Below, piece after piece: positions 1 to 64,000 of a stretch of 64,000 nucleotides of DNA. The translations under genes were made by a program, and so were the position numbers. The notes beneath the pieces were generated by a model. The model was not told the DNA's origin. It saw only the letters and a list, made by a program, of their open reading frames with translations, and made no database searches. Each line of letters begins with the position of its first letter. Within the stretch, counting starts at the first letter, position 1. The stretch comes from Parvibaculaceae bacterium PLY_AMNH_Bact1 (GTDB taxonomy: Bacteria; Pseudomonadota; Alphaproteobacteria; Parvibaculales; Parvibaculaceae): positions 1,054,001 through 1,118,000 of the forward strand of contig CP126168.1 in assembly GCA_032881465.1 (NCBI GenBank), written 5' to 3'.

Positions 1-130
1 TCCAGATTTTGGAACGGTTGAAGGCGCCTTTCAAATTACCTCGCTTGAATATGCAGGCTCTCATGAAGACGAGCTCCGCTTTGAGCTTGCCCTTGAGTCT
101 GCCGGGCAACTTCTTTTCACGGGCGCATGA
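1..130 (+). CDS. GTA major tail protein (gp9 type), C-terminal fragment
   Basis: An open frame enters from the left edge, is read from base 2, and ends at TGA 128-130. It gives the last 42 residues of a protein. The ending, with GAFQITSLEY and a terminal SAGQLLFTGA, resembles the C-terminus of TP901-1/GTA major tail tube proteins, which form the tube of the GTA tail. It sits directly before the gp10 homologue, with one base between its stop and the next ATG, which is the standard GTA gene order. Only the fragment is visible, so the call rests on the ending and the context. Confidence 0.7.
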   Translation, partial: PDFGTVEGAFQITSLEYAGSHEDELRFELALESAGQLLFTGA

Positions 131-131
131 C

Positions 132-533
132 ATGGTGAACCGACATCGCGGTGAAGTAGAGCTCAAAATAGACGGTAAGAGCCACACGCTCTGTCTGACC
201 TTAGGCGCGCTCGCCCATCTGGAAGCAGCCTATGGCGGTGAAGACATTCTGACCCTCGCCGAGCGCTTCTCCCGAGGCCATCTGACCAGCACGGATGCCT
301 TGAACCTGTTGCAGGCGGGTCTGAAAGGCGGCCGCCACGAGTGCGCTGCGCTTGATCTTGAAAACCTGAGCTTTGAGGGCGGTATGGCCGGTTTGATCCG
401 CATCCTGGCGGACCTGCTCCGGGTGACGTTTGGAGGTTCGGAGATAGAGGGCATCGAAAAAGCCGAAGCCGAGATGAACAAGCAAGAGGAGGACAAACAG
501 GATATGCCCCCTTTCCCTGGAAGGCCCTCTTGA
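132..533 (+). CDS. GTA gp10-like tail-assembly chaperone
   Basis: A 133-aa protein starting MVNRHRGEVE and matching the GTA gp10 family (Phage_TAC_11). The body is the compact helical part of the family (LTLGALAHLE, then a GRHECAALDL stretch), followed by an acidic, charged tail from about residue 105. A longer frame is open upstream, but ATG 132 is where family similarity begins and it abuts the gp9 stop. It probably guides tail-tube assembly around the tape measure. The last ten codons hold an X XXY YYZ heptamer (CCCTTTC, 509-515) in the zero frame, and slipping there fuses this protein to the next chaperone. TGA at 531 ends the unshifted product. Confidence 0.85.
   Translation: MVNRHRGEVELKIDGKSHTLCLTLGALAHLEAAYGGEDILTLAERFSRGHLTSTDALNLLQAGLKGGRHECAALDLENLSFEGGMAGLIRILADLLRVTFGGSEIEGIEKAEAEMNKQEEDKQDMPPFPGRPS
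487..515 (+). promoter_or_regulatory. Candidate -1 programmed frameshift site
   Basis: A perfect AGGAGG lies at 487-492 and a slippery heptamer C CCT TTC at 509-515, phased so that CCT (510-512) and TTC (513-515) are zero-frame gp10 codons. After a -1 slip, reading continues CCC TGG AAG into the next frame, which stays open to 718. The zero-frame stop is only 15 nt past the heptamer. An internal Shine-Dalgarno sequence upstream and a slippery heptamer are the known layout of bacterial -1 sites such as dnaX, although 16 nt of spacing is on the long side. No strong downstream hairpin is evident by eye. Confidence 0.55.
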
Positions 534-718
534 GCTTTGCCTGCGGCGTGCTGCACTGGACACCAAGGGACTTCTGGTCGGCGACTTTATCTGAGCTGGA
601 AGGGGCAGCGTTGGCATTTGCCCCCGGTGAAAATGGCGCAATGCCAAGGGGCGGCCTTATCGGTCTGATGGCGCGCTTCCCTGATGATGATACAGGAAGA
701 AATTTGGATGGAATTTGA
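530..718 (+). CDS. GTA second tail-assembly chaperone (rcc01693/Phage_TAC_6 type)
   Basis: This frame encodes the short chaperone that normally sits between gp10 and the tape measure, recognised by GVLHWTPRDFW followed by T-x-x-EL. The conserved family start (F-x-W-x-x-L) lies upstream of any start codon: between 428 and 530 this frame has no ATG, GTG or TTG, and TTG 530 would begin after the motif. The whole domain is produced only if ribosomes slip -1 at 509-515, giving a 195-aa gp10 fusion (128 residues from gp10 plus 67 from here). That is the lambda G/GT arrangement. TTG 530 is given as the only independent start. A one-base sequencing error in the C run is the alternative explanation. 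Confidence 0.6.
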   Translation: MSFACGVLHWTPRDFWSATLSELEGAALAFAPGENGAMPRGGLIGLMARFPDDDTGRNLDGI

Positions 719-1394
719 GAGTTTCGATGTGCGGCGATTGTCGTCGGACGTGGCCGGCCTTCGTGCGGAGTTTGACGCGACAGCGAGTGCCAGCGGACGG
801 CTCGGCAAAGAAGCCAAGACCGCCTTTGCGGGCATCACACGAGAAGGGGACCGTGCCTCCAGAGTGGGACAGGATTTGCAACGCTCCCTTGGATCAGCGT
901 TCGACGATCTGGTGATGGGCGGGCGGTCGTTACAAGACGTATTGAAATCCCTCGCGGTCGATCTCGCAAAATTGGCGGCACAGGACATTTTTGGAACCGG
1001 GGTTGGGGGTGGTCGATCGGGAACCAGCGGGTCAGTATTAGGAGATCTGTTTGGATCAATCCTGACACCCAATACCAAAGGGAATGTGTTTTCTCAGGGG
1101 TCACCTTTAATGGGCCCTGTGCAGGCCTTTGCAAAGGGGGGCGTGCTGTCCGACCCAACCCTTTTCTCAATGCGGGGTGGGGTAGGGCTTGCCGGTGAAG
1201 CGGGTGCTGAGGCGATCCTGCCGCTTGCCCGTGGCGCGGATGGAAAGCTTGGTGTGGCATCGCGAGGAAACGGCCAAGCCCTCAACATCACTTTCAATGT
1301 CACTGCGACCGACGCGGCAAGTTTTAAGCGCAGCGAAAGCCAGATCGCCACGATGCTTCAGCGCACGGTCAGTCGCGGCAATCGCAACCTTTAA
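708..1394 (+). CDS. GTA tail tape measure protein (gp11 type)
   Basis: A 228-aa protein in the tape-measure position. It has an N-terminal helical stretch (about residues 1-85), a Gly/Ser-rich middle and a C-terminal segment with AFAKGGV, LAGEAGAEAILPL and ITFNVTATDA, all typical of GTA gp11, which is much shorter than siphophage tape measures. ATG 708 was chosen because AGGAAGA (694-700) lies seven bases upstream. ATG 684 is in frame but lacks such a site and would overlap the preceding gene further. It presumably sets tail length and is threaded by the two chaperones upstream. Confidence 0.85.
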   Translation: MEFESFDVRRLSSDVAGLRAEFDATASASGRLGKEAKTAFAGITREGDRASRVGQDLQRSLGSAFDDLVMGGRSLQDVLKSLAVDLAKLAAQDIFGTGVGGGRSGTSGSVLGDLFGSILTPNTKGNVFSQGSPLMGPVQAFAKGGVLSDPTLFSMRGGVGLAGEAGAEAILPLARGADGKLGVASRGNGQALNITFNVTATDAASFKRSESQIATMLQRTVSRGNRNL

Positions 1395-1408
1395 GAAGAG
1401 AAGCAGAA

Positions 1409-2047
1409 ATGGCATTCCATGAAGTTCGCTTTCCGCTTGAAGTCGGTTTTGGCTCTTCAGGCGGTCCGGAGCGGCGTACGGAAATAGTGACGCTTGGCTC
1501 GGGTCACGAAGAACGCAACTCACCCTGGGCTGATAGCCGCCGGCGGTATGATGCGGGTTATGGCATTCGGTCCCTGGAAGACCTGCATACCGTGATTGCT
1601 TTTTTTGAAACCCGCCACGGGCGGTTGCATGGGTTTCGCTGGAAGGACCGCGCCGATCATGCGTCCGGTGCGTATGGGGCACCGGTGACATCCTCCGATG
1701 AGCTTCTGGGAACGGGTGACGGCGCCAATACGGCCTTCACTCTCACCAAACACTATGCCTCCGGTGGGGAGACCTATGTGCGAACCATTGCAAAGCCTGT
1801 GGAGGGCACTGTGCGTGTTGCGGTCGATGGCGTGGAACAGGCACTGGCCTCCAACTTTGTTCTGGATGCGACCACGGGCGTTGTCATTTTTTTGAGCGGA
1901 CATGAGCCTGCACCTGGTCAAAATGTGACAGCAGGCTTTGAGTTCGATGTGCCCGTGCGCTTCGACACAGACTTTCTCGATATTTCTCTCACAGGCTTTG
2001 ATGCCGGTGACATCCCTTCCATACCGATCGTTGAGATCCGCGTTTGA
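1409..2047 (+). CDS. GTA distal tail protein, DUF2460 (gp12)
   Basis: A 212-aa DUF2460 protein. The N-terminal half carries the family pattern: MAFHEVRFP start, ERRTEIVTLGSGHEERNSPW, then RRRYDAGYG and a FFETRHGRLHGFRWKD motif around residues 66-82. The C-terminal half is a beta-rich domain. In RcGTA this protein forms the distal tail ring at the tail tip. It lies 14 bp after the tape-measure gene behind a purine-rich leader (aagaagagaagcag). Length is normal for the family. Confidence 0.93.
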   Translation: MAFHEVRFPLEVGFGSSGGPERRTEIVTLGSGHEERNSPWADSRRRYDAGYGIRSLEDLHTVIAFFETRHGRLHGFRWKDRADHASGAYGAPVTSSDELLGTGDGANTAFTLTKHYASGGETYVRTIAKPVEGTVRVAVDGVEQALASNFVLDATTGVVIFLSGHEPAPGQNVTAGFEFDVPVRFDTDFLDISLTGFDAGDIPSIPIVEIRV

Positions 2048-2087
2048 CTTGGGGGAATGACGAAATGCGACCGACGGAAAACACAAA

Positions 2088-2975
2088 ATGAAATCTCTTT
2101 CTCCTGATCTCCAGGCGCATTTGGAGAGCGGCGCGACCACTCTATGCTCTTGTTGGAAGCTCACGCGACGTGATGGCGTGTTGCTGGGCTTCACAGATCA
2201 CGACCGGCCTCTGAGTTTCGATGGCACATTGTTTGAGGCCGCAGCAGGCTTCACCGCAAGTTCCATCTCATCATCCAGCGGCTTGGCCGTGGACAATCTG
2301 GATGTTTTGGGGGCGCTCTCGTCAGATCATCTGGAAGACGGGGATCTCGCTGCGGGTCTCTATGACGATGCGGACATTGAAATCTGGCGGGTGAACTGGC
2401 AGGCAACCGCCCAGCGGGTTTTGATGCGCAAAGGCAATCTTGGCGAAATCAGCCGAGGGCCTACCGGGTTTACCGCTGAGGTGCGTGGCCTCTCCCATCG
2501 TCTGAACCAGCCGACTGGGCGTCTTTATCAATATGCCTGTGATGCAGATCTGGGCGATGCGCGATGCGGTGTTTCTCTAAACCAAAGCACATTCACCGGC
2601 ACCGGTTCGGTCGTGAGCGTCTCAGACAATCGAGAGATGACTGTAACCGGGTTGGACGCCTATTCAGACGCATGGTTCACCCGAGGGTTGCTGACCTTCA
2701 CTTCCGGCGTCAATCAGAATGAGGTGTTGGAAATAAAGCGCCACTCCAAACGGGCAGGCGCGGTCGTGCTGGAAGTGTGGCATGCGCCCGCGCAAGCTAT
2801 AGAGGACGGCGTGACCTTGAGCGTGACGGCTGGGTGCAACAAACAATTTCAAACCTGTCGCGCGAAATTTACTAACGCGGCAAGGTTTCGCGGCTTCCCG
2901 CATATGCCCGGAAACGACTTCGCGCTCTCTTATCCGGTGCTCGGCCATAACAATGATGGGGGCAGCCAGGTATGA
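2088..2975 (+). CDS. GTA baseplate hub protein, DUF2163 (gp13)
   Basis: A 295-aa DUF2163 protein. The N-terminal domain (about residues 1-170) has the LTRRDGVLLGFTDHDRPL motif typical of gp13, and the C-terminal phage_BR0599-like part ends with CNKQFQTCRAKF, FRGFPHMPGND and conserved Cys residues. It is a baseplate hub component at the tail tip. A 40-bp gap separates it from gp12, and its stop overlaps the start of the NlpC/P60 gene by four bases (ATGA), so translation is probably coupled. Confidence 0.93.
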   Translation: MKSLSPDLQAHLESGATTLCSCWKLTRRDGVLLGFTDHDRPLSFDGTLFEAAAGFTASSISSSSGLAVDNLDVLGALSSDHLEDGDLAAGLYDDADIEIWRVNWQATAQRVLMRKGNLGEISRGPTGFTAEVRGLSHRLNQPTGRLYQYACDADLGDARCGVSLNQSTFTGTGSVVSVSDNREMTVTGLDAYSDAWFTRGLLTFTSGVNQNEVLEIKRHSKRAGAVVLEVWHAPAQAIEDGVTLSVTAGCNKQFQTCRAKFTNAARFRGFPHMPGNDFALSYPVLGHNNDGGSQV

Positions 2976-3430
2976 CCGGTGACATCACGCCAGTTCAAAT
3001 CGTTGATTGCGCGCGCCGCTGGATTGGTACGCCTTATCGCCATCAGGCAAGCAAATGTGGCGTGGGAGCCGACTGTCTTGGTCTTATCCGTGGTGTTTAC
3101 CGGGACCTTTACGCGCAAGAGCCGGAGACACCACTAGCTTACACGCCCGACTGGGCAGAGGTGCCGGGTCTGGATGGCACGCGAACCGAGACAATGGCGG
3201 AGGCGGCCCGCACGCATCTTGTTGAGCTTGATAAAGCAGAGGCAGAACCCGGCGACGTGCTTTTGTTTCGCATGACACCCGGCGCGGTGGCCAAGCACGC
3301 TGCGGTCAAAAGTTTTGAGGGTCGGATGATCCATGCCTGTTCCGGACGTGCTGTCGCGGAGGTGCATATGGGTACTTGGTGGCCACGCCACCTCGCCTTT
3401 GCATTTCGATTTCCAGGAGAACTTGACTAG
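2972..3430 (+). CDS. GTA NlpC/P60 peptidase (gp14)
   Basis: A 152-aa cysteine peptidase of the NlpC/P60 fold. The catalytic pair is visible as Cys35 in GADCLGL and His109 in KHAAV, with the PGDVLLFR motif at about residues 93-100. In RcGTA the equivalent protein is a tail-tip component that can cut peptidoglycan cross-links so DNA can enter the recipient. It starts inside the gp13 stop (ATGA), and its TAG shares one base with the GTG of the next gene. Confidence 0.93.
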   Translation: MTGDITPVQIVDCARRWIGTPYRHQASKCGVGADCLGLIRGVYRDLYAQEPETPLAYTPDWAEVPGLDGTRTETMAEAARTHLVELDKAEAEPGDVLLFRMTPGAVAKHAAVKSFEGRMIHACSGRAVAEVHMGTWWPRHLAFAFRFPGELD

Positions 3431-6400
3431 TGGCTTCCGTCCTCCTAAGCGCGGCAGGGTCCGCCGTCGGATCTGCAGCTCTGCCAGCAGGCGTGAATTT
3501 TCTCGGCGCGAATATTTCCGGCGCCGCAATTGGCAACGCTGTCGGCACAATCGTCGGGTCGTTGATTGATGATGAGCTCTTTGGCACATCTGTTACCCGA
3601 GACGGACCACGTCTGTCAGACCTTGATGTTCAGGCGTCCACCGAAGGAGCGGCCATCCCGCGGGTGTACGGGCGCGTGCGCCTGTCCGGTCAGGTGATTT
3701 GGTCGACAAAGTTCAAAGAGACAGCCACGACGACGTCAAACAATAGTGGCGGTGGCGGCGGCAAGGGCAGCCGCCGTGCAGGAAATACCGTAGAAACGAC
3801 CACCTATACCTATTCTGTCTCCTGCGCGATCGCTCTTTGCGAAGGACCCATTACCCGTATTGGGGGCATCTGGGCTGATGGCAAGCTGCTGGACCTGTCT
3901 GGACTTTCTTATCGCACCTATCTTGGAACGGAAACGCAGATGCCCGACAGCACCATTGAGGCTGTTGAAGGTGCTGGCAATGTACCAGCCTATCAGGGCC
4001 TGGCTTACATTGTGTTTGATGATTTGCAGCTCGCCAATTTTGGTAACCGCTTGCCGCAGCTGTCAATCGAGGTGTATCGAGCGCTCAGTGATGTTGAGCA
4101 GGACATCAAAGCCGTCACGATCATCCCTGGTGCAACGGAGTTCGGTTACGACACACAAGCCTTTCGGCGGATCTTCGCCGACGGTGTCAGTGACGCTGAA
4201 AACACGAACAATCGCATAGGATTGACTGACTGGCAGGTGTCCCTGAATGACCTGCAGGCCACATGTCCGAATGTGAGCGCCGCAGCACTTGTCGTGAGTT
4301 GGTATGGTGATGACCTTCGCTGTGGGTCCTGTTCCTTGTCTCCAAAGGTGGACCGTCAGGACAAAGCGACCATCCCCGAAAACTGGCAAGTGGCAGGAGT
4401 AGGGCGCGGCACGGCAGGGGAGGTCAGCCGGGTCAGTGGACGTCCGGCCTTTGGTGGTACGCCGTCTGATGCTTCTGTCAGGCGCGCAATTGTAGATCTT
4501 AAAAACCGAGGTCTCTCGGTCTGCTTTTATCCGTTCATCCTGATGGATGTACCCTCAGACAATGGCCTGCCCGATCCCTATGGCTGCACTGAGCAGGCGG
4601 CTTACCCCTGGCGGGGGCGCATTTCGATTGACCCGGCGCCAGGCTTTGTAGGCTCTCCAGACAAGACGGCAGCTGTGGCAGCAGATGTTGCAGCTTTCTT
4701 CGGGACCGCGTCAGCGAGTGATTTTTCTGTGACAGCCACAGGCATCACCTATTCCGGTCCGCAGGAATGGTCTTACCGCCGGATGATCCTTCATAACGCA
4801 GCGTTGTGTGTCTGGGCCGGCGGCGTTGAATCCTTTCTCATCGGATCAGAAATGCGCGGCCTGACGCAGCTGCGCGATGGTGCTGCGACATACCCTGCAG
4901 TTGCTGAACTGAAAGCGCTTGCCAGTGAGGTGCGCGCATTGTTGGGGCCGACGACCAAGATTTCCTACGCTGCCGATTGGTCTGAATATTTTGGTCACCA
5001 TCCCGCAGACGGAAGTGGCGATGTTTTCTTTCATCTCGACCCGCTTTGGTCTGATAGCAATATCGACTTTGTCGGCATCGACAATTACATGCCTCTTGCC
5101 GATTGGCGGGACGGCCACACGCATCTTGATGCGGACACAGGCGTCACAAATATTTATGAGCTCGACTATCTGAAGAGCAATGTGAACGGTGGCGAGGGCT
5201 ATGACTGGTACTATGCCAGTGCCGCGGATCGCGATAACCAACACCGGACCCCCATCACAGATGGCGCACACGGGAAGCCGTGGGTCTATCGGTACAAGGA
5301 TTTGCAGAACTGGTGGAGCAACACCCATGTTAATCGGCCAGGTGGTGTAGAAAGCGGCGGTGCCACAAATTGGGTGCCCAGGGCAAAGCCCATACGTTTC
5401 ACAGAACTTGGCTGTCCTGCGGTCGATAAAGGCGCCAATCAACCCAATGTCTTTGTCGATCCAAAGTCGTCTGAGAGCAATCTGCCTTACCATTCAAATG
5501 GAATACGTGACGACTATATCCAACGCCGGTTTCTGGAAGCCCATCTGACCTCTTGGCAAGACGCTGATGTAAATCCCGTTTCGCCGATTTACGGCGGGCG
5601 CATGGTCGATACCAACCATCTCTACATCTGGACCTGGGATGCGCGCCCGTATCCTTCCTTCCCCTCTCTCACGTCGGTCTGGTCAGACGGGGATAACTGG
5701 CAACTCGGGCATTGGATTACCGGTCGATTAGGCGCGGTGCCTCTGGTTCTTCTTGTGCCTGAAATCGCAAAAGCGGGTGGGGACGTGCCCCTGGATGCAG
5801 GAAATCTCACGGGAACGGTCGACGGTTTCGTTATTGATCGCATCTTGTCCCCGCGCCAGGCAATTGAACCCCTGATGCTCGCGCATTTCTTTGATGCGGT
5901 GGAAAGCGAAGGTGTTGTTCAGTTTCATCATATGGGGAAGGCGTCTTCTCTTTCTTTGACAGCGGCTGATTTGGCGGTTGAGGAGGGATCGGCGCGTGCA
6001 GGCTTCACGCTCACCCGTGGTCAGGAAACCGAATTGCCGTTCGCCGCGAAGCTCACGTTTCTGGATGCTCAGGCAGCCTATCGACAGGCAGCGGTGGAAG
6101 CCCGTCGGGCAACAGTCTCATCGCAGCGTGTCTCTATGGCGGCTTTGCCCATGGTCCTTACCCAGGCTGACGCTCAGCGCATTGCCGAAATCTGGTTGCA
6201 GAACACCTGGGTGAAACGGGAACGTGCTTCTCTGGCGCTGCCGCCAAGTCGGCTGGCGCTTGACCCAGGCGACGTGGTGACACTCGATCTCGGGCACCGA
6301 ATGGTGGACTACCACCTCACCGGTCTCTCTGATGAGGGAGCAATCGAGGCTGAGGCGGTGAAGACCGACGCAAGTGTGTTTGGCATTCTCGCAGCACCCG

Positions 6401-7377
6401 ATCGTGTGCAACCCGCAGAGACCGTATCGAGTTTTGGGCCACCTGACGTGACCTTTCTCGATTTGCCATTGCTCAGTGGCGAGCAGGTGGCGCATGCGCC
6501 GTTCATTGCCGCAACTGCGGTGCCATGGCCGGACAGTGTCGCACTCTATCGAAGCGCAACCGGCTCCGGTTTTGCCCTCGACCGTGTGGTGGATGTGCCT
6601 GCTACCATGGGTCGAACGCTGACAGCGCTTCCTGCCGGTCCGGCAAGCCGATGGGACAGGGCAAATTCAGTTGAGGTGCGCCTGACGAGCGGCGAATTGC
6701 AATCTGTCTCCGAGCAGGCGCTTCTCAATGGGGCGAACCTCGCTGCACTGGAAACAGCGCCGGGTGTCTGGGAGGTGATCCAGTTCGGGCAAGCAGACCT
6801 GATTGACGTGAACACCTACCACCTGAGCCATTTGCTGCGCGGCCAGGCGGGCACAGAACAGGCGATGGCGGAAACGCTTGAGCCTGGTGCCCGGTTCGTC
6901 CTCTTAGATGAGGCCGTACAGCAGATTGGTTTGTCGTCCGCGGAGCGCGGCCTAGCCGTTCATTTCCGCTATGGGCCCGGCCAATATGGCATTGATCATG
7001 AGACATATGCGACAGAGGTACATGCCTTTGACGGTATTGGCCTGCGTCCACTATCGCCTGTTCATATCAAGGGAAGGCGGAATGAAACCGGTGACATTGA
7101 CCTTTCCTGGGTGCGGCGGTCTCGCTTGGATGGCGACAGCTGGGCCGGGCTCGACGTGCCTTTAGGAGAAGAGATCGAAGCCTATGAGATTGATGTGCTC
7201 GAAGGGGGAAACGTGAAGCGCACTCTCGCGGCGTCAACCATGTCGACTGTTTACACCAGCGCCGATCAGATCGCTGATTTCGGCAGCGGCGATTTTCCAA
7301 CCCTCGATCTTGAGATCAGCCAATTGAGCCAAGCGTTTGGCCGTGGCACCAGCAGAAAGGTCACTCTCCATGTCTGA
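3430..7377 (+). CDS. GTA host-specificity/megatron protein with TIM-barrel domain (gp15)
   Basis: A 1315-aa protein, the usual size for GTA gp15. The N-terminus is glycine-rich and hydrophobic (about 1-45), and a VPRVYGR-like baseplate motif (AAIPRVYGR) follows. The GTA TIM-barrel-like domain spans roughly 440-720, with GSEMRGLTQLRD, DFVGIDNYMPLADWRDG and the conserved RFTELGCPAVDKGANQPN. A phage-tail domain follows at about 780-960, then a beta-rich C-terminal region. It forms the tail fibre/central baseplate that contacts the recipient. The start is GTG 3430, whose G is the last base of the gp14 stop. The reading frame is unbroken. Confidence 0.95.
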   Translation: MASVLLSAAGSAVGSAALPAGVNFLGANISGAAIGNAVGTIVGSLIDDELFGTSVTRDGPRLSDLDVQASTEGAAIPRVYGRVRLSGQVIWSTKFKETATTTSNNSGGGGGKGSRRAGNTVETTTYTYSVSCAIALCEGPITRIGGIWADGKLLDLSGLSYRTYLGTETQMPDSTIEAVEGAGNVPAYQGLAYIVFDDLQLANFGNRLPQLSIEVYRALSDVEQDIKAVTIIPGATEFGYDTQAFRRIFADGVSDAENTNNRIGLTDWQVSLNDLQATCPNVSAAALVVSWYGDDLRCGSCSLSPKVDRQDKATIPENWQVAGVGRGTAGEVSRVSGRPAFGGTPSDASVRRAIVDLKNRGLSVCFYPFILMDVPSDNGLPDPYGCTEQAAYPWRGRISIDPAPGFVGSPDKTAAVAADVAAFFGTASASDFSVTATGITYSGPQEWSYRRMILHNAALCVWAGGVESFLIGSEMRGLTQLRDGAATYPAVAELKALASEVRALLGPTTKISYAADWSEYFGHHPADGSGDVFFHLDPLWSDSNIDFVGIDNYMPLADWRDGHTHLDADTGVTNIYELDYLKSNVNGGEGYDWYYASAADRDNQHRTPITDGAHGKPWVYRYKDLQNWWSNTHVNRPGGVESGGATNWVPRAKPIRFTELGCPAVDKGANQPNVFVDPKSSESNLPYHSNGIRDDYIQRRFLEAHLTSWQDADVNPVSPIYGGRMVDTNHLYIWTWDARPYPSFPSLTSVWSDGDNWQLGHWITGRLGAVPLVLLVPEIAKAGGDVPLDAGNLTGTVDGFVIDRILSPRQAIEPLMLAHFFDAVESEGVVQFHHMGKASSLSLTAADLAVEEGSARAGFTLTRGQETELPFAAKLTFLDAQAAYRQAAVEARRATVSSQRVSMAALPMVLTQADAQRIAEIWLQNTWVKRERASLALPPSRLALDPGDVVTLDLGHRMVDYHLTGLSDEGAIEAEAVKTDASVFGILAAPDRVQPAETVSSFGPPDVTFLDLPLLSGEQVAHAPFIAATAVPWPDSVALYRSATGSGFALDRVVDVPATMGRTLTALPAGPASRWDRANSVEVRLTSGELQSVSEQALLNGANLAALETAPGVWEVIQFGQADLIDVNTYHLSHLLRGQAGTEQAMAETLEPGARFVLLDEAVQQIGLSSAERGLAVHFRYGPGQYGIDHETYATEVHAFDGIGLRPLSPVHIKGRRNETGDIDLSWVRRSRLDGDSWAGLDVPLGEEIEAYEIDVLEGGNVKRTLAASTMSTVYTSADQIADFGSGDFPTLDLEISQLSQAFGRGTSRKVTLHV

Positions 7378-8089
7378 CACAACGCATCTTGCCTTATCTT
7401 TCGTGCAGGCGGCTCAGGCACAAAAGCATGTGACCGTGAATGAAGCGCTGAGCCGTTTGGACGCGCTGGTTCACTTAAGCGTCGAAAGTGCGACAGAGAC
7501 AGCGCCACCAGGGTCACCCGCAGAGGGTGCCAGATGGATTGTCGCCGATGGGGCCTCGGATGGGTGGGGTGGAGAAGACGGGAAAGTCGCCGCCTATATC
7601 GATGGGGCCTGGATGTTTCTCACCCCCAAGGCCGGATGGCAGGCATGGGTCGCGGCGACCCGAACCATGCTGATCTACGACGGGGGTGCCTGGGTCGGCG
7701 GGCCTGCGGGCACAGTCGCAGCTCTTACCGGAAATGGGGCCGCAACCTGCATCGAGACCCTCGAAACCAACCACACAATTGTTGCAGGTACCACCAACGA
7801 TACTGCGCTCATCATTCCAGACCGCGCCATTGTTTTAGGGGTGACGGGGAGGGTGCTGACCGACATCACAGGTCCTGCATCCTGGACTCTCGGGGTTGGC
7901 GTCGATCCAGCCCGGTATGGCAACACCATTGGCCTCCTCGCTGGCAGCACCGTGAATGGAGTAAGCGGAACCCCCACCGCCTATTATGGTGCAACGCCCG
8001 TCAGCGTGACCGGGACCGGTGGTGATTTCACCGGCGGCTCCCTCCGTCTCGCGCTTCACTATTTGGCGCTGGATGTACCCGCTACGTGA
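7370..8089 (+). CDS. DUF2793 family protein at the end of the GTA tail block
   Basis: A 239-aa protein. The first 110 residues are a clear DUF2793 domain (LALSFVQAAQAQKHVTVNEAL, then GARWIVADGASDGW, AAYIDGAWMFLTPKAGW, LIYDGGAWV), a domain found at the distal end of GTA and siphophage tail clusters. The remainder is Gly/Thr-rich and beta-like, resembling a fibre or decoration domain. ATG 7370 was chosen because AGAAAGG lies nine bases upstream and the domain starts there. It overlaps the end of gp15 by eight bases. Its exact role is unknown; receptor binding is a reasonable guess. Confidence 0.85.
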   Translation: MSDTTHLALSFVQAAQAQKHVTVNEALSRLDALVHLSVESATETAPPGSPAEGARWIVADGASDGWGGEDGKVAAYIDGAWMFLTPKAGWQAWVAATRTMLIYDGGAWVGGPAGTVAALTGNGAATCIETLETNHTIVAGTTNDTALIIPDRAIVLGVTGRVLTDITGPASWTLGVGVDPARYGNTIGLLAGSTVNGVSGTPTAYYGATPVSVTGTGGDFTGGSLRLALHYLALDVPAT

Positions 8090-8150
8090 CACGGCATTTT
8101 TGCCAAAAACAGAACTAGGAATAAAAACCTATATCGATTATGATCACGCT

Positions 8151-8627
8151 ATGACCCAGTCCCTAACCTTGCCACTAGAGATGCTAAAGCCCTCAAGACC
8201 ATTGAATCCCAAGAGAAATTTCAAACAGCCATCGGGAGAGTCGGTGATATGCGGCCGGGATCTGATCGTTCTGGGAGCCGCTGTGGCGCATTTCGGGCGT
8301 GGCCTGGACAACGATGTTCTGACGGCGATCAGCTGGGCGCTACTCAACCGGCGTACACAGTACACCCCAGACGCTGACGGATCAGTGCCCGTCGCCGAAA
8401 GCTGGGCTGCGACACTCTTGTCCGATCCGCTGGAACAGGAAACGGCGAAGGCGTTGGCCGCATTTACGCGGGTTCTAGCGGGCGGCGTCGCAGACCCGAC
8501 CGATGGCGCTTGCCGCTTTCACTGCCATGACGAAACTCCCAAATGGGCAGACAAAATGGATATTCGCGCAATTGTCGGGCCCTATCTCTTCTATGCCCCT
8601 ATATCGAAAGGCCTAGAAAAGTCTTGA
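8151..8627 (+). CDS. SleB/hydrolase_2-like protein with altered catalytic motif
   Basis: A 158-aa protein whose second half aligns by eye with cell wall hydrolases of the SleB/CwlJ family: ISWALLNRR matches the family's V-x-W-V-x-x-NR helix, VLAGGVADPTDGA matches the linker, and FHCHDETPKWADKM...GPYLFY matches the family ending. The segment that should carry the catalytic Glu (YGEARGE in active enzymes) reads HFGRGLDN, so the acidic residue is missing. It follows the DUF2793 gene by 61 bp on the same strand. A GTA-associated endolysin relative that is inactive or repurposed is the best reading. ATG 8151 lacks a good Shine-Dalgarno, so the start is uncertain. Confidence 0.6.
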   Translation: MTQSLTLPLEMLKPSRPLNPKRNFKQPSGESVICGRDLIVLGAAVAHFGRGLDNDVLTAISWALLNRRTQYTPDADGSVPVAESWAATLLSDPLEQETAKALAAFTRVLAGGVADPTDGACRFHCHDETPKWADKMDIRAIVGPYLFYAPISKGLEKS

Positions 8628-8727
8628 TAATTTATTTGTAAGTTGGAAGGAAGAATTTTTCTTTTGATTAGGCTTTCATCCGTATTCTGACGGTTCAGCA
8701 CAACCAGTGCGAATAGGGATCGGTGCG

Positions 8728-8907
8728 ATGGCACAGCGGATGATTTTCTTAAGAGAGAGACGACGGGCTTCAATGCGCCGCATGTCTTTTGTCGTCTTGC
8801 TGATGGCTGTCACGATGATGATCTTCCTGGCAGGTGTCCGCGTTGGCGTCCAATACGCCTCGCACATCAATGAACGCACACCGATCTTCGCGTCTCTTGA
8901 GCATTAG
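8728..8907 (+). CDS. Small single-pass membrane protein, unknown
   Basis: A 59-aa open frame beginning MAQRMIFLRE. A basic N-terminus (RERRRASMRR) is followed by one clear transmembrane helix at about residues 26-48 and a short polar tail. That charge pattern suggests the N-terminus is cytoplasmic. No family is recognised. A purine-rich AGGGAT lies upstream of ATG 8728, and GTG 8707 is an alternative start. It stands alone between the GTA end and the SDR gene. The frame is short, so it may not be expressed. Confidence 0.45.
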   Translation: MAQRMIFLRERRRASMRRMSFVVLLMAVTMMIFLAGVRVGVQYASHINERTPIFASLEH

Positions 8908-8980
8908 CGCACACAAGCGCCCAAATTCCCCCCTCCCAACTTTCCTGCTATGACTTTCCCAAACAAAACGGGGAAACCTC

Positions 8981-9781
8981 ATGGATCTTCATCTCAGCGG
9001 CAAACGTGTGCTTGTTACCGGCTCCTATCGCGGCACAGGACAAGCCATTGCCAAACTCTTCGCAGATGAGGGCGCACACGTGCTGGTGCATGGCCTTGAA
9101 GCTGGTACAGCCGAACCCGTCGCAGAGGACATCAACGCGGCGGGCGGCAAGGCGGAACCCGTGACCGGCGATATCCGCACTGACGACGGGGCAGAGCAGT
9201 TGGCGATGGAAGTTGATGCGCTTGGGGGCCTCGACATTCTCATCAATAATTATGGCACGGCAGACCGCGCCAGCTGGGCGACCGCTGATAGCGATGCTTG
9301 GCACGAAGCCTATGATGTGAATGTTCTCTCGGCGGTGCGCATGGTCAGACACTTTATTGAGCCCATGAAGAAAGCAGGATGGGGACGCATCATCCAGCTC
9401 GGCACCATCGGGTCCACTACGCCTGCTGCCCGCATGCCGCATTATTATGCGTCCAAAGGTGCGCTTCACACGCTAACAGTCAGCCTGGCGAAGGAACTTG
9501 CCGGAACTGGTGTTACCTCCAACATTGTTTCGCCCGGTCTCATCAAAACCAAAGAAGTGGAGGCCTGGTTCATGACCCTCGCGAAAAAGAATGGCTGGGG
9601 TGTCGACTGGGATGAATTCGAAGCGAAGGCCATGGAGGAAGTGACTGGTGGCCTTACCGGACGCATCGCGCGGACGGAGGAGGTGGCAGCGCTCGTCGCT
9701 TTTGTTGCCAGCCCCCTTGCTGATTCCATCACCAGCACCAACTTCCGTATTGATGGCGGGTCTACCGCAATTGTGTCCTGA
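8981..9781 (+). CDS. SDR family oxidoreductase
   Basis: A 266-aa classical short-chain dehydrogenase. The cofactor motif TGSYRGTG is at residues 13-20 and NNYG at 89-92. The catalytic Ser145 and the Y155-x-x-x-K159 pair are present, as is the C-terminal FRIDGGS motif. It should oxidise an alcohol or reduce a ketone with NAD(P)(H); the substrate cannot be read. It precedes the acyl-CoA dehydrogenase pair by 187 bp on the same strand, so a linked CoA or terpenoid-type degradation role is possible. The start ATG 8981 follows a gggga leader. Confidence 0.9.
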   Translation: MDLHLSGKRVLVTGSYRGTGQAIAKLFADEGAHVLVHGLEAGTAEPVAEDINAAGGKAEPVTGDIRTDDGAEQLAMEVDALGGLDILINNYGTADRASWATADSDAWHEAYDVNVLSAVRMVRHFIEPMKKAGWGRIIQLGTIGSTTPAARMPHYYASKGALHTLTVSLAKELAGTGVTSNIVSPGLIKTKEVEAWFMTLAKKNGWGVDWDEFEAKAMEEVTGGLTGRIARTEEVAALVAFVASPLADSITSTNFRIDGGSTAIVS

Positions 9782-9968
9782 CCTTTCGTTTCTGTGTATT
9801 TGATGTGCAATGCCGAACCCCTCACGTAGGGGCGGCAAGACAATTCGCAGCGAACAGGTGTTTTTCCGGAGATTCTGGCGGAAGAGCAGCTTGCTCAGCC
9901 CGATTTGATGCCTCAAGGTGCGGCCTCGAAAAACAAACCCGATAGTAGGTGGGAGGGTGCCAGACCCC

Positions 9969-11117
9969 ATGCAAACGTTCCGATTTGATCCCTGCCGGTT
10001 GCCGCCGGAAGCCGAAGCGCTTCGAGGCGAGGTCCGCGCGTTCCTGAGCGATGCTCTGACGGACATTCCACCAGTGGTCCGTGCGCAGACCTGGAGCGGC
10101 TACGACCCGGAATTCTCCAAAAAACTCGGCGCCAAAGGCTGGATCGGCATGACCTGGCCAAAAAAATATGGCGGCCATGAACGCAACGCGTTGGAACGCT
10201 ATGTGATGCTGGAAGAAATGCTGGCCGCTGGGGCCCCCGTTGGCGCGCATTGGATCGGGGACCGGCAAAGCGGACAATTGCTGCTGCGCTTCGGCACCGA
10301 AGAACAGCGCCAGATGATCCTGCCCAAAGCTGCAAAAGGCGAACTGCTTTTTTGTATTGGGATGAGTGAGCCAGACAGCGGGTCCGATCTTGCCGCCACG
10401 CGCACCAAAGCCGAAAAGACAGACGGCGGATGGATCGTCAACGGCACCAAACTCTGGACATCGAACGCCCACAATGCGCACTACATGATTGCGCTCTTCC
10501 GCACAAACTTCGATCCTGACAATAAACATGCGGGCCTCACCCAGTTCCTGGTGGACCTGACGACACCGGGCATCACCATTCGCCCGATCAAAGATCTCAC
10601 CGGCAATGCCCACTTCAACGAAGTCGTCTTTGAAGATGTCTTTGTGCCGGACAATATGATGGTGGGCAGCGAGGGCAATGGCTGGACGCAAGTCACCGCC
10701 GAGCTCGCCTATGAACGAAGCGGCCCGGAACGCTATCTTTCGAGTTTCCTATTGTTGACAGAATTGATCCGCGAGCTCGGACGAACTGGGGATACGAGCG
10801 CTGACGCTGAGATAGGACGGCTGGTCGCCCACCTCGTCACGCTGCGCCAAATGTCAGTCTCAATTGCGGGGCTCTTGGAAGCTGGTGAAAACCCGATCCA
10901 GGAAGCTTCCGTGGTGAAGGACTTGGGCGCTCTTTATGAGCAGGAGCTTCCCGTGAAGGCCCACGAGCTTGCAGGTGTTGAACCGATGGTCGGCACCGGA
11001 TCCGACTATGCACAAGTGTTGGGCTTCTTGACGCAGGCGAGTGTGTCTTTTTCTTTGCGCGGCGGCACCCGCGAAATTCTGCGGGGCATTATCGCCCGTG
11101 GCCTTGGACTGCGGTGA
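9969..11117 (+). CDS. Acyl-CoA dehydrogenase, larger subunit of a pair
   Basis: A 382-aa acyl-CoA dehydrogenase. The FAD-domain signature SEPDSGSDLAATRTKAE (about 136-152) and a WIVNGTKLWTSNA strand are clear, and a GPERYLSSF stretch near residue 250 carries the Glu expected of the FadE-type active site. The C-terminus (RGGTREILRGIIARGLGL) matches the larger partner of adjacent-gene acyl-CoA dehydrogenases. ATG 9969 follows GGGAGGG; an in-frame upstream start at 9918 would add 17 unconvincing residues. The next gene, another dehydrogenase, starts 11 bp later, which suggests a heteromeric enzyme. Confidence 0.9.
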   Translation: MQTFRFDPCRLPPEAEALRGEVRAFLSDALTDIPPVVRAQTWSGYDPEFSKKLGAKGWIGMTWPKKYGGHERNALERYVMLEEMLAAGAPVGAHWIGDRQSGQLLLRFGTEEQRQMILPKAAKGELLFCIGMSEPDSGSDLAATRTKAEKTDGGWIVNGTKLWTSNAHNAHYMIALFRTNFDPDNKHAGLTQFLVDLTTPGITIRPIKDLTGNAHFNEVVFEDVFVPDNMMVGSEGNGWTQVTAELAYERSGPERYLSSFLLLTELIRELGRTGDTSADAEIGRLVAHLVTLRQMSVSIAGLLEAGENPIQEASVVKDLGALYEQELPVKAHELAGVEPMVGTGSDYAQVLGFLTQASVSFSLRGGTREILRGIIARGLGLR

Positions 11118-11127
11118 GGAGAGCATC

Positions 11128-12156
11128 ATGAGCGAATTCAGAAACCTCCTTGGCGAAACCATTGACCGTCTTCTCGCCGATCACGTAACCAAAGAGACCG
11201 TGCAAGGTGCTGAAGAAGGCACGTGGCCGGAAGGCCTGTGGTCTGCGCTGGAAGAAAATGGCCTGACCCGGCTGATGGCAAGTGAAGCCCAGGGTGGGGC
11301 AGGCGGAAGCTGGGGCGACGCGTTGGTTTTGTTGCGCGCTCAAGGTCGTTACGCAGCACCTGTGCCGTTGGCGGAAACCATGGTCGCGGCGTGGCTCCTG
11401 TCTGAAGCGGGATTGGATGTTCCCGACGGGCCACTGACATTGCTCACCGGCGTCCCACTGAGTGACGATGGAACTCTCAGCGGCACTGCCCAACACGTAC
11501 CCTGGGGGCGCAAAGCGGTCGTGGGGGTCGCGCTGGTTGAACGAACAGATGGAAAGCACCATGTGGTCTCGGCACCACTGAACGGTGTGACGATGACCGA
11601 GGAAGAAAATATCGCCCGTGAACCCCGAGACACCATTGCGTTTGACCAGCACGCCGTAACGTCCGCGCCTTGCGATCTGACAGAAGGTCTTGAGACCTGG
11701 GGCGCTCTCATGCGCTCAGGCCTCATGGCGGGGGGGCTTGATTACTTGCTCACCCAGTCGGTTGAATATGCCAATGACCGCAAGCAGTTTGGCCGACCCA
11801 TCGGCAAGTTCCAGGCAGTGCAGCAACAATTGGCTGTTCTGGCAACCCAGGCCGCTGCCGCAGGCGCCATTGTAGCACATGCATGCGAGCGCGTCGGCGA
11901 GACAGACGACCCTGGCTTTGAAGTGGCGGTCGCAAAGACCCGCATCGATGAAGCGGTCAATCTTTCAACGTCGATTTCTCATCAGGTCCACGGTGCCATC
12001 GGCTTTACCTACGAGCACGGTCTTCATCTCGTCACCCGCCGCCTGTGGAGCTGGCGGGCCGAATATGGCAGCGGACGATCCTGGGCGGCGCGCCTTGGAC
12101 GTCAGACAATTGAACGCGGTGCAGAAGCCCTTTGGGTAGATGTTACGGCACGATAG
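11128..12156 (+). CDS. Acyl-CoA dehydrogenase, smaller subunit of a pair
   Basis: A 342-aa acyl-CoA dehydrogenase-like protein with a weakly conserved N-terminal and middle part and a good C-terminal domain (ANDRKQFGRPIGKFQAVQQQLA, then QVHGAIGFTYEHGLHL). It is shorter than homotetrameric enzymes and lacks an obvious catalytic Glu at the usual place, as in the non-catalytic or FAD-side partners of alpha2beta2 dehydrogenases. GAGGAG precedes ATG 11128. It is cotranscribed with the gene at 9969, and the nitroreductase gene follows after 35 bp. Confidence 0.88.
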   Translation: MSEFRNLLGETIDRLLADHVTKETVQGAEEGTWPEGLWSALEENGLTRLMASEAQGGAGGSWGDALVLLRAQGRYAAPVPLAETMVAAWLLSEAGLDVPDGPLTLLTGVPLSDDGTLSGTAQHVPWGRKAVVGVALVERTDGKHHVVSAPLNGVTMTEEENIAREPRDTIAFDQHAVTSAPCDLTEGLETWGALMRSGLMAGGLDYLLTQSVEYANDRKQFGRPIGKFQAVQQQLAVLATQAAAAGAIVAHACERVGETDDPGFEVAVAKTRIDEAVNLSTSISHQVHGAIGFTYEHGLHLVTRRLWSWRAEYGSGRSWAARLGRQTIERGAEALWVDVTAR

Positions 12157-12191
12157 AATCTAATTCCCCCAATTCGAAACAGGGTCCCATC

Positions 12192-12866
12192 ATGAAAGTC
12201 TCAGAAGCACTCGATACCCGCATTACCTGCCGCGCTTACACCGACCAGCCGGTGGAAGCGGAGAAAATCAATCGCATCTTGCAGAGTGCGGCGCGGTCCC
12301 CATCAGGCGGGAACCTGCAACCCTGGCATGTATGGGCCATCGGCGGTGAAAAGCTCGCTGAGTTTCGCTCCATTGTTCAATCGAAGATTGTCGACAACCC
12401 GTTTGGCGATGGCGCGACGGAATATGACATTTATCCAAAAGAACTGAGCGAGCCCTACAAGGCCCGCCGGGCAAAATGCGGCGAAGACATGTATGCGAGC
12501 ATTAATGTGGCCCGGGAAGACAAAGAAGGCCGCCAGAAACACTTCAACCGCAATTTTGACCTCTTTGGAGCCCCAGCGGCCATGTTCTTTGCGATTGATC
12601 GGCAAATGGGCCTTGGCCAGTGGTCTGATCTCGGCATGTATATTCAAAGTATTATGCTGATGGCGCGGGAAGAAGGTCTCCATACAGCCCCACAGGAAGC
12701 ATGGGCTCTCTGGTACAAGACCATCGGCGAATTTTTGGGTATTCCCGACAATCTGATGTTTTTCTGTGGCTTGGGCGTAGGCTATATGGATGAAAATGCG
12801 CCGATCAACACATTGAGAACTGACCGCGCCGACTTTAGCGAATATGCTCATATAGAAGGGTTCTGA
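12192..12866 (+). CDS. Nitroreductase family protein
   Basis: A 224-aa FMN-dependent nitroreductase. Family marks are RITCRAYTDQPVE near the N-terminus, AARSPSGGNLQPWHVW (about 33-48, FMN phosphate and substrate region), a central LGQWSDLGMYIQSIMLMARE helix and CGLGVGYMDENAPIN before the end. It reduces nitro groups, quinones or enones at NAD(P)H expense. ATG 12192 follows AGGGTCCC. Being 35 bp behind the dehydrogenase pair suggests one operon, where an enoyl-type reduction could accompany acyl-CoA oxidation; that link is inferred. Confidence 0.9.
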   Translation: MKVSEALDTRITCRAYTDQPVEAEKINRILQSAARSPSGGNLQPWHVWAIGGEKLAEFRSIVQSKIVDNPFGDGATEYDIYPKELSEPYKARRAKCGEDMYASINVAREDKEGRQKHFNRNFDLFGAPAAMFFAIDRQMGLGQWSDLGMYIQSIMLMAREEGLHTAPQEAWALWYKTIGEFLGIPDNLMFFCGLGVGYMDENAPINTLRTDRADFSEYAHIEGF

Positions 12867-12912
12867 TCCTCTATAACGTGTGCCGGCTTCCTTAACGGAC
12901 CTGAACGCCGAC

Positions 12913-12929
12913 GTTCATGGCGGGTTCAG
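12913..12929 (+). promoter_or_regulatory. PhoP-type direct-repeat box before the PepSY gene
   Basis: GTTCAT at 12913-12918 and GTTCAG at 12924-12929 are separated by five bases, giving the 11-nt periodicity expected of OmpR/PhoP-family dimers. It lies 24 bp before the ATG of the PepSY gene, the first gene of an operon that encodes a PhoP-type regulator. TACAAC at 12941-12946 could be the -10 element, in which case the transcript would have almost no leader. Autoregulation is inferred. Confidence 0.4.
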
Positions 12930-12953
12930 GCGATCTTGCGTACAACGAGGGTC

Positions 12954-13301
12954 ATGAAACGCCAGTCCACCATATTTGCCACTGTGTTGGCCCTGACATG
13001 TCTCATCACTAGCGGTGGCATAGTCTCTGCGAATGATGATCCCTGGGGTCCCTTTGGCAGCACTTATGCAAGGTCCGATCAGGATGATGCCCGCGACGCT
13101 GTGCGCTCGGGTCAATACATCTCCATGGAGCAGGCCTTGTCCACGGTGCGGTCCCGCTATCCAGGGCGCCTCTTGGATGCGGCGTTCAATCGCCGGGCTG
13201 GTGTCTACAACATCAAAATGCTGTCGGAAGGGGAAGTTCTGCTGGTTGCAGTGGACGCCCGGTCTGGCAGCATCATGAATGTGCGCCGGGGTGGGCGGTA
13301 A
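12954..13301 (+). CDS. Secreted PepSY-domain protein
   Basis: A 115-aa protein with a signal peptide (hydrophobic core about residues 6-22, cleavage near SA-NDD) and a C-terminal PepSY domain: ISMEQALSTVRSRYPGRLLDA, then VYNIKMLSEGEVLLVAVDARSGSIMNVRR. Proteins of this kind sit before PhoP/PhoQ-like genes in many proteobacteria and are thought to modulate the sensor or a periplasmic protease. It is followed after 29 bp by the regulator gene. ATG 12954 is chosen; a TTG at 12936 is in frame but would spoil the signal peptide. Confidence 0.85.
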   Translation: MKRQSTIFATVLALTCLITSGGIVSANDDPWGPFGSTYARSDQDDARDAVRSGQYISMEQALSTVRSRYPGRLLDAAFNRRAGVYNIKMLSEGEVLLVAVDARSGSIMNVRRGGR

Positions 13302-13330
13302 CGCCTGCGGGACGCACGAAGGAGATTTCC

Positions 13331-14005
13331 ATGCGGTTGCTTGTAGTAGAAGATGATCCGGATTTGAGTCGCCAGATGCGCGAAGCGCTGTCAGACGCAG
13401 GCTACGTGGTTGATACCGCTGCCGATGGCGAAGAAGGTCACTTTTTAGGTGATACAGAACCTTATGATGCGGTGATACTGGATCTCGGTCTGCCGGAAAT
13501 GGACGGCGTGACAGTGTTGGAAAAATGGCGTCGCGCGGGCAAGGACATGCCAGTCCTCATTCTAACCGCCCGCGACCGCTGGTCTGACAAAGTTGCAGGT
13601 TTTGACGCTGGTGCAGACGATTACGTCACCAAGCCGTTTTATACTGAAGAAGTCTTGGCGCGCGTCCGTGCGCTGCTTCGGCGCTCGGCCGGTCATGCAA
13701 CCAGTGAGTTGGAACTCGGTGGCTTGCGGATTGATACAAGAAGCGCACGTGTAACGCTCGATGGCGAACCCATCAAACTCACATCTCTTGAATATCGTTT
13801 GCTTGCTTATTTGATGCACCATCAGGATAAGGTTGTGTCCCGGACCGAATTGGTCGAGCATCTCTATGATCAGGACTTTGACCGCGACTCAAACACGATC
13901 GAAGTCTTCGTAGGGCGTCTGCGTCGCAAGCTCGGCAAAGATATAATCGAAACGGTTCGGGGATTGGGGTACCGACTTGCAACTGCGGAAGATGCGGCTC
14001 GATAG
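13331..14005 (+). CDS. OmpR-family response regulator, PhoP-like
   Basis: A 224-aa regulator with an N-terminal receiver (acidic DD at 8-9, phospho-acceptor Asp51 in LDLGLPEMDG, Lys101 in VTKPF) and a C-terminal winged helix from about residue 130 (LTSLEYRLLAYLM, then FVGRLRRKLG and ETVRGLGYRL). The sequence and the PepSY-regulator-kinase order fit PhoP. A gaaggag site precedes ATG 13331. Its 3' end overlaps the kinase gene by 14 bp. It probably binds the GTTCA direct repeats found before this operon and before the lipoprotein gene downstream. Confidence 0.92.
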   Translation: MRLLVVEDDPDLSRQMREALSDAGYVVDTAADGEEGHFLGDTEPYDAVILDLGLPEMDGVTVLEKWRRAGKDMPVLILTARDRWSDKVAGFDAGADDYVTKPFYTEEVLARVRALLRRSAGHATSELELGGLRIDTRSARVTLDGEPIKLTSLEYRLLAYLMHHQDKVVSRTELVEHLYDQDFDRDSNTIEVFVGRLRRKLGKDIIETVRGLGYRLATAEDAAR

Positions 14006-15383
14006 TCTTGCATTCCGGCTCACTGCCGCGGCTGCAATCTGGCTTGCCATTGTATTGATCGCTGGGGGGCTCGCCCTGTCATCTGTCTTCCGCCAATCGG
14101 TGGAAGACACGTTCGACGCCAACCTTGATGCCATTCTTGATAGTCTGATTGCTGCCATTGAGGTAAGCGCTGACGGTGAACTGGCCCTCACCAGACAGTT
14201 GAGTGACCCACGTTTTCAGCGGGTCTATTCCGGATGGTATTGGCAGGTTCGGGTGATCGGCGATGGTAAACCTGAAGCGGTGGATGGCAAACAAACCCCC
14301 TTACGCTCTCGGTCTCTGTTTGATCAGGCGCTGCGCACGCCCAGCCGAGACCTGACCGGCAGTGATGCCCCTCAAGACAAACTCCTGACAGGTCGTAGTT
14401 TGGGGCCCGAAAACCAACCTTTGCGTGTGGTGGAGCGGGTCGTGCGATTGCCGGGTCTGGATGCACAAGTGTCTTTTGCAGTGGCCGGCAATATCTCCAA
14501 GTTGGACGAACAGATTGACGAATTCGGTGGCCTTCTGGCAGCTGCGCTTGGTGTTATCGGGGCGGGTATTCTGATCGCCCTCCTTATTCAGGTCCGATAT
14601 GGCTTGCGCCCCTTAGATCGTGTGCGCCAAGGGCTTCATGACATTCGCACCGGCGATGAAACGCGCCTCAAGGGAGACTTTCCCTCAGAGATTGAACCGC
14701 TTGCAAACGAGCTGAACTCTCTTCTGGAATATGCAAACGATGTGTTGGAACGCGCTCGTACCCATGTGGGAAATCTTGCGCATGCATTGAAGACACCTTT
14801 AAGCGTGCTGGCGAATGAAGCCCGCGAAGATGACGGCCCGCTCTCACATACCGTCACCCATCAGACCGGACTGATGCGCCAGCAGATTGAACATCACCTC
14901 TCCCGTGCCCGTACCGCCGCTAATGCACGGGTGTTGGGCGCCTCTGCGCCGGTAGAATCTTTGCTCGCAGGCCTTACCCGAACACTGGAGCGCATCTATC
15001 AGGATCGTGCTGTCTCCGTTGCGATGTCGGTGGAGGAGGGGCTGAGCTTTAAGGGCGAAGCGCAGGACCTCGAAGAGATGGTCGGCAATCTGCTCGACAA
15101 TGCCTGCAAGTGGGCGGAGAAGAATGTCTCGGTTACCGCGGTCGCAACCTCTGGAACCATCCCGATGCTGACCATTACCGTTGATGATGACGGTCCGGGC
15201 CTGCCACCTGAAAAGCGTGACCAGGTTTTGAAACGCGGCGAGCGCTTGGACGAGGCGGTACCGGGCTCAGGCCTGGGACTCAATATTGTCGGTGAAACAG
15301 CAGAGCTTTATGGCGGCGAATTGCGCCTGTCTGAAAGTGAACAAAACGGCCTTCGCGCCGAGATTACGCTCCCCCGAGTCTAA
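13992..15383 (+). CDS. Membrane sensor histidine kinase, PhoQ-like
   Basis: A 463-aa kinase with two transmembrane helices (about 10-30 and 178-202) enclosing a periplasmic domain of about 145 residues, a HAMP linker, the phospho-acceptor His264 in LAHALKTPL, and a HATPase domain with NLLDNACKWA, DDGPGLP and GSGLGLNIV. The HALKTPL form of the H box is the one seen in PhoQ-type kinases. ATG 13992 lies inside the end of the regulator gene, so the two are translationally coupled. It senses an envelope signal such as divalent cations or cationic peptides; the ligand is not readable. Confidence 0.92.
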   Translation: MRLDSLAFRLTAAAAIWLAIVLIAGGLALSSVFRQSVEDTFDANLDAILDSLIAAIEVSADGELALTRQLSDPRFQRVYSGWYWQVRVIGDGKPEAVDGKQTPLRSRSLFDQALRTPSRDLTGSDAPQDKLLTGRSLGPENQPLRVVERVVRLPGLDAQVSFAVAGNISKLDEQIDEFGGLLAAALGVIGAGILIALLIQVRYGLRPLDRVRQGLHDIRTGDETRLKGDFPSEIEPLANELNSLLEYANDVLERARTHVGNLAHALKTPLSVLANEAREDDGPLSHTVTHQTGLMRQQIEHHLSRARTAANARVLGASAPVESLLAGLTRTLERIYQDRAVSVAMSVEEGLSFKGEAQDLEEMVGNLLDNACKWAEKNVSVTAVATSGTIPMLTITVDDDGPGLPPEKRDQVLKRGERLDEAVPGSGLGLNIVGETAELYGGELRLSESEQNGLRAEITLPRV

Positions 15384-15410
15384 TTTTTCCCTGGTTTCAG
15401 CCATTTTTAC

Positions 15411-15449
15411 ATGAACACCAGATGAACGGCATGTTCACGGGTGGATCAA
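15411..15449. promoter_or_regulatory. Second PhoP-type direct-repeat box
   Basis: ATGAAC at 15411-15416 and 15422-15427 are five bases apart. On the minus strand this reads GTTCAT-N5-GTTCAT, the same motif and spacing as at 12913-12929. A weaker plus-strand copy, GTTCAC-N5-GATCAA, follows at 15433-15449. The site lies in the 195-bp gap between the PhoQ-like kinase gene and the lipoprotein gene, 130-170 bp before the latter's ATG. Confidence 0.35.
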
Positions 15450-15578
15450 ACCAATGCGCGTATTCTTGATCCCACGCTAGAGCGTTACCAGGAAAAGTGC
15501 CCAATCACTTTTTGCGGTTTTCCGTCCGGGAACACGTCATCTAGAAAAGTTTTGATCAACCGAACAACGGGGTTCGTT

Positions 15579-16040
15579 ATGAAAATCGCCAAGCTGGCCA
15601 CGGTGGGCCTCATCGCCGTTTCTCTCACAGGCTGTTATGCCCATGGTGCAGGACCGCGCGAAGGTGCTGGGACCATCATCGGGGCTATTGCCGGCGGACT
15701 TGTGGGCTCCCAATTCGGGTCCGGCAGTGGTCGTTTGATCGCGACGGGCGTTGGCGCAGTCGCGGGTGCGGCTCTGGGCCAGGGCGTTGGCCGCAGCCTT
15801 GACGGTCGGGATCGTCAACAAATGTCCTATGCCTCGACCCGTGCGATGGAAACGGGCTACGAGCAAGACTGGTACAATGATGACAGCGGAAATTACGGTA
15901 CCGTGTCTCCGGGTCGGTCCTATAAGTCCGCACAAGGATATTGCCGCGAATATCAGCAAACCGTTTACATCGGTGGCGAACCTCAACAGGCATACGGAAC
16001 TGCCTGTCGCCAGCCTGATGGTCAATGGCAGGTTATGTAG
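15579..16040 (+). CDS. Glycine-zipper 2TM lipoprotein, 17 kDa surface antigen type
   Basis: A 153-aa lipoprotein. The signal peptide ends in the lipobox LTGC with Cys19. The central part is a glycine-zipper pair (GTIIGAIAGGLVGSQFG and GVGAVAGAALGQGVGRSLD), and the C-terminal part contains CREYQQTVYIGGEPQQAYGTACRQPDGQW, as in the rickettsial 17 kDa antigen and its many alphaproteobacterial relatives. It is an outer-membrane lipoprotein linked to envelope integrity. It lies downstream of a PhoPQ-like operon and a repeat box, so it may be a regulon member. A strong terminator follows. Confidence 0.9.
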   Translation: MKIAKLATVGLIAVSLTGCYAHGAGPREGAGTIIGAIAGGLVGSQFGSGSGRLIATGVGAVAGAALGQGVGRSLDGRDRQQMSYASTRAMETGYEQDWYNDDSGNYGTVSPGRSYKSAQGYCREYQQTVYIGGEPQQAYGTACRQPDGQWQVM

Positions 16041-16073
16041 TCTCCTCCTCGCAAAACATTTCTGCCAATCGGG

Positions 16074-16109
16074 CGCCGCTCAGACCTCAAAAGTCTGGGC
16101 GGCGTTTTT
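16074..16109 (+). terminator. Rho-independent terminator after the lipoprotein gene
   Basis: A 12-bp stem (16074-16085 with 16093-16104, one G-T pair), a seven-base loop CTCAAAA and a run of five T at 16105-16109. It ends transcription of the lipoprotein gene. Confidence 0.9.
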
Positions 16110-16173
16110 GTTTGCTCAATGTCAGATAGGAGAAAATATGGACAGACGCAGCTCCTGATGGCACGCTTTGGAC

Positions 16174-16536
16174 ATGAAAATAACCGCACGCCTTCTTTCC
16201 CTGCTTGTTGCCGTAATTCACGTGGCATTCCTTGTCCTGGAAATGTTCTATTTTGATCATCCCGTCGGGCGAGATATTTTTGGGACCACGCCGGAAGACT
16301 CCGCGACCATGGCTGTGCTGGCCGCCAATCAGGGGCTTTATAATGGCTTTTTGGCAGCAGGTCTCTTCTGGGGCGTGTTGGCAGGCAAGACAGATGTGAT
16401 CATCTTCTTCCTGCTCTGCGTCATTGTCGCCGGGGTCTACGGCGCGGCGACGGCGAGCGAAACCATCCTCTTCGTTCAGGCGCTTCCGGCGGCATTGGCT
16501 TTGGTGACCACGTTTTTGGCGCTTCGAAAAAGTTAA
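16174..16536 (+). CDS. DUF1304 integral membrane protein
   Basis: A 120-aa protein with four predicted membrane helices (about 5-23, 52-70, 75-93 and 97-115). The conserved DUF1304 marks are EMFYFDHPVGR near residue 23 and the LAANQGLYNGFLAAGLFWG motif at about residues 50-68. The family has no established function. Its TAA overlaps the stop of the converging yihY gene in the shared tetranucleotide TTAA. ATG 16174 was chosen over TTG 16168. Confidence 0.85.
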   Translation: MKITARLLSLLVAVIHVAFLVLEMFYFDHPVGRDIFGTTPEDSATMAVLAANQGLYNGFLAAGLFWGVLAGKTDVIIFFLLCVIVAGVYGAATASETILFVQALPAALALVTTFLALRKS

Positions 16537-17873
16537 GGTCCCGCAGACTCTTTCGCGATCAGGTCCGCAATCGTTGCTTCTTTCAAAACAGTGCTTTCAG
16601 CCTCAGTAAGGGATTGCAGAAGCGCGTCCACAGAGACATCGGAGCCAAGCGTGGTGTCGTCCGCAGCGCCGCGATGGTCGTCTGTCGCAATAATGCTGAG
16701 GACTTCTTTCACTTGGGTCATGTCAGCAGGTTTGGTTGGGACAAGACGCTTGTCTGCGCCTGCCCAGGCAACGAGACCCGCACGGCGTAGAGGGTCAGCG
16801 ATCAGCTCCACCGTTTGAGGCGGAATGCCGAGCCGACGCGAGAGGCGTGCGCTGGTCCAGGATGTATCACCGGTGTGGAAGGAGCGGTGAATCACTGTGA
16901 GGAGGACAAGGCAGGTCCGCTTCACCTGATCAAGCGTCAGGCGCATGAGGCCCGACTCCGGCGACAGATGCGCCCGGTTCTGGAAATAGTAGGTGACCGA
17001 GCACCCGACCAGGACGATTAGCCAGGCCGCATAGAGCCAGATCATGAACAGGACGACACTGGCAAAAGCTGAATAGATAGCCGCGTAGCGAGCTGACGTC
17101 ACAACGAAGGTCGCAAAAGCCCAGCCGGTTGCGACCCACATGAGGCCTGTAATCGCGCCGCCAACAAGTGCGGCTGACACTTTCACGCGTGTGTTAGGGA
17201 CAACGAGGTAGAGAAACGCAAAAGCACTCATGGTCATGATGAAGGGAACAAGCTTGCTTGCTTCTTCAATCGCCACTCTGACGGGTCCGAACGCGCCCAG
17301 TGTGTCCATCAGAAACGAACTGGCGGTGGTAGCGATTACCCCGATCGCGAGGAACAGGACCAGCGGCCCGAGCAATCCAACACTCACATAGGCCGCCATC
17401 TGTTTCGCCAAAGAGCCATCAGCTGTGACCTGCCAGACTGAATTGAAAGCGGCCTGAATCTTCTGGATAAGAGAAATCAATGTGTAGATGAGAAAGACCA
17501 GACCGACGGAACCCAAGACGGAGATATTGACCTGCTGAACGAAGGCGATGGTCTTCTCTGTAATCTCTACACCCTGCGCACCCATCGGCGCCAGGAATTC
17601 AAGCATAAAGGTCTCAATCTGATCATCGACACCGAACGCTTTGAGGATAGCAAACATCAAAGCCAGCACCGGTACGATGGCGAGCAGCGTTGTGTAGACA
17701 AGGCTCATTGCCCTGAGATTAGCTTGGCCGGTCAAAAGATCACGAATGACGACCCACAAAATCTGAGCTGCAACCACAAGCGGGCGACGAAAAAACGGAT
17801 CGTCCTCTTTCGGCTTTGCCCAGATCTCTCGTGTGAGCTGCGCTTGCAGGTCTGAAACTAAGCTACCGAACAC
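16533..17873 (-). CDS. YihY/BrkB family membrane protein with extended C-terminus
   Basis: A 446-aa protein of the YihY/virulence factor BrkB family. The signature MSLVYTTLLAIVPVLALMFA (about residues 56-75) is clear and there are six or so membrane helices to about residue 300. The last 130 residues are soluble and look like a winged-helix segment (TSARLSRRLGIPPQTVELIADPLRRAGLV) followed by an acidic tail, so the protein is longer than E. coli YihY (about 290 aa). GTG 17873 was chosen because GGAGG lies five bases before it; GTG 17885 is in frame upstream. Function is unproven; the old RNase BN assignment is wrong. Confidence 0.88.
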   Translation of the reverse strand: MFGSLVSDLQAQLTREIWAKPKEDDPFFRRPLVVAAQILWVVIRDLLTGQANLRAMSLVYTTLLAIVPVLALMFAILKAFGVDDQIETFMLEFLAPMGAQGVEITEKTIAFVQQVNISVLGSVGLVFLIYTLISLIQKIQAAFNSVWQVTADGSLAKQMAAYVSVGLLGPLVLFLAIGVIATTASSFLMDTLGAFGPVRVAIEEASKLVPFIMTMSAFAFLYLVVPNTRVKVSAALVGGAITGLMWVATGWAFATFVVTSARYAAIYSAFASVVLFMIWLYAAWLIVLVGCSVTYYFQNRAHLSPESGLMRLTLDQVKRTCLVLLTVIHRSFHTGDTSWTSARLSRRLGIPPQTVELIADPLRRAGLVAWAGADKRLVPTKPADMTQVKEVLSIIATDDHRGAADDTTLGSDVSVDALLQSLTEAESTVLKEATIADLIAKESAGP

Positions 17874-18118
17874 ATGTGCCTCCACGCCCGAAAGGGGTTT
17901 TCAATTGCGTCCAATGTACCTGTTTTGACAGATTTTGGCGAAAAACAGCCCATTCTTGTGGCACCCGGCCAAATTTTTTGGAGAACAGTCTTAAGGCGCC
18001 CCTGCGTCAATGAAAATGGCGGCTCGAGAGCGGTTGCGAGGGAGGCCGGAACGCATTATCCCAAACGTTCGTAATAAAAAACGTGCCAATCTGGTCTAAA
18101 CAAAAAAGGGTGAGAAAC

Positions 18119-19357
18119 ATGGGCGAAGCATGGATTATCGACGCCTGCCGCACACCCCGCGGCATCGGCAAAGTAGGCAAGGGCGCGCTGGCGGAAATTC
18201 ACCCGCAGCAGCTTGGAGCTACAGTCTTGAAGGCGCTTAAAGAGCGCAATGACATTAAGACCGAAGAAGTTGACGACATCGTCTGGGGTACAAGCTCGCA
18301 GAAGGGCCCGCAGTCTGGTGACTTGGGTCGTATGGCAGCATTGGATGCTGGCTACGACGTTCGGTCCAGCGGCATGACCCTCGACCGTTTCTGCGGCTCC
18401 GGCATCACGTCGGTAAACATTGCAGCAGCAAACATCATGTCTGGCATGGAAGACATGACGATTGCCGGTGGTACAGAAATGATGTCGCTCTTTGGCAGCA
18501 TGAACAAAGGCGGTTCGCCTTTCATGGACAATGGCAATAAACGCCTGCGTCACGAGCATCCACAGCCACACCAGGGTGTGTGCGCCGACGCCATTGCAAC
18601 GTTAGAGAACATTCCGCGCCAGGCGTTGGATGAGCTGGCGCTTGTCAGTCAGCAACGTGCGGATGCAGCGATCAAGGCCGGACACTTCGACAAGTCTCTT
18701 GTGGCTGTGCATCACGAAGACGGCACATTGGCTTTGGACAAGGAAGAATTCCCACGCCCGCAGACAACAATGGAAGGTCTTTCAAGCCTCGCGCCTTCTT
18801 TTGAAGCGATTGCCGATTTTGAGCTGGATGAAGACGGCACAACATTCCGGAAGCTCGTAACTGCGAAATATCCGGACCTGAAGATCAATCATGTCCACCA
18901 TGCTGGTAACTCTTCTGGTGTTGTAGACGGCGCCGCAGCTCTTCTTCTGGCGTCACCTGAATATGCAAAAGCAAACGGCATGAAGCCACGCGCGCGCGTC
19001 GTTGCAATGGCCAATATGGGTGACAGCCCAACGCTGATGCTGAACGCACCTGTCCCTGCAGCGAAAAAAGTGCTTGCAAAGGCTGGTATGAAGCTGGAAG
19101 ACATTGATCTCTTTGAAATCAATGAGGCGTTCTCTGTTGTGACCGAAAAGTTCATCCGCGATCTAGATCTCGACCGCGAAAAAGTGAACGTGAATGGCGG
19201 AGCGATGGCCCTTGGACATCCGATCGGTGCGACGGGCTCTATCCTGGTTGGCACGATGGTCGATGAACTTGAACGCCAGGACAAGCAGTTCGGTCTGGTC
19301 ACCATGTGTGCCGCTGGCGGCATGGCTCCTGCGGTTATCATCGAGCGCATGCAGTAA
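18119..19357 (+). CDS. Acetyl-CoA C-acyltransferase (thiolase)
   Basis: A 412-aa thiolase. The acylated Cys92 is in LDRFCGSG, the His is in NEAFSVVTEKF...GHPIGATG, and the second catalytic Cys is in TMCAAGGMAPAVIIE near the end. It condenses or cleaves acyl-CoA: either the last step of beta-oxidation or acetoacetyl-CoA formation. ATG 18119 follows GGGTGAGAAAC. It is a single gene ending in a strong terminator. Confidence 0.94.
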   Translation: MGEAWIIDACRTPRGIGKVGKGALAEIHPQQLGATVLKALKERNDIKTEEVDDIVWGTSSQKGPQSGDLGRMAALDAGYDVRSSGMTLDRFCGSGITSVNIAAANIMSGMEDMTIAGGTEMMSLFGSMNKGGSPFMDNGNKRLRHEHPQPHQGVCADAIATLENIPRQALDELALVSQQRADAAIKAGHFDKSLVAVHHEDGTLALDKEEFPRPQTTMEGLSSLAPSFEAIADFELDEDGTTFRKLVTAKYPDLKINHVHHAGNSSGVVDGAAALLLASPEYAKANGMKPRARVVAMANMGDSPTLMLNAPVPAAKKVLAKAGMKLEDIDLFEINEAFSVVTEKFIRDLDLDREKVNVNGGAMALGHPIGATGSILVGTMVDELERQDKQFGLVTMCAAGGMAPAVIIERMQ

Positions 19358-19380
19358 AAACCTCACATCTGAATGATTTA

Positions 19381-19411
19381 GGCCGCAGAACCTTGATTCT
19401 GCGGCCTTTTT
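19381..19411 (+). terminator. Rho-independent terminator after the thiolase gene
   Basis: A perfect 10-bp stem (GGCCGCAGAA 19381-19390 with 19397-19406), a six-base loop CCTTGA and five T at 19407-19411. Confidence 0.95.
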
Positions 19412-19547
19412 CGTGGGCGAGTCTTCGGTTTGTGAACAGATTGTTAAACATGACAACATAAAACTATGGTTCGGACGCTCCCGGTCCGGGCGCCCGTGCG
19501 GCTGCACAATGAAGCCGCGCGTGAAGGAGCGATTTGGAAGGTTGGTT

Positions 19548-20960
19548 GTGACGAAGACCGATGCACTCAGACAGTTTCTTTCGGACCTGCCGCCTCCGGC
19601 AGCCGTGAAGCTGATGGATGCCGTCGAAAGCGGAGCGCTTCCGGCGACTCATCTCGGTCTGCCAATTGAAGAAATTCGTGCTGCTCTCGGCCCTGCGCTT
19701 GCCAAGATGAAAGGCAAGCGTGATGGCGCGTTGACGGACCTGCGCCTCTTCACCGCCCCCTTCGAAGATTTCTTGTTTGATGGTGTCCGGAAAGAAAAGG
19801 AAGCGGGGCTGATCCCACGCAGTTCGGTCGAACCGATCTGGAACTGGATCACAAATGAGCTCATTCCAGACACCTTCCCTGCGATGGCGACTCGGGTCGA
19901 AAAACACATCGCAAGCGCCGACAAGGAAGCCTTGCATGCTGCGATGACGGTCTTATTGCAGGCGGCAGGGTCAGCCATGACGGCTGCAATAGAACGCTGT
20001 GACACTGATACAAAATATGCAAACGCGACGGCTTCCCGTTTGGGGGGGTACGATGTCGTCGCTGATGCGCGCGAAGTGGCAGATGTTTTTGTGATCCTTG
20101 ATGAAATGCAGGAGATGCAGGAAAGCGTGCCACGCCACATCAGGGCATTTGATGATCGAATGGTCTCAGACGTACGTGACCTCTACAATGATCTGTATGA
20201 GCGGGACCCGGACCGCGCAATTTACCTCGCTCTCGCGGTGATGGGGCGCCTAGATTGTCCGTGGCAGATCCTGCGTCTCGCGCGCAAGGTTGCACAGAAG
20301 AATGACGACACGATGATCTCCAGGACGGATTTTTCGATCCTCGGGGAGCGTCTTATTCGTCGCCTGGAGATGATTGCCTCCTATTTTGAGAATTTGCGAC
20401 CTGGTCTGTCTGACCTTGAAGAATTGCACCTGCAGATCATTGAGTTTTCCGAACTCTCCAAAGGGATCACGCGGGAAATCGAGTTGCTGAGGATTGGCAA
20501 TTGGGGACAACGCTTGTTGAAAGCGCGCAATGTTATATCCACAGCCATCAGTGATGAATTTGCCCACTATCCAAAAGACTTAGGCGCAGCACTTCCGCTG
20601 CAGAGAATTGGCGGGTTTGGGCGCTCCGGGCCGCGACGCGTCGACATATCTCACATGCCGGACGACGAGAAACTCTCGCGTATCCGTCGCGAACTTAAGT
20701 TTGTGCTGAAGACCAAGGATCTGGCGCAATCTATTGGTGCACAGGCGGCCTTTGACAAACTACTGCCTGAGCTTGAGGCCTTTATGGTCACGTATGAGGA
20801 TGCCATCCTTGAAGAGATGCGCCATTGCGAGGCAGACACGGCAGAGCATGCCGAAGCCTATTTGGAATTCGCTGCAGAGGTCGCTGAGCAGCTGACAGGT
20901 CGGGCAGGTGCTGCGACCTTGCTCAAGCGCGGACGTGTTGCACTCCAAGCATCAGCCTGA
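19548..20960 (+). CDS. Uncharacterised 470-aa helical protein
   Basis: I do not recognise this protein. It is soluble, mostly helical and rich in charged residues, with no signal peptide or membrane helix. It opens with TKTDALRQFLSDLPPPAAVKLMDAVESG, and a DVREVADVFVILDEMQEMQ-like segment lies near residue 180. The C-terminal third contains long acidic helices. GTG 19548 is preferred because GGAAGG lies six bases before it; ATG 19509 is an upstream alternative. It follows a terminator and is convergent with the desulfhydrase gene, so it is probably its own transcription unit. Codon use looks like that of its neighbours, which suggests a native chromosomal gene. Confidence 0.8.
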   Translation: MTKTDALRQFLSDLPPPAAVKLMDAVESGALPATHLGLPIEEIRAALGPALAKMKGKRDGALTDLRLFTAPFEDFLFDGVRKEKEAGLIPRSSVEPIWNWITNELIPDTFPAMATRVEKHIASADKEALHAAMTVLLQAAGSAMTAAIERCDTDTKYANATASRLGGYDVVADAREVADVFVILDEMQEMQESVPRHIRAFDDRMVSDVRDLYNDLYERDPDRAIYLALAVMGRLDCPWQILRLARKVAQKNDDTMISRTDFSILGERLIRRLEMIASYFENLRPGLSDLEELHLQIIEFSELSKGITREIELLRIGNWGQRLLKARNVISTAISDEFAHYPKDLGAALPLQRIGGFGRSGPRRVDISHMPDDEKLSRIRRELKFVLKTKDLAQSIGAQAAFDKLLPELEAFMVTYEDAILEEMRHCEADTAEHAEAYLEFAAEVAEQLTGRAGAATLLKRGRVALQASA

Positions 20961-20983
20961 CGTTTTGTGCATCGAGTGGTGTA

Positions 20984-22003
20984 TTATTTAGATCTGAATT
21001 CTGCTGGATAGGCGAAGAGGCCTGGCATACCTCCTGTATGCAGAAAGACGATTGTTTCGGTCTCGCCAATTTCTCCATTCAGGATTGCAGCAATCATGCC
21101 CGCCATAGCTTTTCCTGTATAGACAGGGTCGAGCAGAATGCCTTCAGTGCGTGCGACCAACTCGACTGCTGAGACCATCCCCTCAGTCGGAAGGCCGTAT
21201 CCGTCGCCAAGGTGCCGAAAATCCACGTGCACGTCTTCGTCGCTGACAGGGCCGCCGCCAATGCGCTCCGACGTCTGGTTCGCGATGTCCAGGAGTTCCC
21301 CGAGCAGTGCTTCCCGGGTTGGTTTGGACACACTCACCGCATCCACTTTCGAGCCGCCGTTTGCCAGCGCCCGGCCTGCAAGAAGGCCCGCCTGCGTTCC
21401 CAGGCTCCCATTTGCATGGAAGATGCGATCTACCTGTATCCCGGCGGCTTTCGCCTGGTCTTGGATCTCCAGAAAAACCCGCGCATAAGCGGTCGACCCT
21501 ATAGCGTTTGAGCCCCCAACGGGAATGAGATAGGGCGTGCCACCTGCAGAGCGGATTTTTTCTGTGACCTCTTCAAACACGGCCCGTGCATCCGCGTCTT
21601 TTGCCTGCCGATGAATTTCAGCCCCGAGGATATTGTCTAGCAGCAGATTGCCAGAGGTGCTGTAGGCAGGGTCGCCGTAAGGCACTGTTTCAAACAGAAT
21701 GAGATGTGCCGCGAGGCCCATTTTGGCCGCGGCCGCCGCGGTTTGGCGCGCATGATTGGACTGCAGCGCACCGGCCGTTATGACTGTGTCTGCGCCTTTT
21801 TCAAGCGCATCCCCGATGAGGTACTCAAGTTTCCGGGTTTTGTTACCACCACCGGCGAGGCCCGTAAGGTCATCCCGTTTGACATAGAGACGTGGGCAGG
21901 CGTGTCCGTCGGACATGAGCGCTTCCCGCAAACGTGGCATCTCTTGTAATGGCGTCACGCCATCCATCAGAGAGACGTGGGGCAGATTATCGGGCAACTG
22001 CAT
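20984..22003 (-). CDS. D-cysteine desulfhydrase / ACC deaminase family enzyme
   Basis: A 339-aa fold-type II PLP enzyme. Lys55 in GGGNKTRKLEYL is the PLP lysine, and ALQSNHARQTAAAAAKMGL follows as the family's second signature. Members degrade D-cysteine to pyruvate, sulfide and ammonia, or open 1-aminocyclopropane-1-carboxylate; the residues that separate the two cannot be judged here. It is 25 bp from the CaiB gene upstream on the same strand, so the two may be cotranscribed. Confidence 0.88.
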   Translation of the reverse strand: MQLPDNLPHVSLMDGVTPLQEMPRLREALMSDGHACPRLYVKRDDLTGLAGGGNKTRKLEYLIGDALEKGADTVITAGALQSNHARQTAAAAAKMGLAAHLILFETVPYGDPAYSTSGNLLLDNILGAEIHRQAKDADARAVFEEVTEKIRSAGGTPYLIPVGGSNAIGSTAYARVFLEIQDQAKAAGIQVDRIFHANGSLGTQAGLLAGRALANGGSKVDAVSVSKPTREALLGELLDIANQTSERIGGGPVSDEDVHVDFRHLGDGYGLPTEGMVSAVELVARTEGILLDPVYTGKAMAGMIAAILNGEIGETETIVFLHTGGMPGLFAYPAEFRSK

Positions 22004-22028
22004 TGGTTTGTCCTCCCGTCAAGGTTCG

Positions 22029-23231
22029 TCAGATCACACCCTGGGCACGCAACTCATCTATTGCAGCGCTGCTATAGCCCAGGTCGGTAAGGATGGCGTC
22101 TGTATGCTCCCCCAGCAACGGCGCTCGGTGTCTGATACCGCCAGGTGTATCGGAGAGTTTGATGGGGGTTTCCATCACGGGGGCTGGATGGGGAAGTCCC
22201 GGAAAATCAACCGGGGTCATGTATTTCATCGCCTGAATATGAGGGTCTTCAAGCGCTTGCGCCGGAGAATAGACGGGCCCTGCGGGGATGCGGGCGTCCC
22301 CCAGAATGTTCAGTGCTTCTTCCATCGTGTATTGAGCGGCCCAGTCTGCTGTGCGTTGGCTGAGGATTTCGCCGTGTTCGCCCCGCTTCAAATCATCAGC
22401 AAACCGCGGGTCTGATAGCCACGTGTCTTCCCCCATCAGTTTCGCCCATCGTTTGAAGAGCGGGTCGCCGATCACCTGGACGAAGATCCATCCGTCTTTG
22501 GTTTGCACACAATCTGCCGGACCTGCATAGGGACTGCGATTGCCGATGGCTGTTCGGTTGGTGCCGCGCAGATCCTGTTCGATCAGATGGAAGTTGAAAA
22601 AGTTAAGCGCCGTGGCGAGCAACGCGCCTTCGACCATTTGGCCTTTGCCCGTTTGTTGTCGCGCCATCAGGGCGGCCATTGTTCCGTAGGCAGAAAGAAC
22701 AGCCGTGCCGAAATCAACCCAGGGCGCATAGCTCTTGGTGGGTTCATCAGCCCGCCCGGTGAGATAGGCCGCGCCACTCATGGCCTGCGCGACCCCGTCA
22801 AAACCCACCCGATTGGAATAGGGACCACCATGTCCAAAGGCAGAGACCGTTGTCAGGATGACTTTGGGATTGGTGGCCGAGAGCGTTTCATAATCAAGAC
22901 CCATGGCAGCCAGTGTTTGAGGCGGAAGGTTCGCCACCACCACATCGGCTTCAGCGACAAGTTGCGCGACAATTTCCCGACCCTTGTCGCACATCGGGTC
23001 CAGCGTCATGCCGCGCTTGTTTCGGTTGAGCTGAAGGAACATGGTCCCTTCACCTCCCTCGCCAGGAGCGGCATCGGGCACCACTGGTTGGACAAACCGG
23101 TCCTCACTCCCGTCGCGTTTTTCGATGCGGATGACGTCAGCACCCATGTCAGCGAGCAAGGTCGCGCAATAGGGACCAGCAATATAGCGCCCAAAATCCA
23201 GAACTTTTATCCCGTCTAATACCCCTGACAC
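22029..23231 (-). CDS. CaiB/BaiF family III CoA-transferase
   Basis: A 400-aa CoA-transferase. The N-terminus LDGIKVLDFGRYIAGPYCATLLADMGADVIRIE is a textbook family III start, and the catalytic Asp173 is in WVDFGTAV at the expected place. LNRNKRGMTLD (about 68-78) is also conserved. It moves CoA between carboxylic acids, so it may activate a substrate for the beta-oxidation enzymes in this region. The specific acid is unknown. Confidence 0.93.
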   Translation of the reverse strand: MSGVLDGIKVLDFGRYIAGPYCATLLADMGADVIRIEKRDGSEDRFVQPVVPDAAPGEGGEGTMFLQLNRNKRGMTLDPMCDKGREIVAQLVAEADVVVANLPPQTLAAMGLDYETLSATNPKVILTTVSAFGHGGPYSNRVGFDGVAQAMSGAAYLTGRADEPTKSYAPWVDFGTAVLSAYGTMAALMARQQTGKGQMVEGALLATALNFFNFHLIEQDLRGTNRTAIGNRSPYAGPADCVQTKDGWIFVQVIGDPLFKRWAKLMGEDTWLSDPRFADDLKRGEHGEILSQRTADWAAQYTMEEALNILGDARIPAGPVYSPAQALEDPHIQAMKYMTPVDFPGLPHPAPVMETPIKLSDTPGGIRHRAPLLGEHTDAILTDLGYSSAAIDELRAQGVI

Positions 23232-23453
23232 GTCATCACTCCCTGTGGAAACCGCGGGGAATCGCGGTCCGTATCGTTAACAGAAGCTCACTATAGCGCT
23301 CCCGATCGCCCTCGCGCAGATCGACCGTTTTTTATTGAAAATTGTTCTTTCGCCATAACCAAATCTTTTCGGTCCTGCAGGTACTCTCGACAAACGCTGG
23401 GATAGCGGGGGTTTAGTGAAGGCCTTGAGCCTGCATTGGGTTGAGTGAGCACC

Positions 23454-25295
23454 ATGTCGACAACAAAAATTACACAACCGGTCGACACAAATTCGGACCA
23501 GCCTGTTTACCGCTGGGATGGGGAATTTGAAGACCGGACGCTGGAAGCGCGCTTTGTGAAAGACACCTGGGGTGAGGTTGTTGCCAGAAGCCGAGCCATC
23601 ATGTTGGCCGGGCTCGTTTTCATGGTGGCTGCCGGTGTTGACTATATCACGCTTGGGTTGTCGCAAGCCTTTCTCCAGCTCGTTGCTTTGCGTTTGCTGA
23701 CACTGATCGTCGCTTTTGTACCTGTTGTCCTGTTCTCTGACGGCAGAGATCCCAAAGCGTTCTACGCAAGCGTGACTTTTACGCAGATTTACCTCTTCAC
23801 TGTTTTTCTTATGTCCTCGGTTATTGGCACATCGCCTGTCCGCGATATGGCGGTGGCGACAATCGTCATCTTGTTCGCCTACTACATTGCTGTCCCAAAC
23901 CGGTTGCATTTGAACGCATTGGTCGGTGTCGTCAGTAGCATTGCCCTTGTTGTGACCATTGGCATGACACCAGACATCTCGCTCTATGGTGTAGCAGTCT
24001 TGTCTGTTATGTGCATTACGGTCAATTTTGTTGGCATCCAGTTGGGGAGGTTGTGGGGACGTTTGCGTCGGACCGAATATCTGTCCATGGAACACCACAA
24101 GACCATGGCTGGGCGGTTGGCCGAGGAAATAGCTGAGCGTCAGGTGGCTGAGACGGAAGCGCGGGCGAATGAGCGCAGTTTCGAAGGCGTGTTCCGCGCC
24201 GCGCCTTTGCCACTGGTTCTTGTCCACCCGGGTGAAACAAAAATTCAACTGGGAAACAGGGCAGCTTGTGATCTGCTTGGCGTCGGTCGGGATGAAATGA
24301 AGACGCTGGACCTTCAAAAGGTTATCAAAGCGCGCATGGTGGAAAACCAGTTTAAAGACATGAAGACGTTCTTGAGCGCGCGGGAACCAGCAGAGATCGC
24401 AATTGAATCCGCAGATGGTCGACATCTTTGGGTAAACGTAACGAGCTCCGCCATGCGCTATCGCGGCGCGCCGACAATCCTAATTGCGCTCCATGACATC
24501 ACCCATCGTCGCGAAGAGGAGGAGCGCCTGCGAGATGCCCGCGATGTGGCAGATTCGGCAAACCGCTCTAAAACGGAATTCCTAGCCAATATGAGCCATG
24601 AGTTGCGCACACCATTGAACGCAATTATCGGTTTCTCCGAAGCGCTGGATCGTGAGATTTATGGCGAGCTGGGCAATGAGCGATACAAGGAATATGCACA
24701 GGACATTCATAGCTCCGGCATCCATCTCCTGAATATCATCAATGATATTCTCGACCTGTCTAAGATTGAGGCCGACAAGTTTGAGTTAGCGGAAGAAATC
24801 GTGAGCATTGAAGACACGATTGATACCGTAATGCGGATCGTAGCGACCCGAGCTGATCAGGCAGGCGTGAAACTCGAACGGTCGGTTGCAGATGGTCTTG
24901 GGGTGCGCTGCGACGAGCGCGCGCTCAAACAGATCTTGATCAACCTCCTATCCAATGCGGTTAAATTTTCCCGTGAGAAAACCACCGTCCGTGTTGATGT
25001 GACGGAGACGGAAACCGCGTTGCGGATCGCGGTGATCGACCAGGGTATTGGCATGGCACCGGAAGACATTCCAGAAGCGCTGGAGCCCTTCCGTCAGATT
25101 GATGGCACGCTGACCCGCACCTATGAAGGCACAGGTCTGGGCCTCCCGCTGGCCCGACGCCTGACGGAACTTCATGGCGGGAAACTGATGATCGAAAGCG
25201 CTAGGGGCGAAGGCACAAGCGTCCTGATTGATCTTCCCCTGGAGCGAATTGACGCACCGGCTGATCAAAATGAGCCTGAAACAGTGAGTGCCTGA
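23454..25295 (+). CDS. Membrane PAS histidine kinase, PdhS/PleC-like
   Basis: A 613-aa kinase: about six membrane helices at residues 45-200, a coiled linker, a PAS domain at about 245-350, a HisKA domain with His382 in NMSHELRTPLNAIIGFSE, and a HATPase domain with NLLSNAVKFS, DQGIGM and GTGLGLPLARRL. The segment after the H box (EIYGELGN..YKEYAQDIHSSGIHLLNIINDILDLSKIEA) is the form seen in alphaproteobacterial PdhS/PleC/DivJ kinases that feed DivK. There is no receiver domain. ATG 23454 is preferred over GTG 23445. No cognate regulator gene is adjacent. Confidence 0.9.
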   Translation: MSTTKITQPVDTNSDQPVYRWDGEFEDRTLEARFVKDTWGEVVARSRAIMLAGLVFMVAAGVDYITLGLSQAFLQLVALRLLTLIVAFVPVVLFSDGRDPKAFYASVTFTQIYLFTVFLMSSVIGTSPVRDMAVATIVILFAYYIAVPNRLHLNALVGVVSSIALVVTIGMTPDISLYGVAVLSVMCITVNFVGIQLGRLWGRLRRTEYLSMEHHKTMAGRLAEEIAERQVAETEARANERSFEGVFRAAPLPLVLVHPGETKIQLGNRAACDLLGVGRDEMKTLDLQKVIKARMVENQFKDMKTFLSAREPAEIAIESADGRHLWVNVTSSAMRYRGAPTILIALHDITHRREEEERLRDARDVADSANRSKTEFLANMSHELRTPLNAIIGFSEALDREIYGELGNERYKEYAQDIHSSGIHLLNIINDILDLSKIEADKFELAEEIVSIEDTIDTVMRIVATRADQAGVKLERSVADGLGVRCDERALKQILINLLSNAVKFSREKTTVRVDVTETETALRIAVIDQGIGMAPEDIPEALEPFRQIDGTLTRTYEGTGLGLPLARRLTELHGGKLMIESARGEGTSVLIDLPLERIDAPADQNEPETVSA

Positions 25296-25444
25296 GCACG
25301 CAGCGTTAACTCGTAACAGGCGGCAACGATTTCTGAGGCCGGCCATAGGGTGACGCGAGCGGATTGACCCTCTATACAATCGACACCACGGTTCTGAAAA
25401 ACATTCTGTGCTGGAGATTGTCGGTGCCCCTAAGCTCCCAAGAG

Positions 25445-26302
25445 ATGCTGCTTTGGCTTCTGTTTGCAGCCGTTACCGCTGCGACAATCGCATATATTCT
25501 CCGAACTGTGCTTGGCGAAGGAAAGTTGCATGGTGATCGCGAAGCAGGCATCGCCGTCTATCAGGACCAGTTGGAAGAACTCGACAGGGATGTTGAGAAA
25601 GGGGTCTTGCCGGAAGCGGAGGCGACCTCTGCGCGGATCGAAATATCGCGCCGCCTGCTAGCTGCCGCTGACAGCGGCAGGGACGAACCGCCGAGTGTCG
25701 ATCCTGGACGGGGCAGGGTGCTTTTGGTGGCCATCGCAGGCGTGCTGCCCCTATGCGTACTGGCGACCTATCTTGCAATGGGGTCGCCCGGACTGCCCGG
25801 ACAGCCATACACAGAACGGTTGGAACAACCCCTCGATCAGCTGCCAGTTGAAGGTCTGGTCGCCCGCCTAGAGGAACAACTCAAGCAAGAACCCGATGAT
25901 GCAACCGGTTGGCGGCTAATTGCGCCGGTCTACATGCAGCTTGGTCGATATAGCGATGCGATCAACGCCTTCGGGACGATTATGCAGCTGGAAGGCAGGG
26001 ATGCCGACGCGCTTGCCGGTCTTGGCGAAGCGCTTACCCTGTCAGGCGATGGCATGGTGCCGCCGCCCGCGCGACAGGCATTCGAGGCAGCGCTGCGTGA
26101 AGACCCAGCGCATGCACGGGCGCGTTTCTATCTGGCGCTTGCTAAAGCACAACGCGGCGATATTGCGGACGCACTGTCGGACTGGCAGGCCTTGCTGGCG
26201 GAGGCACCTGAGGGAGCACCCTGGGCTGAGGCCGTTGAGGCACAGGTCCGGGCCGCAGAAAACATCCTGGCGACACAAAACGCACCTAACGCTGACGAGT
26301 AA
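25445..26302 (+). CDS. ccmI: Cytochrome c maturation protein CcmI
   Basis: A 285-aa CcmI. It opens with a membrane helix (MLLWLLFAAVTAATIAYIL), a cytoplasmic AVYQDQLEELDRDVEKGVL stretch that is the CcmI signature, a second helix at about residues 92-110, and a periplasmic TPR-like part (WRLIAPVYMQLGRYSDAINAF). It chaperones apocytochrome c to the haem ligation complex. ATG 25445 fits the family start; GTG 25424 is also in frame. Its last 17 bp overlap the end of the converging lipoprotein gene. ccmE/F/H follow after two unrelated genes. Confidence 0.9.
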   Translation: MLLWLLFAAVTAATIAYILRTVLGEGKLHGDREAGIAVYQDQLEELDRDVEKGVLPEAEATSARIEISRRLLAAADSGRDEPPSVDPGRGRVLLVAIAGVLPLCVLATYLAMGSPGLPGQPYTERLEQPLDQLPVEGLVARLEEQLKQEPDDATGWRLIAPVYMQLGRYSDAINAFGTIMQLEGRDADALAGLGEALTLSGDGMVPPPARQAFEAALREDPAHARARFYLALAKAQRGDIADALSDWQALLAEAPEGAPWAEAVEAQVRAAENILATQNAPNADE

Positions 26303-26915
26303 AGCGCGCAAACGGTTCGGAAAAGACTTCGTCCAGATCTGCATTCACCAGGAATGCACGAAGACCAATGCTGTCGGATGTGATCCGGATTGCCTGAAGA
26401 CCGACAGAGCTTGAAATGGTGCCCTCAAGTGCGCCCCGATTGAGAAGCTCAACCATAACGCGATCATCAAGGGTCGTAACGGACATGTCGTCTCCGGCCA
26501 TCAGAACCCGAAACAGGTAGTATCCCTCTTCGTCCGCCTCGGTAGGCTTGCCATCAAGGCGCTTCAGGAGAGCGGAAAGAAAAACCTCTCCCCGGATTTC
26601 CGTGGCCTCCGCCTCAAACTCAAGCCAGCCTTCATTGATTGAAGGTTTCCCCTCTCTGTGACGAATGATGAGTCCCGTAAACCGCGGGGAGGGGGCTGCG
26701 TCTTCTGCGCCTTCCATAAAAATGAGGGTCGCCTTACCATCGCCGAGACCTCCGTCCCAAATGCCTGAGAAGATGTCGGGAGCTTCGCTCTCACCACTCA
26801 GTGCGATGGGGTGCTCAGATGTGGGGAAGCAGGCCGCCAGAGAAAGCGCAAGAAGTCCGGTGAGGACGATGCGTGCCAGGGCACCCCATCCAAACAGTAA
26901 TCGTGACAAATTCAT
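26286..26915 (-). CDS. Hypothetical lipoprotein
   Basis: A 209-aa protein with a lipoprotein signal peptide (RIVLTGLLALSLAAC, Cys29). The mature part has DIFSGIWDGGLGDGKATLIF and alternating strand-like segments and may be a beta-sandwich. No family is recognised. ATG 26915 sits behind AGGGGATAGA; ATG 26933 also has a purine-rich leader and is possible. It lies opposite to the ccm genes, between ccmI and the GH46-like gene, with its start back to back with the latter (91 bp between them). Confidence 0.75.
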   Translation of the reverse strand: MNLSRLLFGWGALARIVLTGLLALSLAACFPTSEHPIALSGESEAPDIFSGIWDGGLGDGKATLIFMEGAEDAAPSPRFTGLIIRHREGKPSINEGWLEFEAEATEIRGEVFLSALLKRLDGKPTEADEEGYYLFRVLMAGDDMSVTTLDDRVMVELLNRGALEGTISSSVGLQAIRITSDSIGLRAFLVNADLDEVFSEPFARFTRQR

Positions 26916-27006
26916 TCTATCCCCTATCCTCATACCGCCCCTATTCTGCGGTATGAAGTCACAAATTGCGGGTTCTGGTCAACTAGGTGAGGGCTAAGGA
27001 GCGGAC

Positions 27007-27942
27007 ATGCCGATGAACGACATAGAAAAGAAAGCCGCGCAGGCGGTTGTCAATATCTTCGAAACAGGAGCGGTCCTGGGAGACTATGGAAAGGTCACTC
27101 TGCTACCGGGCGACACCGGACATCTGACCTATGGTCGCGCACAGACCACGCTGGCATCGGGCAATCTGCATCTACTTATTAAGCGTTACGTGACCGCGGC
27201 AGGGGCGGCCTTCGGGCATCATCTTGAACCTTATCTCCAACGGCTCAGCGACATGGACGTCAGTCTCGATTTTGATGCGACGCTGAAAGGCCTGCTGGAG
27301 GCGGCGGGCAATGACCCGGTTATGCAGGAAGAGCAGGATCGGTTTTTTGATGACGCTTATTGGGCCCCAGCGGCGCGTGCGGCAGACGCATTGGGCCTGA
27401 CCGACCCCCTCGCCATTGCCGTGGTTTATGACAGCCACATCCATGGCTCGTGGCGGTTCATCAAAAACCGCACTTTGGAGAAACATGGGCACCCCAGTGA
27501 GACGAATGCACGCTCCTGGATTAAGCATTATGTCAGCGAACGCAGGGACTGGTTGGCCTCCCATCGAAACCGCCTCCTGCAAAAAACCGTCTACCGTATG
27601 GATACTTTTTTGGCGCTGATGGACGCGGGCAATTGGGCCCTTGATCTGCCCTTTACGGCGCGGGGCGTGCGCATCGACCGCGATGCGTTGGATGTGGCGC
27701 CACCTGTCCGCGTAACAGCAGAGGATGCTGGTCTTAGGACCCTAAAACTCACAGACCCACCGATGAGTGGGGCAGATGTCCGGACGCTCGAAGAAGCCCT
27801 GATCAAAGCGGGATATGCCATCAATGTGGATGGGATCTTTGATGCGAGCCTGGAGCGGGTCGTGCGGGAGCGACAGCAGGAGCTGGGGCTTGGCGTTGAC
27901 GGGATTGTGGGGCCAATAACCCGTGCAGCGCTAGGGTTTTGA
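27007..27942 (+). CDS. GH46-like chitosanase/lysozyme-fold protein with peptidoglycan-binding domain
   Basis: A 311-aa protein. The first 200 residues look like GH46 chitosanase of the lysozyme superfamily: Glu19 in NIFETG and Asp36 in GDTGHLTYGR sit where the catalytic Glu and Asp of the family are. The C-terminal 70 residues are a PG_binding_1 repeat (MSGADVRTLEEALIKAGY, then VDGIVGPITRAAL). No signal peptide is seen, so export would need another route, or it acts after lysis. It lies between ccmI and ccmE in the same direction. GGAG precedes ATG 27007. A cell-wall or chitosan hydrolase is likely; the substrate is unproven. Confidence 0.7.
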   Translation: MPMNDIEKKAAQAVVNIFETGAVLGDYGKVTLLPGDTGHLTYGRAQTTLASGNLHLLIKRYVTAAGAAFGHHLEPYLQRLSDMDVSLDFDATLKGLLEAAGNDPVMQEEQDRFFDDAYWAPAARAADALGLTDPLAIAVVYDSHIHGSWRFIKNRTLEKHGHPSETNARSWIKHYVSERRDWLASHRNRLLQKTVYRMDTFLALMDAGNWALDLPFTARGVRIDRDALDVAPPVRVTAEDAGLRTLKLTDPPMSGADVRTLEEALIKAGYAINVDGIFDASLERVVRERQQELGLGVDGIVGPITRAALGF

Positions 27943-28051
27943 ACACCTCATGCGCGGCGATTTGCCGGTTTGCGACCAGCCTGACCGACGGTATACCTGA
28001 AGCAAAGAACGGAGGGCGTCCTGGTCGCCATCCCGATATGTGTGAGGAACC

Positions 28052-28534
28052 ATGACGCGTAAGCAGCGCCGCGCCACCCTGATTGGCACCAGCCTCGGTA
28101 TTCTGGGCCTGGCCGTTGGTCTCGTGCTCTATGCCCTGAGCGATAATATTGTCTTCTTCTACAGTCCTGCCGACATTGTGGAGCAGAATGTGGAACAGGG
28201 AACGCGTATGCGCATCGGCGGATTGGTTGTTGAAGATAGTATTGTGCGCGGCGAGGGGACCTTCGTCCGCTTTCAGGTCACCGATTTCTCCCAAACCCTT
28301 TTTGTGACCTATGACGGCATCCTGCCGGATCTCTTTCGAGAGGGTCAAGGCGTGGTGGCCGAAGGTGTTTTACAAGCAGACCTGAAATTTGACGCCGACA
28401 CCGTCCTCGCCAAGCATGATGAAAACTACATGCCGCCAGAAGTCGCGGATGCGCTGAAGCGGAACGGCAATTGGCAGGGCGACGGGGCAGAAGCACCCCA
28501 CAGTGAGACTTACGGGCAGGGGGCCTATCCATGA
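28052..28534 (+). CDS. ccmE: Haem chaperone CcmE
   Basis: A 160-aa CcmE. One N-terminal membrane anchor (about 10-29) follows the KQRRATLIG start, and the OB-fold domain contains MRIGGLVVEDS, FQVTDFSQTLFVTYDGILPDLFREGQGVV and the haem-binding His122 with Tyr126 in LAKHDENYMPPEV. It carries haem in the periplasm to CcmF. Its stop overlaps the start of ccmF by four bases (ATGA). Confidence 0.96.
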   Translation: MTRKQRRATLIGTSLGILGLAVGLVLYALSDNIVFFYSPADIVEQNVEQGTRMRIGGLVVEDSIVRGEGTFVRFQVTDFSQTLFVTYDGILPDLFREGQGVVAEGVLQADLKFDADTVLAKHDENYMPPEVADALKRNGNWQGDGAEAPHSETYGQGAYP

Positions 28535-30510
28535 TTGCGGAGTTCGGCCACTTTGTCCTGGTCTTGGCACTAGGCGTCGCCCTGGTGCAGGCCTTCGGTC
28601 CGCTCCTCGGCATGCCGTTTAACGCAACCTTTGGGCGGCTTGCGGTGCCGGCAGCGCGGGCGCAGTTCGTTTTGCTGACACTCGCATTTGCTGCTCTTGT
28701 CTATGCCTTTGCTGTGTCAGACTTTTCCTTGTCCCTCGTGACCGCGAACTCCCACAGCGCCAAACCGCTGATCTATAAGCTCACCGGCGCCTGGGGAAAC
28801 CATGAAGGCTCCATGTTGCTGTGGACGCTGATCCTCGCAACATTCGGCGCCGCAGTTGCCTTCTTCGGCGACAATCTGCCCGATGGGTTACGGGCCCGCG
28901 TGCTGGGTGTCCAGGGGCTGATCGGCGCCGCCTTCCTCATGTTTCTCCTGTTTACGTCAAACCCGTTCCTGCGCCTTGACCCGGCACCGTTTGATGGAAA
29001 TGGCCTTAATCCTATTTTGCAGGACCCTGCGCTCGCCTTTCATCCACCCTTCCTTTATGCGGGTTATGTGGGCTTCTCGATAGCCTTCTCCTTTGCTGTG
29101 GCAGCTTTGCTGGAAGGCAAGGTTGATCCTGCCTGGGCTCGTTGGGTGCGGCCCTGGACGCTGGCCGCCTGGTGCGCACTGACTCTTGGTATCGCCATGG
29201 GCTCCTGGTGGGCTTACTACGAACTCGGCTGGGGCGGCTGGTGGTTCTGGGACCCAGTTGAGAACGCGTCACTCATGCCCTGGCTGCTTGGCACGGCTCT
29301 TCTTCACTCGGCGATTGTTGTGGAGAAACGCGGTGCGTTGAAACGCTGGACCTTGTTGCTGGCGATCTTCACCTTCGCACTGAGTCTCATTGGGACATTC
29401 CTGGTGCGCTCCGGCGTGCTCACGTCCGTTCATGCCTTCGCGGTTGATCCGGCCCGCGGTGTGGTGATCCTGGGTATTCTCGTCTTCTTCGTCGGTGGGG
29501 CGTTGATACTCTATGCGCTACGTGCACCTGCGCTTAAGGTCGAAGGCCTGTTCGCACCCTTAAGTCGGGAAGCGGCACTCATCGTCAACAATCTGCTGCT
29601 CACTGCCGCGACGGTTGCGGTTTTTGTCGGTACGCTCTACCCGCTGGCGCTTGATGCCTTTGACGGAAGCAAAATTTCTGTTGGGGCACCGTTCTACAAT
29701 CTCACCTTTGTGCCCATCGTTATCCCACTTCTGCTGCTGGTTCCCTTTGGGCCGATGCTGGGCTGGAAGAGGGCGGACGTGCTGGGGGCTACTCAGCGGC
29801 TTGGCGTGGCTGCTGCCGTGAGCACTGTCGGCCTTGCCGCCGCATGGATGTGGCAGAATGACGGTCCCTGGGGCGCGCCTTTCGGGATTGCGCTGGGTGT
29901 CTGGTTGATCGCCGGGGCTTTCTCAGAGATCGGTTATCGCGTGCGCCTGTTCCGTGGAGCGACCCTGGTGGAAGCCTTCGGCAAGGCCCGGCGTTTGCCA
30001 CGCTCAGCCTGGGGTACGGCGCTGGCCCACGCCGGTGTCGGCGTGATGGTGATTGGCATTGTCGGAATTACCTCCTGGCGGGTGGAGGTCATCGAAGCCT
30101 TGGCACCGGGTTCGACCTTTGAGGTGGGCAGCTATTCGGTCACGTTCCAGAATGTGGAATCCTATCAGGGGCCAAACTTCCGCGCCGACAGAGGATCTTT
30201 CCTTGTCGAACGCAATGGCAAAGAGATTGCGACCCTCACGCCCGAGAAACGCGTCTATCCGGTCTCTGAAATGCCCACTACCGAAGCCGCGATTTATACG
30301 ATCTGGGTGGCGGACCTTTATGTGGTGCTAGGCGATCCGACCGGCACTGGTGCGTGGACAGTGCGTGCCTATGTGAACCCGCTTGTGCCCTGGGTTTGGA
30401 TCGGCGCTGTGATTATGGTCCTGGGCGGTATGATCTCGTTGAGTGATCGACGCTACCGCGTGGGCGCACCAGTGCGCGCCCGTAATGCTAAACCTGGTGT
30501 TCTGGCATGA
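28531..30510 (+). CDS. ccmF: Haem lyase subunit CcmF
   Basis: A 659-aa polytopic membrane protein of normal CcmF length. The WWD haem-handling motif is visible (GWGGWWFWDPVENASLMPWL at about 232-251), with the conserved HNPFLRLDP-like SNPFLRLDPAPFDGNGLNPILQDP loop before it. It transfers haem from CcmE to apocytochrome with CcmH and CcmI. It is translationally coupled to ccmE upstream and to ccmH downstream. Confidence 0.96.
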   Translation: MIAEFGHFVLVLALGVALVQAFGPLLGMPFNATFGRLAVPAARAQFVLLTLAFAALVYAFAVSDFSLSLVTANSHSAKPLIYKLTGAWGNHEGSMLLWTLILATFGAAVAFFGDNLPDGLRARVLGVQGLIGAAFLMFLLFTSNPFLRLDPAPFDGNGLNPILQDPALAFHPPFLYAGYVGFSIAFSFAVAALLEGKVDPAWARWVRPWTLAAWCALTLGIAMGSWWAYYELGWGGWWFWDPVENASLMPWLLGTALLHSAIVVEKRGALKRWTLLLAIFTFALSLIGTFLVRSGVLTSVHAFAVDPARGVVILGILVFFVGGALILYALRAPALKVEGLFAPLSREAALIVNNLLLTAATVAVFVGTLYPLALDAFDGSKISVGAPFYNLTFVPIVIPLLLLVPFGPMLGWKRADVLGATQRLGVAAAVSTVGLAAAWMWQNDGPWGAPFGIALGVWLIAGAFSEIGYRVRLFRGATLVEAFGKARRLPRSAWGTALAHAGVGVMVIGIVGITSWRVEVIEALAPGSTFEVGSYSVTFQNVESYQGPNFRADRGSFLVERNGKEIATLTPEKRVYPVSEMPTTEAAIYTIWVADLYVVLGDPTGTGAWTVRAYVNPLVPWVWIGAVIMVLGGMISLSDRRYRVGAPVRARNAKPGVLA

Positions 30511-30983
30511 TGCGGCTGGCAGCGCTGTTGGTTCTGCTCGTGGTTGCAAGTCCTGCCGCCGCAGTGGACCCTGGCGAACGCCTGGATGATCCCCTTTTGG
30601 AAGAACGGGCACGAGGTCTGTCGCAGGAACTTCGTTGTTTGGTGTGTCAGAACCAGTCGATTGATGACAGCGACGCGCCATTGGCAAAAGACCTTCGCGT
30701 TCTTGTGCGCGATCGTCTAAAGGCGGGTGACACGGATGCGGAAGTCCTGTCCTACATTGTTGACCGCTACGGTGAGTTTGTCCTGCTGCGTCCGCCGCTC
30801 CGTGCAGGAACGGTGCTTCTGTGGCTGGCACCCTTCATAGTCCTTCTCATCGGAATTGCCTCGGTCCTGGTGTATGTGCGCAGCCGTCGTCCGGAGGCGG
30901 TGGGGGCACCTGTACCCTTGTCAGACGCGGAAAAGGCCAAGCTTGAGGAAATTGTGATCGCTCGTGATCCTCGGAACGATTGA
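30507..30983 (+). CDS. ccmH: Cytochrome c maturation protein CcmH
   Basis: A 158-aa CcmH (CcmL type). A signal peptide (about 1-19) precedes the redox motif LRCLVCQNQSIDDSDA with Cys44 and Cys47, and a membrane helix at about 103-124 anchors the C-terminus. It reduces the apocytochrome CXXCH thiols for haem ligation. The start ATG overlaps the ccmF stop by four bases. No ccmG thioredoxin is present here, so it must be elsewhere. Confidence 0.95.
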   Translation: MMRLAALLVLLVVASPAAAVDPGERLDDPLLEERARGLSQELRCLVCQNQSIDDSDAPLAKDLRVLVRDRLKAGDTDAEVLSYIVDRYGEFVLLRPPLRAGTVLLWLAPFIVLLIGIASVLVYVRSRRPEAVGAPVPLSDAEKAKLEEIVIARDPRND

Positions 30984-31084
30984 GGCTTACTGCCCATATC
31001 GCCATATGAATGCTAGTTTAAGTTAAGACGGTACTCGAACAGAGCCCCGTCTGATCTTATTGGCAAGCACCCTGGGAGGGCTCC

Positions 31085-32320
31085 ATGGCGACCGGTTCTG
31101 TACGCTCAGAAAAAATCACGTTCTCAGGCTCTCAAGGGGACACGCTTGCAGCGCGCCTTGACCGTCCCATCGGTCCAATCCGTGCCTATGCGCTCTTTGC
31201 TCATTGTTTCACTTGTTCAAAAGACATATTCGCCGCCTCGCGGATAGCGGGTGCTCTGGCAGAGCGCGGCATCGCGGTGCTGAGGTTTGATTTTACCGGG
31301 CTTGGCATGAGTGAAGGCGACTTCGCCAACACGAATTTCTCATCAAACGTCGCAGATCTTGTGGCGGCCGCAGATTATTTACGCGCGGAGCACGAAGCAC
31401 CCCGCATTCTGGTTGGACATTCGTTGGGGGGAGCCGCCGTACTTGCAGCTGCTGGTGATGTTCCAGAAGCAGTTGCTGTGGCGACCATTGGGGCACCCTC
31501 AACAGCACATCATGTCGCAGACTCCTTCGCCAACGACATTGAAATGATCGAACGCGACGGTGAAGCGGAGGTCACGCTGGCGGGCCGTCCGTTCAAGATC
31601 AAAAAGCAGTTTCTGGAAGACATCGCGGAAACCACTCTCCAGGACAAAATTGCGACGCTGAAAAAGGCCCTGATCGTTTTTCATGCACCCCTTGATGCGC
31701 AGGTGAGTGTCGACAATGCAGCTGACATCTTCACAACCGCGAAGCACCCGAAGAGTTTCGTTTCCCTTGATGATGCCGACCATCTGCTCACGCGCAAACA
31801 GGATGCAATCTACGTCGCAGACGTCCTATCTGCTTGGGCCTCCCGCTACCTTCCTGAACCAGCTGCATCGAACCTACTTCCTCTTCAGAAGGGAAAAGTG
31901 ACCGTTGAAGAAACAGGTGCGGGCAAGTTCCAGCACCTTGTGCGCATTGGCAACCACGAGACCTTTGCAGATGAGCCCAAAAAAGTAGGTGGTGATGATA
32001 CAGGCCTTGCGCCCTATGATCTGCTGCTCGCTGGCCTTGGTGCCTGTACATCCATGACGATGCGCATGTATGCAGCGCGGAAGGGCATCAACGCTACTAA
32101 GCTCGGCGTAACTCTCTCCCATGACAAAGTGCATGCGGATGATTGTGAAGAATGTGCAGCAGAAGGGAATCAGAAGATTGATGTGATGCGGCGCGAGCTC
32201 TCGATTGAGGGAGACATGAGCGAGGAAGAGCGCGCGAAACTTGTCGAGATCGCGAATAAGTGTCCAGTCCACCGAACGCTTGAAGCCGACATTGAAGTCG
32301 TCACAAGCCTGAAAGCCTAG
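31085..32320 (+). CDS. Fused alpha/beta hydrolase and OsmC-family protein
   Basis: A 411-aa two-domain protein. Residues 1-255 are an alpha/beta hydrolase with the nucleophile Ser113 in GHSLGG and a DDADHLLTR segment with the likely catalytic His. Residues 265-411 are an OsmC domain with the two reactive Cys, Cys321 in GACTS and Cys393 in CPVHR. OsmC proteins reduce organic hydroperoxides, so the fusion could hydrolyse a peroxidised lipid or ester and reduce the peroxide. The fusion is known in several bacteria; its substrate is not. It sits 101 bp after ccmH and starts at ATG behind GGGAGGGCTCC. Confidence 0.9.
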   Translation: MATGSVRSEKITFSGSQGDTLAARLDRPIGPIRAYALFAHCFTCSKDIFAASRIAGALAERGIAVLRFDFTGLGMSEGDFANTNFSSNVADLVAAADYLRAEHEAPRILVGHSLGGAAVLAAAGDVPEAVAVATIGAPSTAHHVADSFANDIEMIERDGEAEVTLAGRPFKIKKQFLEDIAETTLQDKIATLKKALIVFHAPLDAQVSVDNAADIFTTAKHPKSFVSLDDADHLLTRKQDAIYVADVLSAWASRYLPEPAASNLLPLQKGKVTVEETGAGKFQHLVRIGNHETFADEPKKVGGDDTGLAPYDLLLAGLGACTSMTMRMYAARKGINATKLGVTLSHDKVHADDCEECAAEGNQKIDVMRRELSIEGDMSEEERAKLVEIANKCPVHRTLEADIEVVTSLKA

Positions 32321-32455
32321 AGAAACCGCCGATACGATTTCAATTGTGGCAAGAAGGCGGCGCTGCGCTAAACGAAAAGTAATGGGCCGTTCAGGTGACG
32401 GTAAGACAGGCATCCCCATGTTTATGAGGAACAATTTTTACGGAGTTCCCTCAAC

Positions 32456-33949
32456 ATGCCTCGATCCGATGACACCAACAATAAGAGCTTCTTCTGCAAC
32501 AAAGGCACGTTCATTGCCGCTGTCGGCGCAGCTGCCATTATCGGCTTCGGCGTCGCATCACTTGATCGCCCGGTCTCTGCTGAGAGCAGCGTAAGGGCGC
32601 TCCAAACCGGATCTTCCCCAGGTTTGCCGATGGCAGGGTTCGCCGACATGGTGGAACAAGTCAGCCCCGCCGTTGTGAGCATTCAGGTCGTGCAGCAGGT
32701 GCCCGCGGCGGCATCAGGTCCGCGGCAAGGCTTCCCGCCGGGACATCCCTTTGAGCGCTTTTTCCGCGAAGGCCCCGGTGAGCAAGGCGGTGATGAGGGT
32801 GCCCCGCGTCGCGGACCGCGTCCACAGGCTCAAGGGTCTGGCTTTGTGATTTCTGAAGATGGCTACATCGTCACCAACCATCACGTGGTCGACAAGGGTG
32901 TTGAAGTCTCCGTCGTGTTCAAAGACGGCACCGAGGTCAAGGCAGAGATTGTGGGCACAGATGAAAAGACAGATTTGGCACTCCTCAAAATCGAGACCGA
33001 CGAAGACCTTCCTTTCGTGTCTTTCAAGGAAACCGATGACCTTCGTGTAGGGGATTGGGTTGTCGCCGTGGGCAATCCCTTCGGCCTTGGTGGCACAGTC
33101 ACATCCGGTATTGTGTCGGCCCGCGGGCGCGACATTGGCGCAGGTCCTTATGATGATTTCATTCAAATCGACGCATCCATCAACCAGGGAAACTCCGGCG
33201 GACCAACCTTTGACTTGAGTGGCAATGTGGTCGGTGTGAATACAGCCATCTTCTCTCCAACCGGCGGCAATGTCGGCATTGGCTTTGCCATCCCCGCAAA
33301 TGTCGCTTCAGACGTGATTGCGGATCTTCGTGAGAACGGCCGGGTCGAACGGGGGTGGTTGGGCGTTGCGATCCAGCCGGTCGGCCCGGAGATTGCTGAG
33401 ACGCTCGGTCTATCCGAAGACGAAGGGGCGCTGATTGCGCAGGTAGTGGCGGGAAGTCCTGCCGAAGCGGGCGGCCTTGAGCCCGGTGATGTTATCTATT
33501 CCATCGATGGCACCGTTATGGAAACGCCCAAGGATGTCAGCAAAGCGGTTGCCGCCCTTAAGGCAGGCCATACAGCGCAGTTCAATCTGTGGCGCGACGG
33601 TGATCGCCAGGCCGTCGACGTGGAAATCGGTGCCTATCCAGAAGAACGCCAATCAGCGGCGCTGAGCGAGCCAGCCGAAGATGGCCTCCTTGATGGACTG
33701 GGATTGGCGCTGGCCGAAAGTCCAGAAGGTGTCGTGATCCGGGCTGTGAAACCGGCAAGCCAGGCTGCAGAAAAGGGTCTGCGTCCCGGAGATATTATCG
33801 TTGAGGTGGCAGGTGAGCCTGTGGAGCACCTGTCAGATGTCAGAAACGACATTGCAAATGCAAAAGAGCAGGATCGGAAATCTGTCTTGCTCTTGGTTCG
33901 GTCTGATGCGGGGCAGCGCTTCGTGGCGCTGCGCCTACAGGAAACCTGA
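32456..33949 (+). CDS. Periplasmic serine protease of the DegP/DegQ (Do) family
   Basis: A 497-aa HtrA protease. An N-terminal membrane or signal segment (about 18-35) is followed by the trypsin-like domain with His143 (TNHHVV), Asp173 (KTDLALL) and Ser247 (QGNSGGP), and two PDZ domains at about 300-385 and 410-495. It degrades or refolds damaged envelope proteins. A two-component system with good spacing follows, which suggests envelope-stress control; the regulator begins 127 bp downstream. Confidence 0.94.
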   Translation: MPRSDDTNNKSFFCNKGTFIAAVGAAAIIGFGVASLDRPVSAESSVRALQTGSSPGLPMAGFADMVEQVSPAVVSIQVVQQVPAAASGPRQGFPPGHPFERFFREGPGEQGGDEGAPRRGPRPQAQGSGFVISEDGYIVTNHHVVDKGVEVSVVFKDGTEVKAEIVGTDEKTDLALLKIETDEDLPFVSFKETDDLRVGDWVVAVGNPFGLGGTVTSGIVSARGRDIGAGPYDDFIQIDASINQGNSGGPTFDLSGNVVGVNTAIFSPTGGNVGIGFAIPANVASDVIADLRENGRVERGWLGVAIQPVGPEIAETLGLSEDEGALIAQVVAGSPAEAGGLEPGDVIYSIDGTVMETPKDVSKAVAALKAGHTAQFNLWRDGDRQAVDVEIGAYPEERQSAALSEPAEDGLLDGLGLALAESPEGVVIRAVKPASQAAEKGLRPGDIIVEVAGEPVEHLSDVRNDIANAKEQDRKSVLLLVRSDAGQRFVALRLQET

Positions 33950-34076
33950 ATCCATACCGGTTTCGATCCGCACCCGCGGGTCGAGCAATCATCAGGTGAG
34001 GGAACCTGATTGGTCACGGCGGCACCCTTTGTCCCCTGCAGAACGCCGTCGTGACCACAATTTTTGGAGATAAGCC

Positions 34077-34865
34077 ATGTCTGTTTCATCCACCACACTC
34101 GCCAGCCAGCCCACTTCCGCGTTACACTTGGGCGAGCCGCCCAAAAACGTGGACAACGCGGAAACAGAGGCGGAGGGGAGCGAGAACATGCGGGTACTGG
34201 TCATTGAGGACGATGTTGAGGCAGCGGCCTATCTCGTTAAAGGCCTGAAAGAAAGCGGCCACACAGTGGACCATGCTGCTGATGGAGATGACGGACTGAC
34301 GCTCGCCATGTCGGCGCCTTATGACGTGCTGGTCGTTGACCGTATGTTGCCCAAACGTGATGGCCTGAGCGTCGTCTCCACGATCCGTGAACAAGGCAAT
34401 GAAACACCTGTCCTGTTTTTAAGCGCACTCGGTGAAGTGGATGACCGGATCAAGGGCTTGAAGGCAGGCGGAGATGACTATCTCACCAAGCCCTATGCCT
34501 TCGCGGAACTGCTCGCCCGCATAGAAGTTCTGGTGCGCCGCTCAAACCCGGATCAGGTGAAAACCAAGCTCCAGGTGGGCGATCTCGAGATTGACCTGCT
34601 TGCCCGTAAAGTGATCAGGGCAGGCACAGAAATCGATCTTCAACCCCGCGAATTCCGCTTACTTGAATATCTCATGAAAAATGCAGACAGGGTCGTCACC
34701 CGGACCATGCTGCTGGAGAATGTCTGGGAATATCATTTTGACCCCCAAACCAATGTGATCGACGTGCATATTTCTCGGCTTCGGTCGAAAATAGATAAGA
34801 ATTTCGACGTTCCCCTCTTGCATACGATCCGAGGTGCCGGATACTCGCTACGTGCAGCAGGGTAA
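34077..34865 (+). CDS. OmpR-family response regulator
   Basis: A 262-aa regulator. The receiver begins at residue 38 (MRVLVIEDD), with phospho-acceptor Asp88 in VVDRMLPKRDG (Asp51 of the domain) and Lys in LTKPYAF. The winged helix follows (LQPREFRLLEYLM, DVHISRLRSKID, HTIRGAGYSLRA). Two starts look functional: ATG 34077 behind GGAG and ATG 34188 behind GGGGAG, each seven bases away. The longer form adds a 37-residue polar leader not usual in the family. The kinase gene overlaps its 3' end by 32 bp. Confidence 0.9.
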   Translation: MSVSSTTLASQPTSALHLGEPPKNVDNAETEAEGSENMRVLVIEDDVEAAAYLVKGLKESGHTVDHAADGDDGLTLAMSAPYDVLVVDRMLPKRDGLSVVSTIREQGNETPVLFLSALGEVDDRIKGLKAGGDDYLTKPYAFAELLARIEVLVRRSNPDQVKTKLQVGDLEIDLLARKVIRAGTEIDLQPREFRLLEYLMKNADRVVTRTMLLENVWEYHFDPQTNVIDVHISRLRSKIDKNFDVPLLHTIRGAGYSLRAAG

Positions 34866-36237
34866 TCTTCTAAATACGACCACCTTCAGGTTGGCGCTGA
34901 TCTATCTCGCGCTTTTCGCAACCTCTGCGATTGCGCTTCTGGGGTATGTGTACTGGAACACCGCAGGTTTCTTGGCACGCCAGTCCGACGAAGCGGTACA
35001 GGCAGAGATCACAGGTCTTGCGGAGCAATATGCCCAGGGTGGCCTTGCCCAGCTCGTGCATATCGTCATTCAGCGGAGCCGCGACCCACGGCAGAGCCTC
35101 TATCTGCTGGTTGATGCCAAGGGCAGCGTACTGGCAGGCAATCTGGGCCGCCGGCCAGGTGTTGACCCTGGTCCGGATGGTTGGATGGACTTTCAGTACA
35201 ATCGGCTCACCATGGAAGGCTCTGAAGTTCATTCCGCGCGCGCGCGCGCCTTCCCGCTGCCTGATGGGTCCTTCCTCCTGGTAGGGCGTGATGTGCAGGA
35301 GCTGCGTAGCATCGAAAACCTCATTACCTCATCCCTTGCCTGGGCAATTGCGCTCACCGTAGCGCTAGGGCTCGTTGGGGGCGTCATTATCAGTCGCAAC
35401 ATGTTGGCCCGCGTTGACGAGATCAATCAAACCAGCCGTAACATTATTCGCGGTGATCTCTCCCAGCGTGTCTCCGTTGCAGGTTCAGGGGATGAGTTCG
35501 ATCAGCTTGCTGAAAACCTGAATGAGATGCTGGAGCAGATTGAAAGTCTGATGACTGGCATGCGTGAAGTGACCGACAATGTGGCTCATGATCTCAGAAG
35601 CCCGCTAAACCGCCTCAGAACGCGTCTTGAAATGGCGATGATGCAGGAGGGCTCGTCAGAAGATGTGCGGACAGAGCTGGAGCGGTCCATTGCTGATGCG
35701 GATCATCTCCTGTCGACCTTCAATTCACTGCTCGCCATTGCCCGTGCGGAGACAGGGTCCATGCGCGATACGATGACAAGCTTTGATTTGGGTGAGCTCG
35801 TGCACGATGCGGTGGAGCTTTACGAACCGGTCGCCGAAGATGCTGGGATCGCCTGCATCGTGGAAACGGATGAAGAGCTCGAAATCTTTGGCAATCGGGA
35901 ACTACTGGCACAAGCCATTGCCAATCTACTCGACAACGCAATCAAGCATGGCAGCAAGGCGACTTGCGGCGTGCCCGAGATCCAGGTCGCGGCGCGACGT
36001 GAGCGTGGTGCGGTGACGGTGAGCGTCTCTGATAATGGACCAGGGATTGCCACTGAAGATTGTGAGCGTGTCTTAGGCCGTTTCGTCCGCCTGGAAGAAA
36101 GCCGCAATACGCCTGGCAGCGGACTTGGGCTTTCGCTCGTGTCTGCCGCAGCACAATTGCATGGCGGCAAACTCAAGCTCAGTGATGCTGAGCCCGGGTT
36201 GAAGGCAGTTTTGCGGTTGCCGGTGAGAGCCACTTAA
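34834..36237 (+). CDS. Membrane sensor histidine kinase
   Basis: A 467-aa kinase with two membrane helices (about 18-40 and 167-188) around a periplasmic domain of about 125 residues, HAMP, His252 in NVAHDLRSPLNRL, and a HATPase domain with NLLDNAIKHG, DNGPGIA and GSGLGLSLV. The HDLRSPL box with RTRLEMA is common in alphaproteobacterial kinases partnered with OmpR-type regulators. The start GTG 34834 lies inside the regulator gene; GTG 34852 is possible. Its stop is shared with the converging gene at 36234 (TTAA). Confidence 0.9.
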   Translation: MPDTRYVQQGNLLNTTTFRLALIYLALFATSAIALLGYVYWNTAGFLARQSDEAVQAEITGLAEQYAQGGLAQLVHIVIQRSRDPRQSLYLLVDAKGSVLAGNLGRRPGVDPGPDGWMDFQYNRLTMEGSEVHSARARAFPLPDGSFLLVGRDVQELRSIENLITSSLAWAIALTVALGLVGGVIISRNMLARVDEINQTSRNIIRGDLSQRVSVAGSGDEFDQLAENLNEMLEQIESLMTGMREVTDNVAHDLRSPLNRLRTRLEMAMMQEGSSEDVRTELERSIADADHLLSTFNSLLAIARAETGSMRDTMTSFDLGELVHDAVELYEPVAEDAGIACIVETDEELEIFGNRELLAQAIANLLDNAIKHGSKATCGVPEIQVAARRERGAVTVSVSDNGPGIATEDCERVLGRFVRLEESRNTPGSGLGLSLVSAAAQLHGGKLKLSDAEPGLKAVLRLPVRAT

Positions 36238-37127
36238 CGGTCTTGGGGGAGTGCCGCCTGACAGGCATTTGTATAGAGGGCGACAACATCGCTTAAGGGA
36301 GTGCTGAAATCCGCCGTCTCCCGTGTTGCGTCAGCCAGAGGCGTGGCAGCTGCGGCTTCAAACACTTGAGCGGCTGCTTCATGGAAACCTGCTGGCAAGC
36401 GTGCCTGTCGAAAGGTGGCCGCGATTTCATGCATCTCACCGACCCACCTGCCGGAATCCGGTGCAATGAAGGGCGTCGTAAACTGCATGCGTTGCCAGGC
36501 ATCACTCTGGCTGAGCTCCAGCTCGGCGGAGAGCGGCTCAAACAGATCGAGTGCGTGGGCAAGCATCAGAACAGCTGCGTGAAGCGTCATCTGTCCTTTG
36601 GTGAGCGCTGCATAGCACATCTTGATACCGGACGCCTGGCCTATCGTTGCTCCGGCATGCTTGATGTCTACCCCGTGGCCGTCCAGAGGTGCGAGCACAT
36701 CAAGGTTACTCCCGCTGACATAGAGGCTCGGGCGTAAACCATTTTGCGGTGGCATCCCGATAATGCCACCATCAATAAATATGGCGCCTGACTTTTCAAG
36801 GGTCTCTCCGATGCACGTAGCGGTCTCCGGGGAGACTGCATTGCAATCGACGAAAACGGGAAATGAGTTTGCTATGTGACACGCGAAGGCGATGTCAGCG
36901 GCAAAGCCAGGGGCATGTTCAGGGGGGAGGATGGACAGAATGATCTCAGCATCACGCACCAACGCTTCCAGGTTATCTACATCGCGAACCTGGGCGTCTT
37001 CGGCCCGCCTCCGCGAAAGGGGCGCGCGACTTTCCAGACAGGTGAGGACATCATGCCCTGCCGCTTTCAATTCAGCCGCGATCCGGTGGCCCATACCACC
37101 CATGCCCAAAACACCAATCTTGGTCAT
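36234..37127 (-). CDS. NAD(P)-dependent oxidoreductase, 3-hydroxyisobutyrate dehydrogenase-like
   Basis: A 297-aa beta-hydroxyacid dehydrogenase-like protein. The N-terminal Rossmann motif is IGVLGMGGMGHRIAAEL, followed by ILSILPPEHA. The substrate-binding motif is DGGIIGMPP (about 126-134), and the catalytic Lys is in GQASGIKMCYAALTKG (Lys at about 170). The C-terminal domain matches DUF1932. ATG 37127 was chosen as the family start; 24 bp of frame lie open upstream. Substrate unknown. Confidence 0.88.
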   Translation of the reverse strand: MTKIGVLGMGGMGHRIAAELKAAGHDVLTCLESRAPLSRRRAEDAQVRDVDNLEALVRDAEIILSILPPEHAPGFAADIAFACHIANSFPVFVDCNAVSPETATCIGETLEKSGAIFIDGGIIGMPPQNGLRPSLYVSGSNLDVLAPLDGHGVDIKHAGATIGQASGIKMCYAALTKGQMTLHAAVLMLAHALDLFEPLSAELELSQSDAWQRMQFTTPFIAPDSGRWVGEMHEIAATFRQARLPAGFHEAAAQVFEAAAATPLADATRETADFSTPLSDVVALYTNACQAALPQDR

Positions 37128-37481
37128 TCGCTCTCTACCTGCTTGTTTCAACGCACTTTGCGAATACTAGAGCAAGGTCGTTGGTTGGATCATCAGCACT
37201 TTGAAATCCATTTGGACCACAGCCCGCCGAATCAACGCGATCAATTCATCAAAAACTGATTCGAAAAATGCGCTCTGACCCGCATTCCCAAGCCGGATTC
37301 TTGCAGCTATGAGGCCAAGTGCGCGCCAATTTGCATCATTTCCGCCTCTGTTTGGCGTTTATCCCCGAAAAAATGCGTCCTTAAGCGAAAACAGCGCGAA
37401 TTTTCGTAGCGGCAGTTTTTGTCATTTGTTACTGCTCGTTACGACGGGGGCACCCGGAGGCCAATTTAGGAGAGTGGACTT
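37128..37481. other. 354-bp intergenic region before the HU gene
   Basis: This divergent gap must hold the promoters of the oxidoreductase (minus) and HU (plus) genes. I see no open frame, tRNA or convincing -35/-10 pair. The last 100 bp are T-rich and GC-poor, and GGAG sits 10 bp before the HU start. Confidence 0.6.
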
Positions 37482-37766
37482 ATGAGCAAAGCAGACTTTA
37501 TTGAACGCGTTGCAGACGCTGGCGATCTGAGCAAAGCAGAAGCAAAGCGTGCTGTGGAACTGGTATTCGGTCAAATCGAAGCCGGTCTCAAAGCATCTAA
37601 GAAAGAAGGCAAATACACGATCGGTACGTTCGGAACATTTTCTGTTTCTAAGCGTAAAGCCCGCATGGGTCGTAACCCACGCACTGGCGAAGCGATCAAG
37701 ATCAAAGCATCGAAGACATTGCGTTTCCGCCCGTCTTCACAGCTGAAAGAGTCAGCTGGCTGCTGA
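37482..37766 (+). CDS. HU family DNA-binding protein
   Basis: A 94-aa histone-like protein: MSKADFIERVADAG, LVFGQIEAGLKA, then the IGTFGTFSVSKRKARMGRNPRTGEAIKI arm motif and KTLRFRPSSQLKE. It bends and compacts DNA as a dimer. It ends in its own terminator, and glnE starts 84 bp after its stop. Confidence 0.95.
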   Translation: MSKADFIERVADAGDLSKAEAKRAVELVFGQIEAGLKASKKEGKYTIGTFGTFSVSKRKARMGRNPRTGEAIKIKASKTLRFRPSSQLKESAGC

Positions 37767-37793
37767 TCTTATTTCAGCAATGCTGTAGGAATA

Positions 37794-37821
37794 GGCCTGT
37801 CGGTTTCCGGCGGGCCTTTTT
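37794..37821 (+). terminator. Rho-independent terminator after HU
   Basis: A 10-bp stem with two G-T pairs (37794-37803 with 37807-37816), loop TTT, then five T at 37817-37821. Confidence 0.9.
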
Positions 37822-37849
37822 CTTTGGCTAAAGGGGAGTGAGAAGAGCA

Positions 37850-40786
37850 ATGACAGAAGTGTCACATAGGTCCTTGCTTCAGGTTACCAACGTCCTGCCG
37901 AAGGGAGCTGACAAGGCCCGTGGACAAGAGGTACTTGCCGATTTGAGAGCAGCTCTAGTTGGGAGCGATTGGCGGGATGTGGCTGACACGGAAACCTTCG
38001 GCACTCTAACAGCCGCTCTGGCAGGAAACTCCCCCTTCATTGCCCGGACCTGCCTGCGATATCCGGAGCTGTTGCCCTCGATTGCCAGCCGGCCACCGAG
38101 CGACGCTTTTGAAGCATCTTTAAAGGAAACCGCTGCTGTCGCAGCCGATGCCACAACTTTAGACGAACTGATGGCCATCGTTCGCCGGGCAAAATCGGAG
38201 ATGGCAGTGCGCACCGCCGCCGCAGATGTCAGCGGCCTTTGGTCGCTGGAGGAGGTGACAGGCAACCTCACCCGGTTCGCGGATACGATTTTGGAGGCAG
38301 GGTTCGCCTGGGCACTGCACCGGGCACGAGAGAAGGGCGACATTGTTGGTGAAGAAGTTTCCACGGTGACCAGCGGCCTCGTGGTTCTGGCCATGGGGAA
38401 ATATGGGTCCGGCGAACTCAACTATTCCAGCGACATTGATATTGTCGTCTTCTATGAGCCTGGCACCTTGTCGCTGAAAGAGGGGCTCGACGAGAGCACT
38501 TTTTTTGTACGCCTGACCAAAGACATTGTGAAGCTCATGCAAGAGAGAACAGCGGACGGCTATGTCTTCCGCACGGATTTGCGCCTGCGTCCGGACCCGG
38601 GCGGCACGCGGGTGGCTGTGTCGCTTCCTGCGGCAGAACAATATTACGAAAGTCGGGGTCAGAACTGGGAACGCGCTGCCTATATTAAGGCGCGCCCCGC
38701 TGCTTGTGATCTTGAAGCGGGAAAGCGCTTTCTCTCGATGTTGTCCCCCTTCATCTGGCGCAAATATCTCGATTATGCCGCGATCGAAGATGTCCATTCC
38801 ATGAAGCGTCAGATACACGCTGTTGGAGGGCACAGCACCATTGCCGTTGAAGGTCACAACATCAAACTGGGCCGGGGTGGTATCCGCGAGATTGAGTTTT
38901 TTGTTCAGACTCAGCAATTGATCGCGGGCGGACGGGATGAAGAGCTGCGTGGCATGCAAACCGTTCCCATGTTGGACAAACTGGTCGAGAAGGAATGGAT
39001 TGAAAAACTCGTCGCTGAGGAAATGAAAGCAGCCTATCGCTTCCTGCGCACACTGGAACATCGATTGCAGATGATCGATGATGAGCAGACCCATTCTTTG
39101 CCATCGACCGCTGAAGGTATCGAACATGTTGCCTGCTTCATGGGGTATGCAGACCGAGATGCTTTTGAGAAAGATTTGCTGCACCACCTCTCGCGGGTCC
39201 AGACACACTATATGGCGCTCTTTGAGACCGCGCCGCCGTTGGGCGAAGAAGGCGGGAGCCTCGTGTTTACCGGGACCGACGACGACCCGGAGACGCTAAC
39301 CACGCTCAGCGAGTTGGGCTTTGCAAATGTCACAGACATGTCAGCCACCATTCGAGGTTGGCACACAGGCCGATTTGCGGCGACAAGGAGTCCGCGGTCG
39401 AGAGAAAGACTGACGGCGCTGATGCCGGAGCTGCTCCGGACTTTATCCAGAACAGCTGAGCCGGACATTGCCTTTCTCCGTTTTGACCAGTTTCTGAGTG
39501 GCCTGCCTGCTGGCGTACAACTTTTCTCCCTGCTCTATGCAAACCCAAGTCTCCTGAGTTTGATTGCCGAGATCTGCGGCACGGCGCCACGCCTAGCGAC
39601 CTATCTCAGTCAGAATGCGGGCGTTTTGGATGCGGTTCTCTCGCCGAGCTTTTTCTCTGCCCTTCCAGATGACACTGCGCTGGAAGCAGAGCTGGAAGAT
39701 GCACTGAGTGCAGCTGGGTATTTTGAGGACGTATTGGATTTTGCCCGTATCTGGGCACGCGAGCAGCGGTTTCGTTTGGGTGTGCGTGTCTTGTCGGCGA
39801 GTGCGAACGCCAGAGAAGCAGGCCCCGCTTATAGTGCGGTGGCGACCGCCCTGATCAGACAGATGCAAACCCATGTTGCAAGGCAAGTCGAAGGCAAGCA
39901 TGGGGCTATACCAAGTGGTGAGATGGCGGTGATTGCCATGGGCAAACTGGGAAGTCGGGAGATGAGCGCCGCCTCGGATCTGGACATCATCACGATCTAT
40001 GACCTCGAAGAAGGCGTCGACGCCTCAGACGGCAAGAAGCCTTTGGTGGCCTCTCAATACTACGCAAGGTTAACCCAGCAACTGGTGAGCGCGCTGACCG
40101 CTCCTACTGCAGAGGGTAAGCTCTATGAGGTGGATCTCAGACTTCGACCCTCTGGCAATGCCGGTCCTGTGGCCTCGCATCTCGCATCGTTTGAGGCTTA
40201 CCAGGCGGGGAGCGCCTGGACCTGGGAGCATATGGCATTGACCCGCGCCCGGGTTGTGAGCGGCCCGCCCACCATCGTTGCCAAGGTTGAGGCAATCATT
40301 AGGGAGACGCTTATCCAAGAGCGCGATGCTGCTAAAACCGCGACCGATGTGCAGGAGATGAGAGAGCGCATTGAGAAAGAGTTCGGGACGAAAGACCCCT
40401 GGTCTTTCAAGCAGGTTCGCGGAGGTCTCATTGATCTGGAATTCATCGCCCAATATTTGCAGCTGGTCCACGCGTCCGCTCACCCTGATATTCTAACGCC
40501 GGACACGCGGACCGTATTTACGAATGCTGCCCGCCTGAGCCTGTTGAGTCAGAGCACGGTTGAGCGGCTGCAGGCTGCCTTTGATTTGCAACATGACCTC
40601 ACCCATATCTTGCGCATATGTGTGACCGGGAACTTAGCGCCGGACACAGCAACCGAGAGCCTCAAAATGCGCTTGGCCCAGGCGGGCAATGCGCCGGACT
40701 TCGCAGTCCTTGAAGCATCACTTATTGAAGCTCAGGCAGATGTTATGGACGCCTATGCAGAGATAATCGGCCACCCCGCCTGGTAA
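37850..40786 (+). CDS. glnE: Bifunctional glutamine synthetase adenylyltransferase/deadenylylase GlnE
   Basis: A 978-aa GlnE of normal length with two nucleotidyltransferase domains. The first has GKYGSGELNYSSDIDIVVFYE (about 185-205), the second GKLGSREMSAASDLDIITIYD (about 700-720), both with the DxD acidic pair. Linker regions carry IREIEFFVQTQQLI and LIDLEFIAQYLQL. It adds AMP to glutamine synthetase and removes it under control of PII. ATG 37850 is chosen; GTG 37838 is in frame upstream. It sits alone after the HU terminator. Confidence 0.96.
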   Translation: MTEVSHRSLLQVTNVLPKGADKARGQEVLADLRAALVGSDWRDVADTETFGTLTAALAGNSPFIARTCLRYPELLPSIASRPPSDAFEASLKETAAVAADATTLDELMAIVRRAKSEMAVRTAAADVSGLWSLEEVTGNLTRFADTILEAGFAWALHRAREKGDIVGEEVSTVTSGLVVLAMGKYGSGELNYSSDIDIVVFYEPGTLSLKEGLDESTFFVRLTKDIVKLMQERTADGYVFRTDLRLRPDPGGTRVAVSLPAAEQYYESRGQNWERAAYIKARPAACDLEAGKRFLSMLSPFIWRKYLDYAAIEDVHSMKRQIHAVGGHSTIAVEGHNIKLGRGGIREIEFFVQTQQLIAGGRDEELRGMQTVPMLDKLVEKEWIEKLVAEEMKAAYRFLRTLEHRLQMIDDEQTHSLPSTAEGIEHVACFMGYADRDAFEKDLLHHLSRVQTHYMALFETAPPLGEEGGSLVFTGTDDDPETLTTLSELGFANVTDMSATIRGWHTGRFAATRSPRSRERLTALMPELLRTLSRTAEPDIAFLRFDQFLSGLPAGVQLFSLLYANPSLLSLIAEICGTAPRLATYLSQNAGVLDAVLSPSFFSALPDDTALEAELEDALSAAGYFEDVLDFARIWAREQRFRLGVRVLSASANAREAGPAYSAVATALIRQMQTHVARQVEGKHGAIPSGEMAVIAMGKLGSREMSAASDLDIITIYDLEEGVDASDGKKPLVASQYYARLTQQLVSALTAPTAEGKLYEVDLRLRPSGNAGPVASHLASFEAYQAGSAWTWEHMALTRARVVSGPPTIVAKVEAIIRETLIQERDAAKTATDVQEMRERIEKEFGTKDPWSFKQVRGGLIDLEFIAQYLQLVHASAHPDILTPDTRTVFTNAARLSLLSQSTVERLQAAFDLQHDLTHILRICVTGNLAPDTATESLKMRLAQAGNAPDFAVLEASLIEAQADVMDAYAEIIGHPAW

Positions 40787-40985
40787 AACGTGGGTCGTCA
40801 TAGTTTGGCTAAACATTTGCAGTTCAGTGGAGGCCCCAGTCTGTCTTGTGTGGTGTCGGGTTCATGGTGCGATCGGTAATCGCCGGAACTCTGCAAAAAA
40901 CAAGGTTAACCGGGTCGCTGGATCCACGCGCGACGTCCCACTAAGGGGCAGAGCTGGCGGTGAAGGCTAGACGAGATTGAATTTT

Positions 40986-41002
40986 TGTCTCTATCTGAGA
41001 CA
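40986..41002. promoter_or_regulatory. Inverted repeat before the flavoprotein operon
   Basis: TGTCTC at 40986-40991 and GAGACA at 40997-41002 form a perfect 6-bp inverted repeat with a 5-bp centre (TATCT), 27 bp before ATG 41030. It may be an operator; its regulator is not in this region. Confidence 0.35.
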
Positions 41003-41029
41003 GGACATGATGTTGGAGTGGACCGATCA

Positions 41030-42622
41030 ATGGATCGTGTAGACGCAGTGGTAATCGGAGCGGGGCTGAACGGCCTCACTGCGGCTGCGCGTCTAGGCGG
41101 AGCGGGCCTTTCGGTTTTGATTGTCGAACGCTCGGCCCAGGTTGGTGGTGGCGCGGCCCATGGGCAATTGGCACCTGGCTACTCAACACCGCCCATTGGT
41201 TTCTCCCACGGTTACGTGCCGCCTGAACTGATCCGCGAATTTGATTTGGCCCGCGAAGGTCTTCAGCTCATCCGGCGCGAGGGGGGAATTTCACTCTTCG
41301 ACGACGGCTCGCACATTGCCAACTATGCAAATGAAAATGTCATGCGCCGCGAGCTGGCCCGTCATTCGCGGCGGGACGCCGATGCGTGGCCCCGATTTGT
41401 TCGCGATATGAAACGTCAGGCTGAACTCATTCGTCAGTCCTTGCTGAAGGCACAGGAAGACCCAGGTGAATGGTCGCTCCCAGCGCTCAAGCAAATGATG
41501 TCGCGCACGAAGTCCGTCCTGCAGATGGAACCGGAAGCACTTTACGATCTCACTCGGTTCTGGTCTCTCTCTCTGGATGATTTTCTGGAAGGCTATTTTG
41601 AAAGCCCGGAAATTCGTGCGCACTTGGCAGCGCCTGCTTTGATTGGCCGGGCTCTCGGCCCATCTGACCCAACAGGCGCAGCCTTCTTGCCTGCACAATG
41701 GATGACGGGAACCAAAGGAGGCGCACCTTGGCGGATGAGCCCCAAGGGTGGCACGCAAGCGTTGGCGGATTGTTTGGCTGGTGTGCTGCGTGCTCGGGGC
41801 GGCGATATTCGCTTCAACGCGGAAGTCACCGACATCAAGATGGTAGACAAGAAAGCAGCCGGGGTTGTTCTCGCCGATGGTGAAGAAATCGACGCAGGGA
41901 TTGTTCTCTCCGACCTCGACATCAAGCGCAGTTTCCTCAGTCTCTTTCAATGGTCCGGATTGCCAGAAGGGTTTGCCAGAGATGTCGCAAATGTGCGCAT
42001 GGAAGGTATTGTCGCCCGGATCAACTTTGCGCTGAAAGGCTTGCCAGACATCAATGGGGTTGCTCCGGATGATCCTTCCTTAAGCGGCGGGCTGATGATT
42101 GGGGGCGGACTGGACTCTATGGAGCGCGCCTATGAGGATTGGCTTGATGAGCGGCCACCCACGGCGCCGCTTCTCGAGATTGCTATTCCAACGCTCGAAG
42201 ACCCTGGTCTGGCACCAGAGGGAGGACACATCTTCGCTGTGTCCGCGCAATACATTCCGACAGAGCTGCACGATGGGGTTTGGTCCGATGCGCGGCGAGA
42301 CGCGCTTATGCGGACAGTGAAAGACATGATCTCCCGTCACGCGCCGGCATTTGAAAATCATATCGTGGCTGAGGAGTTGCGGTTGCCTTCAGATATAGAA
42401 GACCAGGCAGGCTACACGCGGGGCGATCCTTTCTTGGGGCAGATGTCACTGGACCAGATGTTCTTCAACCGACCTGTGCCAGGTTTCAGTGGCTATGAAA
42501 GCCCCATCAAAAACTTCTATGTCTGTTCGGCAAGCGGCCATCCAGCCGGCCTGGCGCTCGGTGCAGCCGGTGCAAATGCCGCCCAAAGTATCCTGGGCTC
42601 ATTGAAGGGGAGGCGCTCATGA
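41030..42622 (+). CDS. FAD-dependent oxidoreductase, phytoene desaturase/PYROXD2-like (first)
   Basis: A 530-aa flavoprotein of the phytoene dehydrogenase/PYROXD2 group. The FAD motif is VVIGAGLNGLTAAARL at residues 7-22 and VERSAQVGGGA follows. MTGTKGGAPWRMSPKGGTQALAD lies near the middle, and FYVCSASGHPAGLALGAAGANAAQ is the C-terminal FAD-binding motif. ATG 41030 lies behind GTTGGAG; a TTG at 40985 is in frame but poor. It overlaps the second flavoprotein gene by four bases. The substrate is unknown. Confidence 0.88.
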   Translation: MDRVDAVVIGAGLNGLTAAARLGGAGLSVLIVERSAQVGGGAAHGQLAPGYSTPPIGFSHGYVPPELIREFDLAREGLQLIRREGGISLFDDGSHIANYANENVMRRELARHSRRDADAWPRFVRDMKRQAELIRQSLLKAQEDPGEWSLPALKQMMSRTKSVLQMEPEALYDLTRFWSLSLDDFLEGYFESPEIRAHLAAPALIGRALGPSDPTGAAFLPAQWMTGTKGGAPWRMSPKGGTQALADCLAGVLRARGGDIRFNAEVTDIKMVDKKAAGVVLADGEEIDAGIVLSDLDIKRSFLSLFQWSGLPEGFARDVANVRMEGIVARINFALKGLPDINGVAPDDPSLSGGLMIGGGLDSMERAYEDWLDERPPTAPLLEIAIPTLEDPGLAPEGGHIFAVSAQYIPTELHDGVWSDARRDALMRTVKDMISRHAPAFENHIVAEELRLPSDIEDQAGYTRGDPFLGQMSLDQMFFNRPVPGFSGYESPIKNFYVCSASGHPAGLALGAAGANAAQSILGSLKGRRS

Positions 42623-44196
42623 GTGATGACGCCCTTCAATATGATGCCATCGTCATTGGTGCCGGGCATAACGGCCTCGTTGCAGCGGGCTACCTCGCGA
42701 AAGCCGGGAAGAGCGTTGTGGTGTTGGACGCAGCAGAGGCCGTGGGAGGTGCTGCGCAGACGGCTGAAATTTCCCCCGACTATCAAGTCTCCACAGCGGC
42801 GCATTTGGTTTCCGGCTTCCCGCGCCAAATTGAGAAAGATCTGAAACTCTCAAAGCATGGCCTTTCCTGGGCCACTAAAGACATGGCAACCGTCGCGCTT
42901 GATCGTGACGGTAAGCACATCGTGCTTTCATCTGACCGAAAGTTAGACACGGAGACGATCGCCGCACATGCGTCACAAGATGGTGACGCGTGGAAGACCT
43001 TCGAGGGCCGCGTCGAGAAATATGTGAAGCTGCTGAAACCGGTTCTGGATAGACGTTTGCCGAATATTTCGGGTGACGGCGCGACAAAGGCAGCCGCCAT
43101 GTTGGCATTGCGGCTGGAGAAGATGGGGCCCGCTGACTTGAGGGCATTCTTGCAGTTGGTGCCGTCCAGTGTTGCAGCTTTGTTGGACCGAAGCTTTGAA
43201 GGCGACCTGATCAAAGGCGCGCTGTCGCTTGAGGCAACGCTCGGTGCCCATGCTGGTCCACACACGCCTGGGACAGCGTTTTCCCTGATCTACAAAAAAA
43301 CGCAGGAGGCGATCGGGCAGGGCATGGGCTATCCTGTAGGGGGCACCGGCTCACTGACTGAAGCCTTGGCAAATGCTGCAGAAGCGTTGGGAGTTCGCAT
43401 TCGTCTTGAAAGTCCGGTGACGGAGATCATCATTGGCGAAGGACGGACAAAAGGTGTGCGTCTGGCAGATGGCACGATCTTCGAAGCGCCCATTGTTCTG
43501 AGCAGTGTTGACCCAAAAACGACTTGTTTGGGCCTTGTGGGTGCGCGTCACTTTGAACAGCCAGCCGTGAGCAATGTGAGCCGCATCAAGATGAAGGGGG
43601 CGACTGCCAAGATCAATCTGGCTCTGGAGGGGCTACCCACTTTCGAGAATTTCTCTGATCGGGAGTATGGCGGACGACTTCTGATCGCGCCAGATATGGG
43701 AACTGTCGAACGTTCCTTTACCGCCGCGAAGCGGGGTGAGCTCACTCTGGAGCCGGTAATGGAATTGGTTATCCCGTCCTATCATGATCCACGGCTTGCG
43801 CCGATGGGACACCATGTCATGTCAATCATTGTGCCCAACGTGCCTTTCGACGTGAAAGGGGGCTGGGACGCACAGAAAGAACCCTTCGTGAAGCGGGTGA
43901 TTGATACAATCTCTGACTATGCGCCCGACCTGAGTGATAAAATCATCGCAGGTGAAGTGCTAACGCCACCGGAACTGGAAGAACGGTTTGGATGGGGAAA
44001 TCGTGGCTGGCATCAGGGTAATATGACCTTTGATCAGTTGCTCGCCTTCCGTCCGGCACCCGGCATGGCTAACCATGAGGCAGGTGTCAGCGGTCTTTAT
44101 CTCTGTGGGGTTGGAACTCATCCTGGTGGCGGCCTAAATGGTCTGCCCGGGAAATTGTCTGCGGAAGCAGCTTTAGCTGCGGAGAAAGCGTCATGA
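42619..44196 (+). CDS. FAD-dependent oxidoreductase, phytoene desaturase/PYROXD2-like (second)
   Basis: A 525-aa flavoprotein similar to its neighbour. The FAD motif is IVIGAGHNGLVAAGYLAKAG (about 11-30), followed by VLDAAEAVGGAAQTAE. PVGGTGSLTEALANAAEALG lies in the middle and LYLCGVGTHPGGGLNGLPGK at the C-terminus, a PYROXD2 signature. It starts in the ATGA overlap with the first gene and its own end overlaps the GcvT-like gene the same way. Two related, non-identical flavoproteins side by side suggest a heterodimer or two steps of one pathway. Confidence 0.9.
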   Translation: MSDDALQYDAIVIGAGHNGLVAAGYLAKAGKSVVVLDAAEAVGGAAQTAEISPDYQVSTAAHLVSGFPRQIEKDLKLSKHGLSWATKDMATVALDRDGKHIVLSSDRKLDTETIAAHASQDGDAWKTFEGRVEKYVKLLKPVLDRRLPNISGDGATKAAAMLALRLEKMGPADLRAFLQLVPSSVAALLDRSFEGDLIKGALSLEATLGAHAGPHTPGTAFSLIYKKTQEAIGQGMGYPVGGTGSLTEALANAAEALGVRIRLESPVTEIIIGEGRTKGVRLADGTIFEAPIVLSSVDPKTTCLGLVGARHFEQPAVSNVSRIKMKGATAKINLALEGLPTFENFSDREYGGRLLIAPDMGTVERSFTAAKRGELTLEPVMELVIPSYHDPRLAPMGHHVMSIIVPNVPFDVKGGWDAQKEPFVKRVIDTISDYAPDLSDKIIAGEVLTPPELEERFGWGNRGWHQGNMTFDQLLAFRPAPGMANHEAGVSGLYLCGVGTHPGGGLNGLPGKLSAEAALAAEKAS

Positions 44197-45440
44197 CGGA
44201 AGAAATGACTGAGCAAGGCATGTCAGAAGAAACGATGGATGTATCCCGGGGCAGTCCGCTTAATGGACCAGGTGTTGCGCCAGACCCTGCGTGGTTTGAG
44301 CAGGCGGCAGACGAGCCACCATATGCCCGCCATGTGCTTACGACGCCATTGCACCTTGAAGCAGCTGATGAAAGCCGGACAAATAGCTGGACTGAGTGGG
44401 CGGGCTACACCGTTGCAAACGTCTATACCAGCATAGAACAGGAATATGATGCCTTGCGGACCCGCGCAGGCGTATCGGATATTTCGCCTCTTGTGAAAAT
44501 CCGCTTGTCCGGGCGAGAAGTGAGTGCATATCTGGACCGTTTGCTGACACGGCCTGTTGGAGCGCTAGAGATAAACCACTCCATGCGCGCCGTTTTGTGC
44601 GACGGGAACGGGTGCGTGATTGCCGAGGCTGTGCTGTTCCGTCTGGATGATGAAGAGTTTCGCCTGGTTCTGCGCTCATCCCATATGGATTGGCTGATGC
44701 AATCCGCGCAGGGTTTTGATGTACAGTTGGAAGATGTCTCAGGGACCATAGCAGGCCTGTCCCTGGCAGGACCTTTGTCAGACAGCGTGCTTACATTAGC
44801 TGGCGTGGAAAAATCTGGAGCCCTTGCCAAACACCAGGGGGGCTGGGTGGAACTGGGTGGCATGCCCGTTTATCTGAGCCGCACAGGCATGATGGGCGGG
44901 CTCGAATATGAACTTTGGTGCGACCCGGCAGATGCGTCAGTGATTTGGCGGCGCCTGCTGACTGTCGGGCAGGCTGTTGGCCTTCGACCCGTGGGCGCCG
45001 CGGTTCGAGACATTGCTCGCCTTGAAAATGGTATCGCGCTGGAAGGTATCGACTATCGATCAGCGTTCACTGCCATTGACGCCTCAGAAGCGCTCTCACC
45101 CTATGACCTCTGCTTGGGCGGGTGCGTTGACTTGGAGCGATCTGTTTTCAATGGGCAATCAGCATTGAGAAAAATTGCAGATAGCGGGAGCACGAATGCG
45201 CTCGTGGGTTTCGAGCTTGATCTGGCTGACATCGCAGTCGTGGGGCCTATTTGCAATGGAGATAAGCAGGTAGGGCACATCACGTCTCACGCCTGGTCGC
45301 CGACACTTCAGTGCACCATTGCGCTAGGGCTGGTTGAAGCATCCGCGCTTGGCGCATCCGCTGGTTTCAGCATTAAGGCGCAGGCCGGGGAAAATGTTCC
45401 GGCAAAGCTCACAAAACGGCCCTTTTTGCGTTTTCCCTGA
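44193..45440 (+). CDS. GcvT-like folate-binding protein
   Basis: A 415-aa aminomethyltransferase family protein. An N-terminal leader (about 1-50) precedes the GcvT fold, with EYDALRTRAGVSDISPLVKIRLSGREVSAYLDRLLTR (family start, split here around residue 105), TGMMGGLEYELWCDP (about 230-244) and a barrel domain at the end. These bind tetrahydrofolate and move one-carbon units. The usual GYTGE motif reads GGLEYE, so the exact activity may differ from glycine cleavage. It is cotranscribed with the two flavoproteins. Confidence 0.85.
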   Translation: MTEEMTEQGMSEETMDVSRGSPLNGPGVAPDPAWFEQAADEPPYARHVLTTPLHLEAADESRTNSWTEWAGYTVANVYTSIEQEYDALRTRAGVSDISPLVKIRLSGREVSAYLDRLLTRPVGALEINHSMRAVLCDGNGCVIAEAVLFRLDDEEFRLVLRSSHMDWLMQSAQGFDVQLEDVSGTIAGLSLAGPLSDSVLTLAGVEKSGALAKHQGGWVELGGMPVYLSRTGMMGGLEYELWCDPADASVIWRRLLTVGQAVGLRPVGAAVRDIARLENGIALEGIDYRSAFTAIDASEALSPYDLCLGGCVDLERSVFNGQSALRKIADSGSTNALVGFELDLADIAVVGPICNGDKQVGHITSHAWSPTLQCTIALGLVEASALGASAGFSIKAQAGENVPAKLTKRPFLRFP

Positions 45441-45469
45441 AAAAATTGAGATCGACCGACGGAACTAAA

Positions 45470-45504
45470 GCCTTCATGCGTTCTATTGACTGAATGCAGA
45501 AGGC
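45470..45504 (+). terminator. Hairpin after the GcvT-like gene, possible terminator
   Basis: GCCTTC (45470-45475) plus a bulged A and TGCGTTC pairs with GAATGCA-GAAGGC (45492-45504), an imperfect stem of about 13 bp with loop TATTGACT. Only four T follow, six bases on, so it is a weak terminator at best. Confidence 0.5.
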
Positions 45505-45559
45505 GACGCTTTTCCGGTTTGGGATTTTCGGACCATGAATTTCTGCCAGATGTGTTCAT

Positions 45560-45598
45560 GCGGCAGGCACGGTCCCCCACCCCTTGCGTGTCTGCCGC
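45560..45598. other. Second intergenic hairpin before the EF-hand gene
   Basis: GCGGCAGGCAC at 45560-45570 pairs with GTGTCTGCCGC at 45588-45598 (11 bp, one G-T pair) around a 17-base C-rich loop. It lacks a T tract. It could shape the 5' leader of the EF-hand mRNA or be part of a small RNA. Confidence 0.35.
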
Positions 45599-45650
45599 TC
45601 CTAATTTAATGGGCCCGGCTGGTTCCGAGGTCCTTCATTGGAGATGAGCA

Positions 45651-46118
45651 ATGCGTAAAAACAAACTGATACTGTCCTCAACCCTTGCAGGTCTTCTGCT
45701 GACGTCGGCAGGTGTTGCTGTTGCCGCAAAAGGGCCCGGTGGTGGTCCGCCAAGCCCTGATCATATGTTCGAAATGCTCGATCTGAACAAAGACGGCGAA
45801 ATCACACGGGAAGAAGCAGAGACAGCCCGTGAGCAGCGCTTCCAGTCGGCAGACACGAACGGCGACGGCTTGCTTTCCCGCGATGAAATGAGCGCCGCAC
45901 GAGAGGCACGGGCAGCGGACCGTCAGGAAAAGCGGTTTACGAAACTTGATACGAACGAAGATGGTCTCTTGAGTCCAGAGGAAATGGCGGCTGGTCCACG
46001 TGGCGAAAGACGCGCAGGCATGTTTGACCGCGTCGATGAAAACGGTGATGGCAAAATCACGCGCGCGGAAGCCGACGCAATGCACCAGAGAATGCAAGAG
46101 CGTCGCGGCGAGCGGTGA
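45651..46118 (+). CDS. Exported EF-hand protein
   Basis: A 155-aa protein with a signal peptide (about 1-25) and four EF-hand loops: DLNKDGEITREE, DTNGDGLLSRDE, DTNEDGLLSPEE and DENGDGKITRAE. It should bind calcium or another divalent metal in the periplasm. It lies directly before an ECF sigma gene whose downstream partners look like a metal-sensing module, so a link to metal or envelope stress is plausible. ATG 45651 follows GGAGATGAGCA. Confidence 0.88.
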   Translation: MRKNKLILSSTLAGLLLTSAGVAVAAKGPGGGPPSPDHMFEMLDLNKDGEITREEAETAREQRFQSADTNGDGLLSRDEMSAAREARAADRQEKRFTKLDTNEDGLLSPEEMAAGPRGERRAGMFDRVDENGDGKITRAEADAMHQRMQERRGER

Positions 46119-46287
46119 ATCAGTGAGGGCCGCGCCGAGACCATCTGTTTCCAGACCAGGTGACTTGCGCGCGGCACCTCGCTATAGAAGTACCAGAGCC
46201 CCAAGACGATCGAGGAAAGGGCAGGGAGTCATTCCTCTGACAACGGAAACCAACAAGCCTGATGGCTCATCTCAGGATGATGCATTG

Positions 46288-46860
46288 ATGGCCGCGCTCG
46301 CTGGCGGCGACCCAAATGCGGGGCGCACCCTGGTGGACGCCCACCTGTCTCACGTGCTCGCCGTTGCCCGGCGCATGTTGGGCGATCAGGCAGAGGCGGA
46401 GGATGTCGCACAGGACACATTTATGCGGGCCTGGAAAGCAGCCGCCCGCTGGGAGCCGGGAAGAGCGAAAGTCTCGACCTGGCTGCACCGCATCGCGATG
46501 AACCAGTGTCTGGACAGGCTCCGAAAGAAGAAGCCGGAACCTCTGGCACCCGATTTCGATGCGCCAAGTGATCGCCCAGATCCTGAGGCCGAGCTGTACC
46601 AACAGCAATTGGGTCGACGTATTGACGGGGCGATCCAGGCCTTGCCGGAGAGGCAGCGTGCGGCGATCGTGCTGTCTCACTATCAGCACCTCTCAAACAA
46701 AGAGGCCTCTGAGGTAATGGGTATAAGCGTAGAGGCGCTGGAATCTCTCCTGTCGCGCGGGCGGCGGGCGTTAAAACAATCACTGAGACCGGAATGGTCT
46801 GAACTACAAGGAGAGGGCGATCCTGTATCACCCGACCCAAGCATGAGCGTGAAACCATGA
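46288..46860 (+). CDS. ECF RNA polymerase sigma factor
   Basis: A 190-aa sigma-70 family factor. Region 2 has LSHVLAVARRMLGDQAEAEDVAQDTFMRAWKAAARWEPG, then KVSTWLHRIAMNQCLDRLRKKK. Region 4 has ALPERQRAAIVLSHYQHLSNKEASEVMGISVEALESLLSRGRRAL. The start is uncertain: ATG 46288 follows AGGA, but TTG 46285, CTG 46237 (eight bases after GGGAG), ATT 46231 and GTG 46123 are in frame. Its stop overlaps the anti-sigma gene (ATGA). Confidence 0.88.
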   Translation: MAALAGGDPNAGRTLVDAHLSHVLAVARRMLGDQAEAEDVAQDTFMRAWKAAARWEPGRAKVSTWLHRIAMNQCLDRLRKKKPEPLAPDFDAPSDRPDPEAELYQQQLGRRIDGAIQALPERQRAAIVLSHYQHLSNKEASEVMGISVEALESLLSRGRRALKQSLRPEWSELQGEGDPVSPDPSMSVKP

Positions 46861-47324
46861 CAGACGCATCAGATTTTGAAAAAGCAAAAGCCCGAGCACG
46901 AGAAGTGCTGGATGCCTATGGGGCGGACGAAGTCCGATGGCCTGAGGCGGATCGCAAAGCGGTCCGAAAGGCGATTTCGATGGACCCGCTTCTTGCAAAG
47001 CGACAGGCAGAAGAAGCAGAGCTGGACAGCTTGCTCGCTTTGGCTCCCGTTGAGGCTCCGAGCTATGCGTTGCAGAGCCGCATTCTATCCACTCAAAAAG
47101 AAGAAGGCATTGGCGGGCTTGGGCTTGTGAAACAGATACTCGATCTGCTTTGGCCCTACGGATCATCCGCGATCCCGGCTGGCGCCCTGGCGGCTTCCAT
47201 TGTCTTGGGTGTGACGTCCGGCGCTGTCACAACGATCGCGACAGATAGCTGGAGCGATGAACAATCCTATGATGTCCTTGCGCTGGCGCTCGGTGACACG
47301 ACATTGACGGAGGAATGGCAATGA
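46857..47324 (+). CDS. Small membrane anti-sigma factor candidate
   Basis: A 155-aa protein. The cytoplasmic N-terminal 95 residues are helical (AREVLDAYGADEVRWPEADRKAVRKAI), then a membrane helix lies at about residues 108-127 and a short periplasmic tail follows. It overlaps the sigma gene by four bases and the sensor gene likewise. Position and topology fit the anti-sigma that holds the ECF factor, as CnrY does in CnrYXH. The residues that contact sigma cannot be shown by eye. Confidence 0.75.
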   Translation: MTDASDFEKAKARAREVLDAYGADEVRWPEADRKAVRKAISMDPLLAKRQAEEAELDSLLALAPVEAPSYALQSRILSTQKEEGIGGLGLVKQILDLLWPYGSSAIPAGALAASIVLGVTSGAVTTIATDSWSDEQSYDVLALALGDTTLTEEWQ

Positions 47325-47851
47325 GCAGTGAAACGCCGAGTACCGCCCGGCCCGTCAGAAAATGGCTGGGGCCAGTATTACTGGTCTCCTTGGTGGTCAA
47401 CCTGTTTCTGGTCGCCGCTATTACGGCAGGGATCGTCCGCAATATGGATCGCAACAGCCGCGGACACGCATCTCCGCTGGGCTTGCCGCATCACATAATT
47501 GCGCGACAATTGTCAGGTGAGGAGCGCGAAAAGCTCAAAGCGGCCATGAGGGAGAACAGGGCGGAGCTCCGTCACCTGTTTAGAGATATGCGGCAGGCGC
47601 GCGAGGCACTCAGTGAGGCCATTGCTGCCGACCCATATGATCCAGAAGCGGCCAGAACAGCCTTTGCCGAGCTCCGTGCCGGAATGGATGCGATGGCGAC
47701 CCGATCCCAAGACATTCTGGTGCAGGCATTTGCTGATCTAACGCCGGAATCTCGGGAAAAAATAGCCGAAGCAATGCGTCGTGGTCGTCCCGGCGAACGT
47801 GCCCGAGATCAGGAGCGGGACCGGAACGCAGCGCCGTCAAATCCCGAGTGA
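47321..47851 (+). CDS. Periplasmic heavy-metal sensor, CnrX/Metal_resist-like
   Basis: A 176-aa protein with an N-terminal membrane anchor (about 15-38, WLGPVLLVSLVVNLFLVAA) and a helical periplasmic domain. The pattern LSGEEREKLKAAMRENRAELRHLFRDMRQAREALSEAIAADPYDPEAARTAFAELRAGMDAM is a Metal_resist (CpxP/Spy-like) helical hairpin. GGAGG lies before ATG 47321, which overlaps the anti-sigma stop. In CnrX-type systems the metal-bound sensor releases the anti-sigma. The metal ligand residues are not identifiable. Confidence 0.82.
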   Translation: MSSETPSTARPVRKWLGPVLLVSLVVNLFLVAAITAGIVRNMDRNSRGHASPLGLPHHIIARQLSGEEREKLKAAMRENRAELRHLFRDMRQAREALSEAIAADPYDPEAARTAFAELRAGMDAMATRSQDILVQAFADLTPESREKIAEAMRRGRPGERARDQERDRNAAPSNPE

Positions 47852-47908
47852 TGAAAATATAGAACAGCTTAGGAGCTCACGGCTGGTACCTGTTAAGGTC
47901 TCTCGCTT

Positions 47909-49327
47909 ATGATTGGCAAAGATCGAAGCGACGAAGAGATGGCTATGAGCAATCGAGAAAAGCCTGCCTCGGCAGGAAGAGCGACCTTGGCGGATTGGAA
48001 AGCATTTTGTGCGGCACATCCTGAAGTCGCCTATCTGAATGCTGTCTTCACCGATCAATGCGGCACAGTGCGCGGAAAGCGCATACCATTGGCTGATGCG
48101 AGTAAGGTCTTCACGGATGGTCTAGAGCTTCCCATGTCGGTCTATTTTCTGGATGTCACCGGCGAGAATGAAGACATTCACGGGCGCGGCTTTTCTGACG
48201 GCGATCCCGATGGCACGGCACATCCAATTCCAGGCACCCTAGCGGTGGTTCCCTGGGCACCAGATCAGGCTCAGGTGATGATGACCATGGACATGCCTGA
48301 AGGGGGCGTCTGCGAGTTTGAACCGCGGAATGTGCTGGCGCGGGTCGCAGAACGTCTCAGCGCTCGCGGCCTGACACCGGTGTCGGCGGTGGAATTTGAG
48401 TTCTATCTTCTTGATCAAAAGTCGGATGCCGATGGGCGCCCGTTGGCGCCGATCAATCCTAGCACCGGTGATCGCGAACGAAGCAATCAGGTCTATGGCC
48501 TCTCCGAGCTGGATGGATTCAGCGATCTGATGAGGGACATCAGTGTTTTTGCCTCGGACCTGTCGGTCCCAGCGTCAGCGGCGGTCGCAGAGTTTGCACC
48601 CGGGCAATATGAGATCAATCTAAAGCATGGGCCTGATCCTTTGCGGTCCGCCGATCACGGCATTTTGCTGCGCTATCTGATTGGTGCGGCGGCACGAGCC
48701 CATGGGTTCCGGGCAAGCTTTATGGCCAAACCCTTTGTCGATCAGGTGGGCAACGGGTGTCATGTTCACACAAGTCTGTTGGACGCAGAGGGCAACAACA
48801 TCTTCGACGATGGGGGAGAGAAGGGCACGGACAAAATCCGACATGCCATTGGAGGACTGCAGCGTACACTCCCGGCGGCGATGGCGCTCTTGGCACCCAA
48901 TCTCAATGCTTATCGGCGGTTTGCGCCAAACCTCTTCGTACCTGTGAATGGTGCCTGGGGGTACAATAACCGCTCGGTCGCCTTTCGCCTGCCCACAGGG
49001 TCACCGAAGGCACGACGCATTGAGCACCGCGTCGCCGGCGCAGATGCCAATCCCTATCTCGTCTTGGCGGCGATCCTGGCAGGCATTGACTACGGACTTG
49101 AAAACAAAATTGACCCAGGTGAACCGACGCAGGTGAATGCCTGCGACCGTGTCGATCCGGACTTGCCGCTTACGCTGCCGCGCGCTTTGGATACCTTCGT
49201 GGCGTCGCCAGTGTTACGCGACTATTTCGGGGATCTGTTTGTCGACATTTATGCCGAGACCAAGCGGTTGGAATTTGAGAAGTTCAATAAAATCATCTCG
49301 ACCCGCGAACTGGAATGGTATCTCTAG
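47909..49327 (+). CDS. Glutamine synthetase family ligase, PuuA-like
   Basis: A 472-aa glutamine synthetase-fold protein. It has FTDQCGTVRGKRIPL, VEFEFYLLD, GQYEINLKHGPD, MAKPFVDQVGNGCHVHTSL, NGAWGYNNRSVAFRLP and RIEHRVAGADANPYLVLAAILAG, all typical of the gamma-glutamylpolyamine synthetase branch rather than GlnA. It probably ligates glutamate to an amine in polyamine or monoamine use. ATG 47909 is taken; ATG 47945 with GAAGAG is an alternative. It is convergent with the kinase gene, nine bases apart. Confidence 0.88.
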   Translation: MIGKDRSDEEMAMSNREKPASAGRATLADWKAFCAAHPEVAYLNAVFTDQCGTVRGKRIPLADASKVFTDGLELPMSVYFLDVTGENEDIHGRGFSDGDPDGTAHPIPGTLAVVPWAPDQAQVMMTMDMPEGGVCEFEPRNVLARVAERLSARGLTPVSAVEFEFYLLDQKSDADGRPLAPINPSTGDRERSNQVYGLSELDGFSDLMRDISVFASDLSVPASAAVAEFAPGQYEINLKHGPDPLRSADHGILLRYLIGAAARAHGFRASFMAKPFVDQVGNGCHVHTSLLDAEGNNIFDDGGEKGTDKIRHAIGGLQRTLPAAMALLAPNLNAYRRFAPNLFVPVNGAWGYNNRSVAFRLPTGSPKARRIEHRVAGADANPYLVLAAILAGIDYGLENKIDPGEPTQVNACDRVDPDLPLTLPRALDTFVASPVLRDYFGDLFVDIYAETKRLEFEKFNKIISTRELEWYL

Positions 49328-49336
49328 GACCCAGGC

Positions 49337-51202
49337 TCAGTGCGTTGCCGCAAGCGGAAGGGTGAAGGACACCGTCGTGCCGACACCTTCTTCACTCTCA
49401 ATGGTAAGACCACCTTCATGCATTTCAACCAGCGAGCGTGACAGCGCAAGGCCAAGCCCCGTGCCTTTGTGTTTTTTGCTGTGTTGAGATTCAACCTGCT
49501 CAAACGGCTTGCCAAGTTTGGAGAGATGCGCCGCTGGAATGCCGATACCTGTATCTGCCACCGCAACCTTGAGCCATCCGTCTGAAACTTCTGCGGTGAT
49601 CTTCACCTCACCGCCGGTTTCTGTGAACTTTACTGCATTTGAAAGCAGGTTGAGCAGCACTTGTTTTACTGCCCGCTTGTCGGCGAGAACGGGGGGCTGG
49701 ACGCCAATCTCATTGTTGAGACGAACCTGCGCAATGTCAGCGCGTCCGGCAACCAACCGCAACGCATCCCGAACCGCATCCGCAATGTCCAGCTGTTCAA
49801 GTTCAAGAGTGAGGCGCCCGGCCTCAATCTTGGACATGTCGAGAATATCATTGATCACATCCAGCAGATGTTCGCCGCTTGCTTTGATATCAGTCGCATA
49901 TTCATCATATTTCGGCGCACCAAGCGGGCCGAACAGCTGGGTCTCCATCATCTGAGAGAAACCGATAATGGCATTGAGCGGCGTCCTGAGTTCATGGCTC
50001 ATATTGGCCAGGAATTCAGACTTGGACCGGTTCGCCGCTTCTGCGCGGGATTTCTCGGCCGCATATTTCTCAGCAAGCTCGACAAGCTGACCTGCCTGAT
50101 CTTGTAGCTTGGATTTCGACATTTCCAGATCAGTCACAGTCGATTGCAACTGATCCTGGTGGTTGGTCAGCGCTTCTTCCTGCGCTTTGATCGCGGAAAT
50201 GTCCGTGCCGACACTCACATGCCCCCCATCGGCAGTCGAGCGGGTGCTGATCTGCAGCCAGCGACCGCTGGGCAGCCTGATTTCCGTCGCCGACGCTTCC
50301 GGGTCTGATGGCCAGGCGTCCGCAACGCCCGTATCTTCAAAGAGCGCTGCCCGCGTCGTCCCTGCAACAGCCCGTTCTATGTCGATTTCAAGAAATTCCT
50401 GAAACTTGTCATTGCAGGCCAGAAGCGTGTCATCCTTGTCGAAGAGGACAAAGGCTTCGCCAATGCTGTCAATGGCATCGCTCAGGCGGTCGGTGGCAAG
50501 CTGTGCAGAAGCTTCTGCGTTGCGCTGTTCGGATATATCGATCGTCAGGCCAATTACCCGGTCGCCTGTATTTCGGGGTCCGCTCCAGACCTGACCTTTG
50601 GCGTGAACCCAGATCCAGCTGCCATCTTCGTGCAGCAGACGAAAGCTCGTGTCATAAGACCGCGATGCTTTTTCTGGCGCGGCTATGATTTCGTCGATGG
50701 CGGCAACATCTTCCGGGTGGGTGAGGGCCTTGATTTCAGCAGGCGTCATTCGTGTCGCAGGTTGCCTGCGCCCCAACATGTCGAACATGGCTTTGGACCA
50801 GTAGACACGGTTTTGCGTAATGTCCCAGTCCCAGATGCCACAGCGTGCACCAGCAAAGGCCATATCAAAGCGCTGCTGATTGTCAGCAGCTCGAGCTTGG
50901 GCTTCTGATTTTCTCTCGTTGGAGCGGATAAGTGCATATCCGAGCCCCAGGCAGGCGGCACTGGCCAATGCCGCCAGCATCAGAGGCCGTGAAAGACCTT
51001 CCTGCCACCAAAGCGCACCGTTCACCGCTGCGAGCGCGACAGTTGACACGCCAAGCGTCAGCTTCTGCGCCCAGGTCGTGGGTTCTGTGGTCTTTGCGGG
51101 TAGGTCTGCGCCGTCTGTTTCACGCGACATAGCACCAGGCATCTTTTCTCTAAACGTGGCCACAAGGTTCATGCTCTTCCGCCCCCTCTTGGCTAGGTCC
51201 AT
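49337..51202 (-). CDS. Membrane PAS histidine kinase, PdhS-like
   Basis: A 621-aa kinase. Two membrane helices lie near residues 48-90, a PAS domain with PAC follows at about 110-220 (FRLLHEDGSWIWVHAKG), a second PAS at about 235-340, a coiled coil, HisKA with His403 in NMSHELRTPLNAIIGFSQ, and HATPase with NLLSNAVKFTE, DTGIGIP and GTGLGLALSRSLVE. The segment ETQLFGPLG..KYDEYATDIKASGEHLLDVINDILDMSKIEAG is PdhS/PleC-like. GGAGG lies six bases before ATG 51202. No receiver domain or adjacent regulator. Confidence 0.9.
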   Translation of the reverse strand: MDLAKRGRKSMNLVATFREKMPGAMSRETDGADLPAKTTEPTTWAQKLTLGVSTVALAAVNGALWWQEGLSRPLMLAALASAACLGLGYALIRSNERKSEAQARAADNQQRFDMAFAGARCGIWDWDITQNRVYWSKAMFDMLGRRQPATRMTPAEIKALTHPEDVAAIDEIIAAPEKASRSYDTSFRLLHEDGSWIWVHAKGQVWSGPRNTGDRVIGLTIDISEQRNAEASAQLATDRLSDAIDSIGEAFVLFDKDDTLLACNDKFQEFLEIDIERAVAGTTRAALFEDTGVADAWPSDPEASATEIRLPSGRWLQISTRSTADGGHVSVGTDISAIKAQEEALTNHQDQLQSTVTDLEMSKSKLQDQAGQLVELAEKYAAEKSRAEAANRSKSEFLANMSHELRTPLNAIIGFSQMMETQLFGPLGAPKYDEYATDIKASGEHLLDVINDILDMSKIEAGRLTLELEQLDIADAVRDALRLVAGRADIAQVRLNNEIGVQPPVLADKRAVKQVLLNLLSNAVKFTETGGEVKITAEVSDGWLKVAVADTGIGIPAAHLSKLGKPFEQVESQHSKKHKGTGLGLALSRSLVEMHEGGLTIESEEGVGTTVSFTLPLAATH

Positions 51203-51374
51203 CCTAGACCTCCAAATAGCGCCCGCCAATCCCACAGAACAAGTGAGTTTCTGCCCATGTGATTCGCTTTTTCGATGATTCAAGTGCGCGGCGCGCTTGT
51301 CCAGATCAGGCTTGGAGCAGAGCGTACAATCCGGATCGAGCGGTGCATTTATGACTCACTTTTGTATCAACCAT

Positions 51375-54020
51375 CTAGCCGAGCGATTTGCTCGCAATTT
51401 CATAAACATCCTGCGAAATCCCAGGGGCGTTAACCACCTTCTGCAGAGCATCGCGGATGAGTGACTGACGGTCTGGGTCAAACTGACGCCAGGACCGGAA
51501 GGCGCCGAGCATGCGCGCGGCAACTTGCGGGTTGATCTTATCGAGCTCCAGGACCTTGTCGCTGATATAGGCGTACCCAGCGCCATCTGCTGCATGAAAG
51601 CGCACCTGGTTGGCTGAGGCGAAGCTGCCGATTAAAGCGCGTACCTTGTTTGGATTGGACATCGAAAATGTCGCGTGACCGGTCAGCCGCTTGATATCAT
51701 TCAAGGCTTCCGGGCGGGTAGATGTCGCTTGCAGCGCAAACCATTTGTCGATGACGATGTGATCCTCGGCCCAGCGATCATGAAAAGCTTGGAGCGCGTC
51801 ATCGCGTTCCGGGCCGTCATGGTCCACCAGAAGGCCAAGGGCTGCGATCTGGTCAGTCATATTATTGGCTGTCCTGAACTGCTGCACAGCAAGGGCCCGT
51901 CCTTCGGGCGCAGACGCGGCCACGAGATAGGAGAGGCAAACATTGCGCAAGGTGCGGCGCCCCGCACTTTCTGCATCAGGCGAATAGGGACCACTCATCT
52001 CAAACCGGTCATACGCTGCTCTGAATTCATCCCATAACGTGTCCGCAAGGGAGGCTTTCAAGTTTTCCCGAGCTTCATGGATCGCATCCACATCAACATT
52101 GGTGGCGATCGTCTGTGCGAGCGTTTGTTCGGCAGGGAGCGTAATGATCTGCGCCACAAACTCTGGCTCAAGCTCAGCGTCGGCAAGAAGGTTTTTGATG
52201 ATGTCTGCAAAGGCATTGCCTTGGCGCTCTTTTTGCCCCTGCTGAAGGGCTTCAACATTGCCAACGAGAATGGCTGAGGCATATTTCTGCCCTGCCTCCC
52301 ATCTGTTGAACGGGTCTGTGTCATGCGCCATTAGGAACGTCCAGTCGCGCTCACTTTGATTGGCATTGAGTTTGACCGGTGCCGTGAACCCGCGGAGCAA
52401 GGAAGGTACCGGCTGCTCCGGCACGTTCTGGAAGCGGAAAATCTGTTCCCGTTTGTTAAGCGTGATGACCCGGGAAGTGCCGTTTGGCGCATCCTCTCCT
52501 TCAAGCTGCAGGTCGATTTCGCGACCTTTACTGTCTAGCAGACCGAGCGCAATGGGAATGGGCAGAGCTTCTTTCGTCGGTTGTCCCTGTGTCGGTGCAG
52601 TGACCTGGCTTGCATTGAGCGTGTAGGTCTTGGTAGCAGCGTCCCACTTGCCCGCTATCAGAACTTCAGGCGTGCCCGCTTGAGCATACCAGCGCTTGAA
52701 CGCAGTGAGGTCTTCGTCTCCGCCATCGGCGAGCGATGACAGGAAGTCTTCTACCGTTGCGGCCTCTCCATCATGACGCTCGAAATAGAGGTCCATACCC
52801 TTGCGGAACCGCTCGGCTCCCAAAAGCGTATGGATCATGCGGACAAGCTCTGCACCTTTTTCGTAGACCGTCGCCGTATAGAAATTATTGATCTCAATAT
52901 AGGTGTTGGGTCGCACAGGGTGGGCGAGTGGCCCCCCATCTTCTGGAAACTGATGCGTCCTGAGCAGGCGTACATCTGCGATCCGCTTCACAGGACGGGA
53001 CCGCTGGTCACCGGTGAACTCCTGATCGCGAAAGACAGTCAGCCCTTCTTTCAGACAGAGTTGGAACCAATCGCGGCAGGTAATGCGATTGCCGGTCCAA
53101 TTGTGGAAATATTCATGCGCGATGATGGATTCAATCGCAGCATAGTCCGCGTCCGTCGCCGTATCTGGTCGCGCCAACACATATTTGTCGTTGAAGACAT
53201 TGAGACCTTTGTTTTCCATGGCACCCATATTGAAGGCGCTGACGGCAACAATCATAAAGATGTCGAGATCATATTCCCGGCCAAAGACGTCTTCGTCCCA
53301 TTTCATGGAGCGCTTGAGCGCGTCCATCGCGTAGTCGCACCGGTCTTCATTGCCTGGTTCGACAAAGATCCGAAGTGTCACGTCGCGGCCCGATTGGGTA
53401 CGGAATGTGTCTTCCACCATGGCAAGGTCGCCTGCCACCAGAGCAAACAGATAGGCGGGTTTTTTGAACGGGTCATGCCATTCAGCATAGTGGCGCCCGT
53501 CTTCCGTCTCTCCTTGATCGACGCAATTGCCATTTGAGAGCAGAACCGGCGCAAGCTCTTTGGGGGAGACAATACGGGTGCGAAATTCGGCCATCACATC
53601 TGGACGGTCGAGATAATAGGTGATCCGGCGGAAGCCCTCTGCTTCACACTGGGTACAAAAAATGCCGTTCGATTGATAAAGGCCCGTAAGCGCCGTGTTG
53701 GACGCAGGCGAGCAGGTGGTCAGTGTCGACAGTGTGAAGCTGTCCGGCAGCTCTGCAATGGTCAACGACGTGTCATCGACCTGATACTGGTTTTCACCCA
53801 GTCGCTCATCATTCACTCGCACTTCCTTGAGTGTCAGATGCTCTCCGTCCAGGATCAGAGGGCCAATGCCATCCGCATCTGGGTTCCGCCGCATCTGAAG
53901 AACAGAGCGCACCTCTGTTTTCTCTGGGTCAAGGGAGACGTCCAAGGAAACACTGTCCACAAGAAAAGCTGGCGGACGATATTCTTTAAGGAGAACGGGA
54001 CGCGGTTCTTCCGTTTTCAT
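51375..54020 (-). CDS. pepN: Aminopeptidase N
   Basis: An 881-aa M1 aminopeptidase of the PepN branch. The exopeptidase motif GAMENKGLN lies near residue 260, the zinc site HEYFHNW with the distal Glu in CLKEGLTVFRDQEF at about 295-325, and the C-terminal half (ERAP-like helical domain) is intact. It trims N-terminal residues from peptides in the cytoplasm. The frame also starts at GTG 54026, two codons earlier; ATG 54020 is preferred. Confidence 0.96.
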   Translation of the reverse strand: MKTEEPRPVLLKEYRPPAFLVDSVSLDVSLDPEKTEVRSVLQMRRNPDADGIGPLILDGEHLTLKEVRVNDERLGENQYQVDDTSLTIAELPDSFTLSTLTTCSPASNTALTGLYQSNGIFCTQCEAEGFRRITYYLDRPDVMAEFRTRIVSPKELAPVLLSNGNCVDQGETEDGRHYAEWHDPFKKPAYLFALVAGDLAMVEDTFRTQSGRDVTLRIFVEPGNEDRCDYAMDALKRSMKWDEDVFGREYDLDIFMIVAVSAFNMGAMENKGLNVFNDKYVLARPDTATDADYAAIESIIAHEYFHNWTGNRITCRDWFQLCLKEGLTVFRDQEFTGDQRSRPVKRIADVRLLRTHQFPEDGGPLAHPVRPNTYIEINNFYTATVYEKGAELVRMIHTLLGAERFRKGMDLYFERHDGEAATVEDFLSSLADGGDEDLTAFKRWYAQAGTPEVLIAGKWDAATKTYTLNASQVTAPTQGQPTKEALPIPIALGLLDSKGREIDLQLEGEDAPNGTSRVITLNKREQIFRFQNVPEQPVPSLLRGFTAPVKLNANQSERDWTFLMAHDTDPFNRWEAGQKYASAILVGNVEALQQGQKERQGNAFADIIKNLLADAELEPEFVAQIITLPAEQTLAQTIATNVDVDAIHEARENLKASLADTLWDEFRAAYDRFEMSGPYSPDAESAGRRTLRNVCLSYLVAASAPEGRALAVQQFRTANNMTDQIAALGLLVDHDGPERDDALQAFHDRWAEDHIVIDKWFALQATSTRPEALNDIKRLTGHATFSMSNPNKVRALIGSFASANQVRFHAADGAGYAYISDKVLELDKINPQVAARMLGAFRSWRQFDPDRQSLIRDALQKVVNAPGISQDVYEIASKSLG

Positions 54021-54126
54021 GGGCACGACATTCTTTTGGGCAAGCGGGGGGCGCGAGCGAAGCGATTTGCAGATTGTGCCGAATGTATGCCTTTAAACTG
54101 CTGCCGCCAACAGTGAGGGCAGAATT

Positions 54127-57100
54127 TTAGAGTTTTCTTCTGAACCGGGCGAGCCCAGGGGTGTCTTCATCGTCGGCTCTACCTTTCACCCGCTCCAGAC
54201 CACGCTTAATGAGCACGCCAGCGTCGTCCATCAGCGTATAGGCAGCGGGGACGACCAAAAGCGTGAGGAAGGTGGAAGAGGCGAGACCACCGATCACCAG
54301 AAAGCCCATGGCATTGCGGAATTCCGCTCCCTGGCTGTCAGAGAAGGCAACGGGGATCATGCCGCAAATGGTGGAAAAGGCGGTCATCAGGACCGGACGC
54401 AGGCGCACCGGCCCAGCATTCAGCATGGCTTCGCGTGATGAGCCGGTCTCCTCTTTCAAATGGTTGGCATAGTCCACAAGCAGAATGCCGTTTTTCATCA
54501 CCAGCCCCATGAGCGCAAGCAATCCGATCTGGGCAAACATCGTGAGCTCAAGACCCGATAGCTTGAGTGCAATGAAAGCCCCCACGAAAGAGAGGGGGGC
54601 TGTGAGCATGATGATGACCGGCTGAACGAAGCTGTTGAACTGGCTCGCGAGGATCATATAGAGCGCCGCCAGTGCCACCATGAAGGCAAAGCCGATGGCC
54701 TGCTGGTTCTCCTTCATGCGCTTGGCTTCACCCTCCGCACTCCAGATATACCCGGCAGGAAGGTCAACTTGCGCGATGATCTCCTCAAGCTTGTCCGTTG
54801 CAGGGCCAAGAGACACACCTTCCGGTGTATTGGCCATGATCATAATGCTGCGCGACCGGTTTTGCCGCGTGATCTGGGCCGGACCTGCATCAATGTCGAA
54901 CTGGGCGAGGTTAGCAATATCGATCAAGCGCCCATCGGCTGCACGGATCTGAATCATTTCCAGCTTAGTGACATCATTGCGCTGATTTTCTTCAAGCCGC
55001 ACCCGCACATCATAGCGTGAGCCAAACTCCTCATAAGTTGTGACGTCCGTGCCGCCCACAAGCGCGCGAACCGACTCCGCAAGCGTGCGCATGCTGACGC
55101 CAAGGTCGGCTGCTCGGCGGCGGTCAATAGCAACTTGAACTTCCGGTTTGCCAGCCTCAAAACTTGATTGAACATCCGCGAACATGCCACTCGCCCGCAT
55201 GCGCGCAAGGATCGCGTCTGTGCGTTGCTGGAGGACGCCAAGATCAGCCCCGCTAATGGCGTAGTTGATGCCAAAGTTGGAACTGCCGCCGCCGGAAATC
55301 CAGGGGACTTCCGTCACCGACACTTTTTGTGCCTCCGGTGCTGAAGTCTTCATCTCAGCGCGGACTGCATCCATCAGCGTGACAATGCCCACATCACGAT
55401 CGGCTTTAGGCGTGACAGCGATATAGAATTCCGCCTCGTTGACACGCTCTTGCGCGTCGGCCCCGATTGTATAGAAAACCGTGGTGACGTGATCGAGACC
55501 GCTCAGGCGCTGCGCCACACGGCTTGCAATGGTACGCATCTGATCGATGCCGGTACCAAAGGGCAGGTCAACATTTGCCAGGAACTCAGATCGGTCAGAG
55601 CTACTGTCAAAGGCGATGGGGAGGGTGCGAGCGACCATGACGCCGAGGATAACGGTGCCAACAGCGCCCAGCATCACGATCCAGCGATAGGAGAGGGCGA
55701 GGCCGAGCAGGCTTCGGTAGGTCTGCTCCAGCTTCACATAGCCATCGTCAAAGAAACGCGCGACCCGGCCCATATTTTCGCGCTTGTCGGCTGCCTCGGA
55801 GAGGAGCCGCGAGCAAAGCATTGGTGTGAGCGTGATGGACGTAAGTAGTGACACGAGCACCGAGAAGGTAATCGCCATGCCGTACTGGAAGAAAAAGCGG
55901 CCCACCATGCCTTCCATAAAGGCGATGGGCACGAAGACGGCGCAAACCGACGCTGTTCCCGCAAAGACGGCTAGGCCCACCTGCTTCACGCCGAGGGAGG
56001 CCGCTTCCATAGGTGGATGGCCTTCGTCGAGCTTCCGGTAAATGCTTTCCAACACTACGATGGCATCATCAACCAACAGGCCAACAGAAATGGAAAGCGC
56101 CATCAGCGTCATCATATTGATGGTGAAGTCCATTACATAGAAGGCAAAGAAACTCGAGATCAGCGCCGTCGGCATCGCCATGGCCACAATGAGTGTGGCC
56201 CGGAAGCTGAGCAGGAAAGCGAGCGTCACGATAATAACGAGGATCACGCCGAGGATGATGTCGTCAAACACATCATTGGCGGCGGCTTCGATGAATTTGG
56301 ATGTATCACGAGCCGATACAATCCTAACGCCGGGAGGGGCGAGCGCCCGAATGCCATCAAGCTCCGTGCGGATGGCTTGTGCGACTTCAACCGTGTTCCG
56401 ACCGGATTGACGACGGACTTCCAGTGAGATGCCGGGCTTGCCATCGAGCTCCGCATAGGAACGGCGGTCTTCCATCCCATCTTCAACACGGGCAACATCA
56501 CGAATGCGCGTGGGCAGGCCGTCGTCTCTGAAGTTGATGACAATGTCGCCGAACTCGGCAACGGATGTGACCTCACCCATGGTCTTCACAGAGAATTCGG
56601 ATTGCAGACCTGCCGTTTCCAGCCTGCCTCCAGGGATCTCCGCATGTTCACGGCGGAGCGCACTGATCACATCATCTGCCGTCACCGCATAGGAGCGAAG
56701 CTTCACTGCATCGAGCCAAACGCGAACTTCTCTATCGCGGCCACCGACAACGCGGATGGAGCCCACGCCTGAGATACGTTGCAGATGTTCTTTCACCGTT
56801 TTGTCAGCAAAACGGGTGAGGTCACGGATCGGCATGTCACCGGCAATCATGATCGACATAATGGGCTGCGAGTCCGGATCGATCTTTTGAACGATGGACT
56901 GTTCTGCATCGTTCGGCATTTCACCCTGGGCAAGCGCAACCTTGTCGCGGGCGTCTTGCGCTTTCGCGTCGGCATCTTCATCCAATTCAAACTGGATAAC
57001 GACGGAGCTGCGGCCTTCGGAGCTGGTGGATGAGAGTGTCTCAATGCCCGAGATCGTATTGACCTGTTCTTCAATCGCGTCGCTAAGCTCACTTTCGACT

Positions 57101-57273
57101 GTTTGTGGCGAAGCGCCCTCTAGGCGCGTCTCAACGGAGACGACGGGAAACTCCACCTTGGGGAAAAGATCGACACCCAGCCGATCAAGAGAAATCCACC
57201 CAAGTGCAACGAGCGCGCCGATCAGCATCACAGCAAAGACTGGGCGTTTAATGGAAACGTCGGAAATCCACAT
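54127..57273 (-). CDS. RND family efflux permease, AcrB/MdtB type
   Basis: A 1048-aa RND transporter, normal length. The N-terminus WISDVSIKRPVFAVMLIGALVALGWISLDRLGVDLFPKVEFP is characteristic, and LSISVGLLVDDAIVVLE near residue 400 carries the proton-relay Asp pair in TM4. There are twelve membrane helices and two large periplasmic loops. ATG 57273 lies just after the adaptor gene stop. It expels drugs, metals or solvents with the adaptor encoded upstream; the outer-membrane channel gene is not here. Confidence 0.94.
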   Translation of the reverse strand: MWISDVSIKRPVFAVMLIGALVALGWISLDRLGVDLFPKVEFPVVSVETRLEGASPQTVESELSDAIEEQVNTISGIETLSSTSSEGRSSVVIQFELDEDADAKAQDARDKVALAQGEMPNDAEQSIVQKIDPDSQPIMSIMIAGDMPIRDLTRFADKTVKEHLQRISGVGSIRVVGGRDREVRVWLDAVKLRSYAVTADDVISALRREHAEIPGGRLETAGLQSEFSVKTMGEVTSVAEFGDIVINFRDDGLPTRIRDVARVEDGMEDRRSYAELDGKPGISLEVRRQSGRNTVEVAQAIRTELDGIRALAPPGVRIVSARDTSKFIEAAANDVFDDIILGVILVIIVTLAFLLSFRATLIVAMAMPTALISSFFAFYVMDFTINMMTLMALSISVGLLVDDAIVVLESIYRKLDEGHPPMEAASLGVKQVGLAVFAGTASVCAVFVPIAFMEGMVGRFFFQYGMAITFSVLVSLLTSITLTPMLCSRLLSEAADKRENMGRVARFFDDGYVKLEQTYRSLLGLALSYRWIVMLGAVGTVILGVMVARTLPIAFDSSSDRSEFLANVDLPFGTGIDQMRTIASRVAQRLSGLDHVTTVFYTIGADAQERVNEAEFYIAVTPKADRDVGIVTLMDAVRAEMKTSAPEAQKVSVTEVPWISGGGSSNFGINYAISGADLGVLQQRTDAILARMRASGMFADVQSSFEAGKPEVQVAIDRRRAADLGVSMRTLAESVRALVGGTDVTTYEEFGSRYDVRVRLEENQRNDVTKLEMIQIRAADGRLIDIANLAQFDIDAGPAQITRQNRSRSIMIMANTPEGVSLGPATDKLEEIIAQVDLPAGYIWSAEGEAKRMKENQQAIGFAFMVALAALYMILASQFNSFVQPVIIMLTAPLSFVGAFIALKLSGLELTMFAQIGLLALMGLVMKNGILLVDYANHLKEETGSSREAMLNAGPVRLRPVLMTAFSTICGMIPVAFSDSQGAEFRNAMGFLVIGGLASSTFLTLLVVPAAYTLMDDAGVLIKRGLERVKGRADDEDTPGLARFRRKL

Positions 57274-57277
57274 GGGA

Positions 57278-58498
57278 CTATTGCCCCCCGGTGGTGGAGA
57301 GAGAGGGGGCAAGCGCTGCTGAAGGAGGACCATCTGTGGTTGAGTTTTCAATCCGAACCGGCATGCCTTCAACGAGCGAGCTGACCGTAGGACCTATAAG
57401 AACTTCTGCGCCCGCTGTGAGCCCTTCCAGAACCTCAACGCGTTCCGCATCAATCTGTGAGACCCGAACTGGCATCTGTTTGGCGCGTCCGGCAGCATCT
57501 TCGATGAAGACGTAGTGATTGCCCTCAATTCCAAGAACGGCCTTGCGGTTCAGCGTTAGTGCTTCGCGCGGTGGTGGAAAAAACTCCGCGCGGGTGAACA
57601 TGCCCGGTTTGATGAGATAGTCGGGGTTGCGCAATCCCACACGGACTTCCGCAGACCGCGTAGTGTGGTCGACGCGGTCGTTGAAGATATGTATCTCGCT
57701 GTCATAGACCGCGTTGATCCCATCCACATAGACACGCGCTTTAGTGCCGAGGCCAATTTGGCCGACATGGACTTCGGGCACATTGATGATGGCACCGACT
57801 ATGTCGATCTTGAGGACTTGAACCACACCTGACGGTCCGCCCATGCTCCCGCCGCCTCCACGGGTAGACATGAACTTACCTTCATAAATGTCCTGGGAGG
57901 TGACCACCCCATCAAACGGTGCTGTGACGGTCGCATCTTTGAGAGCCTGCTTCGCCGCATCGAGGCGTGCTCGGGCAACACTGAGACGTGCGGAAGCGAT
58001 GTCCGCTTTTGTCTGCACATTATCGAGCTGGCCAACGGAGGCAACACCCTTGCCGTGCAGCTCTTTGATGCGATCAAGTTCGCGGCGCGAGTTGCGGGAT
58101 TCTGCTTCAGCAAGACGGTGTTGAGCTTCCAGCTCCTGCACCCGAAGGCGGAATTCAACGTCCCGCGTTTTAAAAAGCGGGTCTCCTTCTGCGACCCGGT
58201 CGCCGACACGCACAAACACTTCTTCGATAATTCCGTCGACAAGAGGCCCGACGTCGGTCGTTTTCTGAGCAGCGATGGTTCCCGTACCTGTGATGGGTTT
58301 GACCAGTTCTTCGCGCTGAACCTGCGTCGAGAAAACGCTGACGGCTGCGATCGGAGCCGCCTCGACGTCGGACTGAGCCGCTTCATCTTCACCACATGCC
58401 GCAAGGGAAAAAGCCACTCCTGCGATTAGTGCTGCCTGCACCGCTGATTTCATCCGTACACGAAAGGAAAGTGAACGCTTTTGGGGGATAGAGAACAT
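57278..58498 (-). CDS. RND efflux periplasmic adaptor (membrane fusion protein)
   Basis: A 406-aa adaptor. Its N-terminus has a lipoprotein-like signal (IAGVAFSLAAC, Cys34). The barrel-sandwich half motif VGDRVAEGDPLF, a hairpin (QELEAQHRLAEAESRNSRRELDRIKELHGKGVASVGQLD), VTAPFDGVV and YLIKPGMFTRAEF are clear. ATG 58498 is taken; ATG 58453 would leave a short signal. It ends four bases from the permease start, so they form one operon, divergent from the MarR gene. Confidence 0.9.
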   Translation of the reverse strand: MFSIPQKRSLSFRVRMKSAVQAALIAGVAFSLAACGEDEAAQSDVEAAPIAAVSVFSTQVQREELVKPITGTGTIAAQKTTDVGPLVDGIIEEVFVRVGDRVAEGDPLFKTRDVEFRLRVQELEAQHRLAEAESRNSRRELDRIKELHGKGVASVGQLDNVQTKADIASARLSVARARLDAAKQALKDATVTAPFDGVVTSQDIYEGKFMSTRGGGGSMGGPSGVVQVLKIDIVGAIINVPEVHVGQIGLGTKARVYVDGINAVYDSEIHIFNDRVDHTTRSAEVRVGLRNPDYLIKPGMFTRAEFFPPPREALTLNRKAVLGIEGNHYVFIEDAAGRAKQMPVRVSQIDAERVEVLEGLTAGAEVLIGPTVSSLVEGMPVRIENSTTDGPPSAALAPSLSTTGGQ

Positions 58499-58558
58499 TG
58501 GCGGCACCTTTGATCTCGGTCTTGTGAAACCGGATGTTGAATTTTTGTTGCTCTAATT

Positions 58559-58582
58559 ATAGTAACTATGGATATTATATCC
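58559..58582. promoter_or_regulatory. Tandem palindromes in the RND/MarR divergent region
   Basis: ATAGT-A-ACTAT (58559-58569) is a perfect 5+5 palindrome and GGATAT-T-ATATCC (58570-58582) a perfect 6+6 palindrome, adjoining without a gap. They lie 61-84 bp from the adaptor start and 74-97 bp from the MarR start in an AT-rich stretch. MarR proteins bind such palindromes and usually autorepress together with the pump. Confidence 0.5.
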
Positions 58583-58655
58583 AGCGTTCCTTTTTTTGAT
58601 TTCTGGGAGCGTGTTTGAGGATAAGCGAGCCAAACGAGGCGGGGATAATTTCCGA

Positions 58656-59168
58656 ATGCCAAAGGCAGAAAACGGCGACGATTTTGAGTTTGAGCGCACA
58701 TTTGCCTGGGCTATGCATGATGTGCAGCGCCTGATCCGGCGGAACTGGGCCCGGACCTTCAAAGCTTCTGGCTCAGACCTTTCCGAGCCACAGGCCCGTG
58801 TTTTGGCCAATCTTGAGCGCCAGGAAGGTGGCCTGACACAGACTCAACTGGCCAACGAGTTAGAGATGGAAAAGGCGCCGCTTGGACGCTTGCTCGACCG
58901 GATGGAGGAGAGCGGATACGTCACCCGGCAGCAGGACCCGGAAGATCGCCGTGCGCGTCGGGTGTTCATTAATGACCAGGGCATGGCGGCAATGCCGGGC
59001 ATGCGCGACGCCGCTAGGACCGTGTTCGCCGTTGCCCTGAAAGACGTGCCGGGCAAAAAAATCGACACCATGTTGGACGTTCTGGCGACCATTAAAACGA
59101 ATCTGAGTTCTCTCGATTTGGACGAGATGGCCGCTGAGCGGCAGCAGGGATCCAATGCCGCTGAATAG
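58656..59168 (+). CDS. MarR family transcriptional regulator
   Basis: A 170-aa MarR-type repressor. The winged helix carries QARVLANLERQEGGLTQTQLANELEMEKAPLGRLLDRMEESGYVTRQQDPEDRRARRVFI. It is preceded by a dimerisation helix. It is divergent from the RND pump and most likely represses the pump and itself until an inducer binds. ATG 58656 is favoured over TTG 58596. Confidence 0.92.
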   Translation: MPKAENGDDFEFERTFAWAMHDVQRLIRRNWARTFKASGSDLSEPQARVLANLERQEGGLTQTQLANELEMEKAPLGRLLDRMEESGYVTRQQDPEDRRARRVFINDQGMAAMPGMRDAARTVFAVALKDVPGKKIDTMLDVLATIKTNLSSLDLDEMAAERQQGSNAAE

Positions 59169-59306
59169 GGCTTCCTGCTTGACCCTGCGTCAAAGCTGAT
59201 CCGTATTTCCCGGTTCCCCTACGCGAATTGGCTAAACCCAAAAAACCTTTGATTTCTGGGCGTTTGGAGCAAGAATACGCGCCGACTTGACTATTGCTAA
59301 TCGCGG

Positions 59307-59348
59307 GGCCAGCCCTAGTTTCTCGAGCAGAGAACAAGAGCCCTGGCC
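59307..59348 (+). other. Possible structured leader before the acyl-CoA dehydrogenase operon
   Basis: GGCCAG (59307-59312) pairs with CTGGCC (59343-59348), enclosing a second hairpin G-TTCTC/GAGAAC with loop GAGCA (59318-59335). It ends about 50 bp before the first dehydrogenase ATG. It might be a leader structure, but it has not been tested against chance. Confidence 0.25.
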
Positions 59349-59399
59349 GCTCATAAAACGGTTGGGCAAAGCACCCGATCGGGACACTTGGGAGACGAT

Positions 59400-60524
59400 A
59401 TGAATTTCGATTTTTCTGACGACCAGAAGCTCTTGAAAGAGTCGGTCAAGAAAATGCTTGGCGACAAATGTGATTTAGGCCGCGTACGTAAGGTCCTGGA
59501 CGGCGATGAGCCTTTCGCGAAAGACGTTTGGGATGGCCTTGTGGAGATGGGGGTCACCGGGACTGCAATCCCGGAAGAATATGGAGGGCTCGGTCTCGGC
59601 GCACTGGAACTTTGCGTTGTGGCTGAAGAACTTGGCCGCTCGGCAGCGCCTGTTCCCTTCTCAAGCTCCGTCTACCTTGCAACCGAAGCCCTTCTTGTCG
59701 CCGGGACGGAAGAACAGAAACAGGCCTGGTTGCCAAAGCTCGCGGCAGGCGAAGTCATTGGCACGTTTGCTATGGCTGAAGGCTTTACGGCCGCAAGCCC
59801 ACGCACAGTTGAGGTGTCCTTCAGTGGTGGCAAATTGAACGGGACCAAGGTTGCTGTTCCCGACGGCGATATTGCTGACGTCGCAGTCGTGCTGGCAAAC
59901 ACAGGTGGTTCCGGCGACCGCGCGCTTTCACTCGTTGTTGTCGACCTGAAAGCAAGCGGCGTTTCCATCGAGACGGTGAAAACCATCGACCCGACACGTT
60001 CGCATGCCAACATCACTTTCAAGGATGCGCCAGCAGAACTGATGGGAACGGAAGGCGAAGGCTGGGCAAACACCAGCACTGTCTTCGACTCAGCTGCGGT
60101 GCTGATGGCGTTTGAACAGATTGGTGGCGCCGAGGCCGCCATGTGGATGGCCAGGGACTACGCACTGGAGCGCTATGCTTTCGGACGTCTGATTGGGTCT
60201 TATCAGGCCATCAAGCACAAGATCGCTGACATGTATGTGAAGCTCGAACTGGCACGCTCCAACTGCTATTTCGGCGCCATGATGCTGAACGACAAGGGCG
60301 CGGAATTGCCGGAAGCAGCTGCCGCGGCGCGTATCTCAGCGACCGAAGCCTATCGCTACGCTGCACAGGAGAACATCCAGGTGCATGGTGGCATTGGCTA
60401 CACATGGGAAGCTGACACCCAATTCTATTTCCGTCGCTCAAAGCTTTTGGCTTTGGCGCTTGGCAGTGCCCTTGAGTGGAAAGACAAGCTGGTCGCGCGT
60501 CTGGAAACCCGCAACGCCGCCTGA
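59400..60524 (+). CDS. Acyl-CoA dehydrogenase, smaller subunit of a second pair
   Basis: A 374-aa acyl-CoA dehydrogenase-like protein. DDQKLLKESVKKML, LVEMGVTGTAIPEEYGGLGLG, then ALERYAFGRLIGSYQAIKHKIADMYV and QVHGGIGYTWEADTQFYFRRSK show the dehydrogenase fold, but the FAD-domain TGxxPxxGS signature is weak (FAMAEGFTAASP). It is the smaller member of a pair with the gene 42 bp downstream. ATG 59400 follows GGAG. Confidence 0.9.
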   Translation: MNFDFSDDQKLLKESVKKMLGDKCDLGRVRKVLDGDEPFAKDVWDGLVEMGVTGTAIPEEYGGLGLGALELCVVAEELGRSAAPVPFSSSVYLATEALLVAGTEEQKQAWLPKLAAGEVIGTFAMAEGFTAASPRTVEVSFSGGKLNGTKVAVPDGDIADVAVVLANTGGSGDRALSLVVVDLKASGVSIETVKTIDPTRSHANITFKDAPAELMGTEGEGWANTSTVFDSAAVLMAFEQIGGAEAAMWMARDYALERYAFGRLIGSYQAIKHKIADMYVKLELARSNCYFGAMMLNDKGAELPEAAAAARISATEAYRYAAQENIQVHGGIGYTWEADTQFYFRRSKLLALALGSALEWKDKLVARLETRNAA

Positions 60525-60566
60525 ACCTTTTCCGATTTATTGAATTCACTCTGATGGAGACGATCC

Positions 60567-61787
60567 ATGGATTTTAACGACACAAAAGAAGAAGCCGAAT
60601 ACCGCGCGAAAGTCCGCGCGTGGCTTGACCAGAACGCTGAGCGTAAAAAGAGCAGCAAAGATGCCCTGCCAAATCTCGGGCTGGAAGAAGCGCTGGAGCG
60701 TGCACGCAAATGGCAGGCAACAAAAGCCGAAGGCGGCTTTGCCTGCATAACCTGGCCGAAGGAATATGGCGGCCAAGGTGGGTCTTCGATCCACAACGTG
60801 ATCTATAGCCAGGAAGAGTCGAACTATCTCGTCCCCGGCGGCTTCTACGCCATTGGCCTGGGCATGTGCGTGCCAACGGTTCTCGCCTGGGGCACGGAGG
60901 AGCATAAAGAGCGCTATGTGGCGCCCGCTATCCATGGTGATGAAATCTGGTGTCAGCTCTTCTCTGAACCGGCGGGCGGCTCTGACGTTGCCGGGCTTCG
61001 CACGAAGGCGGAAAAAGATGGTGATGAGTGGGTGATCAACGGCCAGAAAGTCTGGACGTCGGGCGCACATTATTGCGACTACGGCATCGTCGTGGTTCGG
61101 ACAGATCCGAATGTGCCGAAACACAAGGGCCTCACCATGTTCATCATCGACATGAAATCGGAAGGTGTCGATGTTCGTCCGATTAAACAGATGTCGGGTG
61201 AGAGCGAGTTCAACGAAGTCTTTTTCACCAATGTACGCGTGCCGGACTCCAACCGTCTCGGCAATCCAGGCGATGGCTGGAAGGTTGCACTCACCACATT
61301 GATGAATGAACGCCTCGCAGTTGGCGGCGGCGGCGGCGCGGACTGGGAAGAGCTTATGTCGCTTGGCCGTGAAAGCGAGCTTGAGCAGATGGCTGCCATG
61401 TCGAACGGCGCTGTGCGTGAACGCGTTGCTGATTGGTATGTGCAGACACAAGGGTTGAAATACACTCGCTTTCGCACGCTGACGGCGCTTTCCAAAGGTC
61501 AGACACCAGGACCGGAAAGCAGCATCTCTAAAGTTGTCTCGGCCGCGAAAATGCAGGACCTGGGGTCCTTTGCCATGGACCTGCAGGGTCAGGCAGGCAT
61601 CATTCGTGATCGCGCCGTCTCGCCTCAGGGGGCAATCTTCCAAAACCAATGGATGGGTGGCGCAGGCTACCGAATTGCCGGTGGCACAGATGAAATCCTC
61701 CGCAACATTGTCGCCGAGCGTGTTCTCGGGATGCCGCAGGACATCCGGGTTGATAAGGACAAGCCTTACAACGAATTGCCGAAGTAA
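60567..61787 (+). CDS. Acyl-CoA dehydrogenase, larger subunit of a second pair
   Basis: A 406-aa acyl-CoA dehydrogenase. FAD motifs are visible as CQLFSEPAGGSDVAGLRTKAE (about 129-149) and WVINGQKVWTSGAHYCDYGIVV. The C-terminus YRIAGGTDEILRNIVAERVLGMP is typical. Glu in the LMNERLAVGG segment may be the catalytic base. It follows its partner by 42 bp and precedes a strong terminator. Confidence 0.92.
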   Translation: MDFNDTKEEAEYRAKVRAWLDQNAERKKSSKDALPNLGLEEALERARKWQATKAEGGFACITWPKEYGGQGGSSIHNVIYSQEESNYLVPGGFYAIGLGMCVPTVLAWGTEEHKERYVAPAIHGDEIWCQLFSEPAGGSDVAGLRTKAEKDGDEWVINGQKVWTSGAHYCDYGIVVVRTDPNVPKHKGLTMFIIDMKSEGVDVRPIKQMSGESEFNEVFFTNVRVPDSNRLGNPGDGWKVALTTLMNERLAVGGGGGADWEELMSLGRESELEQMAAMSNGAVRERVADWYVQTQGLKYTRFRTLTALSKGQTPGPESSISKVVSAAKMQDLGSFAMDLQGQAGIIRDRAVSPQGAIFQNQWMGGAGYRIAGGTDEILRNIVAERVLGMPQDIRVDKDKPYNELPK

Positions 61788-61810
61788 GACGCAGGTTCGT
61801 TGCCAGATTG

Positions 61811-61843
61811 AAAGCCCGCGGGGACATCCTCGCGGGCTTTTTT
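61811..61843 (+). terminator. Rho-independent terminator after the second dehydrogenase pair
   Basis: AAAGCCCGCG (61811-61820) pairs perfectly with 61831-61840, the stem extends inward by about 3 bp to a small loop, and the T tract runs through 61843. Confidence 0.93.
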
Positions 61844-61994
61844 GCGGAGGGTTTGCCAAAGCACTTTCTGCAGAAGTTGCAGACTTTTGCTGGTCAAAAA
61901 ATGCGACAAATAGAAGGCGAGGGCCCGGTTTTGATTCCGTCCAAACCGAAAAGGCCCTAAGCTCTATCGGCATTCTGAAAGCAGGAGAAGTGCG

Positions 61995-63398
61995 CTGAGT
62001 GACGGTAAAAACAGGCGACGTCCGAACGCGAAGCTGTTCGACAAACCACATCTCCCCTATCTCATCATTGCTCTGTTGGTGCTGGCTGGCCTCTATCTCT
62101 CATTAAGTGATTGGGGGTTGGACGCCTCCCTTGCCGCGATTGAGGAAGAAGGGCGCATTGTCGTGGTCACGCGCAATTCACCAACCACCTATTATCTCGG
62201 GCGCGATGGCACGGAAGAAGGCTTTGAAGTTGATCTTGTACACTCCTTCGCAGCGACCCTGGGGCAGGGAGTTGGTGTTGAGTTTTTGGTGGTTGATACC
62301 GTTCCTGAAATTTTCGAGGCAGTCACTGACGGAAGCGCTCATATCGCCGCTGCGGGGCTCACAGTAACGCCGGAACGCAATAAGGCTTATCGCTTCGCAC
62401 CCTCCTACGATCGTGTGCGCCAGATCGTTGTCTGCCGAAAAGACGAAGGAGCGCCAAAAAGCGCCGCAGATCTTGTTGGCAGGTCTATAGCGGTGACAGC
62501 GGGCAGTTCGCATGTGGCCGCGCTTGAGGCCTTGGCGCGCGACGTCGAAGGCCTGGAATGGACGGCGCTCGAAAGTGGGCCAGAAACACTGATGCGAGGG
62601 GTGTGGGAGAGGGAGTACGACTGCACTGTCGCCGATGATCCGGTTTTTAACGTAACCAGGCGCCACTACCCAGAACTGATAAAGGCCTTTTCTCTGACGG
62701 ATGAGGAGCCGCTTGCCTGGGTCATTGCACCTGGGGCAGACGAACTGGCAGACGCGGTGGATGCCTGGTTTGCGCGAGAAAGCACAGCGAAAGAACTTGA
62801 TCGTCTGACGGCATCCCATTTCGGGTTTTTCCCGAAGTTTGACTATTTGGATATGGTCCGGTTTCGCAAGGACATCAAAGAGGTCTTGCCGGAATATGAG
62901 CGCGATTTTCGCACTAGCGCGAGACGCAATGAGCTTCCCTGGATGCTTCTAGCGGCAAAGGCCTATCAGGAGTCGAGGTGGGACCCGGACGCGGTTAGCC
63001 CGACCGGTGTGCGCGGCATTATGATGCTGACGAGGTCGACTGCCGAGCGCGTCGGCGTTTCAGACCGTACAGATGCGCGAGAAAGCATTTGGGGAGGCGC
63101 ACGCTATTTTGCAGATTTGCTGACTCGTGTGCCTGAGGAAGTAGAAGGCGATGACCGATATTGGTTTGCGCTTGCCGCGTACAATATGGGGCTAGGCCAT
63201 GTGTATGACGCACGGGCACTCGCTGAGCGGCGGGGGCTTAATAAAAACATATGGGTTGATGTAAAGAAGGTCCTCAGCCTGCTGTCCGACGAGAAGGTCT
63301 ATCCTTCGCTTAGGTATGGATACGCGCGAGGCTATGAAGCCCGCCGCCATGTGGAGCAGGTGCGCACCTATTGGCACGTCTTGAAAGAACAGCGATAA
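61995..63398 (+). CDS. MltF-like membrane-bound lytic murein transglycosylase
   Basis: A 467-aa protein if read from CTG 61995. It has a basic cytoplasmic leader, one membrane helix at about residues 23-38, a periplasmic SBP_bac_3-like domain (about 50-270, with AHIAAAGLTVTPERNKAYRFAPSYDRVRQIV), and a C-terminal SLT domain with Glu326 in QESRWDP and GVRGIMMLTRSTAERVGV. This is the MltF layout; it cuts glycan strands. CTG 61995 is chosen because AGGAG lies seven bases upstream and the next start (TTG 62076) would fall inside the membrane helix. Confidence 0.87.
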   Translation: MSDGKNRRRPNAKLFDKPHLPYLIIALLVLAGLYLSLSDWGLDASLAAIEEEGRIVVVTRNSPTTYYLGRDGTEEGFEVDLVHSFAATLGQGVGVEFLVVDTVPEIFEAVTDGSAHIAAAGLTVTPERNKAYRFAPSYDRVRQIVVCRKDEGAPKSAADLVGRSIAVTAGSSHVAALEALARDVEGLEWTALESGPETLMRGVWEREYDCTVADDPVFNVTRRHYPELIKAFSLTDEEPLAWVIAPGADELADAVDAWFARESTAKELDRLTASHFGFFPKFDYLDMVRFRKDIKEVLPEYERDFRTSARRNELPWMLLAAKAYQESRWDPDAVSPTGVRGIMMLTRSTAERVGVSDRTDARESIWGGARYFADLLTRVPEEVEGDDRYWFALAAYNMGLGHVYDARALAERRGLNKNIWVDVKKVLSLLSDEKVYPSLRYGYARGYEARRHVEQVRTYWHVLKEQR

Positions 63399-63441
63399 AT
63401 CCGACATGTATGAAGCGACAGATCCAATTGGAGAATAACTG

Positions 63442-64000
63442 ATGCGGTTACCAGTCATTGTAAGTATGGGCGGGGTGAATGCCGCAGGCCGGACGTCCGG
63501 GTTTCAAAGCTTTCGCCGGATGGTGATTGATCTTTTGCCTGAAGCCGAACAGCAGCAGACGCTTGCTGCTTTGGCCGTGATGATGGGTCTTGTGACCGCT
63601 GAGGACGATACGCATTTTGTGCCGACTGCAGAGGATGCGCCGCGCGATCCTCTTACCGCTGCGCAGGTTGCCGAGCGCTATCGAAAGCAGGTGTTGAACG
63701 GCACCCTGGTCCGCAGGGTTGAAGAGTCAGTTTTTGATGTTGATGCCTTGCATTGGCAGTCGTCTGCCTCTCTGCGCGCGACGTCGGGAGAAAACGAGGA
63801 GCCTCTGCAGTTTGTCTTGGCGACAGACCAGCTCCCATCACGCCTTCCGGAAGGTTGGACAGTTGAGCCGGGCGATGAAGGCCCCGGCGGCAAGACAGTG
63901 CAGGTAACTGTTGCCGGTGGCCTTGACGTCAAACTGGACAATTTCCGGGATTTTCCCATTAAGGCTGCGGGACAATTGCCAACCGGTTTTGAGATCGCTG
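63442..64000 (+). CDS. Beta-ketoacyl synthase-like protein, 5' part
   Basis: An open frame from ATG 63442 to the window edge, 186 codons without a stop. The opening RLPVIVSMGGVNAAGRTSGFQSFRRMVID fits beta-ketoacyl-ACP synthase-like proteins. The active-site Cys and His would lie beyond the window. It begins 44 bp after the MltF-like gene on the same strand, behind GGAGAATAACTG. Polyketide or fatty-acid condensation is probable, but the partial view limits confidence. Confidence 0.7.
   Translation, partial: MRLPVIVSMGGVNAAGRTSGFQSFRRMVIDLLPEAEQQQTLAALAVMMGLVTAEDDTHFVPTAEDAPRDPLTAAQVAERYRKQVLNGTLVRRVEESVFDVDALHWQSSASLRATSGENEEPLQFVLATDQLPSRLPEGWTVEPGDEGPGGKTVQVTVAGGLDVKLDNFRDFPIKAAGQLPTGFEIA

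Follow-up and report, generated by a model that had tools for sequence, protein, structure and literature searches.

How the second tail chaperone of a gene transfer agent (GTA) is translated, when the frame encoding its conserved N-terminus has no start codon ahead of it, is the question raised by the first genes of the window, i.e., the whole stretch of 64,000 nucleotides analysed from contig CP126168.1 of Parvibaculaceae bacterium PLY_AMNH_Bact1. GTAs are domesticated phages, and the comparison of their tail-chaperone pairs makes it very probable that chaperone 2 of this RcGTA-type pair is made by a programmed -1 ribosomal frameshift of the lambda G/GT type. Judging from the reading frames, chaperone 2 is most likely produced only when the ribosome slips back by one base near the end of gp10.

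The chaperone pair and its junction

All features of the window described here lie on the forward strand. The first chaperone, gp10 (GTA g10), is an ORF at 132-533, starting at ATG 132 and ending at TGA 531-533, with a zero-frame product of 133 aa that matches PF11836 (Phage_TAC_11, GTA-gp10; 81.2 bits, E 5.9e-23). Chaperone 2 (GTA g10.1/g10.5, rcc01693 family) is encoded at 512-718 in the -1 frame and matches PF09550 (Phage_TAC_6; 52.4 bits, E 7.2e-14), the alignment beginning at the first position of the model, which corresponds to the residues FPW (512-520); its match to TIGR02216 is under the cut-off. This small ORF pair is present in a single copy and sits between the major tail gene g9, ending at 130, and the tape measure gene g11 (684-1394), the next gene after the chaperones, whose start at 684 falls within the 3' end of chaperone 2. 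The tape measure match to NF058675 (RcGTA_tape, E 8e-47) spans the whole model, yet its 159.8 bits stay below the cut-off of 220, and the protein is read as homologous but divergent.

The remaining tail genes g12-g15 follow intact at 1409-7377, as four ORFs (1409-2047, 2088-2975, 2972-3430 and 3430-7377) assigned by gene order, the first matching TIGR02217/DUF2460; within the cluster, the PF11836, PF09550 and TIGR02217 matches are above cut-off. Upstream, the ORFs at 6482-14130 of L147 follow the RcGTA order of small terminase, terminase, portal, protease, capsid, head-tail connectors and major tail protein, these names being given from order and size rather than from HMMs, and together with 132-7377 of the window they make up the head-tail cluster g1-g15. 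By gene content and order, the window is thus read as carrying the tail end of a complete RcGTA-type GTA cluster.

The first-pass annotation held that chaperone 2 has no possible start ahead of TTG 530, and this was confirmed: from the stop at 374-376 onward, the -1 frame contains no ATG, GTG or TTG upstream of FPW, TTG 530 being the first, and it remains open from there up to the stop at 716-718. The elements it had described around the junction are also present, namely the heptamer C CCT TTC (509-515) in the zero frame of gp10, where a slip leads to CCC TTT, the gp10 stop TGA (531-533) 15 nt past the end of the heptamer, and AGGAGG at 487-492. T TTC CCT (512-518) forms a second heptamer that overlaps with C CCT TTC. 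Translation of both frames likewise bears out the 195-aa fusion proposed there (132-718), with gp10 residues 1-128 read in the zero frame (132-515) and 67 residues in the -1 frame (515-715). The occurrence of a heptamer at this junction is well above chance, the rate of in-frame XXXYYYZ motifs in window ORFs of at least 200 aa being 0.0021 per codon, and CCCTTT is absent among the 41 instances found in those ORFs.

The slip that we infer, with its frequency and the roles of its products, would proceed as follows. The majority of ribosomes would translate gp10 and terminate at TGA 531, while in a minority the tRNA-Pro on CCT and the tRNA-Phe on TTC would step back by one nucleotide, from C CCT TTC to CCC TTT. 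The established tandem-slippage model allows these tRNAs to pair anew with CCC and TTT, the first two anticodon pairs being retained. The slipped ribosomes would then read on in the -1 frame through FPW, yielding the 195-aa gp10-chaperone 2 fusion. By analogy with lambda, the gp10 part may coat the tape measure protein and the added domain may recruit the major tail protein, with a fixed ratio of short to long chaperone.

Conservation in the genus and the start of chaperone 2

The first-pass annotation considered a missing base in the C run as the main competing explanation. In this reading, one C would be lost from 507-511, by sequencing error or by a recent frameshift mutation, and the real start of chaperone 2 would be ATG 504 behind AGGAGG. 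This in-frame ATG, with AGGAGG 11 nt upstream, does resemble an ordinary start, and MPPFPWKALL would make a normal N-terminus; however, the explanation fails when the relatives are compared. In a set of 12 sequences, which takes in the whole genus (seven species) and five environmental contigs (gp10 identity 74-81%), every member shows the offset of -1, lacks a start codon ahead of FPW and carries the sequence CCCTTTCCC. The C run is interrupted in three of them (GCGCCC in L163, GGTCCC in L009 and L011), with offset and heptamer kept, and at the codon aligned to ATG 504 most relatives have TTG, while L006 has CTG and L009 and L011 have CCG. The genome is, moreover, a single contig of 3.74 Mb. 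As all the related species examined share the slip site, a sequencing error does not account for it, and a lost base is left with hardly any probability. A zero-frame internal start at 504 followed by a slip was also considered and, given the TTG, CTG or CCG found at that codon in other relatives, is not general.

The codons of the slip site are constrained as well. Its Pro-Phe-Pro residues are encoded by CCC, TTT and CCC in 12/12 sequences each, although CCC accounts for 27% of Pro and TTT for 49% of Phe codons in window genes, whereas other conserved positions vary in their codons among the same 12 sequences (F9 TTT/TTC, P18 CCA/CCG/CCC, L7 TTG/CTG, S8 AGC/AGT). The position of the gp10 stop, 19 nt past the first T of TTT, is also common to the whole set. 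The second heptamer seems not to be essential, being lost in L023, L126, L130 and L132; in the last three, the residue next to CCCTTT becomes S, R or G, and CCCTTT itself is kept, which speaks for C CCT TTx being the functional slip site.

A start at TTG 530 would make the slip unnecessary. In such a termination-reinitiation scheme, chaperone 2 would be translated without FPWKAL from the TTG overlapping the gp10 stop (TTGA), and stop/start overlaps of the NTGA kind are indeed usual in sister lineages (GTGA/ATGA), with TGATG found at +16 in several other C-type junctions. Still, TTG 530 is replaced by CTG in three of the seven species of the genus (L005, L006 and L011), for which reason it was rejected as an internal start for the genus. 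The residues upstream of it, which reinitiation does not require, are conserved: W3 is kept in 27/27 no-start overlapping junctions and in 50/50 aligned relatives, among which F1 is nearly invariant. In the AlphaFold2 model of chaperone 2, helix 1 begins with W3 (local pLDDT about 89), suggesting that residues 1-6 belong to the fold and that a start at residue 7 would cut this helix. In addition, reinitiation leaves the constraint on the CCC and TTT codons unexplained, so that it appears improbable next to a slip at C CCT TTC. Regarding the structures, comparison with the PDB gave nothing usable for either chaperone by sequence or for gp10 by fold, and the gp10 model had weak fold matches to annotated phage chaperones, the best named one with E 4e-3 and TM 0.57.

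The absence of a start codon could also mean that chaperone 2 is no longer made in the genus, the start having decayed and the conserved site being a relic. GTA clusters often decay, but here the frame is open, the protein is similar between species (62-68% identity to L003-L005), W3, W16 and W22 are invariant and the rest of the cluster is intact, leaving this explanation with next to no likelihood.

Junctions across RcGTA-type GTAs

The first-pass annotation had proposed aligning this junction across GTA-bearing alphaproteobacteria, and the result agrees with a frameshift, as the offset, the missing start and the heptamer, conserved in the genus, recur in other lineages. The search covered the genus, the family, the class and two contig collections, giving 238 loci with 174 distinct gp10-chaperone 2 junctions. 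Of the 70 -1-frame junctions that lack a start, 67 have C CCT or XXXYYYZ in the zero frame, while 43 of the 55 with an ATG or GTG start have neither (Fisher 6e-19, a value inflated by kinship; in a tree-aware test, 10 independent pairs on well-supported branches gave a mean of 5.4 concordant against 0.2 discordant, median p 0.06). CCCTTT lies directly at the FPW junction in 23/27 no-start overlapping junctions compared to 10/147 others (Fisher 4e-17). Zero-frame C|CCT occurs at 120/3339 positions of gp10 tails against 1/14972 of gp10 bodies.

The phase of these motifs bears on how the slip may occur. In gp10 tails of no-start overlapping junctions, XXXYYYZ is found at 46/903 positions in the slip phase and at 4/876 and 5/876 in the other phases, the rate in the gp10 body being about 0.001; over the three junction classes, the slip phase holds 46/903, 26/862 and 46/1574, and either other phase 1-5 instances. 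This restriction is a signature of translation and speaks against transcriptional slippage, in which the C5 and T3 runs at the site would generate a mixed mRNA pool instead of a ribosomal slip. The runs on which such slippage is commonly reported consist of some 8 or more A or T, whereas the runs here are short and C5 is not conserved, making a transcriptional origin extremely doubtful compared to slippage of the ribosome.

Within the family, two other genera (L023 and L060) share the kind of junction seen in the window. Parvibaculum-like GTAs (g5) and the genus g2 have an ordinary ATG or GTG start overlapping the gp10 stop, with no slip site. Relatives of this type were taken by the first-pass annotation as speaking against a frameshift; they do exist, but gp10 there stops before FPW, so they represent an alternative state and not a refutation. 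The Parvibaculum-like GTAs share with the window the families of gp10 and chaperone 2 and the -1 offset, differing in the end of gp10, the overlapping start and the absent slip motif. As chaperone 2 of these sister genera comes from an ordinary overlapping start, not every GTA of the RcGTA type needs the fusion.

The slip motifs themselves differ among junctions, including C CCT TTx, A AAC CCT and G GGA AAG, the last being that of lambda. GTAs of the Brucella/Phyllobacterium type have A AAC CCT followed immediately by the gp10 stop, with TTG, TTA or CTG as the -1 codon, so the start codon cannot be the conserved feature there. In nine such loci (L037, L043, L075, L078, L085, L213, L215, L218 and L226), A AAC CCT or A AAC CCC stands directly before the stop, and chaperone 2 lacks a start codon, as the -1 codon is not a usual start and is mostly TTA or CTG. 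In some Brucella-type GTAs (L050, L059, L164, L179 and L185), a partial duplication of the PFPW segment precedes chaperone 2, e.g., PEPFPWPEPFPWDEVM. The lambda heptamer G GGA AAG occurs in Rhodomicrobium-like GTAs; it was seen in the gp10 zero frame of L044, L133, L139, L165, L170, L174 and L190, with three copies in L139. Junctions of the Bosea type (L071, L076, L077, L079-L081, L083 and L086-L088) have no start codon, and all three kinds of stop end gp10 at the same place; they carry a conserved GCCCTCCGCAGCCGCC with zero-frame C CCT and no XXXYYYZ, possibly allowing a single-tRNA slip.

The C-type site underwent at least four changes on well-supported branches, an approximate figure from a quick tree with long branches. 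With several slip motifs and start-less junctions carrying them, frameshifting is probably widespread in GTAs. It is reasonably likely that -1 frameshifting is the common route to chaperone 2 in RcGTA-type GTAs, with many replacements of the slip site (C CCT TTx, A AAC CCT, G GGA AAG or C CCT alone) and lineages switching between frameshift and ordinary overlapping start.

Candidate stimulators of the slip were sought on both sides of the heptamer. Upstream, the SD-like AGAGGAGGA (485-493, including AGGAGG) ends 15 nt before the heptamer and, with an anti-SD duplex of -12.0 kcal/mol, is the strongest anti-SD pairing within gp10 of the window; across the genus, the energy peak is kept about 15-16 nt upstream of the heptamer. 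Among C-type junctions, 17/23 rank in the top 10% of their own gp10 background for such pairing (control mean rank 0.44). The suggestion of the first-pass annotation that AGGAGG is a stimulator therefore stands as to its presence and conservation at a fixed distance, and AGGAGG probably aids the slip by pairing with 16S rRNA; this role is plausible, though GAG GAG encodes Glu-Glu in the acidic tail of gp10 and the amino-acid constraint may itself produce the SD-like stretch. Downstream, no conserved RNA structure (hairpin or pseudoknot) was found in the genus, where fold z-scores are mostly about 0, and strong hairpins appear only in single relatives (L011 and L131).

Known chaperone frameshifts and significance

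Lambda makes G and GT in a set ratio of 30:1, and neither product is found in the particle. Both come from a gene arrangement similar to that of the window, with two small ORFs between the major tail and tape measure genes, a zero-frame XXXYYYZ shortly ahead of the first stop and a second ORF in the -1 frame without its own start. The window differs from lambda in its heptamer (C CCT TTC, against G GGA AAG), in its chaperone families PF11836 and PF09550, and in that the pair belongs to a chromosomal GTA with an SD-like element upstream. The lambda gpG/gpGT programmed -1 frameshift is reviewed in PMC5009743 (see also Xu, Hendrix and Duda 2004), according to which gpG attaches to the tape measure and the T part to the major tail protein, the proportion of the two products being important.

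RcGTA itself has a homologous pair, g10/g10.5, at the same place in its head-tail cluster; it is named tail chaperones 1 and 2 in PMC11409702, which nowhere mentions a frameshift, and, unlike the reading proposed here, the literature treats the two as ordinary genes. Nereida (L092), the only named Rhodobacterales locus in the set, starts chaperone 2 with an ordinary ATG and lacks a slip site. Phage 9g resembles the window in having a CCCUUU-based slip in its tail-chaperone pair, on CCCUUUUUUU (PMC4276943), and differs in its -2 shift, its longer U run and being an unrelated phage. Other reports concern a +1 frameshift in a Wolbachia GTA-like hydrolase, which is a different gene (PMC10299305), the usual chaperone frameshift noted in Rhodobacter phages and not in RcGTA (PMC8601537), and GeneTack, which reports an HK97-like chaperone cluster only (PMC3711429). 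No earlier report of a frameshift in GTA chaperones was found in the literature searched, and its novelty is provisional, subscription papers and preprints being outside that scope. Among phage records, close relatives number only two; both are GTA-like contigs whose junction is of the A AAC CCT type, and neither has the frameshift annotated.

Chaperone 2 is missed or truncated by gene callers, which the frameshift explains. As an example, the public annotation of the sewage contig MW091529 (L239, 2405-2563) puts the start of chaperone 2 behind FPW, at residue 7. Upstream of that annotated start the frame is open, and A AAC CCT TGA lies at the end of gp10; the annotated start is likely a mis-annotation. 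If frameshifting is the common route, many genomes would carry a wrong or truncated annotation in treating g10 and g10.1 as independent genes. The need for a fused chaperone has a natural experiment in closely related GTAs, some of which use the frameshift and some of which do not. Frameshifts of the lambda G/GT kind are already known; the GTA case, which appears to be new, is of interest to GTA and recoding specialists. A retained frameshift, if true, would mean that the host kept the phage control over the ratio of tail assembly proteins, which argues for selection on functional particles.
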